Assembly: GCA_028283625.1 (NCBI GenBank)
Contig: JAPWKG010000026.1
Coordinates: 124,001-188,000, forward strand
Origin: Acidobacteriaceae bacterium
GTDB lineage: Bacteria; Acidobacteriota; Terriglobia; Terriglobales; Acidobacteriaceae
Length of the DNA stretch: 64,000 nucleotides
Direction: 5' to 3'
Shown here: positions 1 to 64,000 of the stretch, in pieces
Numbering within the stretch: position 1 is the first letter of the stretch
Layout of the letters: the number at the start of each line of letters is the position of its first letter
Notes under the pieces: generated by a model
The model's input: the letters and a program-made list of their open reading frames with translations, nothing else
Database searches by the model: none
What the model was told of the DNA's origin: nothing
Program-made: the position numbers and the translations under genes

Positions 1-34
1 GCCTGGTTGCTTCAGAGAAGATCACAACCTGCGA

Positions 35-58
35 GTAAGCAGCTGGACCGCTGCTTAC
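35..58. other. Perfect 9-bp inverted repeat
   Basis: GTAAGCAGC and GCTGCTTAC are separated by 6 nt. The repeat sits just before a second hairpin that ends in a T-run. It may belong to the 3' end of a plus-strand gene lying left of the window, or be part of a double terminator. No gene is visible in bases 1-154. Confidence 0.4.
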
Positions 59-72
59 CAGTGAAAAGAAGC

Positions 73-136
73 GAACGCCGCGTGCGGGCGCAGGAGCGAA
101 CCGGCTCTTGCGCTCACACGCGGCGGTTCTTTTTTG
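73..136 (+). terminator. Rho-independent terminator-like hairpin
   Basis: A long imperfect stem pairs AACGCCGCGTG near 74-84 with CACGCGGCGGTT near 117-128, with an inner GC-rich stem. It is followed by a T-rich run ending near 135. It would terminate plus-strand transcription entering from the left. It also lies just past the 3' end of the minus-strand response regulator. The right arm and T-run resemble the terminator near 8104-8125. Confidence 0.6.
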
Positions 137-154
137 CTGCAAACGGTGTGACGG

Positions 155-820
155 CTACTCCTGAGAGGGGCTCGCCGGGTTGGTGGAGAAATGGCGCTCC
201 AGAAAGAGCCGTGTGAGCTGAACGCGCGTGCGCACGCCTGCCCAGTCGAAGAGCTCCTGCACGATGGCCTTCACGCTGCCTTCGGAGAGGTGCATCTGCT
301 CAGCGATAGCGCGATTGCTCAGGCCGTCGACGACGCCCTTCAGCGCGAGCTGCTGACGCCGGGTGAGAGGGCGGTTGCCGATCCGCGTGGTGGGCTCAGG
401 CAGAATCGGAGAAGAAGTCGTGGGTGAAGGCTCGATCTGCAGCTCTTTGCTGACGAAGACCTGGCGGATGGCATCCACCAGCTGTTGCGGCTTGCTGTCT
501 TTGCGCAGAATCCCCGCTGCTCCGGCATCTACGGCTGCACGGATAGCGTGCGCGGGCATGCCGGCGGTTACGAGCAGAACCTGAGGCTTCACCTCGAGAC
601 TTCCCAGCAGAGCAAACAGCGAGATGCCGAGCTCGGTATCGAGATCGTAGTCCAGCAGAATGATCTCCGGCTGTTGCTGGCTGAGGATGGTCATCGCTTC
701 TTCGAGCGAGGAAGCCTGTCCCACAACATGCAGCCCTTCCTCTCCGTTGAGCAGGCGCGCCATGCCTTCGCGGAAGAGTTCATGGTCGTCGATGAGCAGA
801 ATGCCGATAGGCGCGGTCAT
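155..820 (-). CDS. NarL/LuxR-family response regulator
   Basis: This 221-residue cytoplasmic response regulator has an N-terminal receiver domain (about 5-120). The acidic pocket is D11/D12, and D57 in the LLDYD motif is the likely phosphoacceptor. A C-terminal LuxR-type helix-turn-helix spans about 150-205 (LTRRQQLAL...LSNRAIAEQMHLSEGSVK). Its ATG overlaps the TGA of the upstream histidine kinase as ATGA, so the two are translationally coupled and form a two-component system; an AAGGA precedes the start. Regulated targets are not shown by the sequence. The divergent metal-efflux operon is the nearest candidate. The family assignment is secure; the signal is unknown. Confidence 0.92.
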   Translation of the reverse strand: MTAPIGILLIDDHELFREGMARLLNGEEGLHVVGQASSLEEAMTILSQQQPEIILLDYDLDTELGISLFALLGSLEVKPQVLLVTAGMPAHAIRAAVDAGAAGILRKDSKPQQLVDAIRQVFVSKELQIEPSPTTSSPILPEPTTRIGNRPLTRRQQLALKGVVDGLSNRAIAEQMHLSEGSVKAIVQELFDWAGVRTRVQLTRLFLERHFSTNPASPSQE

Positions 821-2229
821 AGAAGTGGTTCCTTGCTGGGGGCCTCAGGCAGGGAGAGGAGAAAGCGAGCTCCGTTCTCGATCGGCTGATAGATAAGATT
901 GCCCCCGCTGGAGCGAGCAAACGCCCGGGAAAGATAGAGCCCGAGCCCGTGATGGTGAGCTCCGGTTTGAAAGGGGCGGAAGAGGCGCGCCGGGTGCGGC
1001 ACACCGCCTCCGTTATCCTCTACCGCAATATAGAGACTGCCGTGGTGATGTGTGGCGGTAAGGCGCAGGCGCGGCTGCTCCACATGGGCGAGCGCGCGCA
1101 GGCTGTTGTTCACGAGATTGAGCAGAATCTGCATGAGCTGCGAGCGCTCCCCGAGCGCTTTGGGTAAGGAGGCTTCCCAAAGGCCCTCATACGCGATGCC
1201 GGCCTGCTGCAGTAATGGTGTAATGACGATCTGCAGCTCTTCGAGAACAGGGGTAATCTCCAGCTCCGAGGGAGCGGTGCCGCCTTCCAGATCCATGTCG
1301 ACGACCGACTCCAGCGCCTCTACCAGTCCGCCCATGGCTTCGAAGTCTTTGTTCTGGTCCAGAAGGTTGGTGCGCTTCAGGTTGTGGTGAACAACGGCGA
1401 TGGCGGTGGAGATGTTGCGGATCTCGTGGCTGATGGCGCTGGCAACAAGCCGTGTCCCGCTCATGACCTGGCGCAGGCTCGCTTCTTCCTGGCGGCGGAA
1501 ACCTTCTGAGGTGTCGAAGACGATGGCAGTAAGCCGCGCGCCCGCTTTGGTGCCGTAAATGGAGAAGCTGATGTCGGCAAGGAAGCTCTGGCCGTTGGAG
1601 CGTATGCCGTGGGACTGGATCATGGCATACGGCTTGGGGTCGATCTCAGGGTGCTGCAGAAAGCGCGAGAGCGCAGGCAGGTAGTTGTGGATGCGCGGTG
1701 GGAGGGCTCCGGGTTGGGTGGAGAAGCCGAGCAGCTGGCGGGCAGCCTCGTTGCAGGTCAGAATCTGGCCTGTAATGTCGGTGGTGAGAATCGCCGCGGG
1801 GCTGGTTTCAATCAGTGCTTCGAGCTGCCGCTCGGTATCGTCCAGGGCATCGCGCTGTGTTTCGATCTCATGAATGTGCAGCAGGGTCAGGAGTTTATTG
1901 CGCTGCACGGTTTGCGCATGGAAGCCCGTGGTGAGAAAAGCTGTGAGGTACACCAGCAGGCGGGAGGTGCCGTCAATGACCGTCACGGGGAATTCGTCGT
2001 TGATTTCAGCCAGGATCGTGCACCCTATTCCGACGCAGATCAGCGGGATACGGTAGCCCAGGCCGCGGCCGAGAATCAGCATCGGCAGCAGGTACAGGAA
2101 GCCGAGCGGGATCTGCGAGTTGATATGGCTATCGACAAACGCGATGAGCAGAATCAGCGTGAGACTGACTGCGATCAGGCGAAAGGAGTGCCACCGGGCG
2201 ACGGAAAGCGGCTTGTTATTCGAATCCAT
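817..2229 (-). CDS. Membrane PAS sensor histidine kinase
   Basis: This 470-residue kinase has several hydrophobic segments in about residues 15-105. A short coiled region and a PAS domain (about 125-250, starting near LEALIETSPAAILTTD) follow. The dimerisation/phosphoacceptor segment has H268 in ISHEIRN. The HATPase domain has an N-box (LLNLVNNSLRA), a G1 box (VEDNGGG) and a G2 box (HGLGLYLS). It would autophosphorylate at H268 and pass phosphate to D57 of the coupled response regulator. The membrane sensor is too generic to name a ligand. The start at 2229 has only a weak ribosome-binding site. A 177-bp intergenic region separates it from the divergent efflux operon. Confidence 0.9.
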   Translation of the reverse strand: MDSNNKPLSVARWHSFRLIAVSLTLILLIAFVDSHINSQIPLGFLYLLPMLILGRGLGYRIPLICVGIGCTILAEINDEFPVTVIDGTSRLLVYLTAFLTTGFHAQTVQRNKLLTLLHIHEIETQRDALDDTERQLEALIETSPAAILTTDITGQILTCNEAARQLLGFSTQPGALPPRIHNYLPALSRFLQHPEIDPKPYAMIQSHGIRSNGQSFLADISFSIYGTKAGARLTAIVFDTSEGFRRQEEASLRQVMSGTRLVASAISHEIRNISTAIAVVHHNLKRTNLLDQNKDFEAMGGLVEALESVVDMDLEGGTAPSELEITPVLEELQIVITPLLQQAGIAYEGLWEASLPKALGERSQLMQILLNLVNNSLRALAHVEQPRLRLTATHHHGSLYIAVEDNGGGVPHPARLFRPFQTGAHHHGLGLYLSRAFARSSGGNLIYQPIENGARFLLSLPEAPSKEPLL

Positions 2230-2406
2230 GGAACGTATTCGCTACGAAGAGGGATGGTGCCGTGTGGGAGAAGGCTGAGCGTTGCTCTGGTCGAAAACCG
2301 GAAAATTTATAGCCAAAAGATAGGTCTGTGCCCCCTAATGGCGCAACATCTTGGTCGTGGAAGCCGTTATGTTCAGTTAAATGGACGCTTCCATTGACAG
2401 AGTACG

Positions 2407-3744
2407 ATGATTTTCTTAGCTCGAGGGTTCCTCGACTCCCTGTTTGCAAGCGTAGGCCGACGTCGTGCGGCTCGAACCTCCGCGGTCATGGGCCTGTTCC
2501 TGCTGGCGGGCAGCACGCTGCTGGCCGACGCGCAGCAGCAGCAAATGACCTGGGATCAGGTCAAAGCGCAGTTTGAGGCCGATAATCCGGCGCTCAAGGC
2601 CGATGCCGATAACGTCGCGGAGCTGAAGGCCGCCGAGGTGACGGCACACCTTCGTCCGAACCCGACCCTGTCGATGACGCTCGACCAGACGTATCCGTTT
2701 GCGACGCACTATGACCCGAATATCCAGACCTCACGCTTTCGTCCCCTGAGCGACTCGCTGACGACCGGATATATCAGCTATCTGCACGAGCGGGACGGCA
2801 AGCGCAACCTTCGTCTTCAGAGCGCGCAGGAAGGCACGCGGGTTGGGCAGTCGCAGCATGAAGATCTTGAGCGCAACTTACTGTTTACGCTGCGCTCAGC
2901 GTTTGTGCAGACGCTGGAAGCCAAGACGGTGCTCGACGTTGCCAAAGCTGACCTGGAGTACTACGACAAGATCATTGCCGTGAGTCGAGAGCGCTTCCGC
3001 ACGGGCGATCTGGCTAAGATCGACCTCGACCGTATCGAGTTGCTGCGTGTGCAGTATGAGTCCGAGATGCAGTCGGCGATGGTGAACCTGCGCACGCAGA
3101 AGATTCAGCTGCTGCAGCTGATGAACGCGCGCATCGCCCCGGACAACTTCGATGTGCTGGGGAGCTATGACTTCACCGAGGCGATGCCCCAGCTGGACGA
3201 TGTGCATCAGCAGGCCTTGGCCGCGCGCCCCGATCTTCAGGCCGCGCTGCAGGCCGTGCAGCAGGCGCGAACAAATCATAAGCTGGCCGTGGCAAACGGA
3301 TCGACCGATCCCACCTATGAAGTCGACGGCGGTAACAACCCTCCGCTTGGACCGTACATGGGTGTCAACATCCAGATTCCGCTGCGTCTCTTCGACCGCA
3401 ATCAGGGTGAGAAGCAGAGAACGCAGATCGACATTGATCGCAATCAGCACCTTGCCGATGCGGCTACCGCACAGGTTTTTAGCGATGTCGATACATCGTA
3501 TGAAGGCGTGCGCAGCAGTGTTGCCCTGTTGAAGCCGTACAAGGGCCAGTATCTGGATCAGGCCACGCGCGTGCGCGATACGGTGACGTATGCCTACATG
3601 CATGGCGGGGCATCGCTGATGGACTTTCTCAACGCACAAAGCGACTATCGCGTAGTGCAGCTTGCTTATGTACAGCTTGTGGGCTCATATCTGGTGGCCG
3701 CAGCTCAGCTCAATCTTTCGGTCGGACGTGAGGTACTTCCATGA
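2407..3744 (+). CDS. TolC-family outer membrane efflux protein (CzcC-like)
   Basis: This 445-residue protein is the predicted outer-membrane channel of a tripartite RND pump. It has an arginine-rich N-terminus and a hydrophobic core ending near ADAQ, consistent with Sec export. Long helical segments with repeated OEP features follow (e.g. ALAARPDLQAALQAVQQARTN, about 275-295). The start is uncertain. ATG 2407 gives the long signal region but has a poor ribosome-binding site, and a TTGACA hexamer at 2394-2399 would place transcription inside the frame; ATG 2488 is the alternative. Its stop overlaps the start of the adaptor gene as ATGA, so the three efflux genes are co-translated. Confidence 0.88.
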   Translation: MIFLARGFLDSLFASVGRRRAARTSAVMGLFLLAGSTLLADAQQQQMTWDQVKAQFEADNPALKADADNVAELKAAEVTAHLRPNPTLSMTLDQTYPFATHYDPNIQTSRFRPLSDSLTTGYISYLHERDGKRNLRLQSAQEGTRVGQSQHEDLERNLLFTLRSAFVQTLEAKTVLDVAKADLEYYDKIIAVSRERFRTGDLAKIDLDRIELLRVQYESEMQSAMVNLRTQKIQLLQLMNARIAPDNFDVLGSYDFTEAMPQLDDVHQQALAARPDLQAALQAVQQARTNHKLAVANGSTDPTYEVDGGNNPPLGPYMGVNIQIPLRLFDRNQGEKQRTQIDIDRNQHLADAATAQVFSDVDTSYEGVRSSVALLKPYKGQYLDQATRVRDTVTYAYMHGGASLMDFLNAQSDYRVVQLAYVQLVGSYLVAAAQLNLSVGREVLP

Positions 3745-4895
3745 ACACGGATCTTTGGCGTAAACGCGCCTCTTTTTTCCTGATGGCCGGTGCGGCTGCA
3801 TCGCTTTGCGCTACGGGTTGCAACAAGAAGACGGTGACCGGTGGCGATGGTGCGCCCCCTGCGGCTCGGGTTGTGACGAAGAGTGACATGAGCCTGGTTT
3901 CGGTCGACAAGCCGAATCTCTTCCCCGTGGTGAAAGCGGATAGCTATGACGCTCCTGCGGAGTTGAGCGTAACCGGAAGCGTCTTCCCCGATATCGCCCG
4001 CGAGGTGCCGGTCATCTCGCTTGCGAGCGGCCGCGTTGTCGATATCAAGGCGCGTCTGGATGACTACGTGCACAAGGGGCAACTGCTGCTGAAGGTGCAG
4101 AGCCCGGACAGCACGGCGGCCTTCGATACCTATCAGAAAGCGGTCAACGACGAGCGGATGAACCGCAAGGCGTATGACCGCGCCAAGGATCTTTTTGCGC
4201 ATGGCGCTGTTTCCACCGCGGCGCTGGAGCAGGCAGAGGATGCGGAGACAGATGCGCAGGCTGACCTGAAGGCTGCGGAAGAAACGCTGGATACGCTGGG
4301 TGTGGATCGTCATCATCCTTCGCCAGTGGTTCCGGTGTACTCGCCGATCTCGGGCGTGGTGATCCAGCAGAATGTAACGAATGCTGCGGCCGCGGGTGTC
4401 ACGTACTCCGGCTCGGCAACGGCGTTTACGGTTGCTGATCTCTCTTCGGTCTGGGTGATCTGCGATGTGTATGAGAACGATATTCCGAAGCTTGCACTGG
4501 GCCAGAAGGCGAGCATTACGCTGGCCGCCTATCCCGATCGCACGCTGACGGGAAGAGTCTCGGACATCGGTCCCGTGCTGGATCCTTCCGTGCGTACGGC
4601 GAAGGTGCGTATTGAAGTCCCTAACCCCGGAACGCTGAAGATCGGCATGTTTGTTACGGCAACCTTCAGCAGCCTGCACAAGCAGAACTTTGCCGCGGTG
4701 CCTTCCGCCTCCATCCTGCATCTGCATGATCGCGATTGGGTCTTTGTTCCCGCGGGAGGCAATCAGTTCCGTCGCGTAGAGGTGAAGTCAGGACAGATGG
4801 TGGGCGACAAGCAGGTGGTTCTTTCCGGCATCGCTCCCGGCCAGGAGGTCGTGTCCAACGTACTGCAGCTCGAAACGACGCTGGAGGCGCAGTGA
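3741..4895 (+). CDS. RND periplasmic adaptor (membrane fusion protein, CzcB-like)
   Basis: This 384-residue adaptor joins the inner-membrane pump to the TolC channel. The N-terminal signal ends in ATGC-N, a plausible but non-canonical lipobox, so the protein may be a lipoprotein. A barrel-sandwich/lipoyl half-motif is near 90-125 (ASGRVVDIKARLDDYVHKGQ). A helical hairpin (about 130-185) and a second lipoyl half (VYSPISGVVIQQNV) follow. Beta-barrel and membrane-proximal domains complete it (e.g. VWVICDVYENDIPKL). No obvious metal-binding His/Met-rich tail is seen. It overlaps the channel gene by 4 bp upstream and the pump gene by 4 bp (GTGA) downstream. Confidence 0.9.
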   Translation: MNTDLWRKRASFFLMAGAAASLCATGCNKKTVTGGDGAPPAARVVTKSDMSLVSVDKPNLFPVVKADSYDAPAELSVTGSVFPDIAREVPVISLASGRVVDIKARLDDYVHKGQLLLKVQSPDSTAAFDTYQKAVNDERMNRKAYDRAKDLFAHGAVSTAALEQAEDAETDAQADLKAAEETLDTLGVDRHHPSPVVPVYSPISGVVIQQNVTNAAAAGVTYSGSATAFTVADLSSVWVICDVYENDIPKLALGQKASITLAAYPDRTLTGRVSDIGPVLDPSVRTAKVRIEVPNPGTLKIGMFVTATFSSLHKQNFAAVPSASILHLHDRDWVFVPAGGNQFRRVEVKSGQMVGDKQVVLSGIAPGQEVVSNVLQLETTLEAQ

Positions 4896-7800
4896 TTCGA
4901 TCCGTCGTAAACTTTGCGCTTAAGAATCCGCTGATCATTCTGTGCCTGGCTTCGTTGTTGTTTGTCTGGGGCTACATCTCGTTCCGCGAGCTGCCGATCG
5001 ACGCCTATCCGGACGTAGCCAACAACTACGTGAACATCATCACGCAGTGGCCCGGTCACTCGGCGGAGGATATCGAGCAGCAGATCACGGTGCCAACCGA
5101 GATCCAGATGAACGGCATTCCTCATCTGACGACGTTGCGTTCGTTTTCTCTCGCAGGCATCTCGAGCATCATGATGAACTTCGACGACTCCTCTCAGAAC
5201 GATTGGAATCGCGAGCATGTCGTCGAGCGCCTGACAATGGTCTCCTTGCCCAACGGCCTGCAGCCGCAGCTGCAGACGGACTGGAGCCCCGCAGGACAGA
5301 TTTACTGGTTCACGATCGATAGCAAGAACCCTCGCTACGATCCAATGGAAGCCAAGTCACTCGAAAGCTGGACGATCGAGAAGCAGTACAAGAGCGTGCC
5401 GCATGTGGTCGATGTGGCGAGCTTTGGCGGCATCACGAAGGAGTACCAGATCCGTCTGGACCCGGAGAAGCTCGTGAGCTACGGCCTGAGCCTGGCGCAG
5501 GTGGAAGCCCAGTTGGCCAACAATAACGCCAATGCGGGCGGCAGCTTCATTCAGGCTGGCCCACAGCAGATCAACGTGCAGGCGCAGGGGCTGTACCGCT
5601 CGGTTCAGGATATCGAGAACACGGTGGTTACCAGCGTGCACGGCACGCCGTTGCGCATCAAGGACATTGCTCAGGTGGAGCAGGGGTCGAAGATCCGCCT
5701 CGGGCAGGTAAGCAAGGCCTATCGCGATCCTAAGACCGGAGCCATTGTCGACGATCCCGACGTGGTGGAAGGTGCTTTGCTGCTGCAGAAGGGCGATGAC
5801 GCTGACTCCGCACTGAAGGGAATTGAGGCCAAGACCAAGCAGCTGAACGAAGATCTTCTTCCGAAGGGCGTGAAGATCAATCCCTTTCTTGATCGTCTTG
5901 ATCTGGTTCACTTCACAACGCACACGGTGCTGCACAACCTGACCGAAGGGGTGATCCTTGTCATCATCATCCTGTTCCTTTTCCTCGGCAATGTGCGCGG
6001 CGCGTTTATCGTGGCGCTTACGATTCCGTTCTCCCTGCTCTTTGCCGCAACCTGTCTGAACCTGAACCATATTCCAGCCAACCTGCTTTCCTTGGGCGCG
6101 CTGGACTTCGGCATGGTGGTGGACGGCGCGGTTGTCATGGTGGAGAACATCATCCGTCATCTCGGCCTGCCCGATGACGAGCGCACGACCTTTGAGAAGA
6201 TCCGCGATGCAGCGCAGGAGGTGCAGCGCCCTGTCTTCTTCGCTGTCACCATCATCATCACGGCGTATCTGCCGATCTACACGCTGCAGTCGGTAGAAGG
6301 CCGCCTGTTCAAGCCGATGGCCTGGACGGTGGGATTCGCGCTGATCGGTGCTCTGCTGTTCTCGGTCATCATCGCTCCCGTACTCTCGCGCCTGCTCTTC
6401 AGCAAGGGCGCGAAAGAGTGGGAAAACCCTGTACTGCACTGGGTGCTTGAGCACTATCGCCGCGCGCTGAACTGGACCATCGACAAGCGTATTCTCATGC
6501 TGACCATCGCAGGGATCAGCTTCGGGCTGACGCTCTTTCTGGGGTTCAGCAACGTGATCGGTTCGGAGTTCCTGCCGCATCTGGATGAAGGCGCGATCTG
6601 GGCACGCGGATCGCTTGCGCCATCCACAGGACCGGATGAAAGCCGGCGCATCGCCACGCAGGCACGCATTGCCATGGCAGCGTTCCCTGAGGTCACAGAG
6701 GTGGTCAGCCAGATCGGGCGTCCCGACGATGGTACCGATACGACAGGCTTCTTCAACACGGAGTACTACATCGGGCTCAAACCCAAAGAAGAGTGGCGCC
6801 CGGTCTTCCACGAAAACAAGGATGATCTGATCGCTGCGATGAACACGCAGCTTGAGAAAATCCCGGGCGTCAGCTGGGGTTTCTCTCAACCGATCGCCGA
6901 CAATATGGAAGAGGCTGTCTCCGGCGTTAAGGGCCAGCTCTCCGTCAAAATCTACGGCGATGATCTGCGTACGCTGGAGGCCAAGGGCAACGAGGTCGTG
7001 GATGTCATGAGCCGCGTGCCTGGCGTCGCCGATCTTGGACTCTTCCGCATCATCGGCCAGCCGAACCTGACCTTCGTTGTGGATCGCGCTGCCTGTGCCC
7101 GCTTCGGAATCAATGTGGCGGACGTGCAGGATGCGGTCCAGACCGCCGTTGGCGGAACCGCGGTAACACAGCTGCTGCAGGGCGAAGCGCATTACGACGT
7201 TGTTCTGCGCTATCAGAAGCAGTATCGCGATACCCAGGAAGCCATTGAGAATGTTCGCCTGCTCTCTCCCTCAGGAGAACGTGTTTCGCTGGCGCAGCTG
7301 ACCAGGGCGCAAACCACCGATGGCGCTGAAGAGATCTACCGTGAAGGTGAGTCACGCTATATCGCCATCAAGTACAGCGTGCGCGGCCGTGATCTTGGCA
7401 GCACGGTGGAAGAAGCCATCAAGCAGGTCAAGAGCAAGGTCCAGCTTCCGCAGGGCTACCATACCGAATGGGACGGCGAGTACAAGAGCAAGCAGCGTGC
7501 AGACGCTCGTTTGGCGATTGTTACGCCGATCACGATTCTCATCATCTTCCTGATCCTTTATGCGATGTTCCGCTCCTTCAAGTGGGCAACGCTCATCATG
7601 ATCAACGTGCTTCTGGCTCGTGTGGGCGGTATGCTCGCGCTTTACTTCACGCATACCAACTTCAGCGTCTCGGCGGCGATTGGGATGCTGGCGCTCTTCG
7701 GCGTTTCGGTGCAGACGGGCGTCATCATGCTGGAGTACATCAACCAGATTCGTGCGCGTCACCGGGAGCTGGGCATCGATAGCGCAGAGAATATCCGTTC

Positions 7801-8038
7801 TGCCGCGATTGAAGGAGCGGTACTGCGCCTTCGCCCCATCATGATGACGATGCTGGTGGCCACACTCGGTCTGATCCCGGCGGCGTTATCGCATGCGATC
7901 GGTTCGGATTCGCAGAGACCGTTTGCCATCGTCATCGTAGGCGGCCTCATCTCCGATCTGGCGATGAGCATCTTCCTGCTACCGACGCTCTACTGCTGGT
8001 TTGCCGGGCACGACGATGTGCTCTCTGAGCACGAATAA
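4892..8038 (+). CDS. CzcA/CusA-family heavy-metal RND efflux pump
   Basis: This inner-membrane proton-driven pump is 1,048 residues long, typical of HME-RND transporters. GTG 4892 is chosen because it overlaps the adaptor stop as GTGA and opens with IRSVVNFALKNPL, the usual first helix; an in-frame extension to 4736 is not a signal or domain. The TM4 signature DFGMVVDGAVVMVEN fits the DFGxxxDGAxxxVEN pattern described for divalent-cation (Co/Zn/Cd-type) HME-RND pumps rather than monovalent Cu/Ag CusA. Twelve TM segments and two large periplasmic loops fit the family. Substrate is inferred from the signature only. It is the last gene of the operon; a strong terminator follows. Confidence 0.93.
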   Translation: MIRSVVNFALKNPLIILCLASLLFVWGYISFRELPIDAYPDVANNYVNIITQWPGHSAEDIEQQITVPTEIQMNGIPHLTTLRSFSLAGISSIMMNFDDSSQNDWNREHVVERLTMVSLPNGLQPQLQTDWSPAGQIYWFTIDSKNPRYDPMEAKSLESWTIEKQYKSVPHVVDVASFGGITKEYQIRLDPEKLVSYGLSLAQVEAQLANNNANAGGSFIQAGPQQINVQAQGLYRSVQDIENTVVTSVHGTPLRIKDIAQVEQGSKIRLGQVSKAYRDPKTGAIVDDPDVVEGALLLQKGDDADSALKGIEAKTKQLNEDLLPKGVKINPFLDRLDLVHFTTHTVLHNLTEGVILVIIILFLFLGNVRGAFIVALTIPFSLLFAATCLNLNHIPANLLSLGALDFGMVVDGAVVMVENIIRHLGLPDDERTTFEKIRDAAQEVQRPVFFAVTIIITAYLPIYTLQSVEGRLFKPMAWTVGFALIGALLFSVIIAPVLSRLLFSKGAKEWENPVLHWVLEHYRRALNWTIDKRILMLTIAGISFGLTLFLGFSNVIGSEFLPHLDEGAIWARGSLAPSTGPDESRRIATQARIAMAAFPEVTEVVSQIGRPDDGTDTTGFFNTEYYIGLKPKEEWRPVFHENKDDLIAAMNTQLEKIPGVSWGFSQPIADNMEEAVSGVKGQLSVKIYGDDLRTLEAKGNEVVDVMSRVPGVADLGLFRIIGQPNLTFVVDRAACARFGINVADVQDAVQTAVGGTAVTQLLQGEAHYDVVLRYQKQYRDTQEAIENVRLLSPSGERVSLAQLTRAQTTDGAEEIYREGESRYIAIKYSVRGRDLGSTVEEAIKQVKSKVQLPQGYHTEWDGEYKSKQRADARLAIVTPITILIIFLILYAMFRSFKWATLIMINVLLARVGGMLALYFTHTNFSVSAAIGMLALFGVSVQTGVIMLEYINQIRARHRELGIDSAENIRSAAIEGAVLRLRPIMMTMLVATLGLIPAALSHAIGSDSQRPFAIVIVGGLISDLAMSIFLLPTLYCWFAGHDDVLSEHE

Positions 8039-8054
8039 GACATAGCCGTACGAC

Positions 8055-8125
8055 GACCGCCGCGTTGCGCGCTTTCGGAAGGGAACCATCCCTCTTGAAG
8101 CGGGCAACGTGGCGGTTCTTTTTTT
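8055..8125 (+). terminator. Terminator of the efflux operon
   Basis: GACCGCCGCGTTGC at 8055-8068 pairs with GCAACGTGGCGGTT at 8104-8117 through 14 pairs including two G-U wobbles. A small inner hairpin is present, and TTCTTTTTTT follows. It closes the CzcCBA-like operon. Confidence 0.8.
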
Positions 8126-8204
8126 GCCCGCTCTGCTCTATGGGCTCGGTTCTTCTCCGAAGAAGCTCTCTTTGCGAGTTCTTTACCCGTCTCCGGGACA
8201 AAGC

Positions 8205-8272
8205 TTGACATGGATTACATTTCGTGTTCCGCTCTTATTTCAAAAGATATCTTTTTCGTTCGTATTTAATTC
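8205..8272 (+). promoter_or_regulatory. Leader of the beta-helix gene with TTTCGTT element
   Basis: The 280-base stretch between the terminator and the next gene holds no convincing gene. TTGACA at 8205-8210 could be a -35 box, but no good -10 lies at 16-18 bp. A T-rich TTTTTCGTTCG at 8252-8262 resembles elements upstream of other genes in this window. Both are tentative. Confidence 0.3.
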
Positions 8273-8408
8273 TTCTTCCGCTTTAGATGCTTCTTTTTGC
8301 TTCGATGCAGGGGCGCGCTTCGTCGCGCATATACGCAACACCAGAGCACTCGCATTTCGGAAGAGCGCGCAGCTTCGGCTCTTCCTCATTCCGACGGAGG
8401 AAACAAAG

Positions 8409-10859
8409 ATGGAATTTTGGAATACGTACCGTACGCAGTTCCGCCGCGCAGTGCGGCGGGCTCTCGTCGTCTTGGTGCTTTTCGCGCAAGGGCTTCTGAA
8501 GGCGCAAACAACGACAACGCTTACGCCGACGGCGTATGTCACCACGCAGGGGGCGTCCTCGGGCCAGAGCGTCAGCGTTCTCGGAACCATGGACCAGGCC
8601 GGTGTCGAGAGCAATTCGAGCAATTATGTTGAGTTTGAGGCCGCCGCAGCGGGAGCAGCCTATGCCGGGTACACCACCTACACGTTGCCAACCTCCATTG
8701 CTCCCTCTTCGGTGACGGGCATTCAGATTCTTGCCAACTATGTTGGGCCCAGCGTCGATACCCAGACGTGGAGCTGGCAAATCTATGACTGGAATCACAG
8801 TGCGTACGTTCCTGTCGGGACGAATGTGATGGCCACCGCAAATGGTTCCTGGAAGCTGCTCAACTTCAATGTGTGGGGCAAGCCGTCAAACTATGTCAAC
8901 GCAAGCAACGGGCAGATTCGGGTGCAGCTGGTTTCCAGCAATGCGGCGAGTAACGCGTATCTGGATTACGAAGCGGTTGTGGTGACGAGCAACAGCAGCA
9001 ACCCAACCACGGACAACTCCTATTACGTCTCCAAAAGCGGGAACGACGCGAACGCTGGTTCACTTAGCGCTCCGTGGCTCACGCTGCAGCACGCGGCCAG
9101 CACCGTCGCAGCGGGCAGCACGGTCTATGTCGAGGGAGGCACCTACAACGAGGTCGTCACGTTCAACGTCTGTGGCTCTTCCTCCGGCGGCATGATCCGT
9201 TTCCAGAGTTACCCCGGCCAGACCGCGATCCTTGATGGAACGGGTGTGACGATTCCGTACTCCACCTCTTCCGATCCGGGCTCACGAGGTCTTGTCCAGA
9301 TCAGCAACTGTAGCTATGTTTCGGTCGAAGGTTTTACGATTCGCAACATCACGCCGAATACGTCATCGGTATTTCCAGCAGCCATCTCCATTAACGGCAA
9401 CAGCAGTTACGTTCAGATTCGCGGGAACACGATTTACAACGTCAACAACGGCGTCTATGGCGCTCATGGTATCGGTGTATACGCAAACTCCTCAAGTGGC
9501 GCGAACACCAATATGGTGATCGACGGAAATCTCTTGTACAACCTCGTGCTCGGCTACAGCGAGTCAATTCATATTGATGGCGATGTGCAGTACTTCTCGG
9601 TGACGAACAACCAGGTACACGATACGAACAACATCGGCATCGATGCCCTCGGGGGATATGGAACGTCCTCGCTGGTGGATCAGGCGCGCAACGGTACGAT
9701 CTCAGGAAACCTGGTCTACAACGCAACCGACTCCGCCAACCCCGACTATACGAATGGCTCCAGCGCTGCGGGAATCTACATCGATGGCGGTGGCTATATC
9801 GTCATCGAGAACAACATCACCCATGACAACGACATCGGCATTCAGGTTTCCAGCGAGCAGTCCGGGAAGCTGGCCAACAATGTGACGGTGCGCAACAACG
9901 TCATTTATCACAACCGTTCTTCCGGGCTTTCCGTCGGTGGCTACTCTACCGGGGTCGGGAGCACGACGCAGAGCACGTTCGTCAACAACACATTGTTTGA
10001 AAATGAGTCGCTGCAGAACGGGCTTGGCGAAGTGAACCTGCAGTACTTCCCCACGACGGTTTCAGGCAACCTGTTTGAGAATAATATTGTGTATGCCAAC
10101 ACGCAGGGCATTTTGATCTCCAGCTTTGTGGGCACGCCCCAGGTCACGCTGGACTACAACCTGTACTACGCTCCCAGCGGAACATCCAGCAGCCGCTGGA
10201 TCTGGAACTCCAGCGGCTACAGCACGTTGACTGCGTGGAGCGGAACGCAGAACGATACGCACGCTCAGTACGCCGACCCCGGGTTTCTCCAAATTGCGAA
10301 CCTGCCACCGAACTTGTTTTTGGGCACAAGCTCTCCTGCACGAGGTGCAGGAAGTACGGCAAGTGCGCTGAATGTTGGAAGCTTTGACTTCAACGGTCAA
10401 CCTCGTGTCGTCAGTTCGGCTATCGACGTTGGAGCGTATGAAGCCTCTGCAACAGGTTCGTCGAGCGGGAGCACGGGAACGGTCTACCTCTCAACCTCCT
10501 CGTCGAACACATTAGGGGGCAGCGCCGTGATTCAAAGCTGCTCCGGCTGCGCCAGCGGGCAGACGGTCGGCTATATCGGTGAGGGAGGAACGCTCACCTT
10601 TAATAATGTGAGCGCCGCAAGTGCAGGCACCCATTCCATCACCATCTCCTATGAAGACGGTGACGCAGGGCGCTCAGCAACTATGACCGTGAATGGAACG
10701 GCCACCACGCTGAGCTTCACCGGATCGGACGACAATAACTGGACCACACCTCATACCCTGACGGTGAGCGTCACCCTCAACAGTGGAAGCAGCAATACGA
10801 TCAGCTTCAGCAACGCGAGTGCCTACGCCCCGGACATTGACCAGATCACGGTCTATTAA
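8409..10859 (+). CDS. Secreted right-handed beta-helix protein with C-terminal CBM-like domain
   Basis: This 816-residue protein starts at ATG 8409, preceded by GGAGG. A Sec signal ends near LLKAQ. Residues about 35-200 form an all-beta domain of unknown role. From about 205 (YYVSKSGNDANAGS) a DUF1565-like entry motif leads into a parallel beta-helix, with many N-rich coils such as NNQVHDTNNIG and NNITHDNDIG; such folds occur in polysaccharide lyases and hydrolases. A linker precedes a C-terminal beta-sandwich of about 120 residues ending DIDQITVY, typical of CBM6/CBM35-like sugar-binding modules. A pectate-lyase-like or epimerase activity is possible, but catalytic residues cannot be assigned. 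It appears monocistronic. Confidence 0.75.
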   Translation: MEFWNTYRTQFRRAVRRALVVLVLFAQGLLKAQTTTTLTPTAYVTTQGASSGQSVSVLGTMDQAGVESNSSNYVEFEAAAAGAAYAGYTTYTLPTSIAPSSVTGIQILANYVGPSVDTQTWSWQIYDWNHSAYVPVGTNVMATANGSWKLLNFNVWGKPSNYVNASNGQIRVQLVSSNAASNAYLDYEAVVVTSNSSNPTTDNSYYVSKSGNDANAGSLSAPWLTLQHAASTVAAGSTVYVEGGTYNEVVTFNVCGSSSGGMIRFQSYPGQTAILDGTGVTIPYSTSSDPGSRGLVQISNCSYVSVEGFTIRNITPNTSSVFPAAISINGNSSYVQIRGNTIYNVNNGVYGAHGIGVYANSSSGANTNMVIDGNLLYNLVLGYSESIHIDGDVQYFSVTNNQVHDTNNIGIDALGGYGTSSLVDQARNGTISGNLVYNATDSANPDYTNGSSAAGIYIDGGGYIVIENNITHDNDIGIQVSSEQSGKLANNVTVRNNVIYHNRSSGLSVGGYSTGVGSTTQSTFVNNTLFENESLQNGLGEVNLQYFPTTVSGNLFENNIVYANTQGILISSFVGTPQVTLDYNLYYAPSGTSSSRWIWNSSGYSTLTAWSGTQNDTHAQYADPGFLQIANLPPNLFLGTSSPARGAGSTASALNVGSFDFNGQPRVVSSAIDVGAYEASATGSSSGSTGTVYLSTSSSNTLGGSAVIQSCSGCASGQTVGYIGEGGTLTFNNVSAASAGTHSITISYEDGDAGRSATMTVNGTATTLSFTGSDDNNWTTPHTLTVSVTLNSGSSNTISFSNASAYAPDIDQITVY

Positions 10860-10883
10860 CTGCGTCCAAAGGTTCCAACTCAT

Positions 10884-10920
10884 CCGCTCCATGGGCACTG
10901 CGCCTGTGGAGCGGTTATTT
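10884..10920 (+). terminator. Terminator-like hairpin
   Basis: CCGCTCCA at 10884-10891 pairs with TGGAGCGG at 10907-10914. TTATTTCTT follows. It is 25 bp after the stop of the beta-helix gene. Confidence 0.6.
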
Positions 10921-10928
10921 CTTGCAGC

Positions 10929-10986
10929 AAACGAAAGATAGAGACGTAAATGAAGTGATACGATATTAAAACTAATAAAACGAAAG
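10929..10986. promoter_or_regulatory. Two AAACGAAAG elements upstream of the DUF4832-like gene
   Basis: AAACGAAAG occurs at 10929-10937 and again at 10978-10986, the reverse complement of CTTTCGTTT. The same core is seen upstream of the GH31, TonB-receptor and clan GH-D glycosidase genes. The second copy overlaps the ribosome-binding region. A repressor-site role is inferred, not shown. Confidence 0.35.
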
Positions 10987-11000
10987 AAGGTGTCGCCGCT

Positions 11001-12359
11001 TTGCTTGATCGCCGGACCTTTTGCTTCAGTCTTTCAGCGCTTCTGACCCTGCGGGTCGCATCGGTGGCTGCGGAGGAGTCTGATGTCGTCGTTCGTCCCG
11101 CGGAGTACGCCGGGGCGTTGCGCAATCCTCTCAAGGGGCTGCGTTCCAGCGATCCGGCTTCTGCAAAGACCCTCCCTTACGCTTCGCTTGCGAAGTCGTA
11201 CCTCAAGTGGAACGATCTTGAGGCGCATGCCGGGGATGGGGTAGAGCGGATTCAGGCTTTCTGCAACGCGGAGTGGGCCGGCCTGGCGGAGATCAATACC
11301 AAGGTGATTCCGCGGGTATACCTTGACTGGCCTCCTGGCGGTCATTATTGGCCCGCTGATCTTCCTGCGGGGCAGTATGAAACCCCGGAGTTTGCGCAAC
11401 GTGTGGTTGCGCTCATTGCAAAATTGGGCCAGTGTTGGAATCGCGATCCTCGTGTGGCGTACGTTGAGACGGGAATTGTTGGCCTGTGGGGCGAGCAGCA
11501 CGACCCCACTCCCTCGTTGGCGCTGCAGAAGGTCATCGGCGATGCCTTTGTTGAGTACTTTCCCGATAAGCTGCTCATGAACCGCTATCCCGGCATCTTC
11601 ACGGACTACAAGTTCGGCACCTACTGGGACTCTTTCGGCCATAAAGAGGAGATGGAAACCCATCTTCCTTTACTCAAGTCGCCGCGCCTTGTTGACCGCT
11701 GGAAGATTGCGCCCATGGGGGGGGAGACCGCGTTCGATTGGGGAACGCCCTTAGGAAAAGACCCGACCGATGCCTTGGTGAACAACTGTGACAGGATCAT
11801 CGAACTGATCCGCGATCTGCACTGGAATCATCTCGGCTGGTTGAGCAACTACGATCAGAAAAACCCTGTAGCCGTTGCCAATGCGGCGAAGGTTCAGGAA
11901 GCTCTGGGATATCGCTTTGTGATGGAGGAGGTGCGCTATCGCTCCAGCATCCGCCCGGGGGAGACGTTCCACGTTTCCATGACAGTCCGTAATACAGGCT
12001 CCTCGCCGCTATATGCAAACTGGCCGTTGGAGGTGAGTCTGCTCGATGCGAAGTCTCACCAGCCACGCTGGAAGGGGCTCTTCCAGAACATCGATCTGAG
12101 AAGCATTCTGCCCGGGGCTCCTTGCACCCTTCAGGGAGAGTTTGCCTGTCCTGCGGAGATGCCGAAGGGAGAGTTCCTGCTCGCGCTCGCGATTCTCGAT
12201 CCAGCCGGCAGCCAGCCCGCTGTCCGCTTTGCTTCGAGCCAATATCTCCGGGGCGGTCGTACCGTTGTCGGCTGGATGGGCGTAGGGCGAGCCGCTTCCG
12301 CCAAGGCTCTTCCGCGATTCGACGACCCTGCTCAGGACACCCTTTCCTACTCTTCATAA
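11001..12359 (+). CDS. Secreted DUF4832-like protein (glycosidase-like fold)
   Basis: This 452-residue protein has a TTG start with AGAAGG about 10 nt upstream. The N-terminus DRRTFCFSLSALL resembles a twin-arginine signal. Features typical of DUF4832/DUF4874 proteins include NPLKGL near 38-43, IPRVYLDWPP near 105, and VETGIVGLWGEQHD near 155-168. These look like a TIM-barrel glycoside hydrolase core, followed by a beta-sandwich from about 310 (MTVRNTGSSPLYANW). No activity is established for the family to my knowledge. Two AAACGAAAG elements precede it. Its position among secreted glycan enzymes fits a polysaccharide-related role. Family call moderately sure, function unknown. Confidence 0.6.
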   Translation: MLDRRTFCFSLSALLTLRVASVAAEESDVVVRPAEYAGALRNPLKGLRSSDPASAKTLPYASLAKSYLKWNDLEAHAGDGVERIQAFCNAEWAGLAEINTKVIPRVYLDWPPGGHYWPADLPAGQYETPEFAQRVVALIAKLGQCWNRDPRVAYVETGIVGLWGEQHDPTPSLALQKVIGDAFVEYFPDKLLMNRYPGIFTDYKFGTYWDSFGHKEEMETHLPLLKSPRLVDRWKIAPMGGETAFDWGTPLGKDPTDALVNNCDRIIELIRDLHWNHLGWLSNYDQKNPVAVANAAKVQEALGYRFVMEEVRYRSSIRPGETFHVSMTVRNTGSSPLYANWPLEVSLLDAKSHQPRWKGLFQNIDLRSILPGAPCTLQGEFACPAEMPKGEFLLALAILDPAGSQPAVRFASSQYLRGGRTVVGWMGVGRAASAKALPRFDDPAQDTLSYSS

Positions 12360-12487
12360 AGTTGACTTTGGAAAGGAAAGAAGAATAATATCGGTCCCAA
12401 ACCAACTAGATGAATCAATTCGGAAGATAACGAAACTTTTGATGGCAACCAGATAAGCGCTGTCGAACTTGAGAGTGGATCCGGAGG

Positions 12488-14431
12488 ATGAAAGAAGTGG
12501 GACGCAGAACGTCAGGAATGTTCTTCGGAAGCGTTTTCTTGGCTTTCGTGATCGGCTGTGTTGCGGTCAGCGGTATCGCGTGCGGTCAGGCTCCGGAGCC
12601 TCAGGGGCGTCAGTACTCTTCTCCTTCGGAGGAGGTGCAGACACCCAGGACCGGATCTGCAACCGCTGGTGTTTTCGCTCCTGTTCTGGATTCGGAAAAG
12701 CGGCCGATTACTGCGGGTGGATTCGTCAAAACCGGCCCTGTCCTTTTTATGGATGAATCCGAGCGCTCCGGGCTCACGAAGTGGCGTCATCAGATGGGCA
12801 CGCTGGAGAAGCGATACATCCTCGAGACGAACGGTTCGGGTGTCTGTCTTATCGACTACGACCATGACGGTTGGCTGGACATCTTCCTTGTAAACGGCTC
12901 TACTTTCGATGCACTGGCCGGCAAAGCCCCTGCTCCTCATGCCGCACTCTTCCATAACAACCACGATGGCACGTTCACCAATGTTGCCAAGGTTGCTGGA
13001 GTGGAGAATGATCGCTGGGGCTTCGGTTGTGCCGTAGGCGATTACGACAACGACGGCTGGCCCGACCTTTATGTGACCAACTTCGGCAAGAACCGCCTTT
13101 ACAAAAACAAGCACGACGGCACGTTTGAAGATGTGGCCGAGAAGGCAGGCGTTGTTCTCGGGAACTGGAGCACGGGAGCAAGTTTTGGGGATTACGACGG
13201 CGATGGAAGGCTGGATCTGTTTGTCCCTGGCTACATTCACTGGAATGAATCGAATCCCGAGTCGTTAGGCAAAGGCGTTGCCGATAACGGGTACTGTCAG
13301 TTCCGCGGTGTCCATGTGAATTGCGGACCGCGTGGGTTGCCCGGGGAGCCGGACCATCTCTTCCATAACAACGGAGATGGCACGTTCACGGATGTGAGCG
13401 AAAAGGCCGGTGTCTCTGACAAGGTGCATAACTACGGTTTCTCTTCCACCTTTGTGGATGTCAATAACGATGGCAAGGTGGATCTGGTCGTCGCGGATGA
13501 TTCGACTCCCAGCTATCTCTATATCAACAAAGGCGACGGCACCTTTGAGGATGCAAGCTTCTACTCGGGGTTTGCGCTGAATCAGGACGCGCGTGAGACC
13601 GCCAACATGGGCTTGGCTGTTGGGGATTACAGGAACAATGGCCTGGTTGATCTCTATACCGGGACGTTCTCTGATGATTACAAGCCCCTCTTCCAAAACA
13701 TGGGAGACGCCAATTTCACGGAAATTAGCCCTCAGATGGGAATCGCAGATGTGACCTATCCGTTCCTGACCTGGGCTACTGAGTTTATTGATTACGACAA
13801 CGACGGCTGGAAGGACCTGTTCCTGGCGAATGGTCACGTTTTTCCTGAGGTCGATCAGCATAACTGGGGTACATCGTATGCGGAGCGTCCCCTGGTGTTT
13901 CATAACGTCGATAAGGGGCAGAAGTACGAGTTGATGCCTGCTGTCGAAGGAACCGGCCTTGCGGACGTGATTCCTGCACGCGGAGCCGCTTTCGGCGATC
14001 TCTTCAACGATGGCCGCATTCAGGTGGTAATCAATTGCATGGACCACACACCTGCCCTGCTTCGTAATGTTGCGATAGAGACCAACCATTGGGTCGAACT
14101 TGCGCTGATCGGTGGCGCAAAAGGTCCGCGCGACGCGGTCGGCACTGCGGTCTATGTTTCCGCAAACGGCATGCGCCAACGCGCCGATGTCATGAGCGGC
14201 GGAAGCTACGAGTCCAATAACGATATGCGCCTTCACTTCGGCTTAGGTGAGGCTACAACGGTGACCGATGTCGAAATTCATTGGAGCTCCGGCCAGGTTG
14301 AGCATGTAAAGCTGCCTTCCATAGACCGCATCTTTGCGATCGAGCAGGGTAAGGGCATCGTGCCGAGTGTCTATGATGCAATCGCGCGCGATCAGGTAAA
14401 GAAGAACGCAGAGACAGCAAAGACAAAGTAG
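12488..14431 (+). CDS. CRTAC1-family secreted protein (FG-GAP/VCBS repeats, ASPIC/UnbV)
   Basis: This protein of up to 647 residues has an N-terminal signal (about 10-30). A seven-bladed propeller-like series of calcium-binding repeats follows, with D-x-D-x-D/N-G motifs such as DYDHDGWLD, DYDNDGWPD, DYDGDGRLD, DVNNDGKVD and DYDNDGWKD. The C-terminal ASPIC/UnbV domain contains VEIHWSSGQ near 595-605. ATG 12488 directly abuts GGAGG with no spacer. In-frame GTG 12497, 9 nt from GGAGG, is the better-spaced start, so the signal may begin MGRRTSGMFF. It heads a plus-strand series with a pentahaem TPR cytochrome and a CuA-type cupredoxin. The role of bacterial CRTAC1 proteins is unknown; extracellular adhesion or redox scaffolding is speculation. 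Confidence 0.85.
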   Translation: MKEVGRRTSGMFFGSVFLAFVIGCVAVSGIACGQAPEPQGRQYSSPSEEVQTPRTGSATAGVFAPVLDSEKRPITAGGFVKTGPVLFMDESERSGLTKWRHQMGTLEKRYILETNGSGVCLIDYDHDGWLDIFLVNGSTFDALAGKAPAPHAALFHNNHDGTFTNVAKVAGVENDRWGFGCAVGDYDNDGWPDLYVTNFGKNRLYKNKHDGTFEDVAEKAGVVLGNWSTGASFGDYDGDGRLDLFVPGYIHWNESNPESLGKGVADNGYCQFRGVHVNCGPRGLPGEPDHLFHNNGDGTFTDVSEKAGVSDKVHNYGFSSTFVDVNNDGKVDLVVADDSTPSYLYINKGDGTFEDASFYSGFALNQDARETANMGLAVGDYRNNGLVDLYTGTFSDDYKPLFQNMGDANFTEISPQMGIADVTYPFLTWATEFIDYDNDGWKDLFLANGHVFPEVDQHNWGTSYAERPLVFHNVDKGQKYELMPAVEGTGLADVIPARGAAFGDLFNDGRIQVVINCMDHTPALLRNVAIETNHWVELALIGGAKGPRDAVGTAVYVSANGMRQRADVMSGGSYESNNDMRLHFGLGEATTVTDVEIHWSSGQVEHVKLPSIDRIFAIEQGKGIVPSVYDAIARDQVKKNAETAKTK

Positions 14432-14475
14432 GTTCAAGGTCGGGCCGCATAGGAGTGCGCCCTGCGAGAGGTTCC

Positions 14476-16749
14476 GTGTATACGAGATATCTAAAATCGC
14501 TTGCCTCGCTTGTGGCCCTGACCGCGGTCCTTTATGGCGCATTGAATACTCCGGCCTTATTCGCTGAGCTTAAAAAACAAAAGGCCGGAGCAGGAGAAGC
14601 CGCGGCTGCGACGACAGATGCTGCGGAAGTGCATCGCGTCGTCGCGGCTTCTTCTGAAGATATCGCCGCAACGTATAACTATCGTTTCGGTAAGGACCAT
14701 CCCTTTACGCCGGGCAACGCAGAGTTTCAGGGAACCGGTTTTATGAAGCCGGACGATTTTCCCGATGCGCAGTACTGCGGTCATTGCCATCAGCAGGCGT
14801 ATCACGAGTGGCGCCAGGCGCTGCACTCGAACTCGTTCCGCACTCCCTTTTACCGCACCAGCGTAAACTTGCTGATTCATTCGAAGGGCATCGAGTTCTC
14901 GCGTCATTGCGAAAGCTGCCATAACCCCGTGGCGTTGTTGTCCGGCGGCATCACGCAGGAGTCGCACATCGATCGTCGCTTTGACCGCGAGGGTGTGACG
15001 TGCACCGTGTGTCACTCCATTCAGCAGCTGCGCTCCACCAGCGGCAACGGCGGATACGTTATGGGGCTTCCTTCGGTGATGCTGGATGAAAAGGGCAATC
15101 GGATTCCTGGCAAGGTTCCATACGAGCAGATCATGCAGCATACGGATCGTCACGTACGCGCCGTCATGAAGGATTTCTATCGCACACCCCAGTTCTGCGC
15201 TGCCTGTCACAAGGCGAATTTGCCGGAGCATTTGAATGACTTCAAGTTCGTGAGCGCATTCACTGCGTATGACGAGTGGCAAAACTCAAAGTTCTCGCAG
15301 CAAAATCCTCTGACCTTCTATACGAGCGACTTCAAAACATGCCAAAGCTGCCACATGGCTCGTGGCAAGGCCACGCTACCGGATTACGGCGCAAAACAGG
15401 GCATGTTTGCTTCGCACAGCTGGGCGGCAGGCAACACCGCGGTTCCTTATTACATGAAGCTCGATGAGCAGATGGACAAGACGGTCAAGTTCCTGCAGAG
15501 CGGGGATTATCTGAACGTTGATATCTTCGCTCTGAAAAAGGCAAGCAGCGATAAGTTGATTGCACCGCTGGGTTCCGTGCCCTTCCATATCGAGAGCAAT
15601 GAGGTTCTCGATGCGTACGTTGTAATTCAGAACAAGAACATCGGTCATTCCCTGATTCCGGAAGTGCGCGATCTTTATCAGGCCTGGGTTGAGTTCACCG
15701 TAAAGGACGCTACAGGCAAAGAGGTCTACCACAGTGGTTTTCTAAAGCCGGATGGTGCGCTGGATGAAGAAGCGCATAGCTTTACGAATCGTCCTGTCGA
15801 CGCCTCGAGCGAATTTGTCGACAACCATAAGGTCTGGACGATTCATACCGTAGCCTTTGATAACACTGTGCCTGCAGGGCGTTCCACGCTGGTGCGCTAT
15901 CGCTTTCGCGTCCCCGACGCGATGCACGGCGCTTTTACGATTACGGCAAAGGTGAACTACCAGCACTTCCGTCAGTCGTATCTGAATAATGTCTTCGGGA
16001 AAAAACATCCGAACTATCCGGTGGTGGAGCTTGCATCGCGTCAGGTTGCAATCAACGTCGGGGACAATGCGCCTGTCCCTGCGCAACCGGGGCAGAACGA
16101 AGACTGGATGCGTTGGAACAACTTGGGAATCGCCTATCTTGACCAGTTGCAGTATGCGAACTCGGTGGATGCTTTTGAGCAGGTTGTTCATCTCCGCCCG
16201 GAGTATGCCGATGCCTATACGAACATCGCTATAGCTGAGATCCAGTGGGAAAAATATGGCTCTGCGGCGATGAATGTTGACAAGGCGCTTGCTCTGAGCC
16301 CCCGGAATGCACGCGCTCTTTATTACAAGGCTCAGGTCGATCGGCGCGCTGGACATCTCGACGCAGAGATGCAGGATCTTCTGGAAGTCGTAAAGCAGTA
16401 TCCCAAATCGCGTGATGCTCGACGTGACCTTGGCTCCGCGTATTTCCGGCATGGAGATGATAAGGACTCAACGATCCAGTTCGAGGCGTTGCAGGATATT
16501 GATCCGGACGATCTGGTGGCGCATTACAACCTTTCGATCCTCTATCACCGAGCAGGCAAAACGCAGGATGCAGAAAAACAGCTGGCACTTTTCAAGACGG
16601 AGAAGATCAACTCCGAGGCCAGAGCAAACGGTAACGAGTTTCTAAGGAAGCATCCTGAAAACTCGAGAGAAAGTGTGCCATGGCATGTGCATACGAACTT
16701 GCCCGAAACGCTTGGCCCGGTTGCTCAGGCGCAAACGGGGGGGCGATGA
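14476..16749 (+). CDS. Pentahaem cytochrome c fused to TPR repeats
   Basis: This 757-residue protein starts at GTG 14476, preceded by GAGAGG; GTG 14455 would add seven residues. An N-terminal hydrophobic segment (about 5-25) is a signal or anchor. Five CxxCH haem sites begin at C101, C145, C176, C241 and C289. The layout resembles cytochrome c554-type multihaem domains (CGHCHQQAYHEWRQALHSNS). A beta-rich middle region (about 345-520) is followed by several tetratricopeptide repeats to about 730 (e.g. WNNLGIAYLDQLQYANSVDAF). It would act in the periplasm or at the outer face in electron transfer, with the TPRs binding partners. Its stop overlaps the start of the next gene, so the two are coupled. 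The partner of the electrons is unknown. Confidence 0.85.
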   Translation: MYTRYLKSLASLVALTAVLYGALNTPALFAELKKQKAGAGEAAAATTDAAEVHRVVAASSEDIAATYNYRFGKDHPFTPGNAEFQGTGFMKPDDFPDAQYCGHCHQQAYHEWRQALHSNSFRTPFYRTSVNLLIHSKGIEFSRHCESCHNPVALLSGGITQESHIDRRFDREGVTCTVCHSIQQLRSTSGNGGYVMGLPSVMLDEKGNRIPGKVPYEQIMQHTDRHVRAVMKDFYRTPQFCAACHKANLPEHLNDFKFVSAFTAYDEWQNSKFSQQNPLTFYTSDFKTCQSCHMARGKATLPDYGAKQGMFASHSWAAGNTAVPYYMKLDEQMDKTVKFLQSGDYLNVDIFALKKASSDKLIAPLGSVPFHIESNEVLDAYVVIQNKNIGHSLIPEVRDLYQAWVEFTVKDATGKEVYHSGFLKPDGALDEEAHSFTNRPVDASSEFVDNHKVWTIHTVAFDNTVPAGRSTLVRYRFRVPDAMHGAFTITAKVNYQHFRQSYLNNVFGKKHPNYPVVELASRQVAINVGDNAPVPAQPGQNEDWMRWNNLGIAYLDQLQYANSVDAFEQVVHLRPEYADAYTNIAIAEIQWEKYGSAAMNVDKALALSPRNARALYYKAQVDRRAGHLDAEMQDLLEVVKQYPKSRDARRDLGSAYFRHGDDKDSTIQFEALQDIDPDDLVAHYNLSILYHRAGKTQDAEKQLALFKTEKINSEARANGNEFLRKHPENSRESVPWHVHTNLPETLGPVAQAQTGGR

Positions 16750-17228
16750 TGCGCTTGCTTGTGGCAGCATTCGGATTCCTGGTAGGCGTGTTGTTGCCAA
16801 CGGCAGCGCATGCGCAACAAGCCATGCCTTCATGCCCTTACATCAACACGGAGACAACGTCGGGAGCTTTGGGGCTGCCTGCAACGCTTGCTCTTCGAGA
16901 GCAAAGTGAAGCAGGAGACCTTTGCAACTTCACCGCAGGCCGCGGCAAAGCAGAACGTCGCTTATATGTTGTGGTGAGGCCTATGCAGGAGCTTGAGGCT
17001 GACTATAAAAAGGCCCGTTCCCATTGTGCGGGAGAGGTCACCCCTGTCAACGCATTGGGGAATGATGCATGGAGCTGCACGCCGCGCGGTGTCTCTGCCG
17101 CGGGAGCGATTTTTGGACGGGTACGCGACACTTTCTTTTGGGTACAGATGAGCGGCATTGCCGAGAGCGCCGTTTTGAGCGATAAGCTATCGCTTGCAGC
17201 CGAGCAGGTTGCGAATAATCTTTACTGA
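16746..17228 (+). CDS. Small secreted protein of unknown function
   Basis: This 160-residue protein begins at tandem ATGs (16746 and 16749) that overlap the cytochrome gene stop. A clear Sec signal ends near AAHAQQA. The mature part of about 138 residues has four cysteines (near PSCPY, DLCNF, SHCAG and WSCTP) that could form two disulfides, and no recognised domain. In-frame codons upstream to 16680 lie inside the cytochrome gene and give a worse signal. Translational coupling to the pentahaem cytochrome suggests a shared periplasmic role, but nothing in the sequence states which. Confidence 0.7.
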   Translation: MMRLLVAAFGFLVGVLLPTAAHAQQAMPSCPYINTETTSGALGLPATLALREQSEAGDLCNFTAGRGKAERRLYVVVRPMQELEADYKKARSHCAGEVTPVNALGNDAWSCTPRGVSAAGAIFGRVRDTFFWVQMSGIAESAVLSDKLSLAAEQVANNLY

Positions 17229-17269
17229 GAGCAAGGCCCGTAGAGCTTTGTCGACCGTTGGGGGAGCGG

Positions 17270-17632
17270 GTGAGGAAGAGTTTGTTGCAGTGGTTTGTTC
17301 TTCTGGCTCTCATAGTCCTTGTGGCCGCCGGGATGGCAGAGGCGCAGAAGCCCAAACCGGAAACGGTTATCACGGTTCACGCAAAGAAGTACGCTTTCGT
17401 GCCGGGTCAGATCACGATTCATGTCGGGCAGCCGGTTCGCTTGTTCTTTGTCTCCGAGGATGTACCGCACGCTATCGCCGTCGACGAGCTTGCGATCGAT
17501 CTGCCCATCACAAAGAAGCCGTCGTCAATTTTGATCACCCCACAGAAGGTCGCAGAGCTCACCGGTATGTGCTCCCGTTATTGCGGCGCAGGTCACGATG
17601 AGATGCGACTTACGATTCACGTGGTTCCGTAA
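17270..17632 (+). CDS. Stand-alone CuA-type cupredoxin (cytochrome oxidase subunit II-like)
   Basis: This 120-residue secreted protein has a hydrophobic signal or anchor at about 5-22 and one cupredoxin domain. It carries a complete binuclear CuA ligand set as in oxidase subunit II: H67, then C101-x3-C105-x3-H109-x2-M112 (CSRYCGAGHDEM). It lacks the two-helix membrane hairpin of real subunit II and no subunit I is nearby, so it is probably a free electron carrier. It follows the pentahaem cytochrome and small secreted protein on the same strand after 41 bp. GTG 17270 is preceded by GGGGAG but the spacing is short; TTG 17258 or TTG 17279 are alternatives. It is convergent, 15 bp apart, with the next gene. 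Confidence 0.82.
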   Translation: MRKSLLQWFVLLALIVLVAAGMAEAQKPKPETVITVHAKKYAFVPGQITIHVGQPVRLFFVSEDVPHAIAVDELAIDLPITKKPSSILITPQKVAELTGMCSRYCGAGHDEMRLTIHVVP

Positions 17633-17647
17633 GCCATCCTACCGACC

Positions 17648-18115
17648 TTAGCTGGGGTGCCACGGCAGTGGTTTGCTTGAGGCTACAGGAGCCCAGGCAT
17701 CGTTGAGCGAGCGAAAGACCACGCTGAGGTGTTTGGAATGAGCCAGCAGCGTCTCATCGAACTCCACGCGATCGGTGCCGGGGGACGGATGAGACAAGGT
17801 GATATGAGCTGGCGCGGAGACCCATTTCCAGTCATCGCCGCTTCCCTCGTATTCGAGCACATCGACGTTGCCATCGCCTGGAACCTGCACCATGAGTGTC
17901 GGCGCGAACTCTTCTTCGATGCCCCGATAGGCGGCCTGCCCCTTTGTGTGTAGATCAATGAAAATCTGGGTTCTTTTCCCCTTCATCTCTGTCCATTGCA
18001 GGGAAACCCGTGGAGCCGGTGTAGTTGCTGTCGGAGTGCTGCTCTGGGCCACTGAAGCGTGATCGCCGAGCGAACAGATGCAGGCGAGGAGAGCGTATGG
18101 CAGAAATGCTTTCAT
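17648..18115 (-). CDS. Secreted protein of unknown function
   Basis: This 155-residue protein starts at ATG 18115, preceded by GAGG with 6-nt spacing; in-frame codons up to 18214 lie outside the signal. The Sec signal ends near ASVAQ. The mature region is beta-rich (LQWTEMKGKRTQIFIDLHTKG, VQVPGDGNVDVLEYEGSG) and proline-rich near the cleavage site. I do not recognise a family. It is transcribed away from the GH31 gene, with a 316-bp divergent intergenic region. Confidence 0.6.
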   Translation of the reverse strand: MKAFLPYALLACICSLGDHASVAQSSTPTATTPAPRVSLQWTEMKGKRTQIFIDLHTKGQAAYRGIEEEFAPTLMVQVPGDGNVDVLEYEGSGDDWKWVSAPAHITLSHPSPGTDRVEFDETLLAHSKHLSVVFRSLNDAWAPVASSKPLPWHPS

Positions 18116-18290
18116 AGGGGACCTCATGTATTGCGGGTAATGTTTTGTTTCGTAATGGATCTTGTGGGTTGTGGGCGTTGCTCTGTCTTCAAGGGAAACG
18201 AGGCTGCTCAGCATCTCCAGATGTAGTGCGTGTCGGTATATAACTTGGTTTTTCTAGGGAAATTGCATCTCTTTTTCTCGGAGAACGCAT

Positions 18291-18319
18291 TTGACACTAG
18301 CTCTTCTGGCATTTAGTTT
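18291..18319 (+). promoter_or_regulatory. Sigma70-like promoter of the GH31 gene
   Basis: TTGACA at 18291-18296, 17 bp, then TAGTTT at 18314-18319. It lies within the 316-bp intergenic region (18116-18431) and directly precedes an inverted-repeat element, which suits repression. Confidence 0.55.
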
Positions 18320-18323
18320 CTTA

Positions 18324-18353
18324 CAAACGAAATATAACGGAATGTTTCATTTG
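18324..18353. promoter_or_regulatory. Candidate operator (inverted TTTC(G/A)TTTG)
   Basis: CAAACGAAA at 18324-18332 and TTTCATTTG at 18345-18353 are inverted copies (8 of 9 matching). Their centres are 21 bp apart, about two helical turns. The element is immediately downstream of the promoter. It resembles, from memory, the TTTCRTTT-type sites of the DeoR-family repressor AgaR. The regulator encoded at 31503-32330 is the proposed binder. Confidence 0.45.
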
Positions 18354-18431
18354 TTTGCTAGATGTTTCTCATGCACTGGCTGCAGCTCTGAAGTTTGCGG
18401 GCGCAGCTGGAGTGTGGGTTAAGGAGAGCTT

Positions 18432-20417
18432 GTGATCGGAAAGCATTGGTTTCTTCGTGCGGTGATGTGTTTCGCCGTGTTTGCAGGGCATTCGGCTGCG
18501 GTATCGGCCTCGACCAAGATCACGGAAAGCGCCGATGCGGTTTCGATCCAGACCGATGCGTACCGTCTTGAGGTCGCGCGCGAAACATACGGATTCAAGC
18601 TGTTTCGTGGAGAGGTCCTGGTCTTCGAGACCGCCTCGAAGGAGAGTCCGCAACCGAACCTGGCCTTTTATGCAGGCGATAAGCTGCAGCGCGTGACGAA
18701 GCTGAAGAGCGTAGAGCCTTCCGAGGGGCGGCTCACGCTTGTCTACGACACGACGGCCACAGACGTTACGGCTCGCGTTGAAATTGAACCGGAGGCGGAT
18801 CGTCTTCATTTCCATGCCTGGATCCTGAACAGCGATATGCCCTATCCGCCCGGGATCACGTTCCGGCTGGACCCCGGCAAGTGGTACGGCGGAGCGTTTC
18901 TCGGGTATAAGGAGCCGCATCCGTATCCGCTGAATGATGCCAAGCTGGCAAAGCGTCTTTTCTTTGCTCAGGGGGCCTCGCAGGGGACGCCCTTCTGGTA
19001 CAGCACCGAGGGCGTCGGGTTGTGGGTGAAGACGCCGCAGGACTTCGACTATTCGATCGACCGTGACGGAGCGAACCCGGAACTGGCTCTGCGCATGGAA
19101 GGTGTCTCTGAGATCTCCTACGATCTGGTGCTCGCAAACGACGTGCGTGCGCTGCTGCAGAAGGTCAACCGCGAGATCGGATGGCCTGCGACGGTTCCAC
19201 CGCAGGAGTACATGAGGCTTCCGGTTTATACGACGTGGGTGGAGTCAAAGACAGCCGTCTCGCAGGATAGCGTCCTTGCCTTCGCGCAATCGATCCGCGA
19301 CAACAAACTACCTGCCGGTGTCATCGAGATCGATGACAAGTGGGAAGACGGCTACGGCGACATGCGCTTTGATGCGAAGAAGTTTCCGGACCCGAAAGCC
19401 ATGAACGATGCACTGCACCGCATGGGCTTTCGCGTTACGCTTTGGGTGCACCCGTTCGTGGATGTCGATACGCACGCATACCACGATCCTGAGACTACGC
19501 AGTATCTGCTCAAAGACCTCTCCGGCCACGTCGGCTTAATTCACTGGTGGCAGGGAACGGGCGCGGTGTGGGATTTCACGAATCCCGCAGCAGCCGCGGC
19601 TTTCAGGGCACGCTTGGAGTCCCTGCAGAGCCGCTATGGTTTCGACGGCTTCAAGTTTGATGGTGGCGATGTCAACCTCGTTGCGGCGGATCTGCAGGCG
19701 TCCTCTCATCTCTCGGCCGCGGAGTTCCCTGATGTCTATGACCGTGAGATTGTTGCTCACTTCCCCTGGTCGGAGGCGCGCGTCGGCTCGTACGCGCAGT
19801 CTTCAGGAGTCGTGCAGCGGCTCATCGATAAGAACTCTGTTTGGGGTACGGACAATGGCTTGGCATCGGTTGTGCCAGAGGCGATTGAAAACTCCATGCG
19901 CGGCTTTGTTTACGTCATGCCGGATATGGTCGGGGGCAATCAGTACAACGAAGACAAGATCGACGCAGAGATGCTCGTTCGCTGGGCCCAAATGTCTACG
20001 CTGATGCCGCTCACGCAGTTTTCTCTGGGACCCTGGCACTTCGATGCCGAAACGCTAAAGCTCTGCCGGGAAACGAGCGAGCTGCGCGCAAAGTTTTTCC
20101 CCTACATCTGGCAGTTGGCCAAAGCTGCGCCCAAAACCGGCGAGCCGATTCTACGGCCGGTCTGGTACAACTTCCCGTCCGAGCGCGACGCAGACGGCAT
20201 CATGGACGAGTTCATGCTGGGAACCGCTGTGCTGGTCGCTCCCGTGGTGCAGAAGGGCGCAACCAGTCGCGACATCTACCTGCCGCCCGGGCTCTGGCGG
20301 GATTACACCACCGGAAAAACACTTACCGGTGGGCGCGTACTGAAGGCCTACAGCGCACCGCTTTCCGTCCTGCCGATTTTTCTTAACGAAGCTTCTGATT
20401 TGAAGCTAACTCGTTAG
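18432..20417 (+). CDS. Secreted glycoside hydrolase family 31 enzyme
   Basis: This 661-residue enzyme has a GTG start with AAGGAG 5 nt upstream and a signal ending near VSASTK. An N-terminal beta-sandwich (about 30-240) precedes a TIM barrel with VIEIDDKWEDGYGD and VTLWVHPF. FDGFKFDGGD gives the probable nucleophile D410, and WGTDNG gives the candidate acid/base D474. A C-terminal beta domain begins near 590 (ILRPVWYNFPSERD). The layout fits the MYORG/KIAA1161-like branch of GH31, whose members act on alpha-linked glycosides including alpha-galactosides. Substrate here is unknown. It lies 189 bp before the TonB receptor, and both promoters carry TTTC(G/A)TTT elements. Family sure, specificity open. 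Confidence 0.88.
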   Translation: MIGKHWFLRAVMCFAVFAGHSAAVSASTKITESADAVSIQTDAYRLEVARETYGFKLFRGEVLVFETASKESPQPNLAFYAGDKLQRVTKLKSVEPSEGRLTLVYDTTATDVTARVEIEPEADRLHFHAWILNSDMPYPPGITFRLDPGKWYGGAFLGYKEPHPYPLNDAKLAKRLFFAQGASQGTPFWYSTEGVGLWVKTPQDFDYSIDRDGANPELALRMEGVSEISYDLVLANDVRALLQKVNREIGWPATVPPQEYMRLPVYTTWVESKTAVSQDSVLAFAQSIRDNKLPAGVIEIDDKWEDGYGDMRFDAKKFPDPKAMNDALHRMGFRVTLWVHPFVDVDTHAYHDPETTQYLLKDLSGHVGLIHWWQGTGAVWDFTNPAAAAAFRARLESLQSRYGFDGFKFDGGDVNLVAADLQASSHLSAAEFPDVYDREIVAHFPWSEARVGSYAQSSGVVQRLIDKNSVWGTDNGLASVVPEAIENSMRGFVYVMPDMVGGNQYNEDKIDAEMLVRWAQMSTLMPLTQFSLGPWHFDAETLKLCRETSELRAKFFPYIWQLAKAAPKTGEPILRPVWYNFPSERDADGIMDEFMLGTAVLVAPVVQKGATSRDIYLPPGLWRDYTTGKTLTGGRVLKAYSAPLSVLPIFLNEASDLKLTR

Positions 20418-20463
20418 AAATACTTCTGAAGGCTTTCACGAGTTTCTTTTTTGTTCCGATTGC

Positions 20464-20505
20464 TTTCATTTTTCGCTTGACTCGGGTTCCGATTGTTTCT
20501 AGTAT
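20464..20505 (+). promoter_or_regulatory. Promoter of the TonB-receptor gene with overlapping TTTCATTT element
   Basis: TTGACT at 20477-20482, 17 bp, then TAGTAT at 20500-20505 is a strong sigma70-like promoter. TTTCATTTTTCGCTTG at 20464-20479 overlaps the -35 box and matches the candidate operator core. A further TTTTCGTTG lies near 20552-20560 in the leader. Repression by the DeoR-family regulator is inferred. Confidence 0.55.
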
Positions 20506-20606
20506 CGGCTCAGAATTCACTAACAAACAACATTTGTAATCGATTTACTTCTTTTCGTTGCACTTCTATCCAGATGTGGCTGCATGTCAGCGGAGGTCGA
20601 AACAGA

Positions 20607-23600
20607 ATGCGTAAGAAGTTATATTTTTGTATGCTCGTCATACTCTTATGCGCGCTTGGAACGCATAGAGTTCACGCGCAGGCGTTTGCGCGGCTCGATG
20701 GTATCGTAGCGGATCCAGGGCAGGCGGCCGTGCCCGGGGCAAAGATTACGATTCGAAATGCGGATACTGGCGTTATTACAACCCAAATATCCGACTCGTC
20801 GGGGCAATATGTCTTTCCTTCTGTGCTCCCCGGCACCTACAAGCTGACGGTGCAGATGGCAGGTTTCAAGACCTGGGTTCGCAGCGTGGTTGTTCACGCC
20901 AACGACCATGTGACGGCCAACGTCCCCATGCTGCTGGGCGATGTTTCCACTACGGTTACGGTTACGGCTTCAACCGATCAACTGGATTCAGGGCAGCGCT
21001 CTGAGACGCTGACGAGTGAGCAGATCAAGAACCTGGCAACTCTTGGGCGCAACGCAGAAGAGCTGGTTCCTCTGCTTCCCGGTGTTGTTCAGAACGGTAG
21101 CTCCTCTTATAACTCGAGCTTTGGTGGCGGTACGACGAGCTCGGAGCAGGGTGTGGACGGCTTCAATATCAACGGCAACCGTTCTGACTCCAACACCTTC
21201 AAGCTGGACGGCGGCAACATGGACGATCTGACCGGAAACAATGGATCGAACATTTATCCGAACTCCGAGTTCATCTCCGAGATCACGGTGGAGACGAGCA
21301 ACTTTACAGCCGATCAGGGCGGCTCGCCGGTACTGATTACGGCGATTACCAAGTCGGGCACCAAGGATTTTCATGGTGAGGGCTATTACATCGGACGCAA
21401 CGCCATCTTTGACGGCAACGACTGGAGTAATAACTACGCCGGCATGGCTCGTCCTGATAACAGGTTCAACTACAGCGGATTTGCGCTAAGCGGACCGATC
21501 ATTCTCCCGGGTGTGAAGTACAACCGCGGACCGGAAAAGAAGCTCTTCTTCTTCTTCGGTACGGAGTTCAGCCGTCAGAATCCTGACCCCGGTACCGTTC
21601 TGTCGAACGTTCCGACGCAGGCAATGCTGGGCGGAGATTTTAGCCAGATCGTCTTCAGCACTACGTGCGAAAACGCGCGTGCCGCGGGCAATGCCGGCGC
21701 AACGTTCTATCTGCAGCATCCTTGTCAAATCAATGATCCGCTGACGGGGAATACGTTGGATAAGCAAAATGGCCGGCTCACCGGCTCCACAGGAAGCGGC
21801 ACGGGTCTGCTGAAGTCGCTCATGGGACCTGGCCTGGCTGGTCCGAACTATACGGACCCCACCGGTCAGTGGAACTACGCTGCCTCCCCGGCTCATCCGG
21901 TAAATATCAATCAATACGTTGGGCGTTTTGATTGGGATCCTTCCGATAAAGCTCGTTTTTATGTGCGCGTCGCGCGGCAGGATGAAACCGACGTAAAACC
22001 CTGGGGCGAGTACGTCAGTGCTGGAAGTAACTGGACCTCGAATGTACCAGAGCCATCGCCGACCATTTCGAAGTACAACTCGCGTTCACTGAACATCAAC
22101 ATGGTGAATGTGCTGAGCCCCTCGCTCACAAACGAGTTTTCTTTCAATACCAATGTCCTTCGCCAGCCGAATGCTTATCAGGATCCCAGCATTCTTAACC
22201 GCGACTCTTTGGGTGTCAACTTCAGCGGCATCTATAGCAACGGCTATCCGCAGGTTGCGCAGATCGTTCCAGCCTTTGCCGTGTGCGACTCGCTGAACAC
22301 GAGCGGTTGCGGTGCGAGTTATGCGCCTCCTGCAACCGGCCGTTGGGGAGAGAGCAACCTTGTTGGTCAGGGGAACTTTTACAAGCAGACGCAGTTTGAG
22401 TTTTCTGACAATCTCACAAAGGTGGTTGGTGCACACAATCTGAAGTTTGGTGGCCTTATCGGCCGTGCCCGCAACGATCAGAACGAAGCCTCGGAGCCGT
22501 TGGAAGGTTATCTGGTGCCGTCCACCTGGTCCGGTGTGACGACCGGCGATGAGTATGCCGATATTCTGACCGAGCACTTCTCAGAGTTCGAGCAGGCAAA
22601 TCATGACGTTCGTGGCAAGCTGCGTTCTTCTTCGTTCGAATGGTACGGGCAGGATAGCTGGAAGATTCGTAAGAATCTGACGCTTGAGTTTGGTGCCCGC
22701 TGGACATTGCAGGGACCCTGGTATGACGCTGCAGGTCTGGGCTCTACCTTTGATCCTTCCGCTTATGTGAAGACGTCCAACTCTACGGTGTACAACGGTG
22801 TGCGTACCGCAAGCTGCTCGAATCCCGGTCAGTCGGCCGTGCCGCTGTGCGGAACCATTGCGAAGACCATTCGCAAATACCCCATTCCTCTTACGCAACC
22901 GCGTGTCGGTTTCTCGTGGGATACGACCGGCCGTGGCCAGACGATTCTGCGTGGCGGGTTTGGCATCTACACGCAGCGCGACCCAACGAACGCCGGCTTC
23001 GGAGCGCTTCTCGGACCTCCGAACATGCAGGTGGCGACCATCTGCTGCAGTCTGGCCAATCTGGCGGCGTACGCGGCCGCAGTTCCAAGCGCGCAGGGGG
23101 CGTTCACGTATGGACAGAGCAACGCGGTTTACGATCCCCGCGACGGCGCAAGTCCTATGATCTACCAATTCAACCTGACGGTTTCTCAGGCGTTGTCTCA
23201 CCATCTCAATGCGGAAATGGCGTACGTCGGAAGTCAGAGCAGAAACATGCAGCTTGAGCAGAACATCGACAATGTTGCTCCTGGTGCGTTGTGGACTCCC
23301 GGAACCCATCTTGTTTCGACGGATGTGCAAGGGAATGAAGGGAACTATGCGCCGTACACGCCCTTCAAGCAGATCGTTCAGATTCAGCACACAGGAACGG
23401 CAAACTATAACGCGCTGCAGGCGACGCTCAAGCGTTCCTCCAGCAGAAACTTTGACTTCCTGGCGAGCTATACCTACTCGAAGGCGATGGGCGACAGCGA
23501 TCAGTTCCAAACGCTGCTTGCCAATCCGTTCAGCAACACGGGTTCTTATCATGTGCTGAGCTTTGATCGAACTCACCTCTTCTCACTGGGTGCGCAATGG

Positions 23601-24287
23601 TACGTTCCGAAACTGGCTCGTGGATCGCTGCTCAGTAACTCTGTCGCTCGCGGTGTACTGAACGGATGGATGTTCTCCGGCATTGCGAAGGCGCAAAGCG
23701 GCGGACCGATTGCCATCAGTGCCTATGTTTCCTGTGTTCAGGATGGCAAGCCCTGTGCCCAGAGCATCTGGAGTGCTCAGGACACCTGGTTCGGTACAAA
23801 CGCCTGGTCGAACGCATTCCTTCCAGGCTCAACGACCTCTCCACCGAACGGTATCTATCCGGTCTATACGTGTGATCCGAGACAGGCGCACGGTGGTATC
23901 GGATCGCGCTTCCTCAATACAGACTGCGTCAAGCTGCCTGCCTTTGGTCAGCAGGGCGCAATCAATCCTCCCTATATGAAGGGGCCGGGATCGTCCGATT
24001 ATGACATTGCCTTGCAGAAGTCCTTCCCACTGGGAGGAGACGGTGCGCGGCATCTGGACATCCGGATCTCCTCGTTCAACTTCCTCAACCGAGGGCAGTT
24101 GAATGCAATCAATACGGTTGCGGATTTCAACTACGTGTTACCCGCGGATGCTACCGATCCGTCGCAGGGGACAGCAACGTTGACCAACGGAAACTCTCCT
24201 TGTAACGGAAGCGTTGGTGGCCTTGGTTACTCCTGCGGTAAAACGGGCTCACGCCAAATGGAGGGAAGCGCGAAGATCTTCTTCTAG
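20607..24287 (+). CDS. Oar-like TonB-dependent receptor with carboxypeptidase-regulatory-like domain
   Basis: This 1,226-residue outer-membrane receptor starts at ATG 20607 with GGAGG 10 nt upstream. The signal ends near RVHAQ. A carboxypeptidase regulatory-like (CarboxypepD_reg) domain spans about 23-115 (GIVADPGQAAVPGAKITIRN). A plug domain (SEQIKNLATLGRNAEELVPLLPGVV) follows, then a long beta-barrel ending in the terminal aromatic F (AKIFF) usual for outer-membrane proteins. Acidobacteria carry many such receptors, often next to glycan enzymes, where they act like SusC. There is no SusD-like lipoprotein here. It follows the GH31 gene but has its own promoter. A strong hairpin after it separates it from the TPR operon. 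Substrate inferred only from neighbours. Confidence 0.92.
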   Translation: MRKKLYFCMLVILLCALGTHRVHAQAFARLDGIVADPGQAAVPGAKITIRNADTGVITTQISDSSGQYVFPSVLPGTYKLTVQMAGFKTWVRSVVVHANDHVTANVPMLLGDVSTTVTVTASTDQLDSGQRSETLTSEQIKNLATLGRNAEELVPLLPGVVQNGSSSYNSSFGGGTTSSEQGVDGFNINGNRSDSNTFKLDGGNMDDLTGNNGSNIYPNSEFISEITVETSNFTADQGGSPVLITAITKSGTKDFHGEGYYIGRNAIFDGNDWSNNYAGMARPDNRFNYSGFALSGPIILPGVKYNRGPEKKLFFFFGTEFSRQNPDPGTVLSNVPTQAMLGGDFSQIVFSTTCENARAAGNAGATFYLQHPCQINDPLTGNTLDKQNGRLTGSTGSGTGLLKSLMGPGLAGPNYTDPTGQWNYAASPAHPVNINQYVGRFDWDPSDKARFYVRVARQDETDVKPWGEYVSAGSNWTSNVPEPSPTISKYNSRSLNINMVNVLSPSLTNEFSFNTNVLRQPNAYQDPSILNRDSLGVNFSGIYSNGYPQVAQIVPAFAVCDSLNTSGCGASYAPPATGRWGESNLVGQGNFYKQTQFEFSDNLTKVVGAHNLKFGGLIGRARNDQNEASEPLEGYLVPSTWSGVTTGDEYADILTEHFSEFEQANHDVRGKLRSSSFEWYGQDSWKIRKNLTLEFGARWTLQGPWYDAAGLGSTFDPSAYVKTSNSTVYNGVRTASCSNPGQSAVPLCGTIAKTIRKYPIPLTQPRVGFSWDTTGRGQTILRGGFGIYTQRDPTNAGFGALLGPPNMQVATICCSLANLAAYAAAVPSAQGAFTYGQSNAVYDPRDGASPMIYQFNLTVSQALSHHLNAEMAYVGSQSRNMQLEQNIDNVAPGALWTPGTHLVSTDVQGNEGNYAPYTPFKQIVQIQHTGTANYNALQATLKRSSSRNFDFLASYTYSKAMGDSDQFQTLLANPFSNTGSYHVLSFDRTHLFSLGAQWYVPKLARGSLLSNSVARGVLNGWMFSGIAKAQSGGPIAISAYVSCVQDGKPCAQSIWSAQDTWFGTNAWSNAFLPGSTTSPPNGIYPVYTCDPRQAHGGIGSRFLNTDCVKLPAFGQQGAINPPYMKGPGSSDYDIALQKSFPLGGDGARHLDIRISSFNFLNRGQLNAINTVADFNYVLPADATDPSQGTATLTNGNSPCNGSVGGLGYSCGKTGSRQMEGSAKIFF

Positions 24288-24305
24288 TCTTCCTGTGGCA
24301 TGATC

Positions 24306-24346
24306 TGCAATGCTCCTCGAGCCTTATGCGCTCGAGGAGCATTGCA
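24306..24346 (+). terminator. 17-bp perfect inverted repeat after the TonB-receptor gene
   Basis: TGCAATGCTCCTCGAGC at 24306-24322 and its exact complement at 24330-24346 enclose a 7-nt loop. No T-run follows (GTCATATAATG). It is most likely an intrinsic terminator or mRNA-stabilising hairpin that sets receptor against TPR-operon expression. Confidence 0.6.
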
Positions 24347-24415
24347 GTCATATAATGAGTTATTCCTGGACAAAGTTAGGCCTATTTTGGATGAACCATC
24401 TGAAGTGGAAATCGT

Positions 24416-25552
24416 ATGCGTAGTCTAGGCTGCAGTGTTGCGCGCTGTTTGCGTGTTGCGTGTGTCGGAGGTCTCACCTTCGTGGTCGGCCTTCCCGTGT
24501 ATGCGCAGCTTCCAGCGGCTTCGAGCTTGAAGTCGGAAGCTCTCACTGCGCAGCAGGCAGGAAAGGATGAGGTTGCAACCTCTCTTTATTCGCAGGCGCT
24601 TACACAGGACCCCGCATGGCTTGAAGGCTGGTGGAGGTACGGAGGCCTGCTTTATCAGGCGCATGAGTTTCAGCAGGCATCCGTAGCCTTCGGGCACCTA
24701 GTACAGCTAGCCCCGCAAAACTCTCTGGGCTACGCCATGCTGGGAGTGACGGAGTACGAACTCCAGGACTGGAACAACGCTTCACTTCATCTGAACAAGG
24801 CGCTCACGCGTGGAGGCATGCCTGAAGCAATCGCGAATGGAGCGATGTTCGATTACGGCCTCACGCTGATGAAGCAGCGAAATCGAAACGGAGCACTGAT
24901 TGCCTTCCGTCTTCTGCAGCACAACGCACCAGCTTATCCGCATTTGACGGAGGCCTTCGGTGCTGCAGAGTTGAACATGCAACAACTGCCTGCCGCAGGA
25001 TCTACGGAGGACGCAGAGGCGCTACTGCTGGGCAATGCCGCGATCTCCGTTCTGGAGTTGAAGACCAAAGCTGCCGAGACATACTATCGTCAGGCTATCG
25101 AGCAATACCCCACGCTCCCGTTTGTTCATCTTTGCCTTGCGCTCTTTCTGGAAAATCTCGGGCGGGATGCTGAAGCAGAGCAGGAGCTGATCGCGGAAAC
25201 AAAGGTGAATCAAACGAGTGCTGACCCGTGGGTTTGGTTAGGCCGTATCGCGTTGGCAAAGAGGAACGCTGATGAGGCCATACCGTATGCGCAGGAGGCT
25301 GCAAAGAGAACTCCGAACGACGCTGTGGCTTATCTGATTCTCGGCAAGTCGTACATCTTGAAGCAGCAGTGGCCGCAGGCGCAGCAGTCTCTCCAGAAGG
25401 CGGAAAACCTCGCTCCTTCGAGCTATGAGGTCCACTACGCCCTGGCAACCGTTTATAGCGCGCTGAAGGATGAGAGCTCAGCGGTCGCCGAGCGTAAGTT
25501 GTTCGCGCAGAACTACACTGCATCGCATGCCGCAGAGAAAGATGGGCAGTGA
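24416..25552 (+). CDS. Secreted tetratricopeptide-repeat protein (first of three)
   Basis: This 378-residue protein has a Sec signal ending near PVYAQL and almost continuous TPR helices from about 38 to 365. Motifs such as LTQDPAWLEGWWRYGGLLY and FGHLVQLAPQNSLGYAMLGV recur closely in the third TPR gene (26683), so the two are paralogues. TPRs bind other proteins; partner unknown. GGAAA precedes the ATG. Its stop overlaps the next gene as GTGA, making a coupled operon with two more TPR proteins and a 7-haem cytochrome. No enzymatic domain is visible. Confidence 0.8.
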   Translation: MRSLGCSVARCLRVACVGGLTFVVGLPVYAQLPAASSLKSEALTAQQAGKDEVATSLYSQALTQDPAWLEGWWRYGGLLYQAHEFQQASVAFGHLVQLAPQNSLGYAMLGVTEYELQDWNNASLHLNKALTRGGMPEAIANGAMFDYGLTLMKQRNRNGALIAFRLLQHNAPAYPHLTEAFGAAELNMQQLPAAGSTEDAEALLLGNAAISVLELKTKAAETYYRQAIEQYPTLPFVHLCLALFLENLGRDAEAEQELIAETKVNQTSADPWVWLGRIALAKRNADEAIPYAQEAAKRTPNDAVAYLILGKSYILKQQWPQAQQSLQKAENLAPSSYEVHYALATVYSALKDESSAVAERKLFAQNYTASHAAEKDGQ

Positions 25553-26682
25553 GGATGACCCTCGGCCGTCTTCTCGCAATGCTCGCGTGTGGCGCGTGGA
25601 TGACTCTGGCTGCCGAAGCGCAGGATGCATGCGCTCGTGGTGATCAGGCGCTGGCAGCTGCGCAGTGGAGCCAGGCTAATGACGCCTACCAGATCTGCCT
25701 GCAGTCGAACCCCAGCTTTGCGGTGTACTCCAATAGGGGAGTTGCGCTTGCGCATATGGGGCGCATGGAAGACGCGATTGCGAGTTACGACAAAGCCTTA
25801 TCGATGGACCCGTCCAACAGCAAAATCGAGTTCAATCTTACAGTCGTTCTCATCCGCGAAGAAAAGTACGCTGCAGCGGTCGATCATCTTACTCATCTTG
25901 AGAGGACGGGAAACGATGTTCGTTACGACGAGCTTCTTGCTCTCGCCTATTACCATTTGCAGTCGTATTCGTTGGCCGCGCGTGTTGCCGAACGTGTTTA
26001 TGCAAAACATCCTGAGGATCCTGCGAACGAACTGATTCTCGGTTCCACCTATGAGCGCATGCATCTTTACGAGAAAGCCTTGCCTTTGATTACTGCGGCT
26101 CTTGCGAGCGCAGGTTCTGATGCGGGGCATCTGATCCTGGCGCAAACCCTGAACGGTCTGCATCGGTATACCGAAGCAGAGGCGGAGTTGCAGGCTCTTG
26201 CTGCGGTGGCTCCGGACTTTCCGCAACTGCATGAAGCCATGGGAGAGATGTATGTGGGAACAGAGCGTTCGCCTCAGGCCGAGATCGAGTTTGAGCAAGC
26301 GCTGAAAGAAGATCCCAACGACTTTGAAGCCAATTATTTTTTAGGACGCCTGAAGCGATTCGATGGCGATCTTCCTGAGGCGGAGCAGTACCTTGCGGTT
26401 GCGGATCGTCTGCATCCCGATTCCTCTGATGTGAAGTATGAGCGAGCAGAGATTGCTTTGAAGCAGCATCGGTTTGCTGACGCCGTTCCGCTGCTGGAGG
26501 CTGTGATTCAGGCGGACCCAGATCAGGCGCAGGCATACCTTATGTTGTCTGAGGCCTACCAGCGTACCGGGCGGCGTGCAGACGCTCAGCGTGAAGGCGA
26601 GCTCTATAACCTCAAACGTAAAGAGTCGCATGAGCAGAGAGCAGAGCAGCAAAGCAATACGAGTGAGCAGGAGAGGCCTTAG
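25549..26682 (+). CDS. Secreted tetratricopeptide-repeat protein (second of three)
   Basis: This protein of 375-377 residues starts at GTG 25549 (overlapping the previous stop) or ATG 25555. The signal ends near AAEAQDA. TPR units run from about 27 to 350 (e.g. VYSNRGVALAHMGRMEDAIASYDKAL, a canonical TPR). The C-terminal 25 residues are charged and glutamine-rich (EQRAEQQSNTSEQ). It is less similar to the flanking TPR proteins than they are to each other. The next gene begins directly after its stop codon. Predicted periplasmic scaffold; partner unknown. Confidence 0.78.
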   Translation: MRMTLGRLLAMLACGAWMTLAAEAQDACARGDQALAAAQWSQANDAYQICLQSNPSFAVYSNRGVALAHMGRMEDAIASYDKALSMDPSNSKIEFNLTVVLIREEKYAAAVDHLTHLERTGNDVRYDELLALAYYHLQSYSLAARVAERVYAKHPEDPANELILGSTYERMHLYEKALPLITAALASAGSDAGHLILAQTLNGLHRYTEAEAELQALAAVAPDFPQLHEAMGEMYVGTERSPQAEIEFEQALKEDPNDFEANYFLGRLKRFDGDLPEAEQYLAVADRLHPDSSDVKYERAEIALKQHRFADAVPLLEAVIQADPDQAQAYLMLSEAYQRTGRRADAQREGELYNLKRKESHEQRAEQQSNTSEQERP

Positions 26683-27903
26683 TTGATTTGTCATGGCAAA
26701 CGCCGTCGCGCGCTGTTGAGTTGCACGTTCATGGTGAGCGTGAGTGGTCTTATGCTCATGCCCTCTTCCGCAACGGAGGCAGCGGCATTGCAGGCCGCTG
26801 CGCCAACGTTATCTACCCAGCTTCTTGAGGAGCAGGCAGGTGCGGCACGAGAACGTGGAGATACGCAGGCCAGCTTGAAGCTCTATCAGCGCGCACTCGC
26901 ACGCGCACCCGGTTGGCAGGAGGGATGGTGGTACTGCGGCTCGCTCCAATACGATGCTGCAAGTTACACGGGAGCCGTAAGTTCGTTTGAGAAGTTAGTC
27001 GAGCTGAACGCCTCTCTTCCCGATGCTTGGGCCATGCTTGGGCTGAGCGAGTTTGAGGTGAAGGAGTACGAGCGCTCGTTGGAGGATCTGCAGAAGGCAG
27101 AGCACCTTGGGTTGGCCGAACCGCTCCGCAATATCGCGGACTACCATCGAGGGCTTCTGTTGAATCTGAGCGGAGACTCTGACGGTGCGCTCTTGGTTTT
27201 GTCCTCGCTTTATTTGAGAGGCGTTCACTCTGAAGACCTGCAGGTTGCTCTTGGGATAACACTTCTGCGGGTGCCTCTTCTTCCATCGCAGCTTGATCCT
27301 GCTCGTGATGCGCTTGTGCATGACGCAGGAAACCTCGCTTCGCTGATTGCAGAGAAGCGCTTTGAAGAAGCGAGTCCTGCCTTTCAGCAGGCACTTGTAA
27401 GCTACCCTCAGGCTAAGTTTCTGCATTATGCGTATGGAGCGATGCTGGCAGTCGAGGGAAAAGATAAAGAGGCGATCGCACAGTTTCAAGCTGAGACTGT
27501 GCTGAACCCTGAGAGCGCGTTGCCATATATCGAATGGGCGTTTCTGAACATGAAATCCAAAGAATACGCGGAAGCCATACGACTTGCGCGTAAAGGATGC
27601 GAGCTGAGCAGCGAGTCGTTTCTTGCGCACTACATCTTAGGGAACTCTTTGTTGCTCTCAGGGGACCCGGCCGCGGCCCGACCGGAGCTGGAAAAGTCCA
27701 AAGCGCTCGCTCCGGGCTCGCCTGATGTGCGTTATAGCCTGTCGCGCACGTACGCACGCTTAGGCCAACCCACGCTTGCTCGGGAGGAACAGGCGGAGTT
27801 CCTTTCACTACAGAGAAAGAACGCCGTCGATCGTTTGGAACTGCAGAAGCGTTATGCGGGAGCCGCAGCGATCACGGGTGTCCGTCCAACGACCGCACAG
27901 TAG
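26683..27903 (+). CDS. Secreted tetratricopeptide-repeat protein (third of three)
   Basis: This 406-residue protein begins at TTG 26683, immediately after the previous TAG. An AGGAGAGG inside the upstream gene with good spacing supports the TTG; ATG 26731 is the alternative. The signal region is hydrophobic to about SSATEAAA. TPRs run from about 45 to 385. The block LARAPGWQEGWWYCGSLQY / FEKLVELNASLPDAWAMLGL parallels the first TPR gene, indicating duplication within the operon. 27 bp separate it from the cytochrome gene. Confidence 0.78.
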   Translation: MICHGKRRRALLSCTFMVSVSGLMLMPSSATEAAALQAAAPTLSTQLLEEQAGAARERGDTQASLKLYQRALARAPGWQEGWWYCGSLQYDAASYTGAVSSFEKLVELNASLPDAWAMLGLSEFEVKEYERSLEDLQKAEHLGLAEPLRNIADYHRGLLLNLSGDSDGALLVLSSLYLRGVHSEDLQVALGITLLRVPLLPSQLDPARDALVHDAGNLASLIAEKRFEEASPAFQQALVSYPQAKFLHYAYGAMLAVEGKDKEAIAQFQAETVLNPESALPYIEWAFLNMKSKEYAEAIRLARKGCELSSESFLAHYILGNSLLLSGDPAAARPELEKSKALAPGSPDVRYSLSRTYARLGQPTLAREEQAEFLSLQRKNAVDRLELQKRYAGAAAITGVRPTTAQ

Positions 27904-27930
27904 TGCAAGATTGCTGGAGAGTATTTGCTT

Positions 27931-29106
27931 ATGATGGATGTCTCCGGCTGGAGCCGCCTCAGAGGGAAGATCAACGCACTTGCAGCCGTCGTGCTGAGTG
28001 TGCTGCTGATGACTGCCTGGCTTGCGCAGTCCACCTTTGTTCAGGCGATGCAGAAAAGTGAACAGACTTCATCTTCGTTGTCGCGTTATGAACAGGGAGC
28101 GACCTCGGGGAACGTGTATGTCGGTCAGGCAAAATGCATCACGTGCCACAAGGGAATGTCTTCTGCCGCTTCAACCCCTATGGGAGAGGCCGCAGCGGAA
28201 CCATTGCGCTCCGGAATGCCCGACTACTCCACAATGAGCTATCAAAGTGGTCAGTACACTGTGCGCATTGAGAAGAACGATGCGGGCATGAACATGAAGG
28301 TCAGCGACGGGAGTGCCAGCCTGAGCGTGCCGGTCCGCTGGATCTTTGGCAAAGGGTACGACGGTCAGACGTTTCTCCTGGAGAAAGATGGTCAGCTCTA
28401 CGAAAGTCGCTCCAGCTATTACGCGGCGCTCGGCCATCTGGATAAGACGATCGGGCACTCAAATGCTCCTCCGGCTTCTCTGATGGCGGCACTCGGAAGG
28501 GCTTTGCCGAAGGAGGAAGTGGAGCGATGCTTTAGCTGTCATACGAGTGAAAATCTCTTTGCGGGGCGCGTTGAGGTACAGCAAGCGCATCCGGGAGTCA
28601 CTTGTGAAAATTGCCACGGAGCCGGCAGCGAGCACGTCGCCCTTATGTCCGCGACGAGCAGGCAGACGCCGTTGACGGATGCGGAAATCTTTAATCCTGC
28701 GAGCTTGGCTCCTGCAGATTTGAACGACTTTTGTGGGTCCTGCCATCGCACAACGCGCGATGTGATGCGCTCAGGGGTACGAGATATCCGGAACGTGCGT
28801 TTTCAGCCTTATCGTCTGGAAAACAGCCGCTGTTACGACCCTTCTGACGAAAGGATTCAGTGCACCGCTTGTCATGATCCGCATCGCAAACTGGAGACCT
28901 CCTCCGCGGTGTACGACCAGAAGTGTCTTGCGTGCCATGCCAGCCAGAGTAGCGGTACCGTCAGTCAGAAGGCGCCCGCTTGCCCGCGTGCGACGAAGGA
29001 TTGTGCGTCCTGCCACATGCCAAAGCTGAACCTGCCGGGCGCCCATTTTGCCTTTACGGATCATTACATCCGTGTCGTGAAGCCGGGCGAGCCGTATCCA
29101 GACTAG
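27931..29106 (+). CDS. Seven-haem cytochrome c
   Basis: This 391-residue protein starts at ATG 27931, 9 nt after GGAGAG; TTG 27925 and ATG 27934 are close alternatives. A hydrophobic N-terminal segment (about 14-32) is a signal or anchor. Seven CxxCH motifs start at C69, C200, C225, C268, C311, C332 and C358. The first is isolated by a beta-rich stretch of about 130 residues and the other six form a compact C-terminal multihaem domain. It is the last gene of the TPR operon and is convergent with the NagX-like gene (26-bp gap). It would carry electrons in the periplasm. The acceptor is not evident, and no terminal reductase is nearby. Confidence 0.85.
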   Translation: MMDVSGWSRLRGKINALAAVVLSVLLMTAWLAQSTFVQAMQKSEQTSSSLSRYEQGATSGNVYVGQAKCITCHKGMSSAASTPMGEAAAEPLRSGMPDYSTMSYQSGQYTVRIEKNDAGMNMKVSDGSASLSVPVRWIFGKGYDGQTFLLEKDGQLYESRSSYYAALGHLDKTIGHSNAPPASLMAALGRALPKEEVERCFSCHTSENLFAGRVEVQQAHPGVTCENCHGAGSEHVALMSATSRQTPLTDAEIFNPASLAPADLNDFCGSCHRTTRDVMRSGVRDIRNVRFQPYRLENSRCYDPSDERIQCTACHDPHRKLETSSAVYDQKCLACHASQSSGTVSQKAPACPRATKDCASCHMPKLNLPGAHFAFTDHYIRVVKPGEPYPD

Positions 29107-29132
29107 CTCCCTTGTGTCGATGCCAGATGAGG

Positions 29133-30338
29133 TTATACGCGAAGAAAGATACGGTTCTCGTACATCCAGCGCAGCATGTAGAAGTAGATCAGCAAAACCA
29201 GGCAGCCGGAAATCAAAGGTTCAAGCGGTGGGCCCAGAAGCGTAAAGAGATGCGCGTTGAGATGCGTATGAAGCGAGCGCAGAATAAACTCCTCGCATAA
29301 GTGCGCCATCAGGTATGCCGCAAGAGAGTTCGCTCCAATCACCAGGAGTGGATAGGCGAACCGGTGGCTTTTGTTGGATTTCAGAAGCCATGAAAACGCA
29401 CTCAGCATCAGGAGGCAGACACCGCCGCTGAAAAGCGTCCACGCTGGCGTCCATATCCGTTTCACAATCGGGTTGATCCCGGTCAGATGGAGCAAAAGGC
29501 CGGCCGCTATAAGCCACGCGCCGGTTTGCGTGAGCTTGCGCAGCGGTACGGCGGCGGGGCTTGCAATCAACCAGCGCCCGGTAAGAACTCCAAGCAGCGT
29601 CGTTCCAAGCGTTGGAATGAAGTTGTAGGTAAGATAGCCGCCTTCGTTGAACTGAAAGCGAGTGGGACGTGGAAAGAGGTTGAGGAATCTTTGATCCAAC
29701 GCCAGGCCTAGATTTGCATTCTTGTTCCAGTGCGCTGCAAATCCATGCAGAAAGTATTGGCTCTGCCACGCAGGCGTAATCCCAACGCTCATATAGTTGA
29801 AGCTGGCCGAAGGGACTGGGTAGAGCGCCCACGCAAGCCAGTACAGGAGAAGGATGGAGGCGAATATGCTCCAGATCCATTTTGAGGAAAGCTGCGCGAT
29901 CAGGAAGGCAAAGCTATAGCCAAGACCGATTTGAGTCAGCGTGTCTTCGAAGGTGTAGTTGGTGCTTTGCGCGTGGAGCGAGCGCAGAAATACTCCCAGG
30001 GTGATCAGAATGACGCTGCGCCATAGGGTATGCGCGAACTGGTGCAGGAAGCTTTCCCCTTTACGCTGTCGGCTTCGTAGAGAGTAGCTAAGCGCAACGC
30101 CGACAAGGAACGTGAACGACGGCTGGATCGTGTCATGCAGGCTCATACCAACCCATTCAGCATGGCTTTGGTTGTATCCCAGAAAATACCAAAGGCGGCT
30201 GTGCGGAAAGCTCTGCGCAATCTGGCTAAGATGCATCACTTCCGCGAGCATGAGCAGCATCACGAAGCCGCGATACGCATCGACGGCAATGTTTCTATAA
30301 GGAGGGAGTGCCGAGGCGTGTGTTCCGTTCGAGCTCAA
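29133..30338 (-). CDS. NagX/HGSNAT-like membrane acyltransferase (DUF5009)
   Basis: This 401-residue polytopic membrane protein has about ten hydrophobic segments. The N-terminal VDAYRGFVMLLMLAEVMHL and SLHDTIQPSFTFLVGVALSYS are hallmarks of the heparan-alpha-glucosaminide acetyltransferase/NagX family. HGSNAT acetylates terminal glucosamine across a membrane. NagX homologues occur in bacterial amino-sugar utilisation loci, where function is proposed but unsettled. The TTG start has AGGA upstream. It lies 38 bp downstream of the PfkB kinase gene on the same strand, probably one operon. That context fits handling of an N-acetylated amino sugar. Confidence 0.82.
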   Translation of the reverse strand: MSSNGTHASALPPYRNIAVDAYRGFVMLLMLAEVMHLSQIAQSFPHSRLWYFLGYNQSHAEWVGMSLHDTIQPSFTFLVGVALSYSLRSRQRKGESFLHQFAHTLWRSVILITLGVFLRSLHAQSTNYTFEDTLTQIGLGYSFAFLIAQLSSKWIWSIFASILLLYWLAWALYPVPSASFNYMSVGITPAWQSQYFLHGFAAHWNKNANLGLALDQRFLNLFPRPTRFQFNEGGYLTYNFIPTLGTTLLGVLTGRWLIASPAAVPLRKLTQTGAWLIAAGLLLHLTGINPIVKRIWTPAWTLFSGGVCLLMLSAFSWLLKSNKSHRFAYPLLVIGANSLAAYLMAHLCEEFILRSLHTHLNAHLFTLLGPPLEPLISGCLVLLIYFYMLRWMYENRIFLRV

Positions 30339-30376
30339 GTTCAGTCCTGTGCCGAAGAATTTTGAAAAGTGTGAGC

Positions 30377-31366
30377 CTACCGCTGAGCCAGCCCCTGCCC
30401 CCAGAGCGAGTGCGCGAGAAAGGAGCGACGAAGCTCCTGATCACGAAACGCTTCAACTCCTCCGGGACGTTGCACGGATAATGCACCTGTAAGATTTCCG
30501 AACGCAGCGGCTTCATTTACTGTGGCGCCTTGGCGCCAGGCATGCAGGAAGCCTGCATCAAAGCTATCGCCGGCCCCAATCGTGTCGACCACTCCAACGC
30601 GATGTGCCGTAATCCATTCACGCCGACCGTCTGCCTGTACGAGAGCGCCCTTGACCCCGCACTTCACGACGATGAGGGGAACTCTGTCCTGCAACCTGTC
30701 CAATGCGGCGTCCAGCGAGTTGCTATGCGTCATGCGCAGCAATTCATCCTCGTTCGGAAGAAGGAGGTCAATGCGATCGAGAACTTCAGGCAAAACACCG
30801 CTCCACTGGTCTGCCGGATCGTCGTTGGTATCGAGGGAGAGCGTTTTTCCTGCGGCCTTCAGGCGGTCGAGCAGAGCAGGAAGACCGTCGTGCAGCCCCA
30901 TTTGCAGGAAGAGTGAGGAGAGATGCAGGTGAGGCGCAGCGGTCAGAAAGGAGTAATCCAGATCTTCGATCTTGAGCTCTGCGATCGTGCCCGGATAGGT
31001 AAGAATATGGCGTTGCTTGCCATGAGGCAGCAGCACCGTGACGCCTGTTTTCCTGCTCGCCAGACGAGTTACGTGCGACAAGGCAAGGCCACTCTCTTCC
31101 AGATACCTGAGTGCGATTTCCCCCATCGCGTCGTCTCCAACAAGCGAGGAAAACGCAACCTTAGAGCCGAGCATCGAGAGGTTATGGGCCAGGATCGAAG
31201 ACGATCCCCCCAGGGTCATCAGGAAGTCGGAGCCCAGAACCTCACGCTCCAGCGGAAGCTCCTGAGGCGTGCCATACAGAATGAGGTCGAGGTTTGTCTC
31301 CCCCAGAATGCAAATGTCGAAGGGGGGAGGCGTAAGACCGGTCGATGAATCGTAAGGTGTTGGCAT
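30377..31366 (-). CDS. PfkB-family sugar kinase
   Basis: This 329-residue cytoplasmic kinase has an N-terminal PfkB entry (ICILGETNLDLILYG), a GGSSSILAHNLSMLG substrate loop near 55, and the C-terminal signature VDTIGAGDSFDAGF with the catalytic Asp and anion hole. In this setting candidate substrates are tagatose-6-phosphate (tagatose pathway), galactosamine or another hexose. The sequence alone does not decide. It is divergent from the DeoR/AgaR-like regulator with a 136-bp intergenic region containing a GGTCAA-G-TTGACC palindrome, and is co-directional with the NagX-like gene. Confidence 0.88.
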   Translation of the reverse strand: MPTPYDSSTGLTPPPFDICILGETNLDLILYGTPQELPLEREVLGSDFLMTLGGSSSILAHNLSMLGSKVAFSSLVGDDAMGEIALRYLEESGLALSHVTRLASRKTGVTVLLPHGKQRHILTYPGTIAELKIEDLDYSFLTAAPHLHLSSLFLQMGLHDGLPALLDRLKAAGKTLSLDTNDDPADQWSGVLPEVLDRIDLLLPNEDELLRMTHSNSLDAALDRLQDRVPLIVVKCGVKGALVQADGRREWITAHRVGVVDTIGAGDSFDAGFLHAWRQGATVNEAAAFGNLTGALSVQRPGGVEAFRDQELRRSFLAHSLWGQGLAQR

Positions 31367-31410
31367 TTGCTTTCCAGTGGTTACTATTTCTTATTATTTA
31401 TTTCCTTTAA

Positions 31411-31423
31411 GGTCAAGTTGACC
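31411..31423. promoter_or_regulatory. Palindrome GGTCAA-G-TTGACC in the kinase/regulator intergenic region
   Basis: A perfect 6-1-6 palindrome lies midway between the divergent PfkB and DeoR-family genes. T-rich TTTCTTATTATTTATTTCC precedes it and CGAAACATGGTTCGTG follows near 31444-31459. It is a plausible operator for autoregulation, or its TTGACC half could serve as a -35 box. Confidence 0.4.
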
Positions 31424-31502
31424 CTGCCCGTGAGAGCAGAATTCGAAACATGGTTCGTGTTTTGCTGTGGTATCTTCATTATGTCTTCGGAACTTATCGC
31501 TC

Positions 31503-32330
31503 ATGTCCAGTTCGACCAAACCGATTCCAGCACAAGAACTTGCAGCTCTAGTTGAGAGCAATTCTCAGATGCTGATCGAAGAGCGCCGCCAGTACATTCT
31601 CGGGCTTGCTCAAGAGAACGGTCGTGTTCTGGTGGAGGATCTTTCGCAGATGCTCGGGGTTTCGAGCATCACGATTCGAAAAGACCTGGATCAGCTGCAG
31701 CGTCGTGGTGTGTTGCAGCGAACCCATGGTGGCGCCATTCTGCCTACCTCCGGTTCGCTTTCTGACCCCACGTTGCAGGAAAAAGAAGGCAGATTTTCTG
31801 CAGAGAAAAAGCGCATCGCCGATGCTGCCGTGAAGCTCGTGCAGGAAGGGCAGTGCATTCTGCTGGATTCCGGTACGACAACCATGGCGATTGCAAAGGC
31901 CCTCAAGTCATTCTCTTCCTTGACCGTGATTACCAATGCCATGAATATTGCGGCGGAGTTGAGTGGAACGGACTTTGAGGTTCTGATCACGGGTGGTTCT
32001 CTGCGGAAGAATTCTTTTTCGCTGGTGGGGCCTCTGGCGGAGGAGATGCTGCATGACATGCATGCGGATGTGCTCTTCCTGGGCGTTGATGGTTTCGATG
32101 TGGAGGCTGGCGTGACGACACCCAACATCATGGAGTCTCGCGTCAACCGGGCGATGGTGAAGTCTTCTTCGAAGGTCGTGGCCGTTTGTGATTCGACGAA
32201 GTTCGATCGCCGCAGCCTTTGCAAGATCGTCGAAGCCACCGCGATTCACCATGTTATTACCGATAAAGACCTGCCGGCAGCGACAGCAGAAGCGTTGCGC
32301 AGTCTGGGCATTGAAGTCACCCTGGTTTAG
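31503..32330 (+). CDS. DeoR-family transcriptional repressor (AgaR-like)
   Basis: This 275-residue regulator has an N-terminal DeoR helix-turn-helix at about 24-80 (RRQYILGLAQENGRVLVEDL, LGVSSITIRKDLDQLQRRG, RTHGGA). A C-terminal sugar-phosphate sensor domain contains DSGTTTMAIAKAL, VITNAMNIA and FLGVDGFD. It most resembles AgaR/GlpR-type repressors that sense phosphorylated sugars. ATG 31503 is chosen because the extension to 31467 adds no domain; the ribosome-binding site is weak. Neighbouring AgaS-, GatZ- and PfkB-like genes and nearby TTTC(G/A)TTT sites support a role as local repressor relieved by a galactosamine- or tagatose-phosphate. Confidence 0.88.
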   Translation: MSSSTKPIPAQELAALVESNSQMLIEERRQYILGLAQENGRVLVEDLSQMLGVSSITIRKDLDQLQRRGVLQRTHGGAILPTSGSLSDPTLQEKEGRFSAEKKRIADAAVKLVQEGQCILLDSGTTTMAIAKALKSFSSLTVITNAMNIAAELSGTDFEVLITGGSLRKNSFSLVGPLAEEMLHDMHADVLFLGVDGFDVEAGVTTPNIMESRVNRAMVKSSSKVVAVCDSTKFDRRSLCKIVEATAIHHVITDKDLPAATAEALRSLGIEVTLV

Positions 32331-32526
32331 CGCGCCAAAGGTGGGCCACTCTGAGCCCAAAGCATGGAACGCGTTCCCAATACTTCTACGAAAAAAGAAT
32401 TGTTTTTGAAGTGCGGCCGTAAGCTGTTGCGCTTTCTTTGCTGCGTCCAGAATTTACTCTCTGGAATGTAATGTATCGTGCATGGTTTTATCGTGTTACT
32501 ATTGCTTAGTTTTGATTCCGATTGAG

Positions 32527-32542
32527 TTTCATTTTGGCTTTG
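32527..32542 (+). promoter_or_regulatory. Candidate operator TTTCATTTTGGCTTTG
   Basis: The element lies 23 bp before the start of the AgaS-like gene and is preceded by TTCCGATTG. The same TTCCGATTG-x-TTTCATTTT arrangement occurs upstream of the TonB receptor (about 20455-20472). The shared block suggests common regulation of receptor and isomerase. Confidence 0.45.
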
Positions 32543-32564
32543 CTGAGAGTCTGAGGTTACTTTT

Positions 32565-33746
32565 GTGAGCGATCTGTCGCAGTTCTTGAATTTGCCTTTG
32601 CAGGAAAAAAAAGCTCGTGGGTTGCTGTACACCCCGGCGGAAATTGCTCAGCAGCCAGCCACCTGGCTGACGACGCTGCAGATCTTTGAGGAGCATCAAG
32701 AGCGCATTACTGCCTTTCTTGAAGACGTGGGCATCCATGGCCCGCTTGAGAGCCGTCCGACCGTGGTGCTTGTGGGCGCGGGAACGTCTGATTACATTGG
32801 CCATGCGCTGGAGTCCTTGTTGCGCCAGAAGTGGGGCTGTGAGGTACTCACCATTGCTAGCACGGAGCTGCTTCTGGACTCGGACGACTACGTCATTGCC
32901 GAGCGGAAGTACCTTTGGATTTCCTTCTCGCGTTCTGGTGATTCTCCGGAAGGTGTAGCGGTTCTGGAGCAGGCCATTCGTTCGTATCCGAACATTGCTC
33001 ATCTTGTGATCACCTGCAACGAGCAGGCGAAGATGGCCTCTATCTGCAACAGCGTTCGCCGTGCTTGTGTCGTAGTGCTTGACGATGCTGTCAATGATCG
33101 CAGCCTGGCGATGACCAGCTCTTTTACGAACATGGTCGTCATGGGGCATTGCATTGCCAACGCATGGTCTATCGAGGAGTACAAGCCTCTCCTGCAGCAG
33201 ATGGTCTCGGCGGGCGAGCGTTTGCTCACAGTGGCTGCGGCTCATGCGGAAGGGATTGCAGAGCGCCGCTTTGCGCGTATCTGCTTTGTTGGTGGAGGTT
33301 CCTTGAAGGGCGTGGCGATGGAGTCGGCTCTTAAGGTGCTTGAGATGACCGCAGGGGACATCAAGACGATGTCGCAATCCATTCTTGGTCTGCGTCACGG
33401 ACCGATGGCTGCACTGGATCAGGAGACGCTGTTTCTTTGCTTTGTCTCAAGCGACGATCGCAAGGCAAAATACTCGCTCGATCTCTTGCGCGAGGTTGGG
33501 CAGAAGCAGATCGTGGCCGAGAGCATCGCGATCGGGCCGTCCTCCCTGCAGGATGAGTTCTCCTCCAGCGTGGACCTGTTCATTCCGATCGAGGTAAGTG
33601 TCGCGGACGGCTATCGTCCGGTTCTCGACGTGATTGTTGGTCAGTTGATCGGTCTCTACTGCTCCGTTGCACATGGGCTGAAGCCTGATTCGCCGAGTGC
33701 TGCGGGCGTGATTAGCCGTGTCGTACAGGAATTTTCTATCCACTAG
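32565..33746 (+). CDS. agaS: SIS-domain sugar isomerase/deaminase, AgaS-like
   Basis: This 393-residue cytoplasmic enzyme has two SIS domains. The first contains VVLVGAGTSDYIG near 67 and ISFSRSGDSPEGVA near 123. The second begins about 240, with CFVGGGSLKG and LRHGPMAAL. The N-terminus (YTPAEIAQQPATWL) matches AgaS rather than GlmS. AgaS converts galactosamine-6-phosphate to tagatose-6-phosphate with release of ammonia. GTG 32565 has GAGG upstream at 8 nt. It is 9 bp before gatZ on the same strand, so one operon. A candidate AgaR-type operator lies just upstream. Assignment good by family and context. Confidence 0.88.
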   Translation: MSDLSQFLNLPLQEKKARGLLYTPAEIAQQPATWLTTLQIFEEHQERITAFLEDVGIHGPLESRPTVVLVGAGTSDYIGHALESLLRQKWGCEVLTIASTELLLDSDDYVIAERKYLWISFSRSGDSPEGVAVLEQAIRSYPNIAHLVITCNEQAKMASICNSVRRACVVVLDDAVNDRSLAMTSSFTNMVVMGHCIANAWSIEEYKPLLQQMVSAGERLLTVAAAHAEGIAERRFARICFVGGGSLKGVAMESALKVLEMTAGDIKTMSQSILGLRHGPMAALDQETLFLCFVSSDDRKAKYSLDLLREVGQKQIVAESIAIGPSSLQDEFSSSVDLFIPIEVSVADGYRPVLDVIVGQLIGLYCSVAHGLKPDSPSAAGVISRVVQEFSIH

Positions 33747-33755
33747 AGGTTTTGC

Positions 33756-35030
33756 ATGTCGGAGTTGCTTCGCAGGCATCTGTTTCAACACCGCAAGGAG
33801 CATGCCACCGGGATCTACTCTGTTTGCTCTGCGCATCCATGGGTGATTCAGGCCGCTGCAGAACAGGCCGTGCAGGACGACAGTCTGTTGCTGGTAGAGG
33901 CTACCAGCAATCAGGTGAATCAGTTCGGCGGCTATACGGGCATGCGCCCCGCAGACTTTCGCAACTTTGTTTTGGCAGAGACGCGAAAGGCAGGGTTGAG
34001 CGACGATCGCCTCATTCTCGGCGGAGATCATCTCGGGCCAAACCCCTGGAGAAAGCTGCCTGCAGCCGAGGCAATGGCCCACGCTGAAGTGATGGTGGCC
34101 GAGTATGTTGCGGCGGGCTTCACCAAGATTCATCTGGATGCCAGCATGGCGTGCGGAGATGATGCCGCTCATCCTTCCGATGAGGTGGTGGCACATCGTG
34201 CAGCGCAGCTCTGTAAGGTGGCTGAGTCCTCGGCAAGCGCAGGCAACATGCCGGTTTATGTGATCGGTACAGAGGTGCCGGTGCCAGGAGGAGCAACTCA
34301 CTCCATTCACGATGTTCCCGCTACGTCGATTGCCGCAGTCGAGCAAACCCTCGCGATTCACAAGGCGATTTTTGCCGAAAAGGTTCCGGAGGCGTGGGAA
34401 CGAGTCATTGCGCTGGTCGTGCAGCCGGGCGTGGAGTTTGACCACGATTCGGTGCTCGACTATAACGTCGCGAAGGCTGCTGATCTCAGCAGATGGCTGC
34501 GGGAGCAGCCGGAGACGATCGTTTTTGAGGCTCACTCGACCGACTATCAGAAACCGGACGCGCTTGCGTCGTTGGTTCATGATGGATTTGCGATTCTGAA
34601 AGTGGGGCCGGGAGTGACCTTCGCGATGCATGAAGCGCTCGAAGCGCTCGAAGACATCGAGGACGAGTTGGTCCCGGTTGAGAAGCGTTCGCATCTCAGC
34701 GCCGTTGTGGAGCGCATTATGCTCACAGAGCCGGAGAACTGGTCGCCATATTATCCGGGTACGCCTGAGCAGCAAAAGCTGCTGCGGAAATACAGCTACA
34801 GCGACCGTGTGCGCTACTACTGGGGGCATCCGGAGATCGTCTCTGCAGTTCGGCGGTTGATGGCGAACCTAGCATCCATCTCCATTCCGGAGAGCATGCT
34901 CAGCCGGTATCTACCGAACCAGTACTGGAGCTTGCGCGAGAAGAGAATCAGCGGCACTCCCGATTCGCTCGTCATCGATCGGATTCGTGATGTCCTGCGT
35001 GATTACTCGCAGGCGTGTCAGTTCGTGTAA
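33756..35030 (+). CDS. GatZ/KbaZ-family tagatose-bisphosphate aldolase subunit
   Basis: This 424-residue protein has near-canonical GatZ/KbaZ blocks: GIYSVCSAHPWVIQAA, EATSNQVNQFGGYTGM, LILGGDHLGPN and KIHLDASM. In enteric bacteria GatZ/KbaZ is the non-catalytic partner of the class II aldolase GatY/KbaY, which cleaves tagatose-1,6-bisphosphate. An alternative tagatose-6-phosphate kinase role has been proposed for AgaZ homologues. No catalytic GatY/KbaY is in the window, so it must be elsewhere or this protein acts differently. It is coupled to agaS and followed by a terminator. An in-frame 9-bp tandem repeat (GAAGCGCTC) near 34636 is coding and unremarkable. Confidence 0.88.
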   Translation: MSELLRRHLFQHRKEHATGIYSVCSAHPWVIQAAAEQAVQDDSLLLVEATSNQVNQFGGYTGMRPADFRNFVLAETRKAGLSDDRLILGGDHLGPNPWRKLPAAEAMAHAEVMVAEYVAAGFTKIHLDASMACGDDAAHPSDEVVAHRAAQLCKVAESSASAGNMPVYVIGTEVPVPGGATHSIHDVPATSIAAVEQTLAIHKAIFAEKVPEAWERVIALVVQPGVEFDHDSVLDYNVAKAADLSRWLREQPETIVFEAHSTDYQKPDALASLVHDGFAILKVGPGVTFAMHEALEALEDIEDELVPVEKRSHLSAVVERIMLTEPENWSPYYPGTPEQQKLLRKYSYSDRVRYYWGHPEIVSAVRRLMANLASISIPESMLSRYLPNQYWSLREKRISGTPDSLVIDRIRDVLRDYSQACQFV

Positions 35031-35081
35031 CGCCAGGATTCGTCTTCGTCTTGAGACGCCGTACACCTGTGAGAGGCAAAA

Positions 35082-35116
35082 AGAGAGGGCGCCAGTATCT
35101 GGCGCCCTCTCTTTTC
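35082..35116. terminator. Bidirectional terminator
   Basis: AGAGAGGGCGCCA at 35082-35094 and TGGCGCCCTCTCT at 35100-35112 are exact complements. TTTT follows on the plus strand, and AAAA precedes the left arm (a T-run on the minus strand). It serves the convergent gatZ-like and clan GH-D glycosidase genes. Confidence 0.85.
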
Positions 35117-35128
35117 TCTTACGTCTAT

Positions 35129-37126
35129 CTAGTGCTGTGAGGCCGTGGCAACGGCGTGGGCTTCTAGCGAAAGTACTTCGAAGGGCTCGAGTCGGATCTC
35201 TACTTCTTTGTTGCCCCGGACTGTCGCAGTGCGAGCACTGGACCAGTGCTTTGTGCCACCCCACAGGCTGCTGAGCTGATACGGCTGCGTGGGATCGGTG
35301 GTATTTTCCAGGGTTTGCGCAAGGTGGAGCCTGTACTTCTGTGCGTGCTGGGACGGGTTGCGCAGTGTGATCACACCCTCGCTCTTGTTCAAGGCCGCCC
35401 ATCCATAGACTTCAAGCTTATCCGGGTCGCCTCCGATCCAATGGGTATCCTTCAGAATGTCGGCATGTGCTCGGCTCCACTTCGCCGCATCAGCAAGCGC
35501 GCTCCAGTTCTTCTCCTTCATAAGAGACGGCGTGATGTAGAGCTCCTGCAACTGTGTTCCACTGCCGAAGTAGGAATGAACTTCTTCCGCAAACTCTTTG
35601 TCGGACGCTGTTGTGAGTCCGTCGGCTTTCTCGGCGTAAACGATGCCATGCAGCATGAGCGAATTCAGCGGAAAGAGCGGGCCTTTTACGACAACGTTTT
35701 TGTACGTCTGCGCATCGCGGTAGGTCATCCAGCGTTGGCGGGAGTCTCCCACGCCAGAGAAGTCATGGTCTTCGCCTCCACGCCAGATGGAGTCGGCATA
35801 GAAGACCCAGAACGGGGAAGCCGTGGTCCCGGTTGTGAGGTTCACGAAGAGCTTGGGGTCTTCTTTGCGAAGCCGTTCAATGAGATGGATGGCCGCATCG
35901 AAATCGCTATCGAAGGCGCTTCCTGGAAAGACTCGATCGGCGTTGCCGGTGCCATCAAACTTGAACTGGTTGACGTGATACTTGTCCACCATCTCCAGGC
36001 AGATCTTCTGGAAGCGATCGAAGTATTTTGGCCCGGACAGCGCGTATCCATTGTTCTGAATTTCGAAGCCGTGCGCAGTGCCATAGGCCACACGCTCCTC
36101 TTTTTGTTGGGAGTAGCCGCCCCACGGTGAAAGCCAGACACCAATGCCGGCATGGAACTTTGCGGCAGCGTCGGCCGTAGCCGTGAAGCCATCCGGAAAG
36201 CCGGCATTGAATCCCCACAGAGTGTTGGAGTCGTCCCATCCGTCATCAAAGAGGAAGGAGTCCAGCTTGACGCCATGTTCAACGGTAAGGTGCTGGCCGA
36301 ACGCCTGGATTCGATCGATGGCTCCCGCTTCGTTGAAGCGGTTGCGATAGCCGAGGTCGTACCAGGAGTTGTAGTGCAGGAAGGGCTCGTAAGGGCGAGG
36401 ACGCTCCGTTTCCAGATAGTCAAGAAAACTGCGTCGCATCTGTCCCTGTTCCGACGCGCCGACGACCGCAGAGTACGTGATCGATTGATTGGCGCGCAGT
36501 GGAAGTTCGCGAAACAGAGAGCACTCCACCTTTCCGTGGTCGACCCGGTTGGTGGAGAGTGGATGCTCCAAGCCGAAGAACATCGCCTCATCCACCACGG
36601 GGGAGCCCTTAACGGTACCCTCTACTTTGGCCGCAGCATCCTGAAACTGTAGAAGGCGTACTTCTTCAATCGGCAGATTGGCAGAACCTGCTGTGATGCG
36701 AAGCAGGGAACGAACGTAGCTCTTCCCCGGCTGCGCGATCAGGCACCACGCAAAGCTGGCGGTCGTCGAGGGGGCATCGAAAGCCCAACAGGAGCTTGTC
36801 GCCTTCGTTTCTCCAGCGGCCGCTGTCCGTTTCATCGCGGCATGCGGATCGATAACGCTGCCGGGATCGGCAATCGGGCGCATCTGCATGGACGAAGCGC
36901 GTAGCTCGGTCTTGTCACGCAGCACAATAGTGAACGCATCCTGCAGCTGAAGGCTGTGTCCGGTGCGGTCGTCGTGCACCGTGAGGAGCCGGAAGCGATT
37001 GTTCTGCTCGTTGAGTTGGAGGTCAAGCGAACCCGCACGAAGTGAGACCGACTGCGCGACAAGAGGAGAGACGGTGCCAGCTAGAACTGCGAAAAAAACG
37101 AAGGCGGTGCTGCAGGGAAAGCGCAT
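35129..37126 (-). CDS. Secreted clan GH-D (GH27/GH36-like) glycosidase
   Basis: This 665-residue enzyme starts at ATG 37126, with the signal ending near SPLVAQ; 13 in-frame codons upstream lack a ribosome-binding site. An N-terminal beta-sandwich (about 25-245) precedes a TIM barrel with HYNSWYDLGYRN, DSFLFDDGWDD and GVWLSPWGGY. NQFKFDGTGN gives the probable nucleophile D391. A C-terminal beta domain begins near 545. Clan GH-D enzymes retain configuration and act on alpha-galactosides or alpha-N-acetylgalactosaminides. Neighbouring AgaS, GatZ, PfkB and NagX-like genes make alpha-GalNAc or alpha-galactosamine a sensible guess. Some relatives are labelled enterotoxin in databases, but there is no toxin feature here. 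Confidence 0.8.
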   Translation of the reverse strand: MRFPCSTAFVFFAVLAGTVSPLVAQSVSLRAGSLDLQLNEQNNRFRLLTVHDDRTGHSLQLQDAFTIVLRDKTELRASSMQMRPIADPGSVIDPHAAMKRTAAAGETKATSSCWAFDAPSTTASFAWCLIAQPGKSYVRSLLRITAGSANLPIEEVRLLQFQDAAAKVEGTVKGSPVVDEAMFFGLEHPLSTNRVDHGKVECSLFRELPLRANQSITYSAVVGASEQGQMRRSFLDYLETERPRPYEPFLHYNSWYDLGYRNRFNEAGAIDRIQAFGQHLTVEHGVKLDSFLFDDGWDDSNTLWGFNAGFPDGFTATADAAAKFHAGIGVWLSPWGGYSQQKEERVAYGTAHGFEIQNNGYALSGPKYFDRFQKICLEMVDKYHVNQFKFDGTGNADRVFPGSAFDSDFDAAIHLIERLRKEDPKLFVNLTTGTTASPFWVFYADSIWRGGEDHDFSGVGDSRQRWMTYRDAQTYKNVVVKGPLFPLNSLMLHGIVYAEKADGLTTASDKEFAEEVHSYFGSGTQLQELYITPSLMKEKNWSALADAAKWSRAHADILKDTHWIGGDPDKLEVYGWAALNKSEGVITLRNPSQHAQKYRLHLAQTLENTTDPTQPYQLSSLWGGTKHWSSARTATVRGNKEVEIRLEPFEVLSLEAHAVATASQH

Positions 37127-37163
37127 GATGCGTAAGGCCTCACTTCGAAAAGATGTGTAAATC

Positions 37164-37194
37164 ATAAACGAAACATAATGATATGTCGTTTTAT
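37164..37194. promoter_or_regulatory. Imperfect palindromic operator between glycosidase and amidohydrolase genes
   Basis: ATAAACGAAACATA (37164-37177) and TATGTCGTTTTAT (37182-37194) are inverted around ATGA, with a 1-2 nt bulge. The arms contain the AAACGAAA/TCGTTT core found near other genes of the locus. Position in the 140-bp divergent intergenic region would let one protein control both genes. TTTCGAT follows immediately. Confidence 0.45.
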
Positions 37195-37266
37195 TTCGAT
37201 AGTGATGTTATCCTGCGATTTGAAGTCCAGCAGTACAGCCCAAGCGGTGAGTCGAGGAGATGATGG

Positions 37267-38337
37267 ATGGTCGGCGAGAACGATAAAGACAAATTTATTG
37301 CAATGGTTTCAGCAAAAGCGAATGTGACGTTGCCCATCAGTGACTTCCATCCCCGCACCATGCTGCACCGAGTGGAAAGCAGCGTCGAGAAGCCTCTCTT
37401 TCCCGTCATCGATTATCACAATCATCTCGACGCGCAGGACCCGGCCAGGATGCTTGAGGTGATGGATGCCTGCGGTATCGAGCAGATCGTCAACATCACC
37501 ATGAAGGTAGGAGACGAGGCGATCGAGCAGATCGAACGCTACCGCGCGGCCGATCCGAAACGCTTTCACTCCATCGGCTGGATGGACTGGAGTGGGGCTG
37601 ATGCACCGGACTTTGGCGACTTCCTTGACCTCACTCGTCAACGCATTGACCGGTTGGTTACGCACGGCATCGTCGGCTTCAAGTTCTGGAAAGATCTGGG
37701 GCTCATCGTGCGGGATGCGAGCGGCGAGCTGATTCGTGTAGACGACGAGCGCCTCGCGCCAATCTTCGATTATCTGGGGCAGCTCGGTCTTCCGGTCATG
37801 GTGCATATCGGCGATCCGGAGGCTTTCTTTCTCCCGATCGATGGCAACAACGAGCGTTATGAAGAGCTGGCCGCTCATCCTGATTGGGGATTTTACGGTG
37901 CGCAATACGGTAAGGACGAGCTGCTCAAGCAGAGGGACCGTGTGTTTCTGCGCCATCCGAAGACGACCTTTGTCGGTGCCCATATTGCAGAAAACAGCGA
38001 GGATCTGCAGCGGGTTTCTGCAATGCTGGATGCCTGCCCCAACGTGCTCGTCGATATCAGCGCAAGAGCTTCGGAGCTGGGCCGCCAGCCGTACTCGGCC
38101 CGCAAATTTTTCCTTCGCTACGCAGACCGCATTCTCTTCGGCGCGGACCTGGTGCCGGAGATTGAAATGTATCGTCTCTACTATCGCTTCCTTGAGACCG
38201 AGGATGAGTATTTTGAATACCCCACTCACGCTTCGCGGCAAGGTCGTTGGAACATCTACGGTTTGAACCTCCCGGAAGATGTCTTGCAGAAGGTTTATCG
38301 CGATAACGCCCTGAAGCTGCTGCCCGCAGGCCGTTGA
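37267..38337 (+). CDS. Amidohydrolase (Amidohydro_2-like TIM barrel)
   Basis: This 356-residue cytoplasmic protein has a GAGGAG 7 nt before its ATG. Metal-binding positions of the amidohydrolase superfamily are present: H51-N-H53 on strand 1, H180 in VHIGDPE, H239 in GAHIAE and D294 in FGADLVPE. The family includes decarboxylases, lactonases and hydrolases, so the reaction is not fixed. Its location beside a secreted glycosidase and amino-sugar genes could mean a deacetylase or lactonase step, but the N-terminal HxH-DAQDP layout is not that of NagA/AgaA deacetylases. It is divergent from the glycosidase and closed by its own terminator. Confidence 0.78.
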   Translation: MVGENDKDKFIAMVSAKANVTLPISDFHPRTMLHRVESSVEKPLFPVIDYHNHLDAQDPARMLEVMDACGIEQIVNITMKVGDEAIEQIERYRAADPKRFHSIGWMDWSGADAPDFGDFLDLTRQRIDRLVTHGIVGFKFWKDLGLIVRDASGELIRVDDERLAPIFDYLGQLGLPVMVHIGDPEAFFLPIDGNNERYEELAAHPDWGFYGAQYGKDELLKQRDRVFLRHPKTTFVGAHIAENSEDLQRVSAMLDACPNVLVDISARASELGRQPYSARKFFLRYADRILFGADLVPEIEMYRLYYRFLETEDEYFEYPTHASRQGRWNIYGLNLPEDVLQKVYRDNALKLLPAGR

Positions 38338-38357
38338 GCCTGCCTGCGGCTCCTCAG

Positions 38358-38389
38358 CGCCTTCCCCTTTCTGGGGAAGGCGTTTTTTT
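38358..38389 (+). terminator. Rho-independent terminator
   Basis: CGCCTTCCCC (38358-38367), loop TTTCT, GGGGAAGGCG (38373-38382), then seven T. It is 20 bp after the amidohydrolase stop. Confidence 0.9.
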
Positions 38390-38514
38390 GACGGGTGGAC
38401 GCGGCTTTCCCGCGGCGAGAACAGAGCGCATCGGCACGTCGGGGGAGCCATGGCACACTGCTGTCGCGCAAGCTGTAGCCTGCGGAATCCTGTTTGTGTT
38501 GTTGAAGAGGAAGA

Positions 38515-38591
38515 TGGTCGGGGCGATTGGATTCGAACCAACGACCCCCTGCTCCCGAAGCAGGTGCGCTACCAGACTGCGCTACGCCCCG
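38515..38591 (-). tRNA. tRNA-Pro (anticodon CGG)
   Basis: On the minus strand CGGGGCG pairs with CGCCCCG as a 7-bp acceptor stem. The anticodon arm is CCTGC-TTCGGGA-GCAGG, giving CGG. The T arm is GTTGG-TTCGAAT-CCAAT, and the D arm is AGCGCAGTCTGGTAGCGC. The 3' CCA is encoded (38515-38517). Length is 77 nt. It reads CCG proline codons. It sits in a 397-base gap (38338-38734) that otherwise holds only the terminator at 38358. No integrase or attachment duplication is visible beside it. Confidence 0.97.
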
Positions 38592-38734
38592 AACCTTTTT
38601 GCGTGGTCACCGTGCGGGAATCTGCGGCCGAAGCGCTCAGAGGATGAGCTGCTGGATGGCCGCTTGGCGACTTGATTAGTCTATCAGAGAATTCTCCGGC
38701 CTGCGCCGGATATCTCGCGGCCTCCGTTGCCGGG

Positions 38735-40513
38735 TTACTGCAACGGAGGAATGCTGGTGCTTGCCGGTGTGCCAGCGCTTGTTCCGGCTGCCGGCTTTGC
38801 TGTCGCGCGCGTTGTGCGGTGACGACGGACCCGGTGGGTCGCTGTTCCGCGTGAGCCCGGCAGAATCGGCGCAGCTGATCCGTGGTGGATGCCATAAGCT
38901 TCGCCGTGACGCTGAATGGCATGCTCATTGAAGAGCTGGGTATTGTTGTCCAGGTAGGTCGCGCCGCTCGGAATCAGCACGTTATCCAGCGTCCGTCCCG
39001 AGGTCTGCCCCACGCGCAGTTCGATGCGCGCGTTGTCGATCCCCTTTTCCTGCACAAGGTACTGACGTGCATTCAGGGCGCGCTCGGCGGCAAGCTCCGG
39101 ACGCTCGTCCGGCGAGGTGTTGCCGACCATGACCAGATGAGACTCCGTTTGCGAGCTCATCGTCAGGGCGATGTCGTCCAGGCAGGCTTTAGCTTCGTTG
39201 TCTACGCGGGCAGGGCGCTGGTGATCGCGCGCAAAGCTCAGCGAGCAGAGCGTCTGGGTCTGCGGAATGACCGGCAGGGCGGGCGAGGCGATATGGACCG
39301 TCGTCTGCGCGGAGGCTTGTTGGCCAAGGTCATCGACCGTATTGCAGGTAACCGTGATGTCGGTCTGGCTCAACCCTGCGGTGGTCAGGTGCGCGTTCGA
39401 TCCGGTTCCGCTAATGACGCCGGCGGTCGATTGGTAGGAGTAGGTCAGCGGACGGTTGCCCGGGCTGGTGCCCTCAGCGTTGATCTCAATCGTCGTGCCC
39501 GAAGGCGCACTGACCGGGTTCGCCGAGCAGGAGATGCTGGGGGCCGCCGTGGATTGAACCGCCTTCAGAATGCTGAAGGGCGCCTCGCAGGAGGCCTGCT
39601 GGCGGCTCTTGAGTCCCTGCTGCACATGGCCTCCGATGACGTACTCGCCCGGGGGCATGCCCGTCGTGTCGATCGTGGCTGCGGCTCCGTTCGGGGTGAG
39701 CTGGCCCCCGTTTGCTGTCCAGCTGAACTCGGGTTTGCGCTTGGGGTCGAGTCCGACGGTGCTGGCGGTCACGGTAATGGGCTCGCCCGGCAGCACGGCG
39801 CTGGGCTCCACGACGCAGCCAAGCGCCAGCGGCGTCTTATCCTGATGGTCGCCCAGGCGCAGGGTGACACCGGCAGAAAGTTTGACGGCGTCAATCTCGC
39901 CCAGCCCGCCCAGATTGCCCGCCGGGAGCACGAGCGGGCCGTACACCACCTGGGAGTACTGGAAGTCGGCCTGAATGGGGCGGATCGCGAGGTGCTTCCC
40001 CCAGAGCGGCAGAATGTAATCCACGCCGCCGCCGCCGGTAACGCCCCAGCCCCAGTACAGGCTCTGATCCACGGGACCGTTGGTGCGTTCCCCGCCGCCG
40101 AGCGCATGCACGAACGGTACCCAGCGCCCGAGCGGGAATCGGAAGATCGGGCCGGCTTCGGCGGTATAGATCAGCTGGTCGCAGCTGGAGTAAGAGCAGT
40201 GCGGGCTGTAGCTCTGGTGTTCCCCTTGTCCGGAGAAGTAGCCGCCCTCCACCTGTACGCCGAGGTAGCGGTTGAAGTAATAGGCGGCGCTCACCGTGGC
40301 ATTGGGGGACCACAGGTCCTGATACTGCTTGTGGTCGATGCCGCTGTTGATCGGGTGGAGATAGGCGTAGCCGCCGTAGAGATCAATCCGGGAGTCGGGA
40401 AAGTCGCTGGCCGTGTGCGTAGCTTGTGCGCCTGCAGCCGCGCAAAGCGCTGTGGCCGCAAGGGTTGCGGTAAGGCCGAGACGTGCAGCGTGGCGGAGGC
40501 TGTGCCAGAACAT
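38735..40513 (-). CDS. Outer-membrane beta-barrel protein with PKD/Ig-like and OmpA domains
   Basis: This 592-residue protein starts at ATG 40513 with GAGG upstream; in-frame codons to 40618 precede the signal. The signal ends near AAGAQATH. An N-terminal eight-stranded-type outer-membrane barrel spans about 30-230 (IDLYGGYAYLHPIN, AAYYFNRYLGVQVEGGYF). Two Ig/PKD-like beta domains (about 240-420) follow. An OmpA-like peptidoglycan-binding domain (about 430-530) has NTSPDERPELAAERALNARQYL. A basic, Thr/Ala/Pro-rich low-complexity tail ends the protein. It likely tethers the outer membrane to the cell wall. Monocistronic between the tRNA and the cys operon. Family features are clear; the exact role is not. 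Confidence 0.82.
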   Translation of the reverse strand: MFWHSLRHAARLGLTATLAATALCAAAGAQATHTASDFPDSRIDLYGGYAYLHPINSGIDHKQYQDLWSPNATVSAAYYFNRYLGVQVEGGYFSGQGEHQSYSPHCSYSSCDQLIYTAEAGPIFRFPLGRWVPFVHALGGGERTNGPVDQSLYWGWGVTGGGGVDYILPLWGKHLAIRPIQADFQYSQVVYGPLVLPAGNLGGLGEIDAVKLSAGVTLRLGDHQDKTPLALGCVVEPSAVLPGEPITVTASTVGLDPKRKPEFSWTANGGQLTPNGAAATIDTTGMPPGEYVIGGHVQQGLKSRQQASCEAPFSILKAVQSTAAPSISCSANPVSAPSGTTIEINAEGTSPGNRPLTYSYQSTAGVISGTGSNAHLTTAGLSQTDITVTCNTVDDLGQQASAQTTVHIASPALPVIPQTQTLCSLSFARDHQRPARVDNEAKACLDDIALTMSSQTESHLVMVGNTSPDERPELAAERALNARQYLVQEKGIDNARIELRVGQTSGRTLDNVLIPSGATYLDNNTQLFNEHAIQRHGEAYGIHHGSAAPILPGSRGTATHRVRRHRTTRATAKPAAGTSAGTPASTSIPPLQ

Positions 40514-40903
40514 CGGTATGCGTTTCCTCGTGCGCCCTGAGAAAGAGCCGGTTTGCCGATACGGGATGCGGACTAGGCGAAAGTGTACTGGATATTGTCC
40601 CTGCTTTGAATGCAACAAACGGGTGCGGTTCCTTGTCTGAAAACAGTGCGTTTGCCGCCAGCAGTGCGGGGGAATACACTAGAGAGGATGTTTTCTGCGG
40701 CAAAGAACGAGTCCTGTTGCTGTCCACGGCCATTGAGCTGTTGTTGACCCCTGCTCGTTTTCTCCCCGCTTGCACCGCTCCAACGCTCTTCGATTTCTGA
40801 GCTGGAGTCGCACTTCCCCTGAAAAGGTTCTTCTGTTTTACGGCATGCTGCTCGGCCCGGAGTTCCGGCTGGAGCCTGCCGCATACCTCACCGGAGGCTG
40901 TCG
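40514..40903. other. Intergenic region upstream of the cys operon
   Basis: This 390-base divergent region holds no supportable gene; short open frames in it are not supported by ribosome-binding sites or domains. It should contain the OmpA-like and cysD promoters. A TTGACC at 40744-40749 is a possible -35 box, but no convincing -10 is spaced from it. No riboswitch was recognised. Confidence 0.5.
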
Positions 40904-41857
40904 TTGTCTACCACCACTACCAAGACGCAGGAGTTGCCGGATTCGGTCCGCGACCTGTATCACGAGCGGCTGAACCATCTGCAGGCGCTTGAGGCTGAAA
41001 GCCTGTATATCTTCCGCGAAGCGGTTGCGGAGTTTGCCAAGCCCGTCATGCTGTACTCCATCGGCAAGGACTCCTCCGTCATGCTCCGTCTGGCGCAGAA
41101 GGCGTTCTACCCCGGCAAGATTCCATTCCCGCTGCTGCACGTGGATACCAGCTACAAGTTCACGGAGATGATTGAGTTCCGCGACAAGTACACCAAGGAA
41201 ATTGGTGCGGATCTGATCGTGCATCGTAACGAAGAGGCGATTGAGGCCGGCGCCAGCCCCTGGAAGCTCGGCACGCAGAATTGTTGTGGCGCACTCAAGA
41301 CGCGCTCGCTCCTTGACGGTTTGGAAGAGGGCGGCTTTGATGCGGCCTTCGGTGGCGCCCGCCGCGATGAAGAAAAGTCCCGCGCCAAGGAGCGCGTCTA
41401 TTGCTTCCGCGATGTGCTGGGCAGTGGGACCCGAAGAACCAGCGCCCGGAGCTGTGGTCGCTCTACAACTCGCGTCTGCGCAAGGGCGAAAGCATCCGCG
41501 TCTTCCCGCTCAGAACTGGACGGAGCTCGACATCTGGCTCTATCTCTACGCCGAGCAGATTCCTATTGTGCCGATGTACTTTGCACAGGAACGCGATGTC
41601 GTTCTCCGCGGCAACACGGTCACGATCGTGGATCATACGACGCGTCTTCTGCCCCACGAAACCGTTGAGAAGCGCATGGTGCGCATGCGTTCGCTGGATG
41701 CGCCCCCTGCACCGGAGCAATCCAGTCCAGCGCCTCCTCCATTCCGGAGATCATTCAGGAGCTCATCACCTTCCGCCGCAGCGAGCGCGAAAACCGCGCC
41801 ATCGACCACGACGAAGAAGGCAGCATGGAGCTGAAGAAGCGGGAGGGCTACTTCTAA
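40904..41857 (+). pseudogene. cysD: Sulfate adenylyltransferase small subunit, frameshifted (three 1-base deletions)
   Basis: CysD with CysN makes adenosine phosphosulfate (APS) from ATP and sulfate. TTG 40904 has GGAGG 6 nt upstream. The N-terminal 170 residues are canonical ([19 protein letters not shown] with the PP-motif; [26 protein letters not shown]). Homology then jumps frame three times. One C is missing near 41422 (GGC-CAG expected), one C near 41511 (CTC-CAG), and one G near 41696 (CTG-GGA). Each event moves the frame the same way. After the third the original frame returns, and the gene ends in the canonical [11 protein letters not shown] with TAA abutting the cysN ATG. As written, translation from the start would stop at 41668. 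Either a real inactivation or clustered sequencing errors. Confidence 0.85.
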
Positions 41858-43507
41858 ATGGCGACTACGACGTTGAACCAAAACGATGCCGCGCACGAGC
41901 AACGCTTCCGCACTTTTCTGGATGCGCATCTGGACCAGGAGATGCTGCGCTTCACCACCGCCGGTTCCGTGGACGATGGCAAGTCGACGCTGATCGGCCG
42001 TCTGCTGCATGACACAAAATCCGTCTTTGAAGACCAGTTGCTCGCCGTGCAGAACGCCCGCGTCAATCGCGCCGGAAACGACGCAAAAGGCGGTCAGCGG
42101 ATCGACCTCTCGCTGCTCACGGATGGCCTCCGCGCCGAACGCGAGCAGGGCATCACCATCGACGTCGCCTACCGCTACTTTGCCACCGCGCAACGCAAGT
42201 TCATCATTGCGGATACGCCGGGGCACGAGCAGTACACGCGCAACATGGCTACCGGTGCTTCGACTGCGGATGTGGCCATCGTCCTGATCGATGCCAATGC
42301 GTTCGCCAAAGCCGGAGGCCTGCTGCCGCAGTCGCGCCGTCACACCTACATCGCGTCCCTGTTGCGGATTCCGCATGTGGTGGCCGCGGTGAACAAGATG
42401 GATCTGGTCGGCTACTCGGAAGAGGTCTTTGCGCAGGTCAAGGAGCAGTTCACCACGCTGGCCGCCAAGCTGGGCATTGCGAGCATGGAGATTGTTCCCG
42501 TAAGTGCGCTTGCAGGGGATAACGTCGTGGACGCCAGCACGAATATGCCCTGGTACACCGGGCCGACGCTGCTGGAATATCTGGAGACGGTGCCGCTGAA
42601 CGCTGCGGCTGTGACAGAGGAACCGCTGCGTTTCCCGGTGCAGCTTGTGGTGCGTCCGGACGCCAGCTTCCGTGGCTTTGCCGGCCGCGTGGAACGTGGT
42701 GAGGTGCGCGCGGGGCAGACCGTGAAGGCTTTGCCGAGCGGCCGCACGACGCGCGTGAAGAGCATCGTTACCTATGACGGCGATCTGAAGGTCGCAGAGT
42801 TTCCGCGCTCCGTAACCGTTGTCCTCGAAGACGAGATCGACCTTTCTCGTGGAGAGGTTCTGGTGGCCGAAGGCGAGCAGGCACCGCACGTCGCGACCGC
42901 ATTTCGCGCCATGCTGGTCTGGATGCATGAGACGCCGCTGACTGTGGGGAAGACGTATCTGGCCAAGCACACCACGCGCACGGTACGCGCAACGGTGCGC
43001 GCCATCCGCTATCGCGTGGATGTGAATACGACCGAGCACGTGGAAGCAACCGAGCTGAAGATGAACGACATTGCTGAGGTGGAGTTTGAAACCAGCCTGC
43101 CGTTGTTCTTCGATACGTATGCTGAGTCGCGCGGCATGGGATCGCTGATCCTGATCGACCCGATTTCGAATGCGACCGTAGGCGCGGCGATGATCGTGGC
43201 CGAGGCCGAAGGCGGCGATGCCACAGAGGCGCGCAAACCGGCGTTCGTGCTGCTGCGCGGGGACGTGGCTGCGGCGAACGCGGTGCGCGATCGCTTCCAT
43301 GCGGAGAATCGCCACGCCGTCGTGATTGAGGATGCGCTGATTCCTGACGATGCGGTTGTGGCCGCGGTGCGCGCGTTGCAACTTGCCGGAGTCACGGCGA
43401 TTTCCACGCGTACGACGCTGCACGACGATGTGCTGCAGGCTTTGCGCGACCTCGCGGGCTCTGGCTTCATCGAATCAGCAAGCGCCGCGCAGGCGTGGTT
43501 GCGATAA
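41858..43507 (+). CDS. cysN: Sulfate adenylyltransferase large subunit (GTPase) with C-terminal extension
   Basis: This 549-residue EF-Tu-like GTPase drives APS synthesis with CysD. G motifs are intact: [16 protein letters not shown] (G1), [12 protein letters not shown] (G3), NKMD (G4). Two beta-barrel domains follow to about 440. E. coli CysN is about 475 residues. Here roughly 90 extra residues (from about 460, [18 protein letters not shown]) resemble the position of the APS kinase fused in CysNC, but lack the GxxxxGK[ST] P-loop, so no kinase activity is expected. The ATG directly follows the cysD TAA, so the two are coupled. Confidence 0.92.
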
Positions 43508-43534
43508 ACGTAAGCGACGGGAGAGGGACCGGAG

Positions 43535-44245
43535 ATGAGCGTGATCGAGGAGAGCGTGCTGCAGGATGCTGCGGCGGTAGAGGCTATGTCTGCTGAGCAG
43601 CTGGTTGCAGAGGTGGTGCGTGCCTCAGAGGGACGTGACGTTTGCCTTACCTCGAGCTTCCAGACCGAAGACATGGTGGTCCTGCACCTGCTGCGCAAGC
43701 AGCTGCCGGATGTGCCGGTCATCTTCCTCGAAACCGGCTACCACTTCCCGGCGCTGATTGAGTATCGTGACCGCCTGGTCAAGGACTGGGGGCTGAACCT
43801 CATCAACGCGATGCCGAAGCTTTCGCTGCAGGAGTTTGAGGGCAAGTACGGTCTGTTGCACATCGTGCAGCCCACCGAGTGCTGCAGCATGCGCAAGGTG
43901 GAACCCTTGATGCGTTCCCTTGAGCCGTACTCCTGGTGGTTTACCGGCCTACGACGCGAGCAGTCGCCCACACGCGCCGGTTTGAAGAAGGTGGAAGACC
44001 ACAAGCTGCCGACCGGCAAGATGATGAAGAAGGTCTCTGTGCTGGCGGATTGGGAGTGGGCGCGGGTGGAGGAGTATGCGCAGGCCCATGGAATTCCGCG
44101 GCTTTCGCTCTATGACCTCGGCTATACCTCCATCGGCTGCGAGCCGTGCACCAAAATCCCCGAGGCAGGAGCAGATCCACGCTCAGGGCGCTGGGGCGGC
44201 AAAAAGCTGGAGTGCGGCATTCACACCTTTAGCGAAAAGGCCTAG
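43535..44245 (+). CDS. cysH: Adenylylsulfate (APS) reductase, Fe-S type
   Basis: This 236-residue enzyme has the PAPS/APS reductase PP-loop fold (CLTSSFQTEDMVVLHLL; PVIFLETGYHFP). Four cysteines in the CC...CxxC pattern (C116, C117, C202, C205) bind a [4Fe-4S] cluster and mark the APS-reducing bacterial type. The catalytic C227 is in KLECGIHTF. It reduces APS to sulfite with thioredoxin, so no APS kinase is needed, consistent with the absence of cysC. GGAG lies directly before ATG 43535. It is the third gene of the cys series; sulfite reductase genes are not in the window. Confidence 0.94.
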   Translation: MSVIEESVLQDAAAVEAMSAEQLVAEVVRASEGRDVCLTSSFQTEDMVVLHLLRKQLPDVPVIFLETGYHFPALIEYRDRLVKDWGLNLINAMPKLSLQEFEGKYGLLHIVQPTECCSMRKVEPLMRSLEPYSWWFTGLRREQSPTRAGLKKVEDHKLPTGKMMKKVSVLADWEWARVEEYAQAHGIPRLSLYDLGYTSIGCEPCTKIPEAGADPRSGRWGGKKLECGIHTFSEKA

Positions 44246-44283
44246 TCGCACCGCTGCCGGGCCAGAGTATTCTGTGAGGCATC

Positions 44284-45339
44284 ATGCGCGAGCGCCGCAA
44301 ACTCGTTGAGCTGTGGAAGCGTGGCGATGCGGTCGCGCTGGCCACGCTGGTGCGCGTGGAAGGCTCCAGCTACCGTCGCCCGGGAGCCCGTCTGCTGATC
44401 GGCCCCAAGGGCGAGTATGCCGGAGCGATCTCCGGCGGCTGTCTGGAGGCGGAGGTCCTTCGCAGAACGCAGTGGAAGGTGCGCTCCGGTGCCGTCATGG
44501 AGCGTTACTCCACCCTGTTTGACGATGCTGCGGAGATTCCTTACGGTCTGGGCTGCGGCGGCGTTCTCGATCTGTTGCTGGAGCCTGCGCAGACGCCGGA
44601 GTGCCATGCTCTTTTGCAGGCGCTCGAAGACTCGTTGCACGGCAAATCGTTTCATGTGGAGACGGAGCTGCCGGAGCAGGGCGGCGTCTTCAGGCGCACG
44701 GTTATGCCGCAGACGCCTCATACTTCTTTCTCACCTCTGTTGGGGATGGAAGCGCAGACCCGTGCGAATCGTTTTCTCGAAACACTCCTGCCGCCGCTTC
44801 GTTTGGTCGTGTGTGGTGCTGGTGACGATGCGCAGCCGCTGGTGCGTGCCGCGGCCTCGATGGGCTGGCGTGTGGCCGTTGTGGATGGACGCGCGCACTG
44901 GGCCCGCACCGAACGTTTCCCGGAAGCCGAGTCGGTTGGCAGCTCCCTGGAAGAGTTGCATGTGCAGCCGCAGGACGCGGTCGCGGTCATGACCCACAGC
45001 TACGAGCAGGACCGAAAGACGTTATGCGATCTGCTGCCGCGCAGGCCGCTCTATCTCGGCCTGCTGGGCTCCCGGCACAGAAGTGCGTTACTGCTGGCGG
45101 AGACTGCGGCCACGCTGTCCTGGCCGGTTGCACGCGCCTGCGACCGTGTGTTTGCGCCGATGGGGCTGAACATCGGCGGCGACGGGGCCGAGTCAATCGC
45201 TCTGGCGACCGTGGCCGAAATTCAGGCATGCCTGCACGGCCGGCTGCCCCAGATGCGCCGCATGACGGAAGCAAACGTTGCCGAGCAGGTCGCACGGGGC
45301 GGATCCTCCCGCTACCTGCAGACGCAGTGTGCCTTGTGA
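44284..45339 (+). CDS. XdhC/CoxI-family molybdoenzyme maturation protein
   Basis: This 351-residue cytoplasmic protein has an N-terminal XdhC_CoxI domain (ALATLVRVEGSSYRRPGARLLIG, GAISGGCLE, near 20-60). A C-terminal Rossmann-like XdhC_C domain (LRLVVCGAGDDAQPLVRAAASMG near 178; YLGLLGSRHR near 258) follows. XdhC proteins bind Mo cofactor, promote its sulfuration and deliver it to xanthine dehydrogenase-type enzymes. Here the enzyme's three subunit genes face it 1.5 kb downstream. It overlaps the MobA-like gene by GTGA, so both maturation genes are coupled. Confidence 0.9.
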   Translation: MRERRKLVELWKRGDAVALATLVRVEGSSYRRPGARLLIGPKGEYAGAISGGCLEAEVLRRTQWKVRSGAVMERYSTLFDDAAEIPYGLGCGGVLDLLLEPAQTPECHALLQALEDSLHGKSFHVETELPEQGGVFRRTVMPQTPHTSFSPLLGMEAQTRANRFLETLLPPLRLVVCGAGDDAQPLVRAAASMGWRVAVVDGRAHWARTERFPEAESVGSSLEELHVQPQDAVAVMTHSYEQDRKTLCDLLPRRPLYLGLLGSRHRSALLLAETAATLSWPVARACDRVFAPMGLNIGGDGAESIALATVAEIQACLHGRLPQMRRMTEANVAEQVARGGSSRYLQTQCAL

Positions 45340-45881
45340 GGATTGCGGCGGTGGTGTTGGCTGCGGGCGCTTCGCGCAGGCTAGGACGCTCCAAGCAGCA
45401 ACTCATGCTTGCGGGGGAGCGTCTGGTGGATCGTGCCGCACGTGTCGCGGCAGAGGCGGGGTTGTCGCCGGTCTTTGTCGTGGTGGCCCGGCAGGAAGAT
45501 GCGGCACAGGCTGCAACCACCGTGCTGCATACAGCCTCTGCCGAGGGAATGTCCTCGTCCCTGCGCGCAGGCGTGCAGGCTGTGCTTGAGAGCGGTGCGT
45601 CGGGCGTGGTGGTGATGACCTGCGATCAGGCCGGGCAAACGCCGAATCACCTGCGTGCTCTGTGCTCGCTGCCTGAGCTCCGTTGCGCCTCCGGGTATGC
45701 CGCGCGCCGAGGGGTGCCCGCGTACTTCCCGCGCGAGGATTTTCCAGCGTTGCTGCGGCTGAGCGGGGACGAAGGCGCACGCTCCTTGCTGCGCGACTCC
45801 CGCGCGGTGTACGACGAAGCTCTGGCCCTGGATATCGATACCGAAGAGGCGTACCGCAGGGCGCAGGCGTTGTACGGTTAG
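45336..45881 (+). CDS. MobA/MocA-like nucleotidyltransferase
   Basis: This 181-residue enzyme starts at GTG 45336, which overlaps the XdhC-like stop. It carries the NTP-transferase signature AAVVLAAGASRRLGRSKQQLML and a metal-binding-type VMTCDQAGQTP near 88. By relation to MocA it likely makes molybdopterin cytosine dinucleotide, or a related nucleotide form, for the adjacent molybdoenzyme. MocA enzymes serve CoxL-type and aldehyde oxidases using MCD. Longer in-frame starts within xdhC (from 45024) read through an unrelated frame. It is convergent with the FAD-subunit gene, 4 bp apart. Confidence 0.86.
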   Translation: MRIAAVVLAAGASRRLGRSKQQLMLAGERLVDRAARVAAEAGLSPVFVVVARQEDAAQAATTVLHTASAEGMSSSLRAGVQAVLESGASGVVVMTCDQAGQTPNHLRALCSLPELRCASGYAARRGVPAYFPREDFPALLRLSGDEGARSLLRDSRAVYDEALALDIDTEEAYRRAQALYG

Positions 45882-45885
45882 GGGC

Positions 45886-46761
45886 TTACTCCGCCAGAGA
45901 GCGCAGAAACTCTTCCAGCAGATTTTCCGCGACGGCGGAGCGGTACCGTGCCGTCGAGCGAATGTCGTCGATCGGCTTTGCTTCCATGGCCAGCGCCGCG
46001 CGTCCAGCCTGAAGCGTCGCCTCCAGGGAGTCGGCGGCGAGGGACGCTCCTGTCAGGGCCTTCTCGGCCGCCAGACAGCGAATCGGACGATCAGTAAGCG
46101 ATGCGGCGCCGAGCCGGATTTCGGCAATCCTTGTGCCCTCCGTGCGGGCAATCCCGGCCAGTGCAATCTTTGAGATGGCCAGAGCGTTGCGTGTGCCGAC
46201 TTTGCGGATGTACTGCCGGTAGCCCTGATACGCAAGCGGGATGCGCACGCTGTGCACCAGCTCGTCTGCGCGCAACTGGGTCTTCTTATAGCCGAGGTGA
46301 AAGTCGTTGTAGTCGAGCGTGCGCATGCCCGAGGCGCTGATGAGCGTGATGCTTGCGCCGTAAACAAGCAGCACCGGAGGGTTATCCGCCGCAGGGGAAG
46401 CGTTGACGATGTTGCCGCCGAGCGTGCCCCGGTTCTGGTTGGCGATCGCGCCGGTCCATGATGCGGACTGAGCCAGCAACGGCAGATGCTCGGCGATGAG
46501 CGCGCTGCGTCGCAGGTCGGTAAAGGTGGTGTTCGCACCGATCACCACATGGCCGTCTTCTTCGCGAAGAAAACGCAGCTCCTGGAAGTGCTGCAGGGAG
46601 AGCAAAGAACGGCTCTGCAGACGGCCGACCCCGAGAGCCACCATCAGTTCCGTACCGCCGGCGATCGGGGTGTACTTGCCGGGCTCGGCGGCGAGCAGGG
46701 AAAGCATCTCCTGCAGCGTGGCGGGGGCAGAGAGTTCGTATTCCGTGACGTCGGATCGCAT
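45886..46761 (-). CDS. FAD-binding subunit of xanthine dehydrogenase-family enzyme
   Basis: This 291-residue medium subunit (XdhB/CoxM-like) has the FAD-binding PCMH motifs YTPIAGGTELMVALGVG near 31-47 and TLGGNIVNASPAADNPP near 112-128. A CO dehydrogenase flavoprotein C-terminal domain starts after about 185. It passes electrons from the Fe-S subunit to an acceptor such as NAD+ or quinone. It is the last of three minus-strand genes, 4 bp after the Fe-S subunit gene. The physiological substrate of the complex is not evident. Confidence 0.92.
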   Translation of the reverse strand: MRSDVTEYELSAPATLQEMLSLLAAEPGKYTPIAGGTELMVALGVGRLQSRSLLSLQHFQELRFLREEDGHVVIGANTTFTDLRRSALIAEHLPLLAQSASWTGAIANQNRGTLGGNIVNASPAADNPPVLLVYGASITLISASGMRTLDYNDFHLGYKKTQLRADELVHSVRIPLAYQGYRQYIRKVGTRNALAISKIALAGIARTEGTRIAEIRLGAASLTDRPIRCLAAEKALTGASLAADSLEATLQAGRAALAMEAKPIDDIRSTARYRSAVAENLLEEFLRSLAE

Positions 46762-46765
46762 GGGC

Positions 46766-47242
46766 TTACTTACCTGCCAGCGGGTTCAGGGCCGCTGCCT
46801 CCTGCACGCTTTCGAAGATGCGCATGTAGCCGGTGCAGCGGCAGAGGTTTCCGCCGAGCCCTTCCTGAATCTGCTCCATCGTCGGGTTAGGGTATTTGTC
46901 GAGCAGTTGATGCGTGGCGAGAATCATGCCCGGCGTGCAGATACCGCACTGCGCGCCGCCGCGCTCCAGAAAGCACTGCTGAATGGGATGGAGATGGCCA
47001 TCGGTCGAAACGCCTTCAATCGTGCACAGGCGCGTGCCTTCCGCCTGCAGTGCCGGGATCAGGCAGGAGTTGACGAGTTCTCCGTTCATCAGCACCGCGC
47101 AGGCACCGCACTCGCCTTCTCCGCAGCCTTCCTTGGTGCCGGTCAGGCGCAGGTCTTCGCGCAGCACGTCGAGCAGCCGTTTCATCGGCGGTACTTCGAC
47201 ACTTTGTTGCTGGCCGTTGAGAAGGAACTGTACTTTGCTCAT
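46766..47242 (-). CDS. [2Fe-2S] subunit of xanthine dehydrogenase-family enzyme
   Basis: This 158-residue small subunit (XdhC/CoxS-type Fe-S) has a plant-type ferredoxin cluster motif GCGEGECGACAVLMNG with a fourth Cys in NSCL. The second cluster is in an all-helical domain with CGICTPGM and NLCRCTGYMRI. It transfers electrons between the molybdopterin and FAD subunits. Its ATG overlaps the stop of the large-subunit gene as ATGA. Confidence 0.95.
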   Translation of the reverse strand: MSKVQFLLNGQQQSVEVPPMKRLLDVLREDLRLTGTKEGCGEGECGACAVLMNGELVNSCLIPALQAEGTRLCTIEGVSTDGHLHPIQQCFLERGGAQCGICTPGMILATHQLLDKYPNPTMEQIQEGLGGNLCRCTGYMRIFESVQEAAALNPLAGK

Positions 47243-49614
47243 GCGATGGTTTCTTCCACGCGTGTATCGCGGTCTGTGTTGGGATCGAGCTCTCGGCTGC
47301 CGCCATGAGGGTGCCCAAGTGAGTGAACCCGCTCGAAGATGTCTTCCGGCAGAAGAGGGATCGCGTTGAAGCTGATTCCTGTTGCGTTCTCAATTGCGTT
47401 CAGAATGGCGGGTGCCGGTCCGTCCATCGGCAGCTCGCCGATGCCCTTAGCACCGTTGGGCCCATGGATCGAGGGCACTTCTTCAAAGTGCACATGGATC
47501 GGCGGCAGATCGGCCGAGGTCGGCATGATGTAGTTCGTCATCTGGTTGTTGGCCATGTGCCCGTTCTTCCAGACGCATTTCTCGTACAGCGCATAGCCGA
47601 TACCCTGCGCCACGCCGCCTTCGATCTGGCCTTTGGCCAGCACAGGATGCATCACGCGTCCGACTTCCTGTAGCGCATCGAAACGCGTCACGGTGGCGCT
47701 GTAGGTTCGCGTATCCACCGCCACTTCGGCAACGTACACTGCCCAGGCGTAGCCCGGATAGGCATCGCCACGGTAGAGCTCGTCATCCCAGTAGATCTTG
47801 GTGGGAGGCTCGTAGCGCACGCTTTCGCGCAGAGTCCCATGCTCCGCCAGATAGCGCCGGGCCGCTTCGAGAAACTGCTGGCTGGTATGGTTCTCCGGCA
47901 GTGCGGCAAAGCTGCTGAGCGTATGCAGCATCTGCTCACTGGCTCGCTGCACCAGCTTGCCGACGATCATCGCCGTGCGGCTGGCAACCGTAGGACCTGA
48001 GTTCGGCACGCGGCTGGTATCGGGCTGCGCAATCGTCACCAGATCGTAGGGAAGGTGCAGGGCGCTGGCCGCGGCCTGGCAAAGAATCGTGTTCGTGCCC
48101 TGGCCGAACTCGGTAGACGAGACGAGGATCTGCGGCCGTCCATCGGGCAGAAGCTCGAGATGCACCTGCGAGTTCAGCCGGCGTTCGCCGGAGCCGGTGA
48201 AACCCGTTCCATGCATGAACGCCGCAAAGCCCACGCCGCGCTTGATCGGAGACGTTTTGTTCTCTTCCGCATAGCGCGCAATCTTTTCGTGATAGCTGGC
48301 TTCACGCAGTGCTCGTGTCAGAAGCTTCTGCATGTCGACTTCTTCCACCAGCGGCTGCCCCGTTGCGGTGTAGTCGCCCGTGGCGAGAAAGTTCTTACGG
48401 CGAAGCTCTTCCGGACTGATGCCGATGGTTTTCGCAATCTTATCCATATGGCGCTCCAGCCCGAAGAGCGACTGTGGTGCGCCGAAGCCGCGAAAGGCTC
48501 CGTGCGGTGGCACATTGGTGGCCATGGCCTTGGACTTCACACGGAGAAACGGCCAGTGGTACGGGCCGGGAGCATGAATGGTGGCGCGCGAAAGCACGAC
48601 CGGGGAGAGGGTGGAGTACGCCCCGCCGTCAATCGCGACGGAGATCTCCGCGCCGAGCAGTTTGCCTTCTCTGGAAACCGCGGTACGAAGACGCGTACGC
48701 GATGGATGACGCTTGGTGGTCGCGGCCATATCCTCCGCGCGGTCGTACACCAGTTTGACCGGATGCCCGCTCTTCATGGCCAGCAGCGCGGCGTGGGAGC
48801 CGATGACGGAAGGGAAGTCCTCCTTGCCGCCGAAGGCCCCACCGGTCTCTACCTGAATGACGCGGCACTTTTCTTCCGGCAGGTTGAAGACAAGCTCCAG
48901 GGCATGAACAAGGTAGTACGGGCATTGCATGGATCCCTGCACGCAGACGCTCTCGACGTCTCCGTTCTCGTCGCGGAAACACTCTGCGATCACGCCGTTG
49001 TTCTCGATGTAGAGCTGTTCCTGTGCGCCGGTGCTGTACTCTCCCTCGACGATATAGTCAGCCTCTTCAAAGGCCCGGGAGAGTCCGGCTTCGACTTCTT
49101 CTCCTTCGCCCGAGTACATGGTGTAGGTCTTGAAGCAGTTGGCGGTAGCGTTCCACTGCGACCCATCCCAGATGATGCGTTCTGCATCCTGTGCTGCAAC
49201 CGCCTGTTCGCTCTCCTCAATGGTGAAGACGCCGGGGTATTCGTCGTATTCGATCGTGATGGCTTTGAGCGCGTGGTGCAGCGCCGTTTTGCTGGGGTGT
49301 GCAAGCAGCAGGATCGGCTCATCCGGATGGTTGATGTACTCGGAGGCCAGGCACGGGTGATCGTTGGTCAGATGCGCGACCGTATTCAGTCCCGGAATAT
49401 CGCGGGCACTGACCACGGTGTACTCGCTCCAGTCGATCTCATTGCCGAAGTGCAGGTTGCGTATGCGTCCGCGCGCGATGGTGGAGCGCACCGTTGCGCC
49501 GTGCCACATGTCCGGCAGCGAGAGGTCGTCGATGTACCGCGCCGCGCCCAGGACTTTTGCGCGCCCTTCTTTCCGAAGGGGGGATGCGCCGATGCCATCA
49601 ATGAGTTCTTCCAT
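47239..49614 (-). CDS. Molybdopterin-binding subunit of xanthine dehydrogenase-family enzyme
   Basis: This 791-residue large subunit starts at ATG 49614 with AAAGG upstream; in-frame sequence to 50094 runs into the MscS gene and is not part of it. Motifs include RKEGRAKVLGAARYIDDL at the N-terminus, the Moco-contacting GGAFGGKED, the PHGAFRGFGAPQ loop with the substrate-site Arg, and GAKGIGELPMDGPA with the catalytic Glu. These favour a purine-type xanthine dehydrogenase or close relative over CO dehydrogenase, which has a distinctive active-site loop. Substrate unproven. The MscS gene ends 71 bp upstream on the same strand. Confidence 0.92.
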   Translation of the reverse strand: MEELIDGIGASPLRKEGRAKVLGAARYIDDLSLPDMWHGATVRSTIARGRIRNLHFGNEIDWSEYTVVSARDIPGLNTVAHLTNDHPCLASEYINHPDEPILLLAHPSKTALHHALKAITIEYDEYPGVFTIEESEQAVAAQDAERIIWDGSQWNATANCFKTYTMYSGEGEEVEAGLSRAFEEADYIVEGEYSTGAQEQLYIENNGVIAECFRDENGDVESVCVQGSMQCPYYLVHALELVFNLPEEKCRVIQVETGGAFGGKEDFPSVIGSHAALLAMKSGHPVKLVYDRAEDMAATTKRHPSRTRLRTAVSREGKLLGAEISVAIDGGAYSTLSPVVLSRATIHAPGPYHWPFLRVKSKAMATNVPPHGAFRGFGAPQSLFGLERHMDKIAKTIGISPEELRRKNFLATGDYTATGQPLVEEVDMQKLLTRALREASYHEKIARYAEENKTSPIKRGVGFAAFMHGTGFTGSGERRLNSQVHLELLPDGRPQILVSSTEFGQGTNTILCQAAASALHLPYDLVTIAQPDTSRVPNSGPTVASRTAMIVGKLVQRASEQMLHTLSSFAALPENHTSQQFLEAARRYLAEHGTLRESVRYEPPTKIYWDDELYRGDAYPGYAWAVYVAEVAVDTRTYSATVTRFDALQEVGRVMHPVLAKGQIEGGVAQGIGYALYEKCVWKNGHMANNQMTNYIMPTSADLPPIHVHFEEVPSIHGPNGAKGIGELPMDGPAPAILNAIENATGISFNAIPLLPEDIFERVHSLGHPHGGSRELDPNTDRDTRVEETIA

Positions 49615-49685
49615 TGAGCCGTGCCTTTCAGGTTCCCAGGAGGTATCGAACGAGGATAAAGCAAACCGGCAAAGTGGGAAAGCGA

Positions 49686-50777
49686 TTAGCCGGGTTGCGC
49701 CGCAGCCGGCTTCTGTGCGGCAAAATCGCTGTGCTGGCTCAGGCGCAGCGTGGGGAAGGCTGACGGATAGTTCTCTCGGATGAAGGCGATCATGCTTTCC
49801 CGAACGTCGCAGCGCAGGTCGAAGTTTTTGGTGGAGTCCTCGGAGCTGATCAGGCAGCGTAGCTCCATCGTGCGTTCGCTGAGGTTTGTCACCTGCAGGC
49901 CCACGACTTTGCCATCCCACAGCGGCGAGGTCTTGACCACGCGTTCCAGCTCGGCACGCAACGCATCGACAGGCACCGTGTAGTCCACATAGAGAAACGC
50001 CGTGCCCATGATGTCGGAGTTCTCGCGTGTCCAGTTCTGGAACGTATTTTCGATGAAGTAGCTGAGCGGCACCACGAGCCGCCGAAGGTCCCACACCTTG
50101 ACGACAACATAGGTCGTGGTGATCTCCTCAATGCGTCCCCACTCGCCTTCAACAATGACGACGTCATCCAGTCGAATCGGCTCAGTGAGCGCGATCTGCA
50201 TGCCCGCCAGGAAGTTCGAGGCTGTCGATTTTGCCGCGGCCGCGAGCAACAAGGAAGCCACGCCCGCCGAGGCCAGAAGCCCGGAGCCGTACTGCCAGAT
50301 GCGCGGATTGTTAAAAGTCCAGAGCAGCGCACCGATGGTCAGCACAATAATGAAGCCGATGGCCATACGGCGGAAGAGCTGGAACTGCGTGTGTACGCGC
50401 CGCGCCCGGATATTGTTGGCTGCGGAGATGTCGTACTTCCGCTGGAAGATCCGCTCCAGTACATAGATCACGCCAACGACAAACCAGCCGATGGTGACCA
50501 CGATCGCCATGAGCAGGCCGTGGTGAATCGCGTGTTCGATTTTCGGCGGAAGATCGGGGACGAAGGGAAGCGTAATCGAAACGCAGGAAAGCAAAAAGAT
50601 CGCGCGCGCCGGCCGCCCTATATTTTTGCGTACGCCCAGCCCCGGGCCGATCGTCTGGACCTCTTTGCGACGAAGTAGCCGGAACAGTATGAAATGAAAG
50701 AGATTTGCGAAGACAATTGCGGCAAAAAAGACGAAAACAACGATAAACCACGGGTGTCGGAGGTGTAATCCCGCCAT
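49686..50777 (-). CDS. MscS-family mechanosensitive channel
   Basis: This 363-residue inner-membrane channel has about four to five TM segments in the first 180 residues. The pore-lining TM3 region is LASAGVASLLLAAAAKSTASNFLAGM, rich in small residues as in MscS. The beta domain (PIRLDDVVIVEGEWGRIEEI) and an alpha/beta C-terminal vestibule domain follow. It would open under membrane tension to release solutes on hypo-osmotic shock. It shares a strand with the molybdoenzyme genes but has no functional tie to them. Divergent from the MoxR-like gene with 132 bp between. Confidence 0.9.
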   Translation of the reverse strand: MAGLHLRHPWFIVVFVFFAAIVFANLFHFILFRLLRRKEVQTIGPGLGVRKNIGRPARAIFLLSCVSITLPFVPDLPPKIEHAIHHGLLMAIVVTIGWFVVGVIYVLERIFQRKYDISAANNIRARRVHTQFQLFRRMAIGFIIVLTIGALLWTFNNPRIWQYGSGLLASAGVASLLLAAAAKSTASNFLAGMQIALTEPIRLDDVVIVEGEWGRIEEITTTYVVVKVWDLRRLVVPLSYFIENTFQNWTRENSDIMGTAFLYVDYTVPVDALRAELERVVKTSPLWDGKVVGLQVTNLSERTMELRCLISSEDSTKNFDLRCDVRESMIAFIRENYPSAFPTLRLSQHSDFAAQKPAAAQPG

Positions 50778-50909
50778 CCAAAAGACTCCTTATTTTTTGT
50801 TTGATCGCCCGTCGTTGCAGGCGAGGCCCGTTTCAAGAGTTAGAGCGCAGCGGGAGGAGAACGGTGGCCTGAACCCACGCGGGCAGCCGGCACATCCTAT
50901 ACTGCAACT

Positions 50910-52463
50910 ATGTCGGAAACCGCACTCCCGAGCACATTAGGCCAGCTGAAGAAGGATCCGCGCTTTTCTCCTGAACGCGTGAATCGCACCGTGAAGGACG
51001 AAATTCGCGATAACCTCATCGTTCGTTTGCGCGAAACCGCCAAGACCGGCGAGCCGCTTTTCAAGGGCATCATGGGGTATGAAGATACGGTGATGCCGCA
51101 GGTGGTCAACGCCCTGTTGTCGCGTCACAACTTTATCCTGCTCGGCCTGCGCGGACAGGCGAAGTCGCGTCTTCTGCGTTCGCTCACGCAGCTGCTCGAT
51201 CCGCAGGTGCCTTATGTTGCCGGCAGCGAGCTGCGCGACAATCCATACACGCCGCTGAGCCGGTTCTCCAAGGATCTGATCGCGAACCTGGGCGATGACA
51301 CGCCGATTGCGTGGATGACTCCGGAGGAGCGCTACATTGAGAAGCTGGCCACGCCGGACGTTACGGTTGCCGATCTGATCGGCGATGTGGACCCCATTAA
51401 GGCAGCGCGTTCCGGCCACGAGCTGGGCAGCGAGCTGACCATGCACTACGGTCTTCTCCCGCGTGCCAACCGTGGCATCTTCGCCATCAACGAGGTGCCG
51501 GATCTTGCAGGCAAGATTCAGGTCGCGCTGTTCAACATCATGCAGGAAGGCGACGTGCAGATTAAGGGGTACCCCGTGCGCCTGGAGCTGGATGTCGCGA
51601 TCGTCTTCAGCGCGAATCCGGAGGATTACACCGCGCGCGGCAAGATCGTGACGCCGCTCAAGGACCGCATCGGTTCGGAGATCCGCACGCACTATCCCGA
51701 GTCGCTCGACGAAGCCATCACGATCACCGAGCAGGAAGCGTGGACGGCACGCACCTACGCGCCCGGGCAGGACTCGATCGCGCAGATTGAGATTCCGTTC
51801 TACATCCGCCAGATCGTCGAAGGCATCGCGTTTTCTGCGCGTGAAGACAAGAAGGTGGATAAGCGTTCGGGTGTTTCGCAGCGACTGCCCATCAGCGTGA
51901 TGGAGCTTGTCGTCTCGAACGCGGAGCGCCGCGCGCTTCTGCATGGCGAGTCGCAGGTCGTACCGCGCGTTGGCGATGTCTTCGCCGCGCTGCCCGGTAT
52001 CACCGGCAAGATTGAGCTCGAGTACGAAGGCGAAATGAAGGGCTCCGAACTGGTCATTCGCGAAATCATCCGCCAGTCCGTTGCCAGCGCCTACGACAGC
52101 TACTTTGCCGATACCGACACCAAGCAGATTGAGGAGTGGTTCAATCTCGGTGGTCAGGTGGAGCTGAACGATAAGCAGTCGGCTGCGTCGATCCATGAGT
52201 CGCTCAAGCAGATTCAGGGGCTCTTTGAAAAGCTCTCTCCGCTCAAGCTCAAGCAGCGTGCCAGTAGTGAACAGCTGGTCTCTGCCGCGGAGTTTCTGCT
52301 CGAAGGTCTCACCGCGCACAAGAAGATCTCGCGTTCGGAGGCTCGTACCTTTACGGCGGGTGAGAAGAAGCGCCGCAACGAAGAAGGGGCTCAGTTCGGT
52401 GAGCGCATGCGCGAGAAGGAGAAGGAAAACGCCTTCAATCGCACACGTCGCGGCTTCAACTAG
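50910..52463 (+). CDS. MoxR/ChlI-like AAA+ ATPase
   Basis: This 517-residue cytoplasmic ATPase is related to magnesium chelatase subunit I and MoxR. The Walker A region is GLRGQAKS (79-86) with Ala where GKS usually has Gly before Lys. The Walker B region is GIFAINEVPD with N194-E195 instead of D-E. These variants occur, as far as I recall, as the normal form of this subfamily. A sensor segment (FSANPEDYTARGKI) and C-terminal lid helices follow, then a charged coil (about 470-517). Such ATPases work with VWA-domain partners as chaperones or metal-insertion machines. The probable partner is at 55291-56517, about 2.8 kb downstream on the same strand. Client unknown. Confidence 0.87.
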   Translation: MSETALPSTLGQLKKDPRFSPERVNRTVKDEIRDNLIVRLRETAKTGEPLFKGIMGYEDTVMPQVVNALLSRHNFILLGLRGQAKSRLLRSLTQLLDPQVPYVAGSELRDNPYTPLSRFSKDLIANLGDDTPIAWMTPEERYIEKLATPDVTVADLIGDVDPIKAARSGHELGSELTMHYGLLPRANRGIFAINEVPDLAGKIQVALFNIMQEGDVQIKGYPVRLELDVAIVFSANPEDYTARGKIVTPLKDRIGSEIRTHYPESLDEAITITEQEAWTARTYAPGQDSIAQIEIPFYIRQIVEGIAFSAREDKKVDKRSGVSQRLPISVMELVVSNAERRALLHGESQVVPRVGDVFAALPGITGKIELEYEGEMKGSELVIREIIRQSVASAYDSYFADTDTKQIEEWFNLGGQVELNDKQSAASIHESLKQIQGLFEKLSPLKLKQRASSEQLVSAAEFLLEGLTAHKKISRSEARTFTAGEKKRRNEEGAQFGERMREKEKENAFNRTRRGFN

Positions 52464-52496
52464 AACGTAGCAACACGGTAGGGAATTCCTGCGCAG

Positions 52497-52516
52497 CGGC
52501 GGCCTTCGGGTCGCCG
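52497..52516 (+). terminator. Hairpin with UUCG loop
   Basis: CGGCGGCC (52497-52504), loop TTCG, GGTCGCCG (52509-52516) with one G-U pair. It is followed by TTATG with no long T-run. It is a weak terminator candidate 34 bp after the ATPase stop. Confidence 0.5.
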
Positions 52517-52577
52517 TTATGCGTTGCGGCAGATCGTCTCCTGCGGGCAGCCACAGCGCAGGCGTATGCTCGGACAC

Positions 52578-53663
52578 ATGCGATTTGTTGTTGCTGTGCT
52601 TGCGTTGACGTCTCTTTTTCCTTCATGGCTTGCGGCGCAGTCGCTGCGCCCAACTGCCGGCCTGGTGGAGGTAGCGCGCCAACCGGAGGTGCTGGCGAGG
52701 TTCCCGGAGATGCGCCCGGTGGTGGAGAAGCTTTACCACTGCACCGCAACGGATCTGGTGCCGTCGCCGGAAGGGCGCATTGAGATTCCGCATCACTACC
52801 TCAGTGGCTCCAGCGGCCCCATCAACCCTGCCGAGCACGCCGCGACTGTTGTCTATCAGCACTTTGAAGAGCGAATCGCCGCGGGGGCGGATCAGTTTGT
52901 TGCCCGGGGAGACCACCGCGAGGCGGCTTGTGCCCTGGAGCAGTTGGATGCGTGGGCGAAGGGCAAGGCGTTGCTGGACTACGATCCGCAGCAGTCCTCG
53001 CAGGCCTGGTATCAGGTGGAGTGGACGCTGGCCGGCGCCGGTACGGCGATGACGACGCTGATCAACGATCCGCAGCTGGACCCTGCCGAGGTCAGGCGCG
53101 TCACAGCATGGCTGGACCGCGCCGCCGCGCGCAACATCAGCTTCGAGCGTCCGGGTAAGGACAACAACAATCATCATTACTGGCGCGCGCTGGCTGCCAC
53201 CAGCATCGGCATTGTGGCCGACGACCGCACGCTCTTTGACTTCGGCGTGCGTGCGTACAAGGAAGCCATCGGTGATGTAGACGAACGCGGCGCTTTTCCC
53301 AAGGAGATGGCGCGGCATGAGAATGCGATTCACTACCAGATGTTTGCGCTGCAGCCGCTGGTGGTGATCGCGCAGCTTGCCGAGCGTCAGGGGGGTGACC
53401 TGTGGAGCTACTCCGCCCACGGACGCAGCCTGCGCGATGCGATCGTCTTCTTCGGCAGGGCCGTTGAAGACCCGTCGCTGGTCAAGCCCTATACCAGCGA
53501 CGAGCAGAAGATGCACTTCAGCCCGGGAGATTATGCTCAGTTCGCGCTGTACATGCGCCACTTCGGCAAAGAAGGTTTGCCGGAGGACATTGTGAAGAAC
53601 GCTGAGCGGCCTAGCTTCAACTCACGTCTGGGCGGCACGCTGCTGCTGTACGCGCTCAAGTAG
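52578..53663 (+). CDS. Secreted alginate lyase-like protein (PL5 family)
   Basis: This 361-residue protein has a Sec signal ending near WLAAQ. ATG 52578 is chosen for the signal; ATG 52566 would add four residues. The helical alpha/alpha-barrel family features of PL5 alginate lyases (AlgL) are clear. FERPGKDNNNHHYWRAL carries the conserved NN-H-x-YW active-site segment near 195-205, and RHENAIHYQMFALQP lies further on. It would cleave mannuronate-rich polymers by beta-elimination in the periplasm or outside. No alginate biosynthetic or transport genes adjoin, so it may serve scavenging. Convergent with the next gene, 15 bp apart. Confidence 0.85.
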   Translation: MRFVVAVLALTSLFPSWLAAQSLRPTAGLVEVARQPEVLARFPEMRPVVEKLYHCTATDLVPSPEGRIEIPHHYLSGSSGPINPAEHAATVVYQHFEERIAAGADQFVARGDHREAACALEQLDAWAKGKALLDYDPQQSSQAWYQVEWTLAGAGTAMTTLINDPQLDPAEVRRVTAWLDRAAARNISFERPGKDNNNHHYWRALAATSIGIVADDRTLFDFGVRAYKEAIGDVDERGAFPKEMARHENAIHYQMFALQPLVVIAQLAERQGGDLWSYSAHGRSLRDAIVFFGRAVEDPSLVKPYTSDEQKMHFSPGDYAQFALYMRHFGKEGLPEDIVKNAERPSFNSRLGGTLLLYALK

Positions 53664-53678
53664 CGTGCGGGTCTGAGC

Positions 53679-54446
53679 CTAGCGGCGGCCTGCGACCCAC
53701 TCTACGGCTCCGCGCACCATATCTTCGTGTCCTGCGGTCTGCTCCGGATGTGGTGAAATCACAAAAACGCGCCCGCGCCCGTAGCTTCCACTGGCCAGCG
53801 CCGTCGTGCCGACCATCACGCCATGGGGAGCTCCCTTGAGCGCCACTTCGGAGTCGAACTGGGCCACGACGGTGTAGGGGGGCAGGTTTTTGTCCTCGGC
53901 GGGTGCAAGCAGCGGCCCCTGGTGATACATCACGATGGGCTTGTCGGCCTTTTCGCCGATCTCCTGCTTGCCCACCGCCGTAAAGCCCAGCTCGACGTCG
54001 CCGCGCCCGCGCGCCCAATGCCGGCGGTCCACCACACGAGCGTTGAGAATCTGTAGCTGATAGTCCTTATCGGCCGCGGCGAGATAGGCTCCGGCGCAAA
54101 TGCCCAGGTAGCCTCCCCCGTTTCGGACGAAGGTGCGGATCTGCTCGCGCCCCTCTTCTTCAAGCTGCATGGCTTGCTCGCGTGAGCCACCGCCGCCCTG
54201 CACAATGACGTCGAAGTCTTTGAGCGCGCCTTGCCGTATCTGCTCCGCAGTGACGTTGGTGAGTTGAAAGTGCTGCGGGTCGCCGCCGAAGACGTGCTGG
54301 AAGTCGCGCGGCGTGCGTGGGCTGCCCTTATCGTCATAGACCGCGATCCGGATGGGCGCAGGCTGGTTCGGCACGGGCGCAGGCTGCGCCGACTGGGCGA
54401 CGGCTGCAAGCGGACACAGCAAGAGCATGGCGCTCCAACGTTTCAC
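53679..54446 (-). CDS. Secreted BPL_N-domain (class I glutamine amidotransferase-like) protein
   Basis: This 255-residue protein has a signal ending near AVAQSAQ. A flavodoxin-like class I GATase fold follows, as in the BPL_N domain. IAVYDDKGSP starts the first strand near 33, VIVQGGGGSRE near 80, and GGYLGICAGAYLAA is the nucleophile elbow with Cys near 117. HQGPLL and VISPHPEQTAG supply candidate His partners. The extracytoplasmic members of this family have no assigned substrate to my knowledge. It is transcribed towards the alginate lyase. Confidence 0.8.
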   Translation of the reverse strand: MKRWSAMLLLCPLAAVAQSAQPAPVPNQPAPIRIAVYDDKGSPRTPRDFQHVFGGDPQHFQLTNVTAEQIRQGALKDFDVIVQGGGGSREQAMQLEEEGREQIRTFVRNGGGYLGICAGAYLAAADKDYQLQILNARVVDRRHWARGRGDVELGFTAVGKQEIGEKADKPIVMYHQGPLLAPAEDKNLPPYTVVAQFDSEVALKGAPHGVMVGTTALASGSYGRGRVFVISPHPEQTAGHEDMVRGAVEWVAGRR

Positions 54447-54547
54447 TGGGAAGACCTCCGGGGGACGTGGTTTTACGGTAGCAAATAGGGATATCGAAAG
54501 TGCTTATAGTGGTGGAGTCCTCCATAAGAAACTTCTATGATCGCGAC

Positions 54548-55225
54548 ATGGGCATCAACAACACGCGTGCTGTTTTCGAAGCAACCGCCGGATCGTACGA
54601 CCAAAATCGAATGACGCTGATCCCGGGGCACCAGCGCTTTTACGGCGCCGCGCTCTCGTTGATCCCGCAGGATGCGCGCCGCGTGGTGGACCTCGGTGCG
54701 GGCACCGGCCTGTTTTCTGCAATGGTGCACGGTACGCACCCCGAAGCGGAGCTGCATCTGATCGACTTTTCGCCGAAGATGCTGGCTCTGGCTCAGGCTC
54801 GGCTCGGAGCGCTGGAGACCGTGCGTTATGTTCTGGACGACTACGTTACGGCTGCGTTGCCCGAGGACTCTGACGCCGTGGTGACAGCTCTGAGCGTGCA
54901 TCACCTGGACGACGAGCAGAAGCGGGCGCTCTTCCACAATGTTTTGAAGTCGTTACGCCCTGGCGGCCGCTTCATCAACGCCGACCACATCGCCGGGCCG
55001 AGCTCTGAGCTTGAGCGGGAGTACCAGGAGCGGTGGCTCGAAGCCGTCCGCGCGCAGGGGGCCTCCGAGCAGCAGATCGCCGACTCGCTCTTCCGGCAGC
55101 AGGAGGATCGGCGCTCACCCATCGCATCGCAGCTTGGGTGGATGCGCGACGCGGGCTTCGTGCAGGTCGATTGCTGGCACAAAGACAACTCATTTGCTGT
55201 GATGACCGGCTGTAAGCCTGCCTAG
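54548..55225 (+). CDS. Class I SAM-dependent methyltransferase
   Basis: This 225-residue cytoplasmic enzyme has motif I VVDLGAGTGLFSAM near 43-56, an acidic residue after strand 2 (LIDFSP near 74), and VVTALSVHHLDDEQK as the post-strand-4 motif near 113. It resembles UbiE/Methyltransf_25-type enzymes acting on small molecules. The C-terminal part (LERWL-like ..ASQLGWMRDAGF..CWHKDNSFAVM) fits. ATG 54548 is preferred over GTG 54500, though the ribosome-binding site is weak for both. Substrate unknown. The VWA gene follows after 65 bp on the same strand. Confidence 0.85.
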   Translation: MGINNTRAVFEATAGSYDQNRMTLIPGHQRFYGAALSLIPQDARRVVDLGAGTGLFSAMVHGTHPEAELHLIDFSPKMLALAQARLGALETVRYVLDDYVTAALPEDSDAVVTALSVHHLDDEQKRALFHNVLKSLRPGGRFINADHIAGPSSELEREYQERWLEAVRAQGASEQQIADSLFRQQEDRRSPIASQLGWMRDAGFVQVDCWHKDNSFAVMTGCKPA

Positions 55226-55290
55226 TGGCGCGGGTGCGGAATCCAGGAACTCGCCGGGGCGTCTAACATAGAGGGAGAGAGGCCCCGCGC

Positions 55291-56517
55291 ATGAAGCTCA
55301 CTCGCTACACACGATTCAACGGCGATCTGTCCACCAGCTTCGATCTGGAAGACCTGTTGCAAGGGCTCTCCGATCTTCTGCTCGACTCCGGCTATCAGGA
55401 CCCATTCGCTCCGTTCTCCGGCGATGCCGAGCAGACAATGGACGACCTGCGCGATGCGATCCGCCAGCAGCTGGACTCCGGTGAGCTGCTCGACGAGGAC
55501 TCGCAGGCGCAGTACGACGAGCTGCCCGAAGAGGGCAAAGAGGAGCTCGTCGACAAGATCATCCAGCGCATGAAGGATGAAGCGTATCTGAACGCGGAAG
55601 ATCCATCGGAGGGGCAGGGGCAGGGAGCCGCCGGGGAAGGCGAGTCCGTCTCCTTCGAGATCACGGACAAAGCGATGGATTTTCTCGGCTACAAAGCTCT
55701 TCAGGACCTTCTCGGTCCTCTGGGCAAATCTTCCGCTGGCCGTCACGCCACGTTGTTTGAGGCCGCCGGGGTAGAGACCAACGGCTCCTCCAAGCCCTAT
55801 GATTTTGGCGATTCGCTCAACCTCGACATCACAACAACGCTGAACTCTGTCTTTGCGCGCGAGGGAATGCCCGCGGACGGCAAGCTGAATCTTGAGTACT
55901 CGGATCTGCACGTCCAGCAGTCGGACTTCTATTCCAGCTGCGCGACCGTGGTTCTGCTCGACTGCTCGCACTCGATGATTCTTTACGGGGAGGACCGCTT
56001 CACGCCTGCCAAGCGCGTGGCCATGGCGCTCTCGCACTTGATCCGCACGCAGTACCCGGGCGATACGATCGATCTCGTGCTCTTTCATGACCACGCAGAG
56101 CATATTCCCATTCAGGATCTGCCGCGGGTCAAGGTGGGCCCGCATTACACCAACACGCGCGAAGGCCTGCGCGTGGCTCAGCGTATTCTGAAGCGCTCCT
56201 CTAAGGACATGAAGCAGATCGTCATGATCACCGATGGCAAGCCTTCGGCTTTGACGCTGGAAGACGGCCGCATCTATAAAAATGCGTTCGGCCTCGATCC
56301 CCTGGTCATCTCCGAGACGCTTGAAGAGGTGAATCGCTGCAAGCGTTCCAACATCATGATCAACACCTTCATGCTGACGGACGATTTTCCTCTGGTGCAG
56401 TTCGTGCGTCAGGTTTCGGCCATCTGTCGCGGCAAGGCCTACTTCACCACTCCGCAAACGCTCGGCAACTACCTCTTGATGGACTTTATGAACCGCCGTG
56501 CAAAGCACGTGAACTAA
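55291..56517 (+). CDS. VWA-domain protein, probable partner of the MoxR/ChlI-like ATPase
   Basis: This 408-residue protein has an acidic, coil-rich first half ([21 protein letters not shown]) and a von Willebrand A domain from about 218. The metal-ion-dependent adhesion site is D224-C-S226-H-S228, and [11 protein letters not shown] supplies the second acidic motif. VWA/CoxE-type proteins act with AAA+ MoxR/ChlI ATPases. Here the ATPase gene is three genes upstream on the same strand. There is no signal peptide. The client is unknown; metal insertion or protein remodelling are the known roles of such pairs. Confidence 0.86.
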
Positions 56518-56638
56518 GGCTTCCCCTAAGGGATTCAGGCGTTCGTTTTTGTTCCGCAAACGTTGTCACCGAGATTTTATCTTTCGCGAGGGTGCAACAC
56601 TTTCCCGGGAAAATCCAAGAAAATAGCACGATTCTCTT

Positions 56639-56664
56639 CGCCCAGCGGATTATATCGCTGGGCG
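56639..56664. other. Perfect 9-bp inverted repeat in a 290-base leader
   Basis: CGCCCAGCG at 56639-56647 and CGCTGGGCG at 56656-56664 surround GATTATAT. The 290 bases from 56518 to 56807 hold no supportable gene and no clear promoter. The hairpin lacks a T-run and lies 143 bp before the lipoprotein start, so it may be a regulatory structure or an operator rather than a terminator. Confidence 0.45.
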
Positions 56665-56807
56665 ATATTCATTATTGTGTGGTGTCTCGTCTTCTTTTGG
56701 TCCAAAATACCCGTATTCACAGCAGCAGATTTTGGAAGATGGCCACACGGAACAAACACCCGGGTGGACGATCTTTTGGTTTACCACGAGGCCCACAGGT
56801 GACTGAC

Positions 56808-58946
56808 ATGAAGCGGTCGTATCTTTCTTTTCGTTGTTTTTCTCGGTTGGCAGCTGTCTCGGCTGCTGCGGGAGCGGTAAGCACACTCACAGGTTGCGGT
56901 ATTGGTTCAATCGCCAACCAGCCTGACCGCACAATTTCGGGGTTCAAAGGCGTGGTGCACGGTGGCCAAAGCCCGATTCAGGATGCGACCGTTACGCTGT
57001 ATCACACCGACCCGAGCGCGACGAGCTACGGAGCAGCCGGCGTCGTGATCGGTACGGCGACTTCCGATGCCAATGGAAACTTTGTTATTTCCCCGTCAGC
57101 AACCTCGACCAACTGCCCCGCAGGCGCTCAGGCCTACATCACCGCCGCAGGCGGGTACCAAACCGGCCAGTCCACGCTCGTGAATACGGAAATGCTTGAA
57201 GTGGCGGCTCTTGGTGACTGTTCCAGCATCAGCGCTTCCACCAGTGTGATCGTCAACGAGGTCACAACGGTTGCGGCTGCGTATGCGCTCTCCGGTTTCT
57301 CCACGACGAAAATCGATTCTTCTTCCAATCTGCCGGTGGCGCAAATCAGCGCTCCCAGTGCTGTAAGCGGCACCACCGCAACGGCAACGGCGCCGGCAGG
57401 CTTGGTCCACGCCTTCGCCAACGCGGCAAATCTGGTCGATTACACCTCGGGTATGCCTAACGCAACCATCACTGCAAACGGTGGAACCACTGCAGCGAGC
57501 TCGACGGTGACCGGCGTGGTCCCGTATGCGGAGATCCTTACCCTTGCCGATGCGATGCAAAGCTGTGTCGATTCAGGAAGCGCTGTAGGCGGGGAAAGCG
57601 CAAACTGCACCTCGCTCTTCGGATATACCCCTTCCATCAAGAACATCACGCCGACCAATACCTTTCAGGCTTTCGTGAATCTGGCTCGCAATCCTTATCC
57701 CAGCAGCGGTGCACTGTCGGGCATCTTAGGCCTGACGAGCGCCACCTCGGCGTTCCAGCCGACGCTTACGGCGGCTCCGGGCGATTGGAGCTTGTCCATC
57801 GTCTACGGCAAGGGCTCTCTGCTTCTTGGGTACTTCACGGCGCTTGATGCGAACGACACCTTCTACTTCGGTGTTTCTGCCGCAACGGCTTCGACCTCGC
57901 CCATTTATGGCGTAAGCGCCTATGGAGCTTCCGTGCCCGCGTTCGCGAACCCTTCTTCCACGGTGACCACGACGCGCGGCTTGGCAGCAGACCAGCTGGG
58001 CAATATCTGGGTGGCGTACAACACAGCGGTGGTCGACCGTTTCAACACCATCTCGGGTGCTGTCGACGGCTCGTACACCTCGCCGTACAACTACATCTGG
58101 CAGGTCGCTGTGGATCGTTCGAACGATCTTTGGATGGGGCATGTGATCGGCAGCACCACCAATATCGACGAGCTGGCGTACAGCAATGGCTCCTGGTCGG
58201 CGAACTATACGTCCGCTCCTGGAACCAACACAGGAAGCTACGGCATTGCGGTCGATAACAACCAGAACATCTGGGCTGCGGGTTACTACAATAGCGGTAC
58301 TACAGAGGTCCTGCTGCCAAATCTGGGAACAGTGAGCGCCCCTAGCTATACCACTCAGGGAACAGCGATTACAGCGGTGACGGCAACCGTTGGAGCAAAG
58401 CCGTACAGCACGGTCTTTGATCCGAGCGGCAATGCGTGGGTCGGTATCACCGGCTCCACCAACAGCCTGGCCAATACCGGTATTGTCGAAGCGACGCCCA
58501 ACGCTTCTTTGGGGGCCACTTCCATCAGTGTTGGAAACCTGATCACGGGCAGCACCGCCGGTTCGAACAGCAATGTGCTGGGAACCTTGGCCACGCAGGA
58601 GATGGCAATCGACGGAGCCGGTACGATCTTTATTCCGGATAACAACAGCAGCACGCAGGGAATCCACATGTACGCGACGGGGACGTCGAATACCCTGACG
58701 CCTTCAACAGGCTTGAAGTCCTGCTATCTGGCCACGAGCGCGGCGACGACTTGCGGTACGGGAACGGGGGCAGCTGTTTATAACCCGCGTCAGCCGGCCG
58801 TCGATAGCACCGGTTCCGTCTGGGCCGGTATGACCGGCGGTGGTGTCGTACAGCTGATCGGTGTAGCGGCTCCGACGTATCCGGTGCTGGCTGTCGGTAA
58901 GTGGAGCACTGCCCCGGGGCTTTCCACCGCGGCATCGCTTCCGTAG
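56808..58946 (+). CDS. Large lipoprotein with carboxypeptidase-like entry and propeller-like repeats
   Basis: This 712-residue protein starts at ATG 56808 with a CAGGTGA upstream. The signal ends in a lipobox TLTGC-GIG (Cys near 25). A CarboxypepD_reg-like beta domain follows at about 37-120 (FKGVVHGGQSPIQDATVTLYHT). A helical region spans about 140-290. A propeller-like array has NHL/SMP-like repeats in which GNIWVAYN, NDLWMGH, QNIWAAGY, GNAWVGI and GSVWAGM recur every 40-60 residues (about 390-700). Such repeats bind partners or ligands; no catalytic motif is seen. In-frame codons back to 56592 lack a ribosome-binding site. Likely anchored in the outer membrane or facing the periplasm. Function unknown. 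Confidence 0.72.
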   Translation: MKRSYLSFRCFSRLAAVSAAAGAVSTLTGCGIGSIANQPDRTISGFKGVVHGGQSPIQDATVTLYHTDPSATSYGAAGVVIGTATSDANGNFVISPSATSTNCPAGAQAYITAAGGYQTGQSTLVNTEMLEVAALGDCSSISASTSVIVNEVTTVAAAYALSGFSTTKIDSSSNLPVAQISAPSAVSGTTATATAPAGLVHAFANAANLVDYTSGMPNATITANGGTTAASSTVTGVVPYAEILTLADAMQSCVDSGSAVGGESANCTSLFGYTPSIKNITPTNTFQAFVNLARNPYPSSGALSGILGLTSATSAFQPTLTAAPGDWSLSIVYGKGSLLLGYFTALDANDTFYFGVSAATASTSPIYGVSAYGASVPAFANPSSTVTTTRGLAADQLGNIWVAYNTAVVDRFNTISGAVDGSYTSPYNYIWQVAVDRSNDLWMGHVIGSTTNIDELAYSNGSWSANYTSAPGTNTGSYGIAVDNNQNIWAAGYYNSGTTEVLLPNLGTVSAPSYTTQGTAITAVTATVGAKPYSTVFDPSGNAWVGITGSTNSLANTGIVEATPNASLGATSISVGNLITGSTAGSNSNVLGTLATQEMAIDGAGTIFIPDNNSSTQGIHMYATGTSNTLTPSTGLKSCYLATSAATTCGTGTGAAVYNPRQPAVDSTGSVWAGMTGGGVVQLIGVAAPTYPVLAVGKWSTAPGLSTAASLP

Positions 58947-58966
58947 GGTTTTATACGACAGCCGAT

Positions 58967-59002
58967 ATACAACAAGCCCCGCTTCGGCGGGGCTTGTTGT
59001 AT
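58967..59002. terminator. 16-bp perfect stem with UUCG loop (bidirectional terminator)
   Basis: ATACAACAAGCCCCGC (58967-58982), TTCG, then its exact complement (58987-59002). It lies between the convergent lipoprotein and NUDIX genes. No long T-run, but the stem is very stable. Confidence 0.7.
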
Positions 59003-59100
59003 GTGGACTCATGGAATCGTCGCGGGGGGGGCTGTTGAAAGGTAGGAGGAAAACATCCTGCGAATCAAGACTTTGCGAAGAAAAGGCGGGAGGGGAGACG

Positions 59101-59649
59101 TTACTTGCCTGCTTCCTTACGCAGGCGATACATGCACCATGCGGCAATCGTGCAGTTATCCATCACGCGTCCATCGAGGATCATGGCCTCAAACTCCTGC
59201 ACGCTCACGCGATGCACGGTCATATCGAACTCTTCCGGATCGCGTTCCGTTTCGCCTGCCGAGAGACCTTCTGCGAGGAAGACGGAGTGGAGCTGTCGGA
59301 TCGCACCGTAGGCGATCCAGTTGTCGCCAAGATGCGTCATGCGTTCGGCGCTTAAGCCGGTCTCTTCCTTGAGCTCTCCCCGCGCCAGCTCTTCCGGGAC
59401 GAAGTCGTCCGTCTCCCATCCACCCTGCGGTAACTCATAAAAAGACGCCCCGACGGTATAGCGATACTGCCGTACAAGCCAAACGAAATCGCCTTCCAGC
59501 GTATGTTCTAGCGGTACAACGATGCAGGCGCCGTGCTTGTCCATGACGCCGTAAATGCCACGCGTCCCGTCCTCGCGTTCGGTCACGTCCTCCCGCACGG
59601 AACACCATGGGTTGCGATACACCTCTCGGCTGCTGATGGTTTTGAGCAA
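59101..59649 (-). CDS. NUDIX hydrolase (ADP-ribose pyrophosphatase-like)
   Basis: This 182-residue enzyme has the ADPRase-type entry YELPQGGWETDDFVPEELA and the Nudix segment GELKEETGL, where the usual R of REUxEE is G. The catalytic EExG glutamates are present. VWLVRQYRY upstream also fits ADP-ribose pyrophosphatases. One extra residue in the loop and the R-to-G change mean substrate could differ. 24 bp separate it from treZ. It shares the treY-treZ strand and may be co-transcribed. Confidence 0.85.
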   Translation of the reverse strand: MLKTISSREVYRNPWCSVREDVTEREDGTRGIYGVMDKHGACIVVPLEHTLEGDFVWLVRQYRYTVGASFYELPQGGWETDDFVPEELARGELKEETGLSAERMTHLGDNWIAYGAIRQLHSVFLAEGLSAGETERDPEEFDMTVHRVSVQEFEAMILDGRVMDNCTIAAWCMYRLRKEAGK

Positions 59650-59673
59650 GATCGTTCTCCTGCGAGCAGTATC

Positions 59674-61455
59674 TCAGGACGGCCGTGCATCGACCTCACG
59701 ATCTTCAACCTGTTGTGAGGTGGAACGGAGAACGACGAGCGTGAGCGGAGCGAGTGTGATGGTGTTGTTCTGCGGCTCTGTTTGCTCTTTGCGTGAGCTG
59801 AGGCAAAGCTCCTCGCCATCCAGCAGCTCAATCACCCACGGCTCCTGGCCAAGGTTGGCTGCGATGCGAATCTCGTCGCGCTGCATTACCAGTTGTCGGC
59901 TCTTGTTCTCTGAAGAGACCAGCAGGTGGTGCATGTCGCCATCGTTGAGTGCCACGGTATGGCGGCGCAGACGGATCAGATCTTTTACCCAGGCGAGCAT
60001 CTCGGCATGTTTGCCGGTATGCACCTCTTGCCAGAGCAGCTTGGAATCATGGAAGGTCTTGAGGTCTTCCGGGTTAGGAACATCGTCACCGAATCCGAAC
60101 GCTGCGAACTCTCGCTTGCGCCCTTCCGCGACGGCTTTACGCATCTCTTCGTCTTCATGGTCGGCAAAGTACTGGAATGGTGTGCTTGCAGCCCATTCCT
60201 GCCCCATAAAGAGCATGGGAATGTAGGGTGCGAGCAAGGTGAGCCCGATTGAAATCTTGGCTTTCTCCATGCCGCAGAGTTGTTCCAGGCGCTCACCGAA
60301 AGCGCGGTTGCCGATCTGATCGTGGTTTTGATCAAAGTGCACGAAGTGGTGTGCGCTGAGCAGCCCAACGGGGCGGCCATGCTTGCGCTTGCGATAACGC
60401 GAGTGTTGGCCGTCGTATACGAAAGCGTGTTTGAGCGCTTTGTGCAGATCGGCCATGGTGCCGTAGTCGGCGTAGTAGCCTTGCGCCTTGTCGTCGTTGT
60501 AAAGCAGAGAAAAGAGCGCGTGATGGTAATCGTCGCTCCATTGCGAATCCATGCCGTAACCGTGAGCTTCTTTGGGGCGAATGACACGGGGATCATTGAG
60601 GTCGCTTTCCGCAATGAGGTAGAACTCGCGGCCAAGCGTAGCGCCCAGGCGTTCAACTTCAACCGAGAGCTGCTCCATGAAGTGAACGGCGGAGGAGTCG
60701 ATGAAGGCGTGTACCGCGTCGAAGCGAAGACCGTCAACGTGGTAGTCGCGTAGCCACATGAGTGCGTTATCACAGAAGAATCTGCGCACTTCATCCGAGC
60801 CAGCTTCGTCGAGGTTTACTGCCGGCCCCCACGGCGTGAGATAGCGTGTGCTCATGTACGGCGCGAACTTGCTGGTGTAGTTTCCTACAGGGCCGAAGTG
60901 GTTGTAGACGACATCCAGGATGACGCTGAGGCCTTTGCCGTGCGCGGCATCGACAAAGCGCTTGAAGCCGTCGGGGCCGCCATAGGCTTCATGGGTAGCA
61001 AAGAGCGTGACGCCGTCGTAACCCCAGCCGCGATCGCCGGCAAACTGCGCGATCGGCAGCACTTCAATGTGGGTAATGCCAAGATCCGCGAGGTGATCGA
61101 GATGCTGAATTGCACCGTCAAATGTGCCTTCGGGGCTAAAGGTCCCGATGTGCAGCTCATAGATCACGGCGCCCGTTTTCGGCGTACCGCGCCAGAGCTG
61201 GTCGTGCCAGGTGAAGTTGCTGTGATCGTAAAGTTCGGAGGGTCCATGCACTCCTTGGGGCTGACGGAGAGAGCGCGGGTCCGGGTAGGGTGTTGGATCG
61301 TCGTCGATCAGAAATGAGTACAGATCACCGCAATTGCAGTCGCTGTCGAGTGTCCACCAACCGCGCTTGTTTGGTCCTTCTAGAGGAAGGACTCGATCTC
61401 CAAGCTTGACCTGCATCTTCTTGGCCTGTGGGGCCCAGACTCCAAACGTGTGCAT
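59674..61455 (-). CDS. treZ: Malto-oligosyltrehalose trehalohydrolase
   Basis: This 593-residue GH13 enzyme starts at ATG 61455 with AAGGAG upstream; the open frame to 61899 overlaps treY and is not used. An N-terminal E-set domain (HTFGVWAPQAKKMQVKL) precedes the barrel. Catalytic positions are D246 in LRFDAVHAF (nucleophile), E283 in IAESDLND (acid/base) and D379 in NHDQIGN (transition-state stabiliser). It hydrolyses the bond next to the terminal trehalose of malto-oligosyltrehalose, releasing trehalose. It is 13 bp after treY, whose product supplies its substrate. Together they turn glycogen-type glucans into trehalose. Confidence 0.95.
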   Translation of the reverse strand: MHTFGVWAPQAKKMQVKLGDRVLPLEGPNKRGWWTLDSDCNCGDLYSFLIDDDPTPYPDPRSLRQPQGVHGPSELYDHSNFTWHDQLWRGTPKTGAVIYELHIGTFSPEGTFDGAIQHLDHLADLGITHIEVLPIAQFAGDRGWGYDGVTLFATHEAYGGPDGFKRFVDAAHGKGLSVILDVVYNHFGPVGNYTSKFAPYMSTRYLTPWGPAVNLDEAGSDEVRRFFCDNALMWLRDYHVDGLRFDAVHAFIDSSAVHFMEQLSVEVERLGATLGREFYLIAESDLNDPRVIRPKEAHGYGMDSQWSDDYHHALFSLLYNDDKAQGYYADYGTMADLHKALKHAFVYDGQHSRYRKRKHGRPVGLLSAHHFVHFDQNHDQIGNRAFGERLEQLCGMEKAKISIGLTLLAPYIPMLFMGQEWAASTPFQYFADHEDEEMRKAVAEGRKREFAAFGFGDDVPNPEDLKTFHDSKLLWQEVHTGKHAEMLAWVKDLIRLRRHTVALNDGDMHHLLVSSENKSRQLVMQRDEIRIAANLGQEPWVIELLDGEELCLSSRKEQTEPQNNTITLAPLTLVVLRSTSQQVEDREVDARPS

Positions 61456-61468
61456 GAGGCTCTTCTCC

Positions 61469-64000
61469 TTAGCGTGCGCGCACGAGCAGTGCGACCGGGA
61501 AATTGCTGAGCAGATCCTGCAGTGTGATCGTGCCGGAAAACTGCTCGCCGGTGAGGCGGTTGGTCCATTGGCCCTCAGGGAGCGTGAGGTGAGTTCCTTC
61601 CCAGTCGCCTGCAAGCCGTAGCGTGTGCCGCGGGGCAACGGCAATGGTGTTGTTCGCGCGTGAGAAGGCGAGAACGTGTGTGGCCTTGCTGCCCTGGGCA
61701 GACAAGGGCGCGTAGCTTCCTTCTTCTCCGAACCATTCCGGCTGTTGAGTCCGCAGCGTAACGGCCTGATGGATGAGCCACAACTTTGGCAAACCTTCTT
61801 CCATGCGAGCCAGAATCTGTTGCGGTGTGAGTGTGCGGAGCTCTGCAAGAAGTTCTGTGCGGAGCGCGTAATCCACAGGCCGCCGGTTGTCTGGGTCAAC
61901 GAGCGAGTGATCCCAGAGCTCGCCGCCCTGGTAGAGGTCAGGCACGCCGGGGGCGAGGTACTTCAGCAGTGTTTGGGTGAGTGAGTTAACGCGACCAGCC
62001 GGGTTGATGGTCGCGACAAAATCGCCAAGAGAGCTCACAAAGACAGGGTTGTTCAGAAGCGCCTGCATGTAACGCTCAAGCGCTTCCTCGTACTCGCGAT
62101 TATTGGCAACCCAGCTTGTACGTACCTTGGCCTCGCGCATGGCTTTCTGCATGTAGCCGGAGAGGCGTTCGTAATCGATAGGCCAGGCGCCGACCATTGT
62201 TTGAAAGAGAAACCACTCTGTGCCGCCGTCGATGGCCGGATCGCGATCCTGGGCACCCATGGCGCTCCATGCCTTGGCGGCGGCCGCGAACTCGTCAGGA
62301 ATCTCGCTGAGAACCAACAGGCGCGCGCGTACATCATCGGCACGTTTTGTGTCATGCGTGCTGAGCGTGGTCATCGTGCTTGGGAAAGTGCGCTGCATCT
62401 CAAGCTGATACCCGTGGAACTCATCGAGGGAAAAGCCTTCGCACTCAGGATTGCCGCCCACTTCATTCATCGCGGTCAGGCGATTTGAGCAGTAGAAGGC
62501 TGTGTCTTCCACGCCCTTGGCCATGACCGGGCTGGTGAACTGCTGAAAGCGATAGACGAACTCACTCTCCGCCTTGCCGGTTGTCTCCAGCATGAGTACG
62601 GAGCGCATGAAGTCAAAGAGCGAGGGGTCGATGTCTTGCCGGTTGCTCTTTGCCGCTTCGATGGCCTCTGTGATTGGCTCGCGATCCTCATCACAGATTT
62701 CGTTGCGCTCTGGCACGATGTAGGTACGATAGATGGCAAAGCAGGAGGCAACCTCGCGGATGGAACGACGCAGCTCCGCGCGGGTGAAGTCACGATGCTC
62801 GCGGTTGCTTTCACAGATGGTGACAAAGAGCTCTGCGAGCCGGTTGACGTCACTACCGAGAGCTTCCTGCGTGACGGCAAGTTTCTTGTCATGCGCCAGT
62901 GATGCGAAGGCAACACTGTCTCCGGTAAAGGCCGCGTAGTGGCCGCCGAGCTCCTTGAGGCCATCGGGGTAGACCAGCGTTCCCAGAACGAGGTTCATGA
63001 AATCGTAGCCGCTGGTGCCTTCAATGGGCCACTCGGCACGCAACCACTCGCCAGGCTCAAGAATTTTTTCGCCGATGATCCATGCTTCGGGGGCCGCTGC
63101 GCGAAGACGTTGAAAGTAGGCGAGCGGGTCGCGTAGACCGTCCGGATGGTCCACGCGCACGCCATCAAGCAGGCCTGCTTTGAGCCAGCGCACGATGAGA
63201 GCGTGCGTTTCATCGAAGACGTGATCGCGTTCGACGCGCAGGCCGATCAGGGTATTGACGTCGAAGAAGCGACGATACCCTAGCTGTTGATCTGCAGCCT
63301 TCCAGTACGCAAGCCGGTAGTTCTGCGTGGAGAGGAAGGCATCGAGATCATCCGGGGTTGCGTTGAACTCCTTGACCGTTCGATCGATAGCCTGGCAGGC
63401 TCCCTCTTCTTCGGCGCAGAGGCGTTCAAGCAGCTTGTTGAGCACACCTTTATCACGATGCCGTGCGAGAATAACGCGCCGGTCCCAATACTCTGCCTGC
63501 GGAAGCCGCGCGTAGCTGGCGGCGAGGAAGCTGAGAGTGTCGTTCTTTGCATAATCAGCCGCACGGGCAAGCACGGGCGCAAGCGATTGAGGTGCGACCG
63601 GGAGCGATTGGCCGGAGGCTTCTACGGTAAACAGCACGCCGTTCCGGACAAGGCGAATACCGCCTTCTGCGAGTACGCGGCCATATTGGGCGGCGAGGAT
63701 TGGCACAAGCACCTTGTCGCGCAGGCGTTCTTCGTGCGATTGCCACTCGATATCGAAGAAGCTCGCATAGCGGCTGTTTGTGCCGTTCTCGAGCACGTCC
63801 CACCAGTAGCGGTTCTGTTCGGCCAGGCTCATGTGGTTGGGCACGATATCGAGAATCTGCCCAAGCTCAAGCTCTTGCAGCCTAACGCAGAATCGCTCAT
63901 GCGCAGGTTCCCCACCGAGCTCTTCGTTCACGCGACGGTGATCGACAACGTCGTATCCGTGCATGGAGCCAGGGGCTGCCTGGAGATAGGGCGAACAATA
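61469..64000 (-). CDS. treY: Malto-oligosyltrehalose synthase, N-terminus beyond the right edge
   Basis: At least 843 residues are present; the reading frame stays open to base 64000 and continues upstream (YCSPYLQAAPGSMHGYDVVDH lies at the edge), so only the C-terminal part is seen. GH13_26 motifs include DIVPNHMSL near the right end, LDGVRVDHPDGLRDP (nucleophile Asp), EKILEPGEWL (acid/base Glu) and LSTHDTKRADDVRAR (third Asp). TreY converts the reducing-end maltosyl unit of malto-oligosaccharides to an alpha,alpha-1,1-linked trehalose. It is directly upstream of treZ. Confidence 0.95.
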   Translation of the reverse strand, partial: YCSPYLQAAPGSMHGYDVVDHRRVNEELGGEPAHERFCVRLQELELGQILDIVPNHMSLAEQNRYWWDVLENGTNSRYASFFDIEWQSHEERLRDKVLVPILAAQYGRVLAEGGIRLVRNGVLFTVEASGQSLPVAPQSLAPVLARAADYAKNDTLSFLAASYARLPQAEYWDRRVILARHRDKGVLNKLLERLCAEEEGACQAIDRTVKEFNATPDDLDAFLSTQNYRLAYWKAADQQLGYRRFFDVNTLIGLRVERDHVFDETHALIVRWLKAGLLDGVRVDHPDGLRDPLAYFQRLRAAAPEAWIIGEKILEPGEWLRAEWPIEGTSGYDFMNLVLGTLVYPDGLKELGGHYAAFTGDSVAFASLAHDKKLAVTQEALGSDVNRLAELFVTICESNREHRDFTRAELRRSIREVASCFAIYRTYIVPERNEICDEDREPITEAIEAAKSNRQDIDPSLFDFMRSVLMLETTGKAESEFVYRFQQFTSPVMAKGVEDTAFYCSNRLTAMNEVGGNPECEGFSLDEFHGYQLEMQRTFPSTMTTLSTHDTKRADDVRARLLVLSEIPDEFAAAAKAWSAMGAQDRDPAIDGGTEWFLFQTMVGAWPIDYERLSGYMQKAMREAKVRTSWVANNREYEEALERYMQALLNNPVFVSSLGDFVATINPAGRVNSLTQTLLKYLAPGVPDLYQGGELWDHSLVDPDNRRPVDYALRTELLAELRTLTPQQILARMEEGLPKLWLIHQAVTLRTQQPEWFGEEGSYAPLSAQGSKATHVLAFSRANNTIAVAPRHTLRLAGDWEGTHLTLPEGQWTNRLTGEQFSGTITLQDLLSNFPVALLVRAR

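Follow-up and report, generated by a model that had tools for sequence, protein, structure and literature searches.

Gene content of the run

The DNA analysed here, referred to as the window, is a stretch of 64,000 nucleotides from an Acidobacteriaceae assembly, and its positions 12488 to 17632 carry four open reading frames (ORFs) in series, all on the plus strand and placed as in the initial annotation. The first gene (12488–14431, plus strand) encodes a CRTAC1 protein with an N-terminal signal, FG-GAP repeats bearing calcium-type Asp motifs, and an ASPIC/UnbV domain. It is followed on the same strand by a pentahaem c-type cytochrome with a beta domain and a C-terminal TPR domain (14455–16749; the likely true start, as read from the sequence, is GTG 14476), a secreted four-cysteine protein of 160 aa (16746–17228), and a free CuA cupredoxin with a signal peptide (17258–17632; GTG 17270 is the better start on the same kind of reading). 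ATG 16746 is the better start of the four-cysteine gene, which then overlaps the cytochrome stop by 4 bases. The next ORF (17648–18214) is located on the opposite strand and has no Pfam match, so we place the end of the run at the CuA gene. Upstream of the CRTAC1 gene, in the gap after the DUF4832 gene, lies a weak promoter-like site (TTGACT-16-AATAAT, 12362–12389, plus strand), no better than chance with four such sites observed in 7.7 kb and 3.6 expected. In the source assembly (3.0 Mb, 31 contigs, 84.8% complete), the cytochrome, UnbV_ASPIC, the four-cysteine protein (E 1e-10), and the free CuA each gave a single match, all in this run; the second match of the free CuA search was an oxidase subunit II at C31. 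UnbV_ASPIC matches number 10 to 19 per genome in five relatives.

The CRTAC1 protein scored over the Pfam cut-offs for both FG-GAP_3 (152.5 bits) and UnbV_ASPIC (62.9 bits). In an alignment restricted by a score and length threshold, all three Asp residues of four calcium-type motifs were invariant (82/82 rows). The possibility that CRTAC1 proteins are lipoproteins was rejected, with a lipobox-like motif in just 5 of 44 rows; this count does not include the window protein, which has a lipobox-like VIGC at residues 21–24 and may itself be a lipoprotein.

Five CXXCH motifs were present in all 61 listed cytochromes, the window protein among them. This protein exceeded the Pfam cut-offs for Cytochrome_C554 and several TPR models. 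The pentahaem and beta domains occupy residues 62–541 (14638–16077, plus strand), from which the profile matching Thermochromatium tepidum c552 was built, and the TPR region, delimited by Pfam TPR models and the structure model, covers about residues 550–740 (16102–16674, plus strand). A fold search with the AlphaFold model (pLDDT 89, pTM 0.86) ranked 5ze8, the pentahaem c552 of T. tepidum, first in the PDB at E 5.5e-12 (TM 0.66 by target and 0.35 by query, rmsd 8.1). The haem-domain profile also placed 5ze8 first (E 2.5e-6), in an alignment spanning the first three haems, with weaker matches to MccSep (0.0023) and MccA (0.027), which we take to be multihaem enzymes or enzyme-like proteins. 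Outside the haem motifs, six His residues (H124, H233, H321, H398, H441, and H458) were invariant in 57 of 57 rows, three of them located in the beta domain. The cut-off of 250 for ExtKL (NCBIfam NF040886) was missed by the window protein at 18.8 bits and by the best of four at 28.8, and that of the OmcA/MtrC decahaem family (209.3) was missed at 25.5 bits.

By fold and motif, the cytochrome belongs with the pentahaem class of T. tepidum c552 and Geobacter ExtKL, with a TPR domain added. Excerpts of PMC11976967 group T. tepidum c552, Geobacter ExtKL, GSU2801, and the sPHC and lPHC proteins of cable bacteria as the pentahaem cytochrome (PHC) family, and tie this class, more distantly, to an archaeal cytochrome nanowire (AvECN). 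The window protein resembles the PHC family in that a beta domain comes after five haem motifs, and the stretch at the first haem (C..CH....W..S.H) is common to both. What differs here is the C-terminal TPR domain, together with the CRTAC1 and four-cysteine partners and the gene for a small carrier.

All 30 aligned rows of the four-cysteine protein keep its four Cys residues, and the alignment contained no conserved His or Met suggestive of a redox centre, for which reason we take the protein to be an accessory. Its structure model (pLDDT 89) found no fold match at E 1e-3; the weak matches, considered for a resemblance to PknH-sensor or PsbP-like secreted domains, include TiME (the best, at 7.4e-3), the PknH sensor domain (5.1e-2), MTC28, and DcrB. 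The DUF2020 model remained under its Pfam cut-off.

Conservation of the gene set

At E 1e-3, the cytochrome query had matches, a good many of them distant, in 150 of the 200 genomes searched in the order, and at E 1e-20 the haem-domain profile had matches in 91 of the 297 searched in the phylum. Gene neighbourhoods were compared in 63 loci, namely the window, 60 loci (L021–L080) hand-picked from the matches of the cytochrome search in the order, mostly by score with about 20 from lower tiers, and two loci (L103 and L109) included on account of their CuA genes. We counted CRTAC1 as lying beside the cytochrome when it was on the same strand and started 1.0–2.7 kb upstream or 1.9–3.6 kb downstream of the cytochrome start. 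On this definition, the two genes adjoin in 54 of the 63 loci (43 with CRTAC1 upstream, 11 downstream), leaving nine without adjacency; in L059 an extra ORF separates them, and the CRTAC1 gene of L068 is fragmented. Of the 11 loci with CRTAC1 downstream, eight have a further TPR-type ORF, lacking haem motifs, ahead of the cytochrome. The association extends to distant loci, 20 of which were hand-picked from the phylum matches of the haem-domain profile, 18 of them outside the family: CRTAC1 accompanies the cytochrome in 15 of the 20 (in L210 it comes after a small cytochrome gene), those without an adjoining CRTAC1 being L196, L197, L208, L209, and L211.

The four-cysteine gene follows the cytochrome in 35 of 62 loci, the window being left out of this count. 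A genome-wide search found homologues at 50 places, spread over 46 of 200 genomes, and every one of these places (50/50) lies within 5.5 kb of a cytochrome gene; scoring was confined to the top 18 first-look candidates in each genome, and unlinked distant copies may therefore escape this search. The two proteins are also found fused. In L060 the four-cysteine domain forms the C-terminus of the cytochrome (residues 827–956 of 956), and in genome G129 (C14:2092-4797) matches to the cytochrome and to the four-cysteine protein share one open frame of 936 codons. For joint action of the two proteins, this fusion provides the strongest evidence.

That the genes are chance neighbours was ruled out by the conserved order, the single copies in the source assembly, and the fusion. 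The adjacency of CRTAC1 and cytochrome in the order and at more distant loci, the constant linkage of the four-cysteine gene, and its two fusions bear out the initial reading of the run as a dedicated extracytoplasmic electron-transfer unit. The lack of a conserved neighbourhood, named at the outset as one half of a refuting result, is not what these loci showed.

Partnership of CRTAC1 with multihaem proteins has precedent. In excerpts of PMC12758564, CRTAC1 genes adjoin hydrazine-synthase-like multihaem genes, and those clusters resemble the run in that a CRTAC1/FG-GAP gene flanks multihaem genes, some of which have cytochrome c554 domains. They differ from it in that the window cytochrome is a single pentahaem-TPR protein. 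A looser parallel is offered by the Planctomycete-specific cytochromes near glycan genes of Verrucomicrobia (PMC5615132), which are likewise function-unassigned cytochrome families of saccharide-degrading bacteria. Their domains are different, and UnbV, FG-GAP, and tetratricopeptide are absent from the main text of that source. We found no description of this gene set in the open-licence literature, which, given that scope, is weak evidence of absence.

The initial annotation had further set the run among secreted glycan enzymes. This setting is not supported, as the beta-helix and DUF4832 neighbours of the window recur in 0 of 60 loci and GH31 in 2 of 60 (L037 and L060). With the glycan neighbours not conserved, oxidative attack on polymers, one of the purposes then suggested, is left without support, and nothing was found in favour of the other, a redox-sensing surface complex. 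One of the recurring neighbour families, which were named by eye, is an outer-membrane barrel, present in 22 of 60 loci; an amylase-like neighbour was noticed, likewise by eye, in L072.

Other redox-like or CRTAC1 genes were observed in the same regions. Downstream of the cytochrome, on the opposite strand, five loci (L074, L076, L078, L079, and L080) carry two or three more CRTAC1 genes, and four of these extra sets start with a short TPR-type ORF. In the window, a second redox-like series (24416–29106) begins right after the barrel gene and consists of three TPR proteins and then a heptahaem cytochrome (27925–29106) with seven CXXCH motifs. The heptahaem gene has three matches among the fetched ORFs, in L023, L046, and L068, loci that contain CRTAC1 but were fetched for the pentahaem gene. 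After it, on the minus strand, is a 401-aa ORF (29133–30338) with no Pfam match at E 0.01.

Free CuA and monohaem cytochrome c genes

The last protein of the run matched Pfam COX2 at 24.1 bits (cut-off 22). In the 124-aa numbering, H71, C105, C109, H113, and M116 fit a full CuA ligand set, given the ligand roles usual for such sites. The ligand loop, CSRYCGAGHDEM (17570–17605, plus strand), has Arg where both oxidase subunits II of the genome have Gln. The protein thus shares its ligand set and domain family with subunit II of cytochrome c oxidase; it differs in having no neighbouring subunit I, in lacking the loop Glu/Gln, and in scoring under the CoxB equivalog cut-off (36 against 147.7 bits). 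The absence of subunit I, pointed out in the initial annotation, was confirmed across the assembly, whose two COX1 matches lie elsewhere, at C4:42992 and C31:36530, each with its own adjoining CuA subunit II.

Free CuA proteins are common in the order, being found in 107 of 200 genomes at E 1e-6. In 28 of these proteins the axial Met is present with one exception (27/28), and none (0/28) has the loop Glu/Gln; the loop Gln of the two oxidase subunits II is to be read with the fact that the pattern used to select them itself required Glu or Gln. In oxidases, the loop Glu/Gln faces subunit I. Its absence from the free proteins agrees with a CuA protein that makes no docking contact with subunit I. 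The exception to the axial Met is the cytochrome-linked CuA of L024 (L024:5372-5857), in which Ile replaces it. That the CuA is a left-over of an oxidase operon appears unlikely given the lack of a nearby subunit I, the loop residues of all 28 proteins, and the separate tree group described below.

A CuA gene is linked to the cytochrome in eight of the 63 loci (window, L021, L022, L024, L027, L043, L103, and L109; in L109 it lies 3.1 kb upstream), and in 6 of 61 once the two loci selected for their CuA are excluded. The CuA-type run also occurs in a cultured relative, Silvibacterium bohemicum (locus L105). The CuA, which had been listed as a standard member, is a lineage-specific member of the gene set and not part of its core.

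The eight linked CuAs lie on one side of a branch that separates them from 20 other free CuAs (support 94/87, 96% of 200 bootstrap trees). This tree was built without the two oxidase rows; in a first tree that included both, the linked group needed two changes, with one oxidase row, on a long branch, inside it. The cytochromes of the eight loci fall in one group of 12 rows (SH-aLRT 83), of which four are without CuA. Mapping CuA presence onto the cytochrome tree takes four changes, of which at least two are forced; they may reflect one gain followed by losses or several gains. This tree was built by a quick method and rooted at its midpoint, so that either carrier may have appeared first.

Elsewhere in the cytochrome phylogeny, a different small redox gene occupies the neighbouring place. 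Of the 18 rows in another clade, 13 show a monohaem cytochrome c gene immediately following the cytochrome, and the single one scanned, from L072, is Cytochrome_CBB3/Cytochrom_C in Pfam, of class-I type. The pair of cytochrome and directly downstream monohaem c is also present in L209 and L210, from another family. Neither carrier gene lies directly beside the cytochrome in 42 of the 63 loci. Free CuAs at other loci show a related association, with a monohaem cytochrome c gene at most 0.7 kb away in 14 of 20. These CuA/monohaem pairs are found among L083–L102 (for example L096, L097, L100, and L101), and by eye several of them lie amid exopolysaccharide genes, one neighbour being a polysaccharide-export protein in Pfam.

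The main new result of this analysis is that one small carrier has apparently been exchanged for another between clades. This exchange suggests a route from the pentahaem cytochrome through a small high-potential carrier to an oxidase encoded elsewhere.

Proposed electron transfer and its alternatives

Taking together the observed gene content and conserved order, the fusion of two members, the fold class of the cytochrome, and the two kinds of carrier gene alongside it, we lean towards an exported electron-transfer complex, comprising a scaffold, a pentahaem relay, an accessory, and a small carrier, with the oxidase elsewhere, as the somewhat more probable reading. The calcium-type beta-propeller of CRTAC1 and the TPR domain would provide the scaffold, in which the proteins presumably contact each other. 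The pentahaem and beta domains would act as the electron relay and perhaps as the catalytic unit, and the four-cysteine protein would be the fixed accessory of the cytochrome. Electrons from a donor, for which the four-gene run contains no enzyme, would enter a low-potential pentahaem chain and be handed to a small, soluble, high-potential carrier. A 2019 paper entered in the reference list of PMC11976967 describes T. tepidum c552 in its title as low-potential; with that potential carried over to the window cytochrome from a distant relative, flow from the pentahaem protein to CuA or cytochrome c would be downhill. The mobile carrier would be the free CuA cupredoxin in this clade and a monohaem cytochrome c in another, the two probably being equivalent, and it would deliver electrons to a haem-copper oxidase encoded elsewhere as the likely sink. 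In its widest form, the proposal is that the pentahaem-TPR cytochrome, CRTAC1, and four-cysteine subunit make up an exported oxidoreductase complex across the phylum, and that one lineage swapped a cytochrome c shuttle for a free CuA serving as a soluble mobile carrier outside any oxidase; this we offer tentatively, as a possibility on the doubtful side.

The strongest rival has the flow reversed, so that the pentahaem protein, having an open haem site, would act as a terminal reductase (with nitrite, hydroxylamine, sulfite, selenite, or the like as its substrate) and be fed by the CuA or monohaem carrier. The weak profile matches of its haem domain to MccSep and MccA point in this direction, as do the pentacoordinate, potentially catalytic haems that excerpts of PMC11976967 give for the pentahaem proteins of cable bacteria. 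We nevertheless judge a reductase unlikely, as no nitrogen or sulfur enzyme was seen by eye among the families recurring in the loci. The carriers themselves also argue against it, since electrons from CuA and class-I cytochromes c usually go to oxidases.

Electrons could instead be led outward, through a conduit or an extracellular cytochrome filament, with the TPR domain and CRTAC1 taking part in its assembly or in its display at the surface. The relation of the pentahaem class to ExtKL and AvECN drawn in the same excerpts of PMC11976967, the membership of ExtKL in a Geobacter conduit cluster (PMC6148476), and the recurrence of the outer-membrane barrel family are consistent with this idea. 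The barrel, however, is of TonB type, as at window positions 20493–24287, and not a known conduit porin, a filament would need room for the TPR domain, and haem-copper oxidase genes are present in the genome, all of which makes an outward path quite improbable. For the CuA protein alone, a role as copper donor or assembly factor for oxidases, and not as redox partner of the cytochrome, would suit a CuA domain that is free, secreted, and without subunit I in a genome with oxidases elsewhere. Against such a role, which we consider very unlikely, stand the grouping of the linked CuAs on their own, the like place held in another clade by monohaem cytochrome c, a redox carrier, and the cytochrome c genes that adjoin 14 of the 20 other free CuAs.

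Returning to the exported electron-transfer complex, its significance is twofold. To our knowledge, no role has been established for UnbV_ASPIC (CRTAC1) proteins in bacteria; the conserved set and its dedicated, sometimes fused accessory tie CRTAC1 to a multihaem cytochrome in a complex that can be tested. If monohaem cytochrome c and CuA are truly equivalent, these loci would offer an uncommon case in which evolution has itself tried one electron carrier in place of another.
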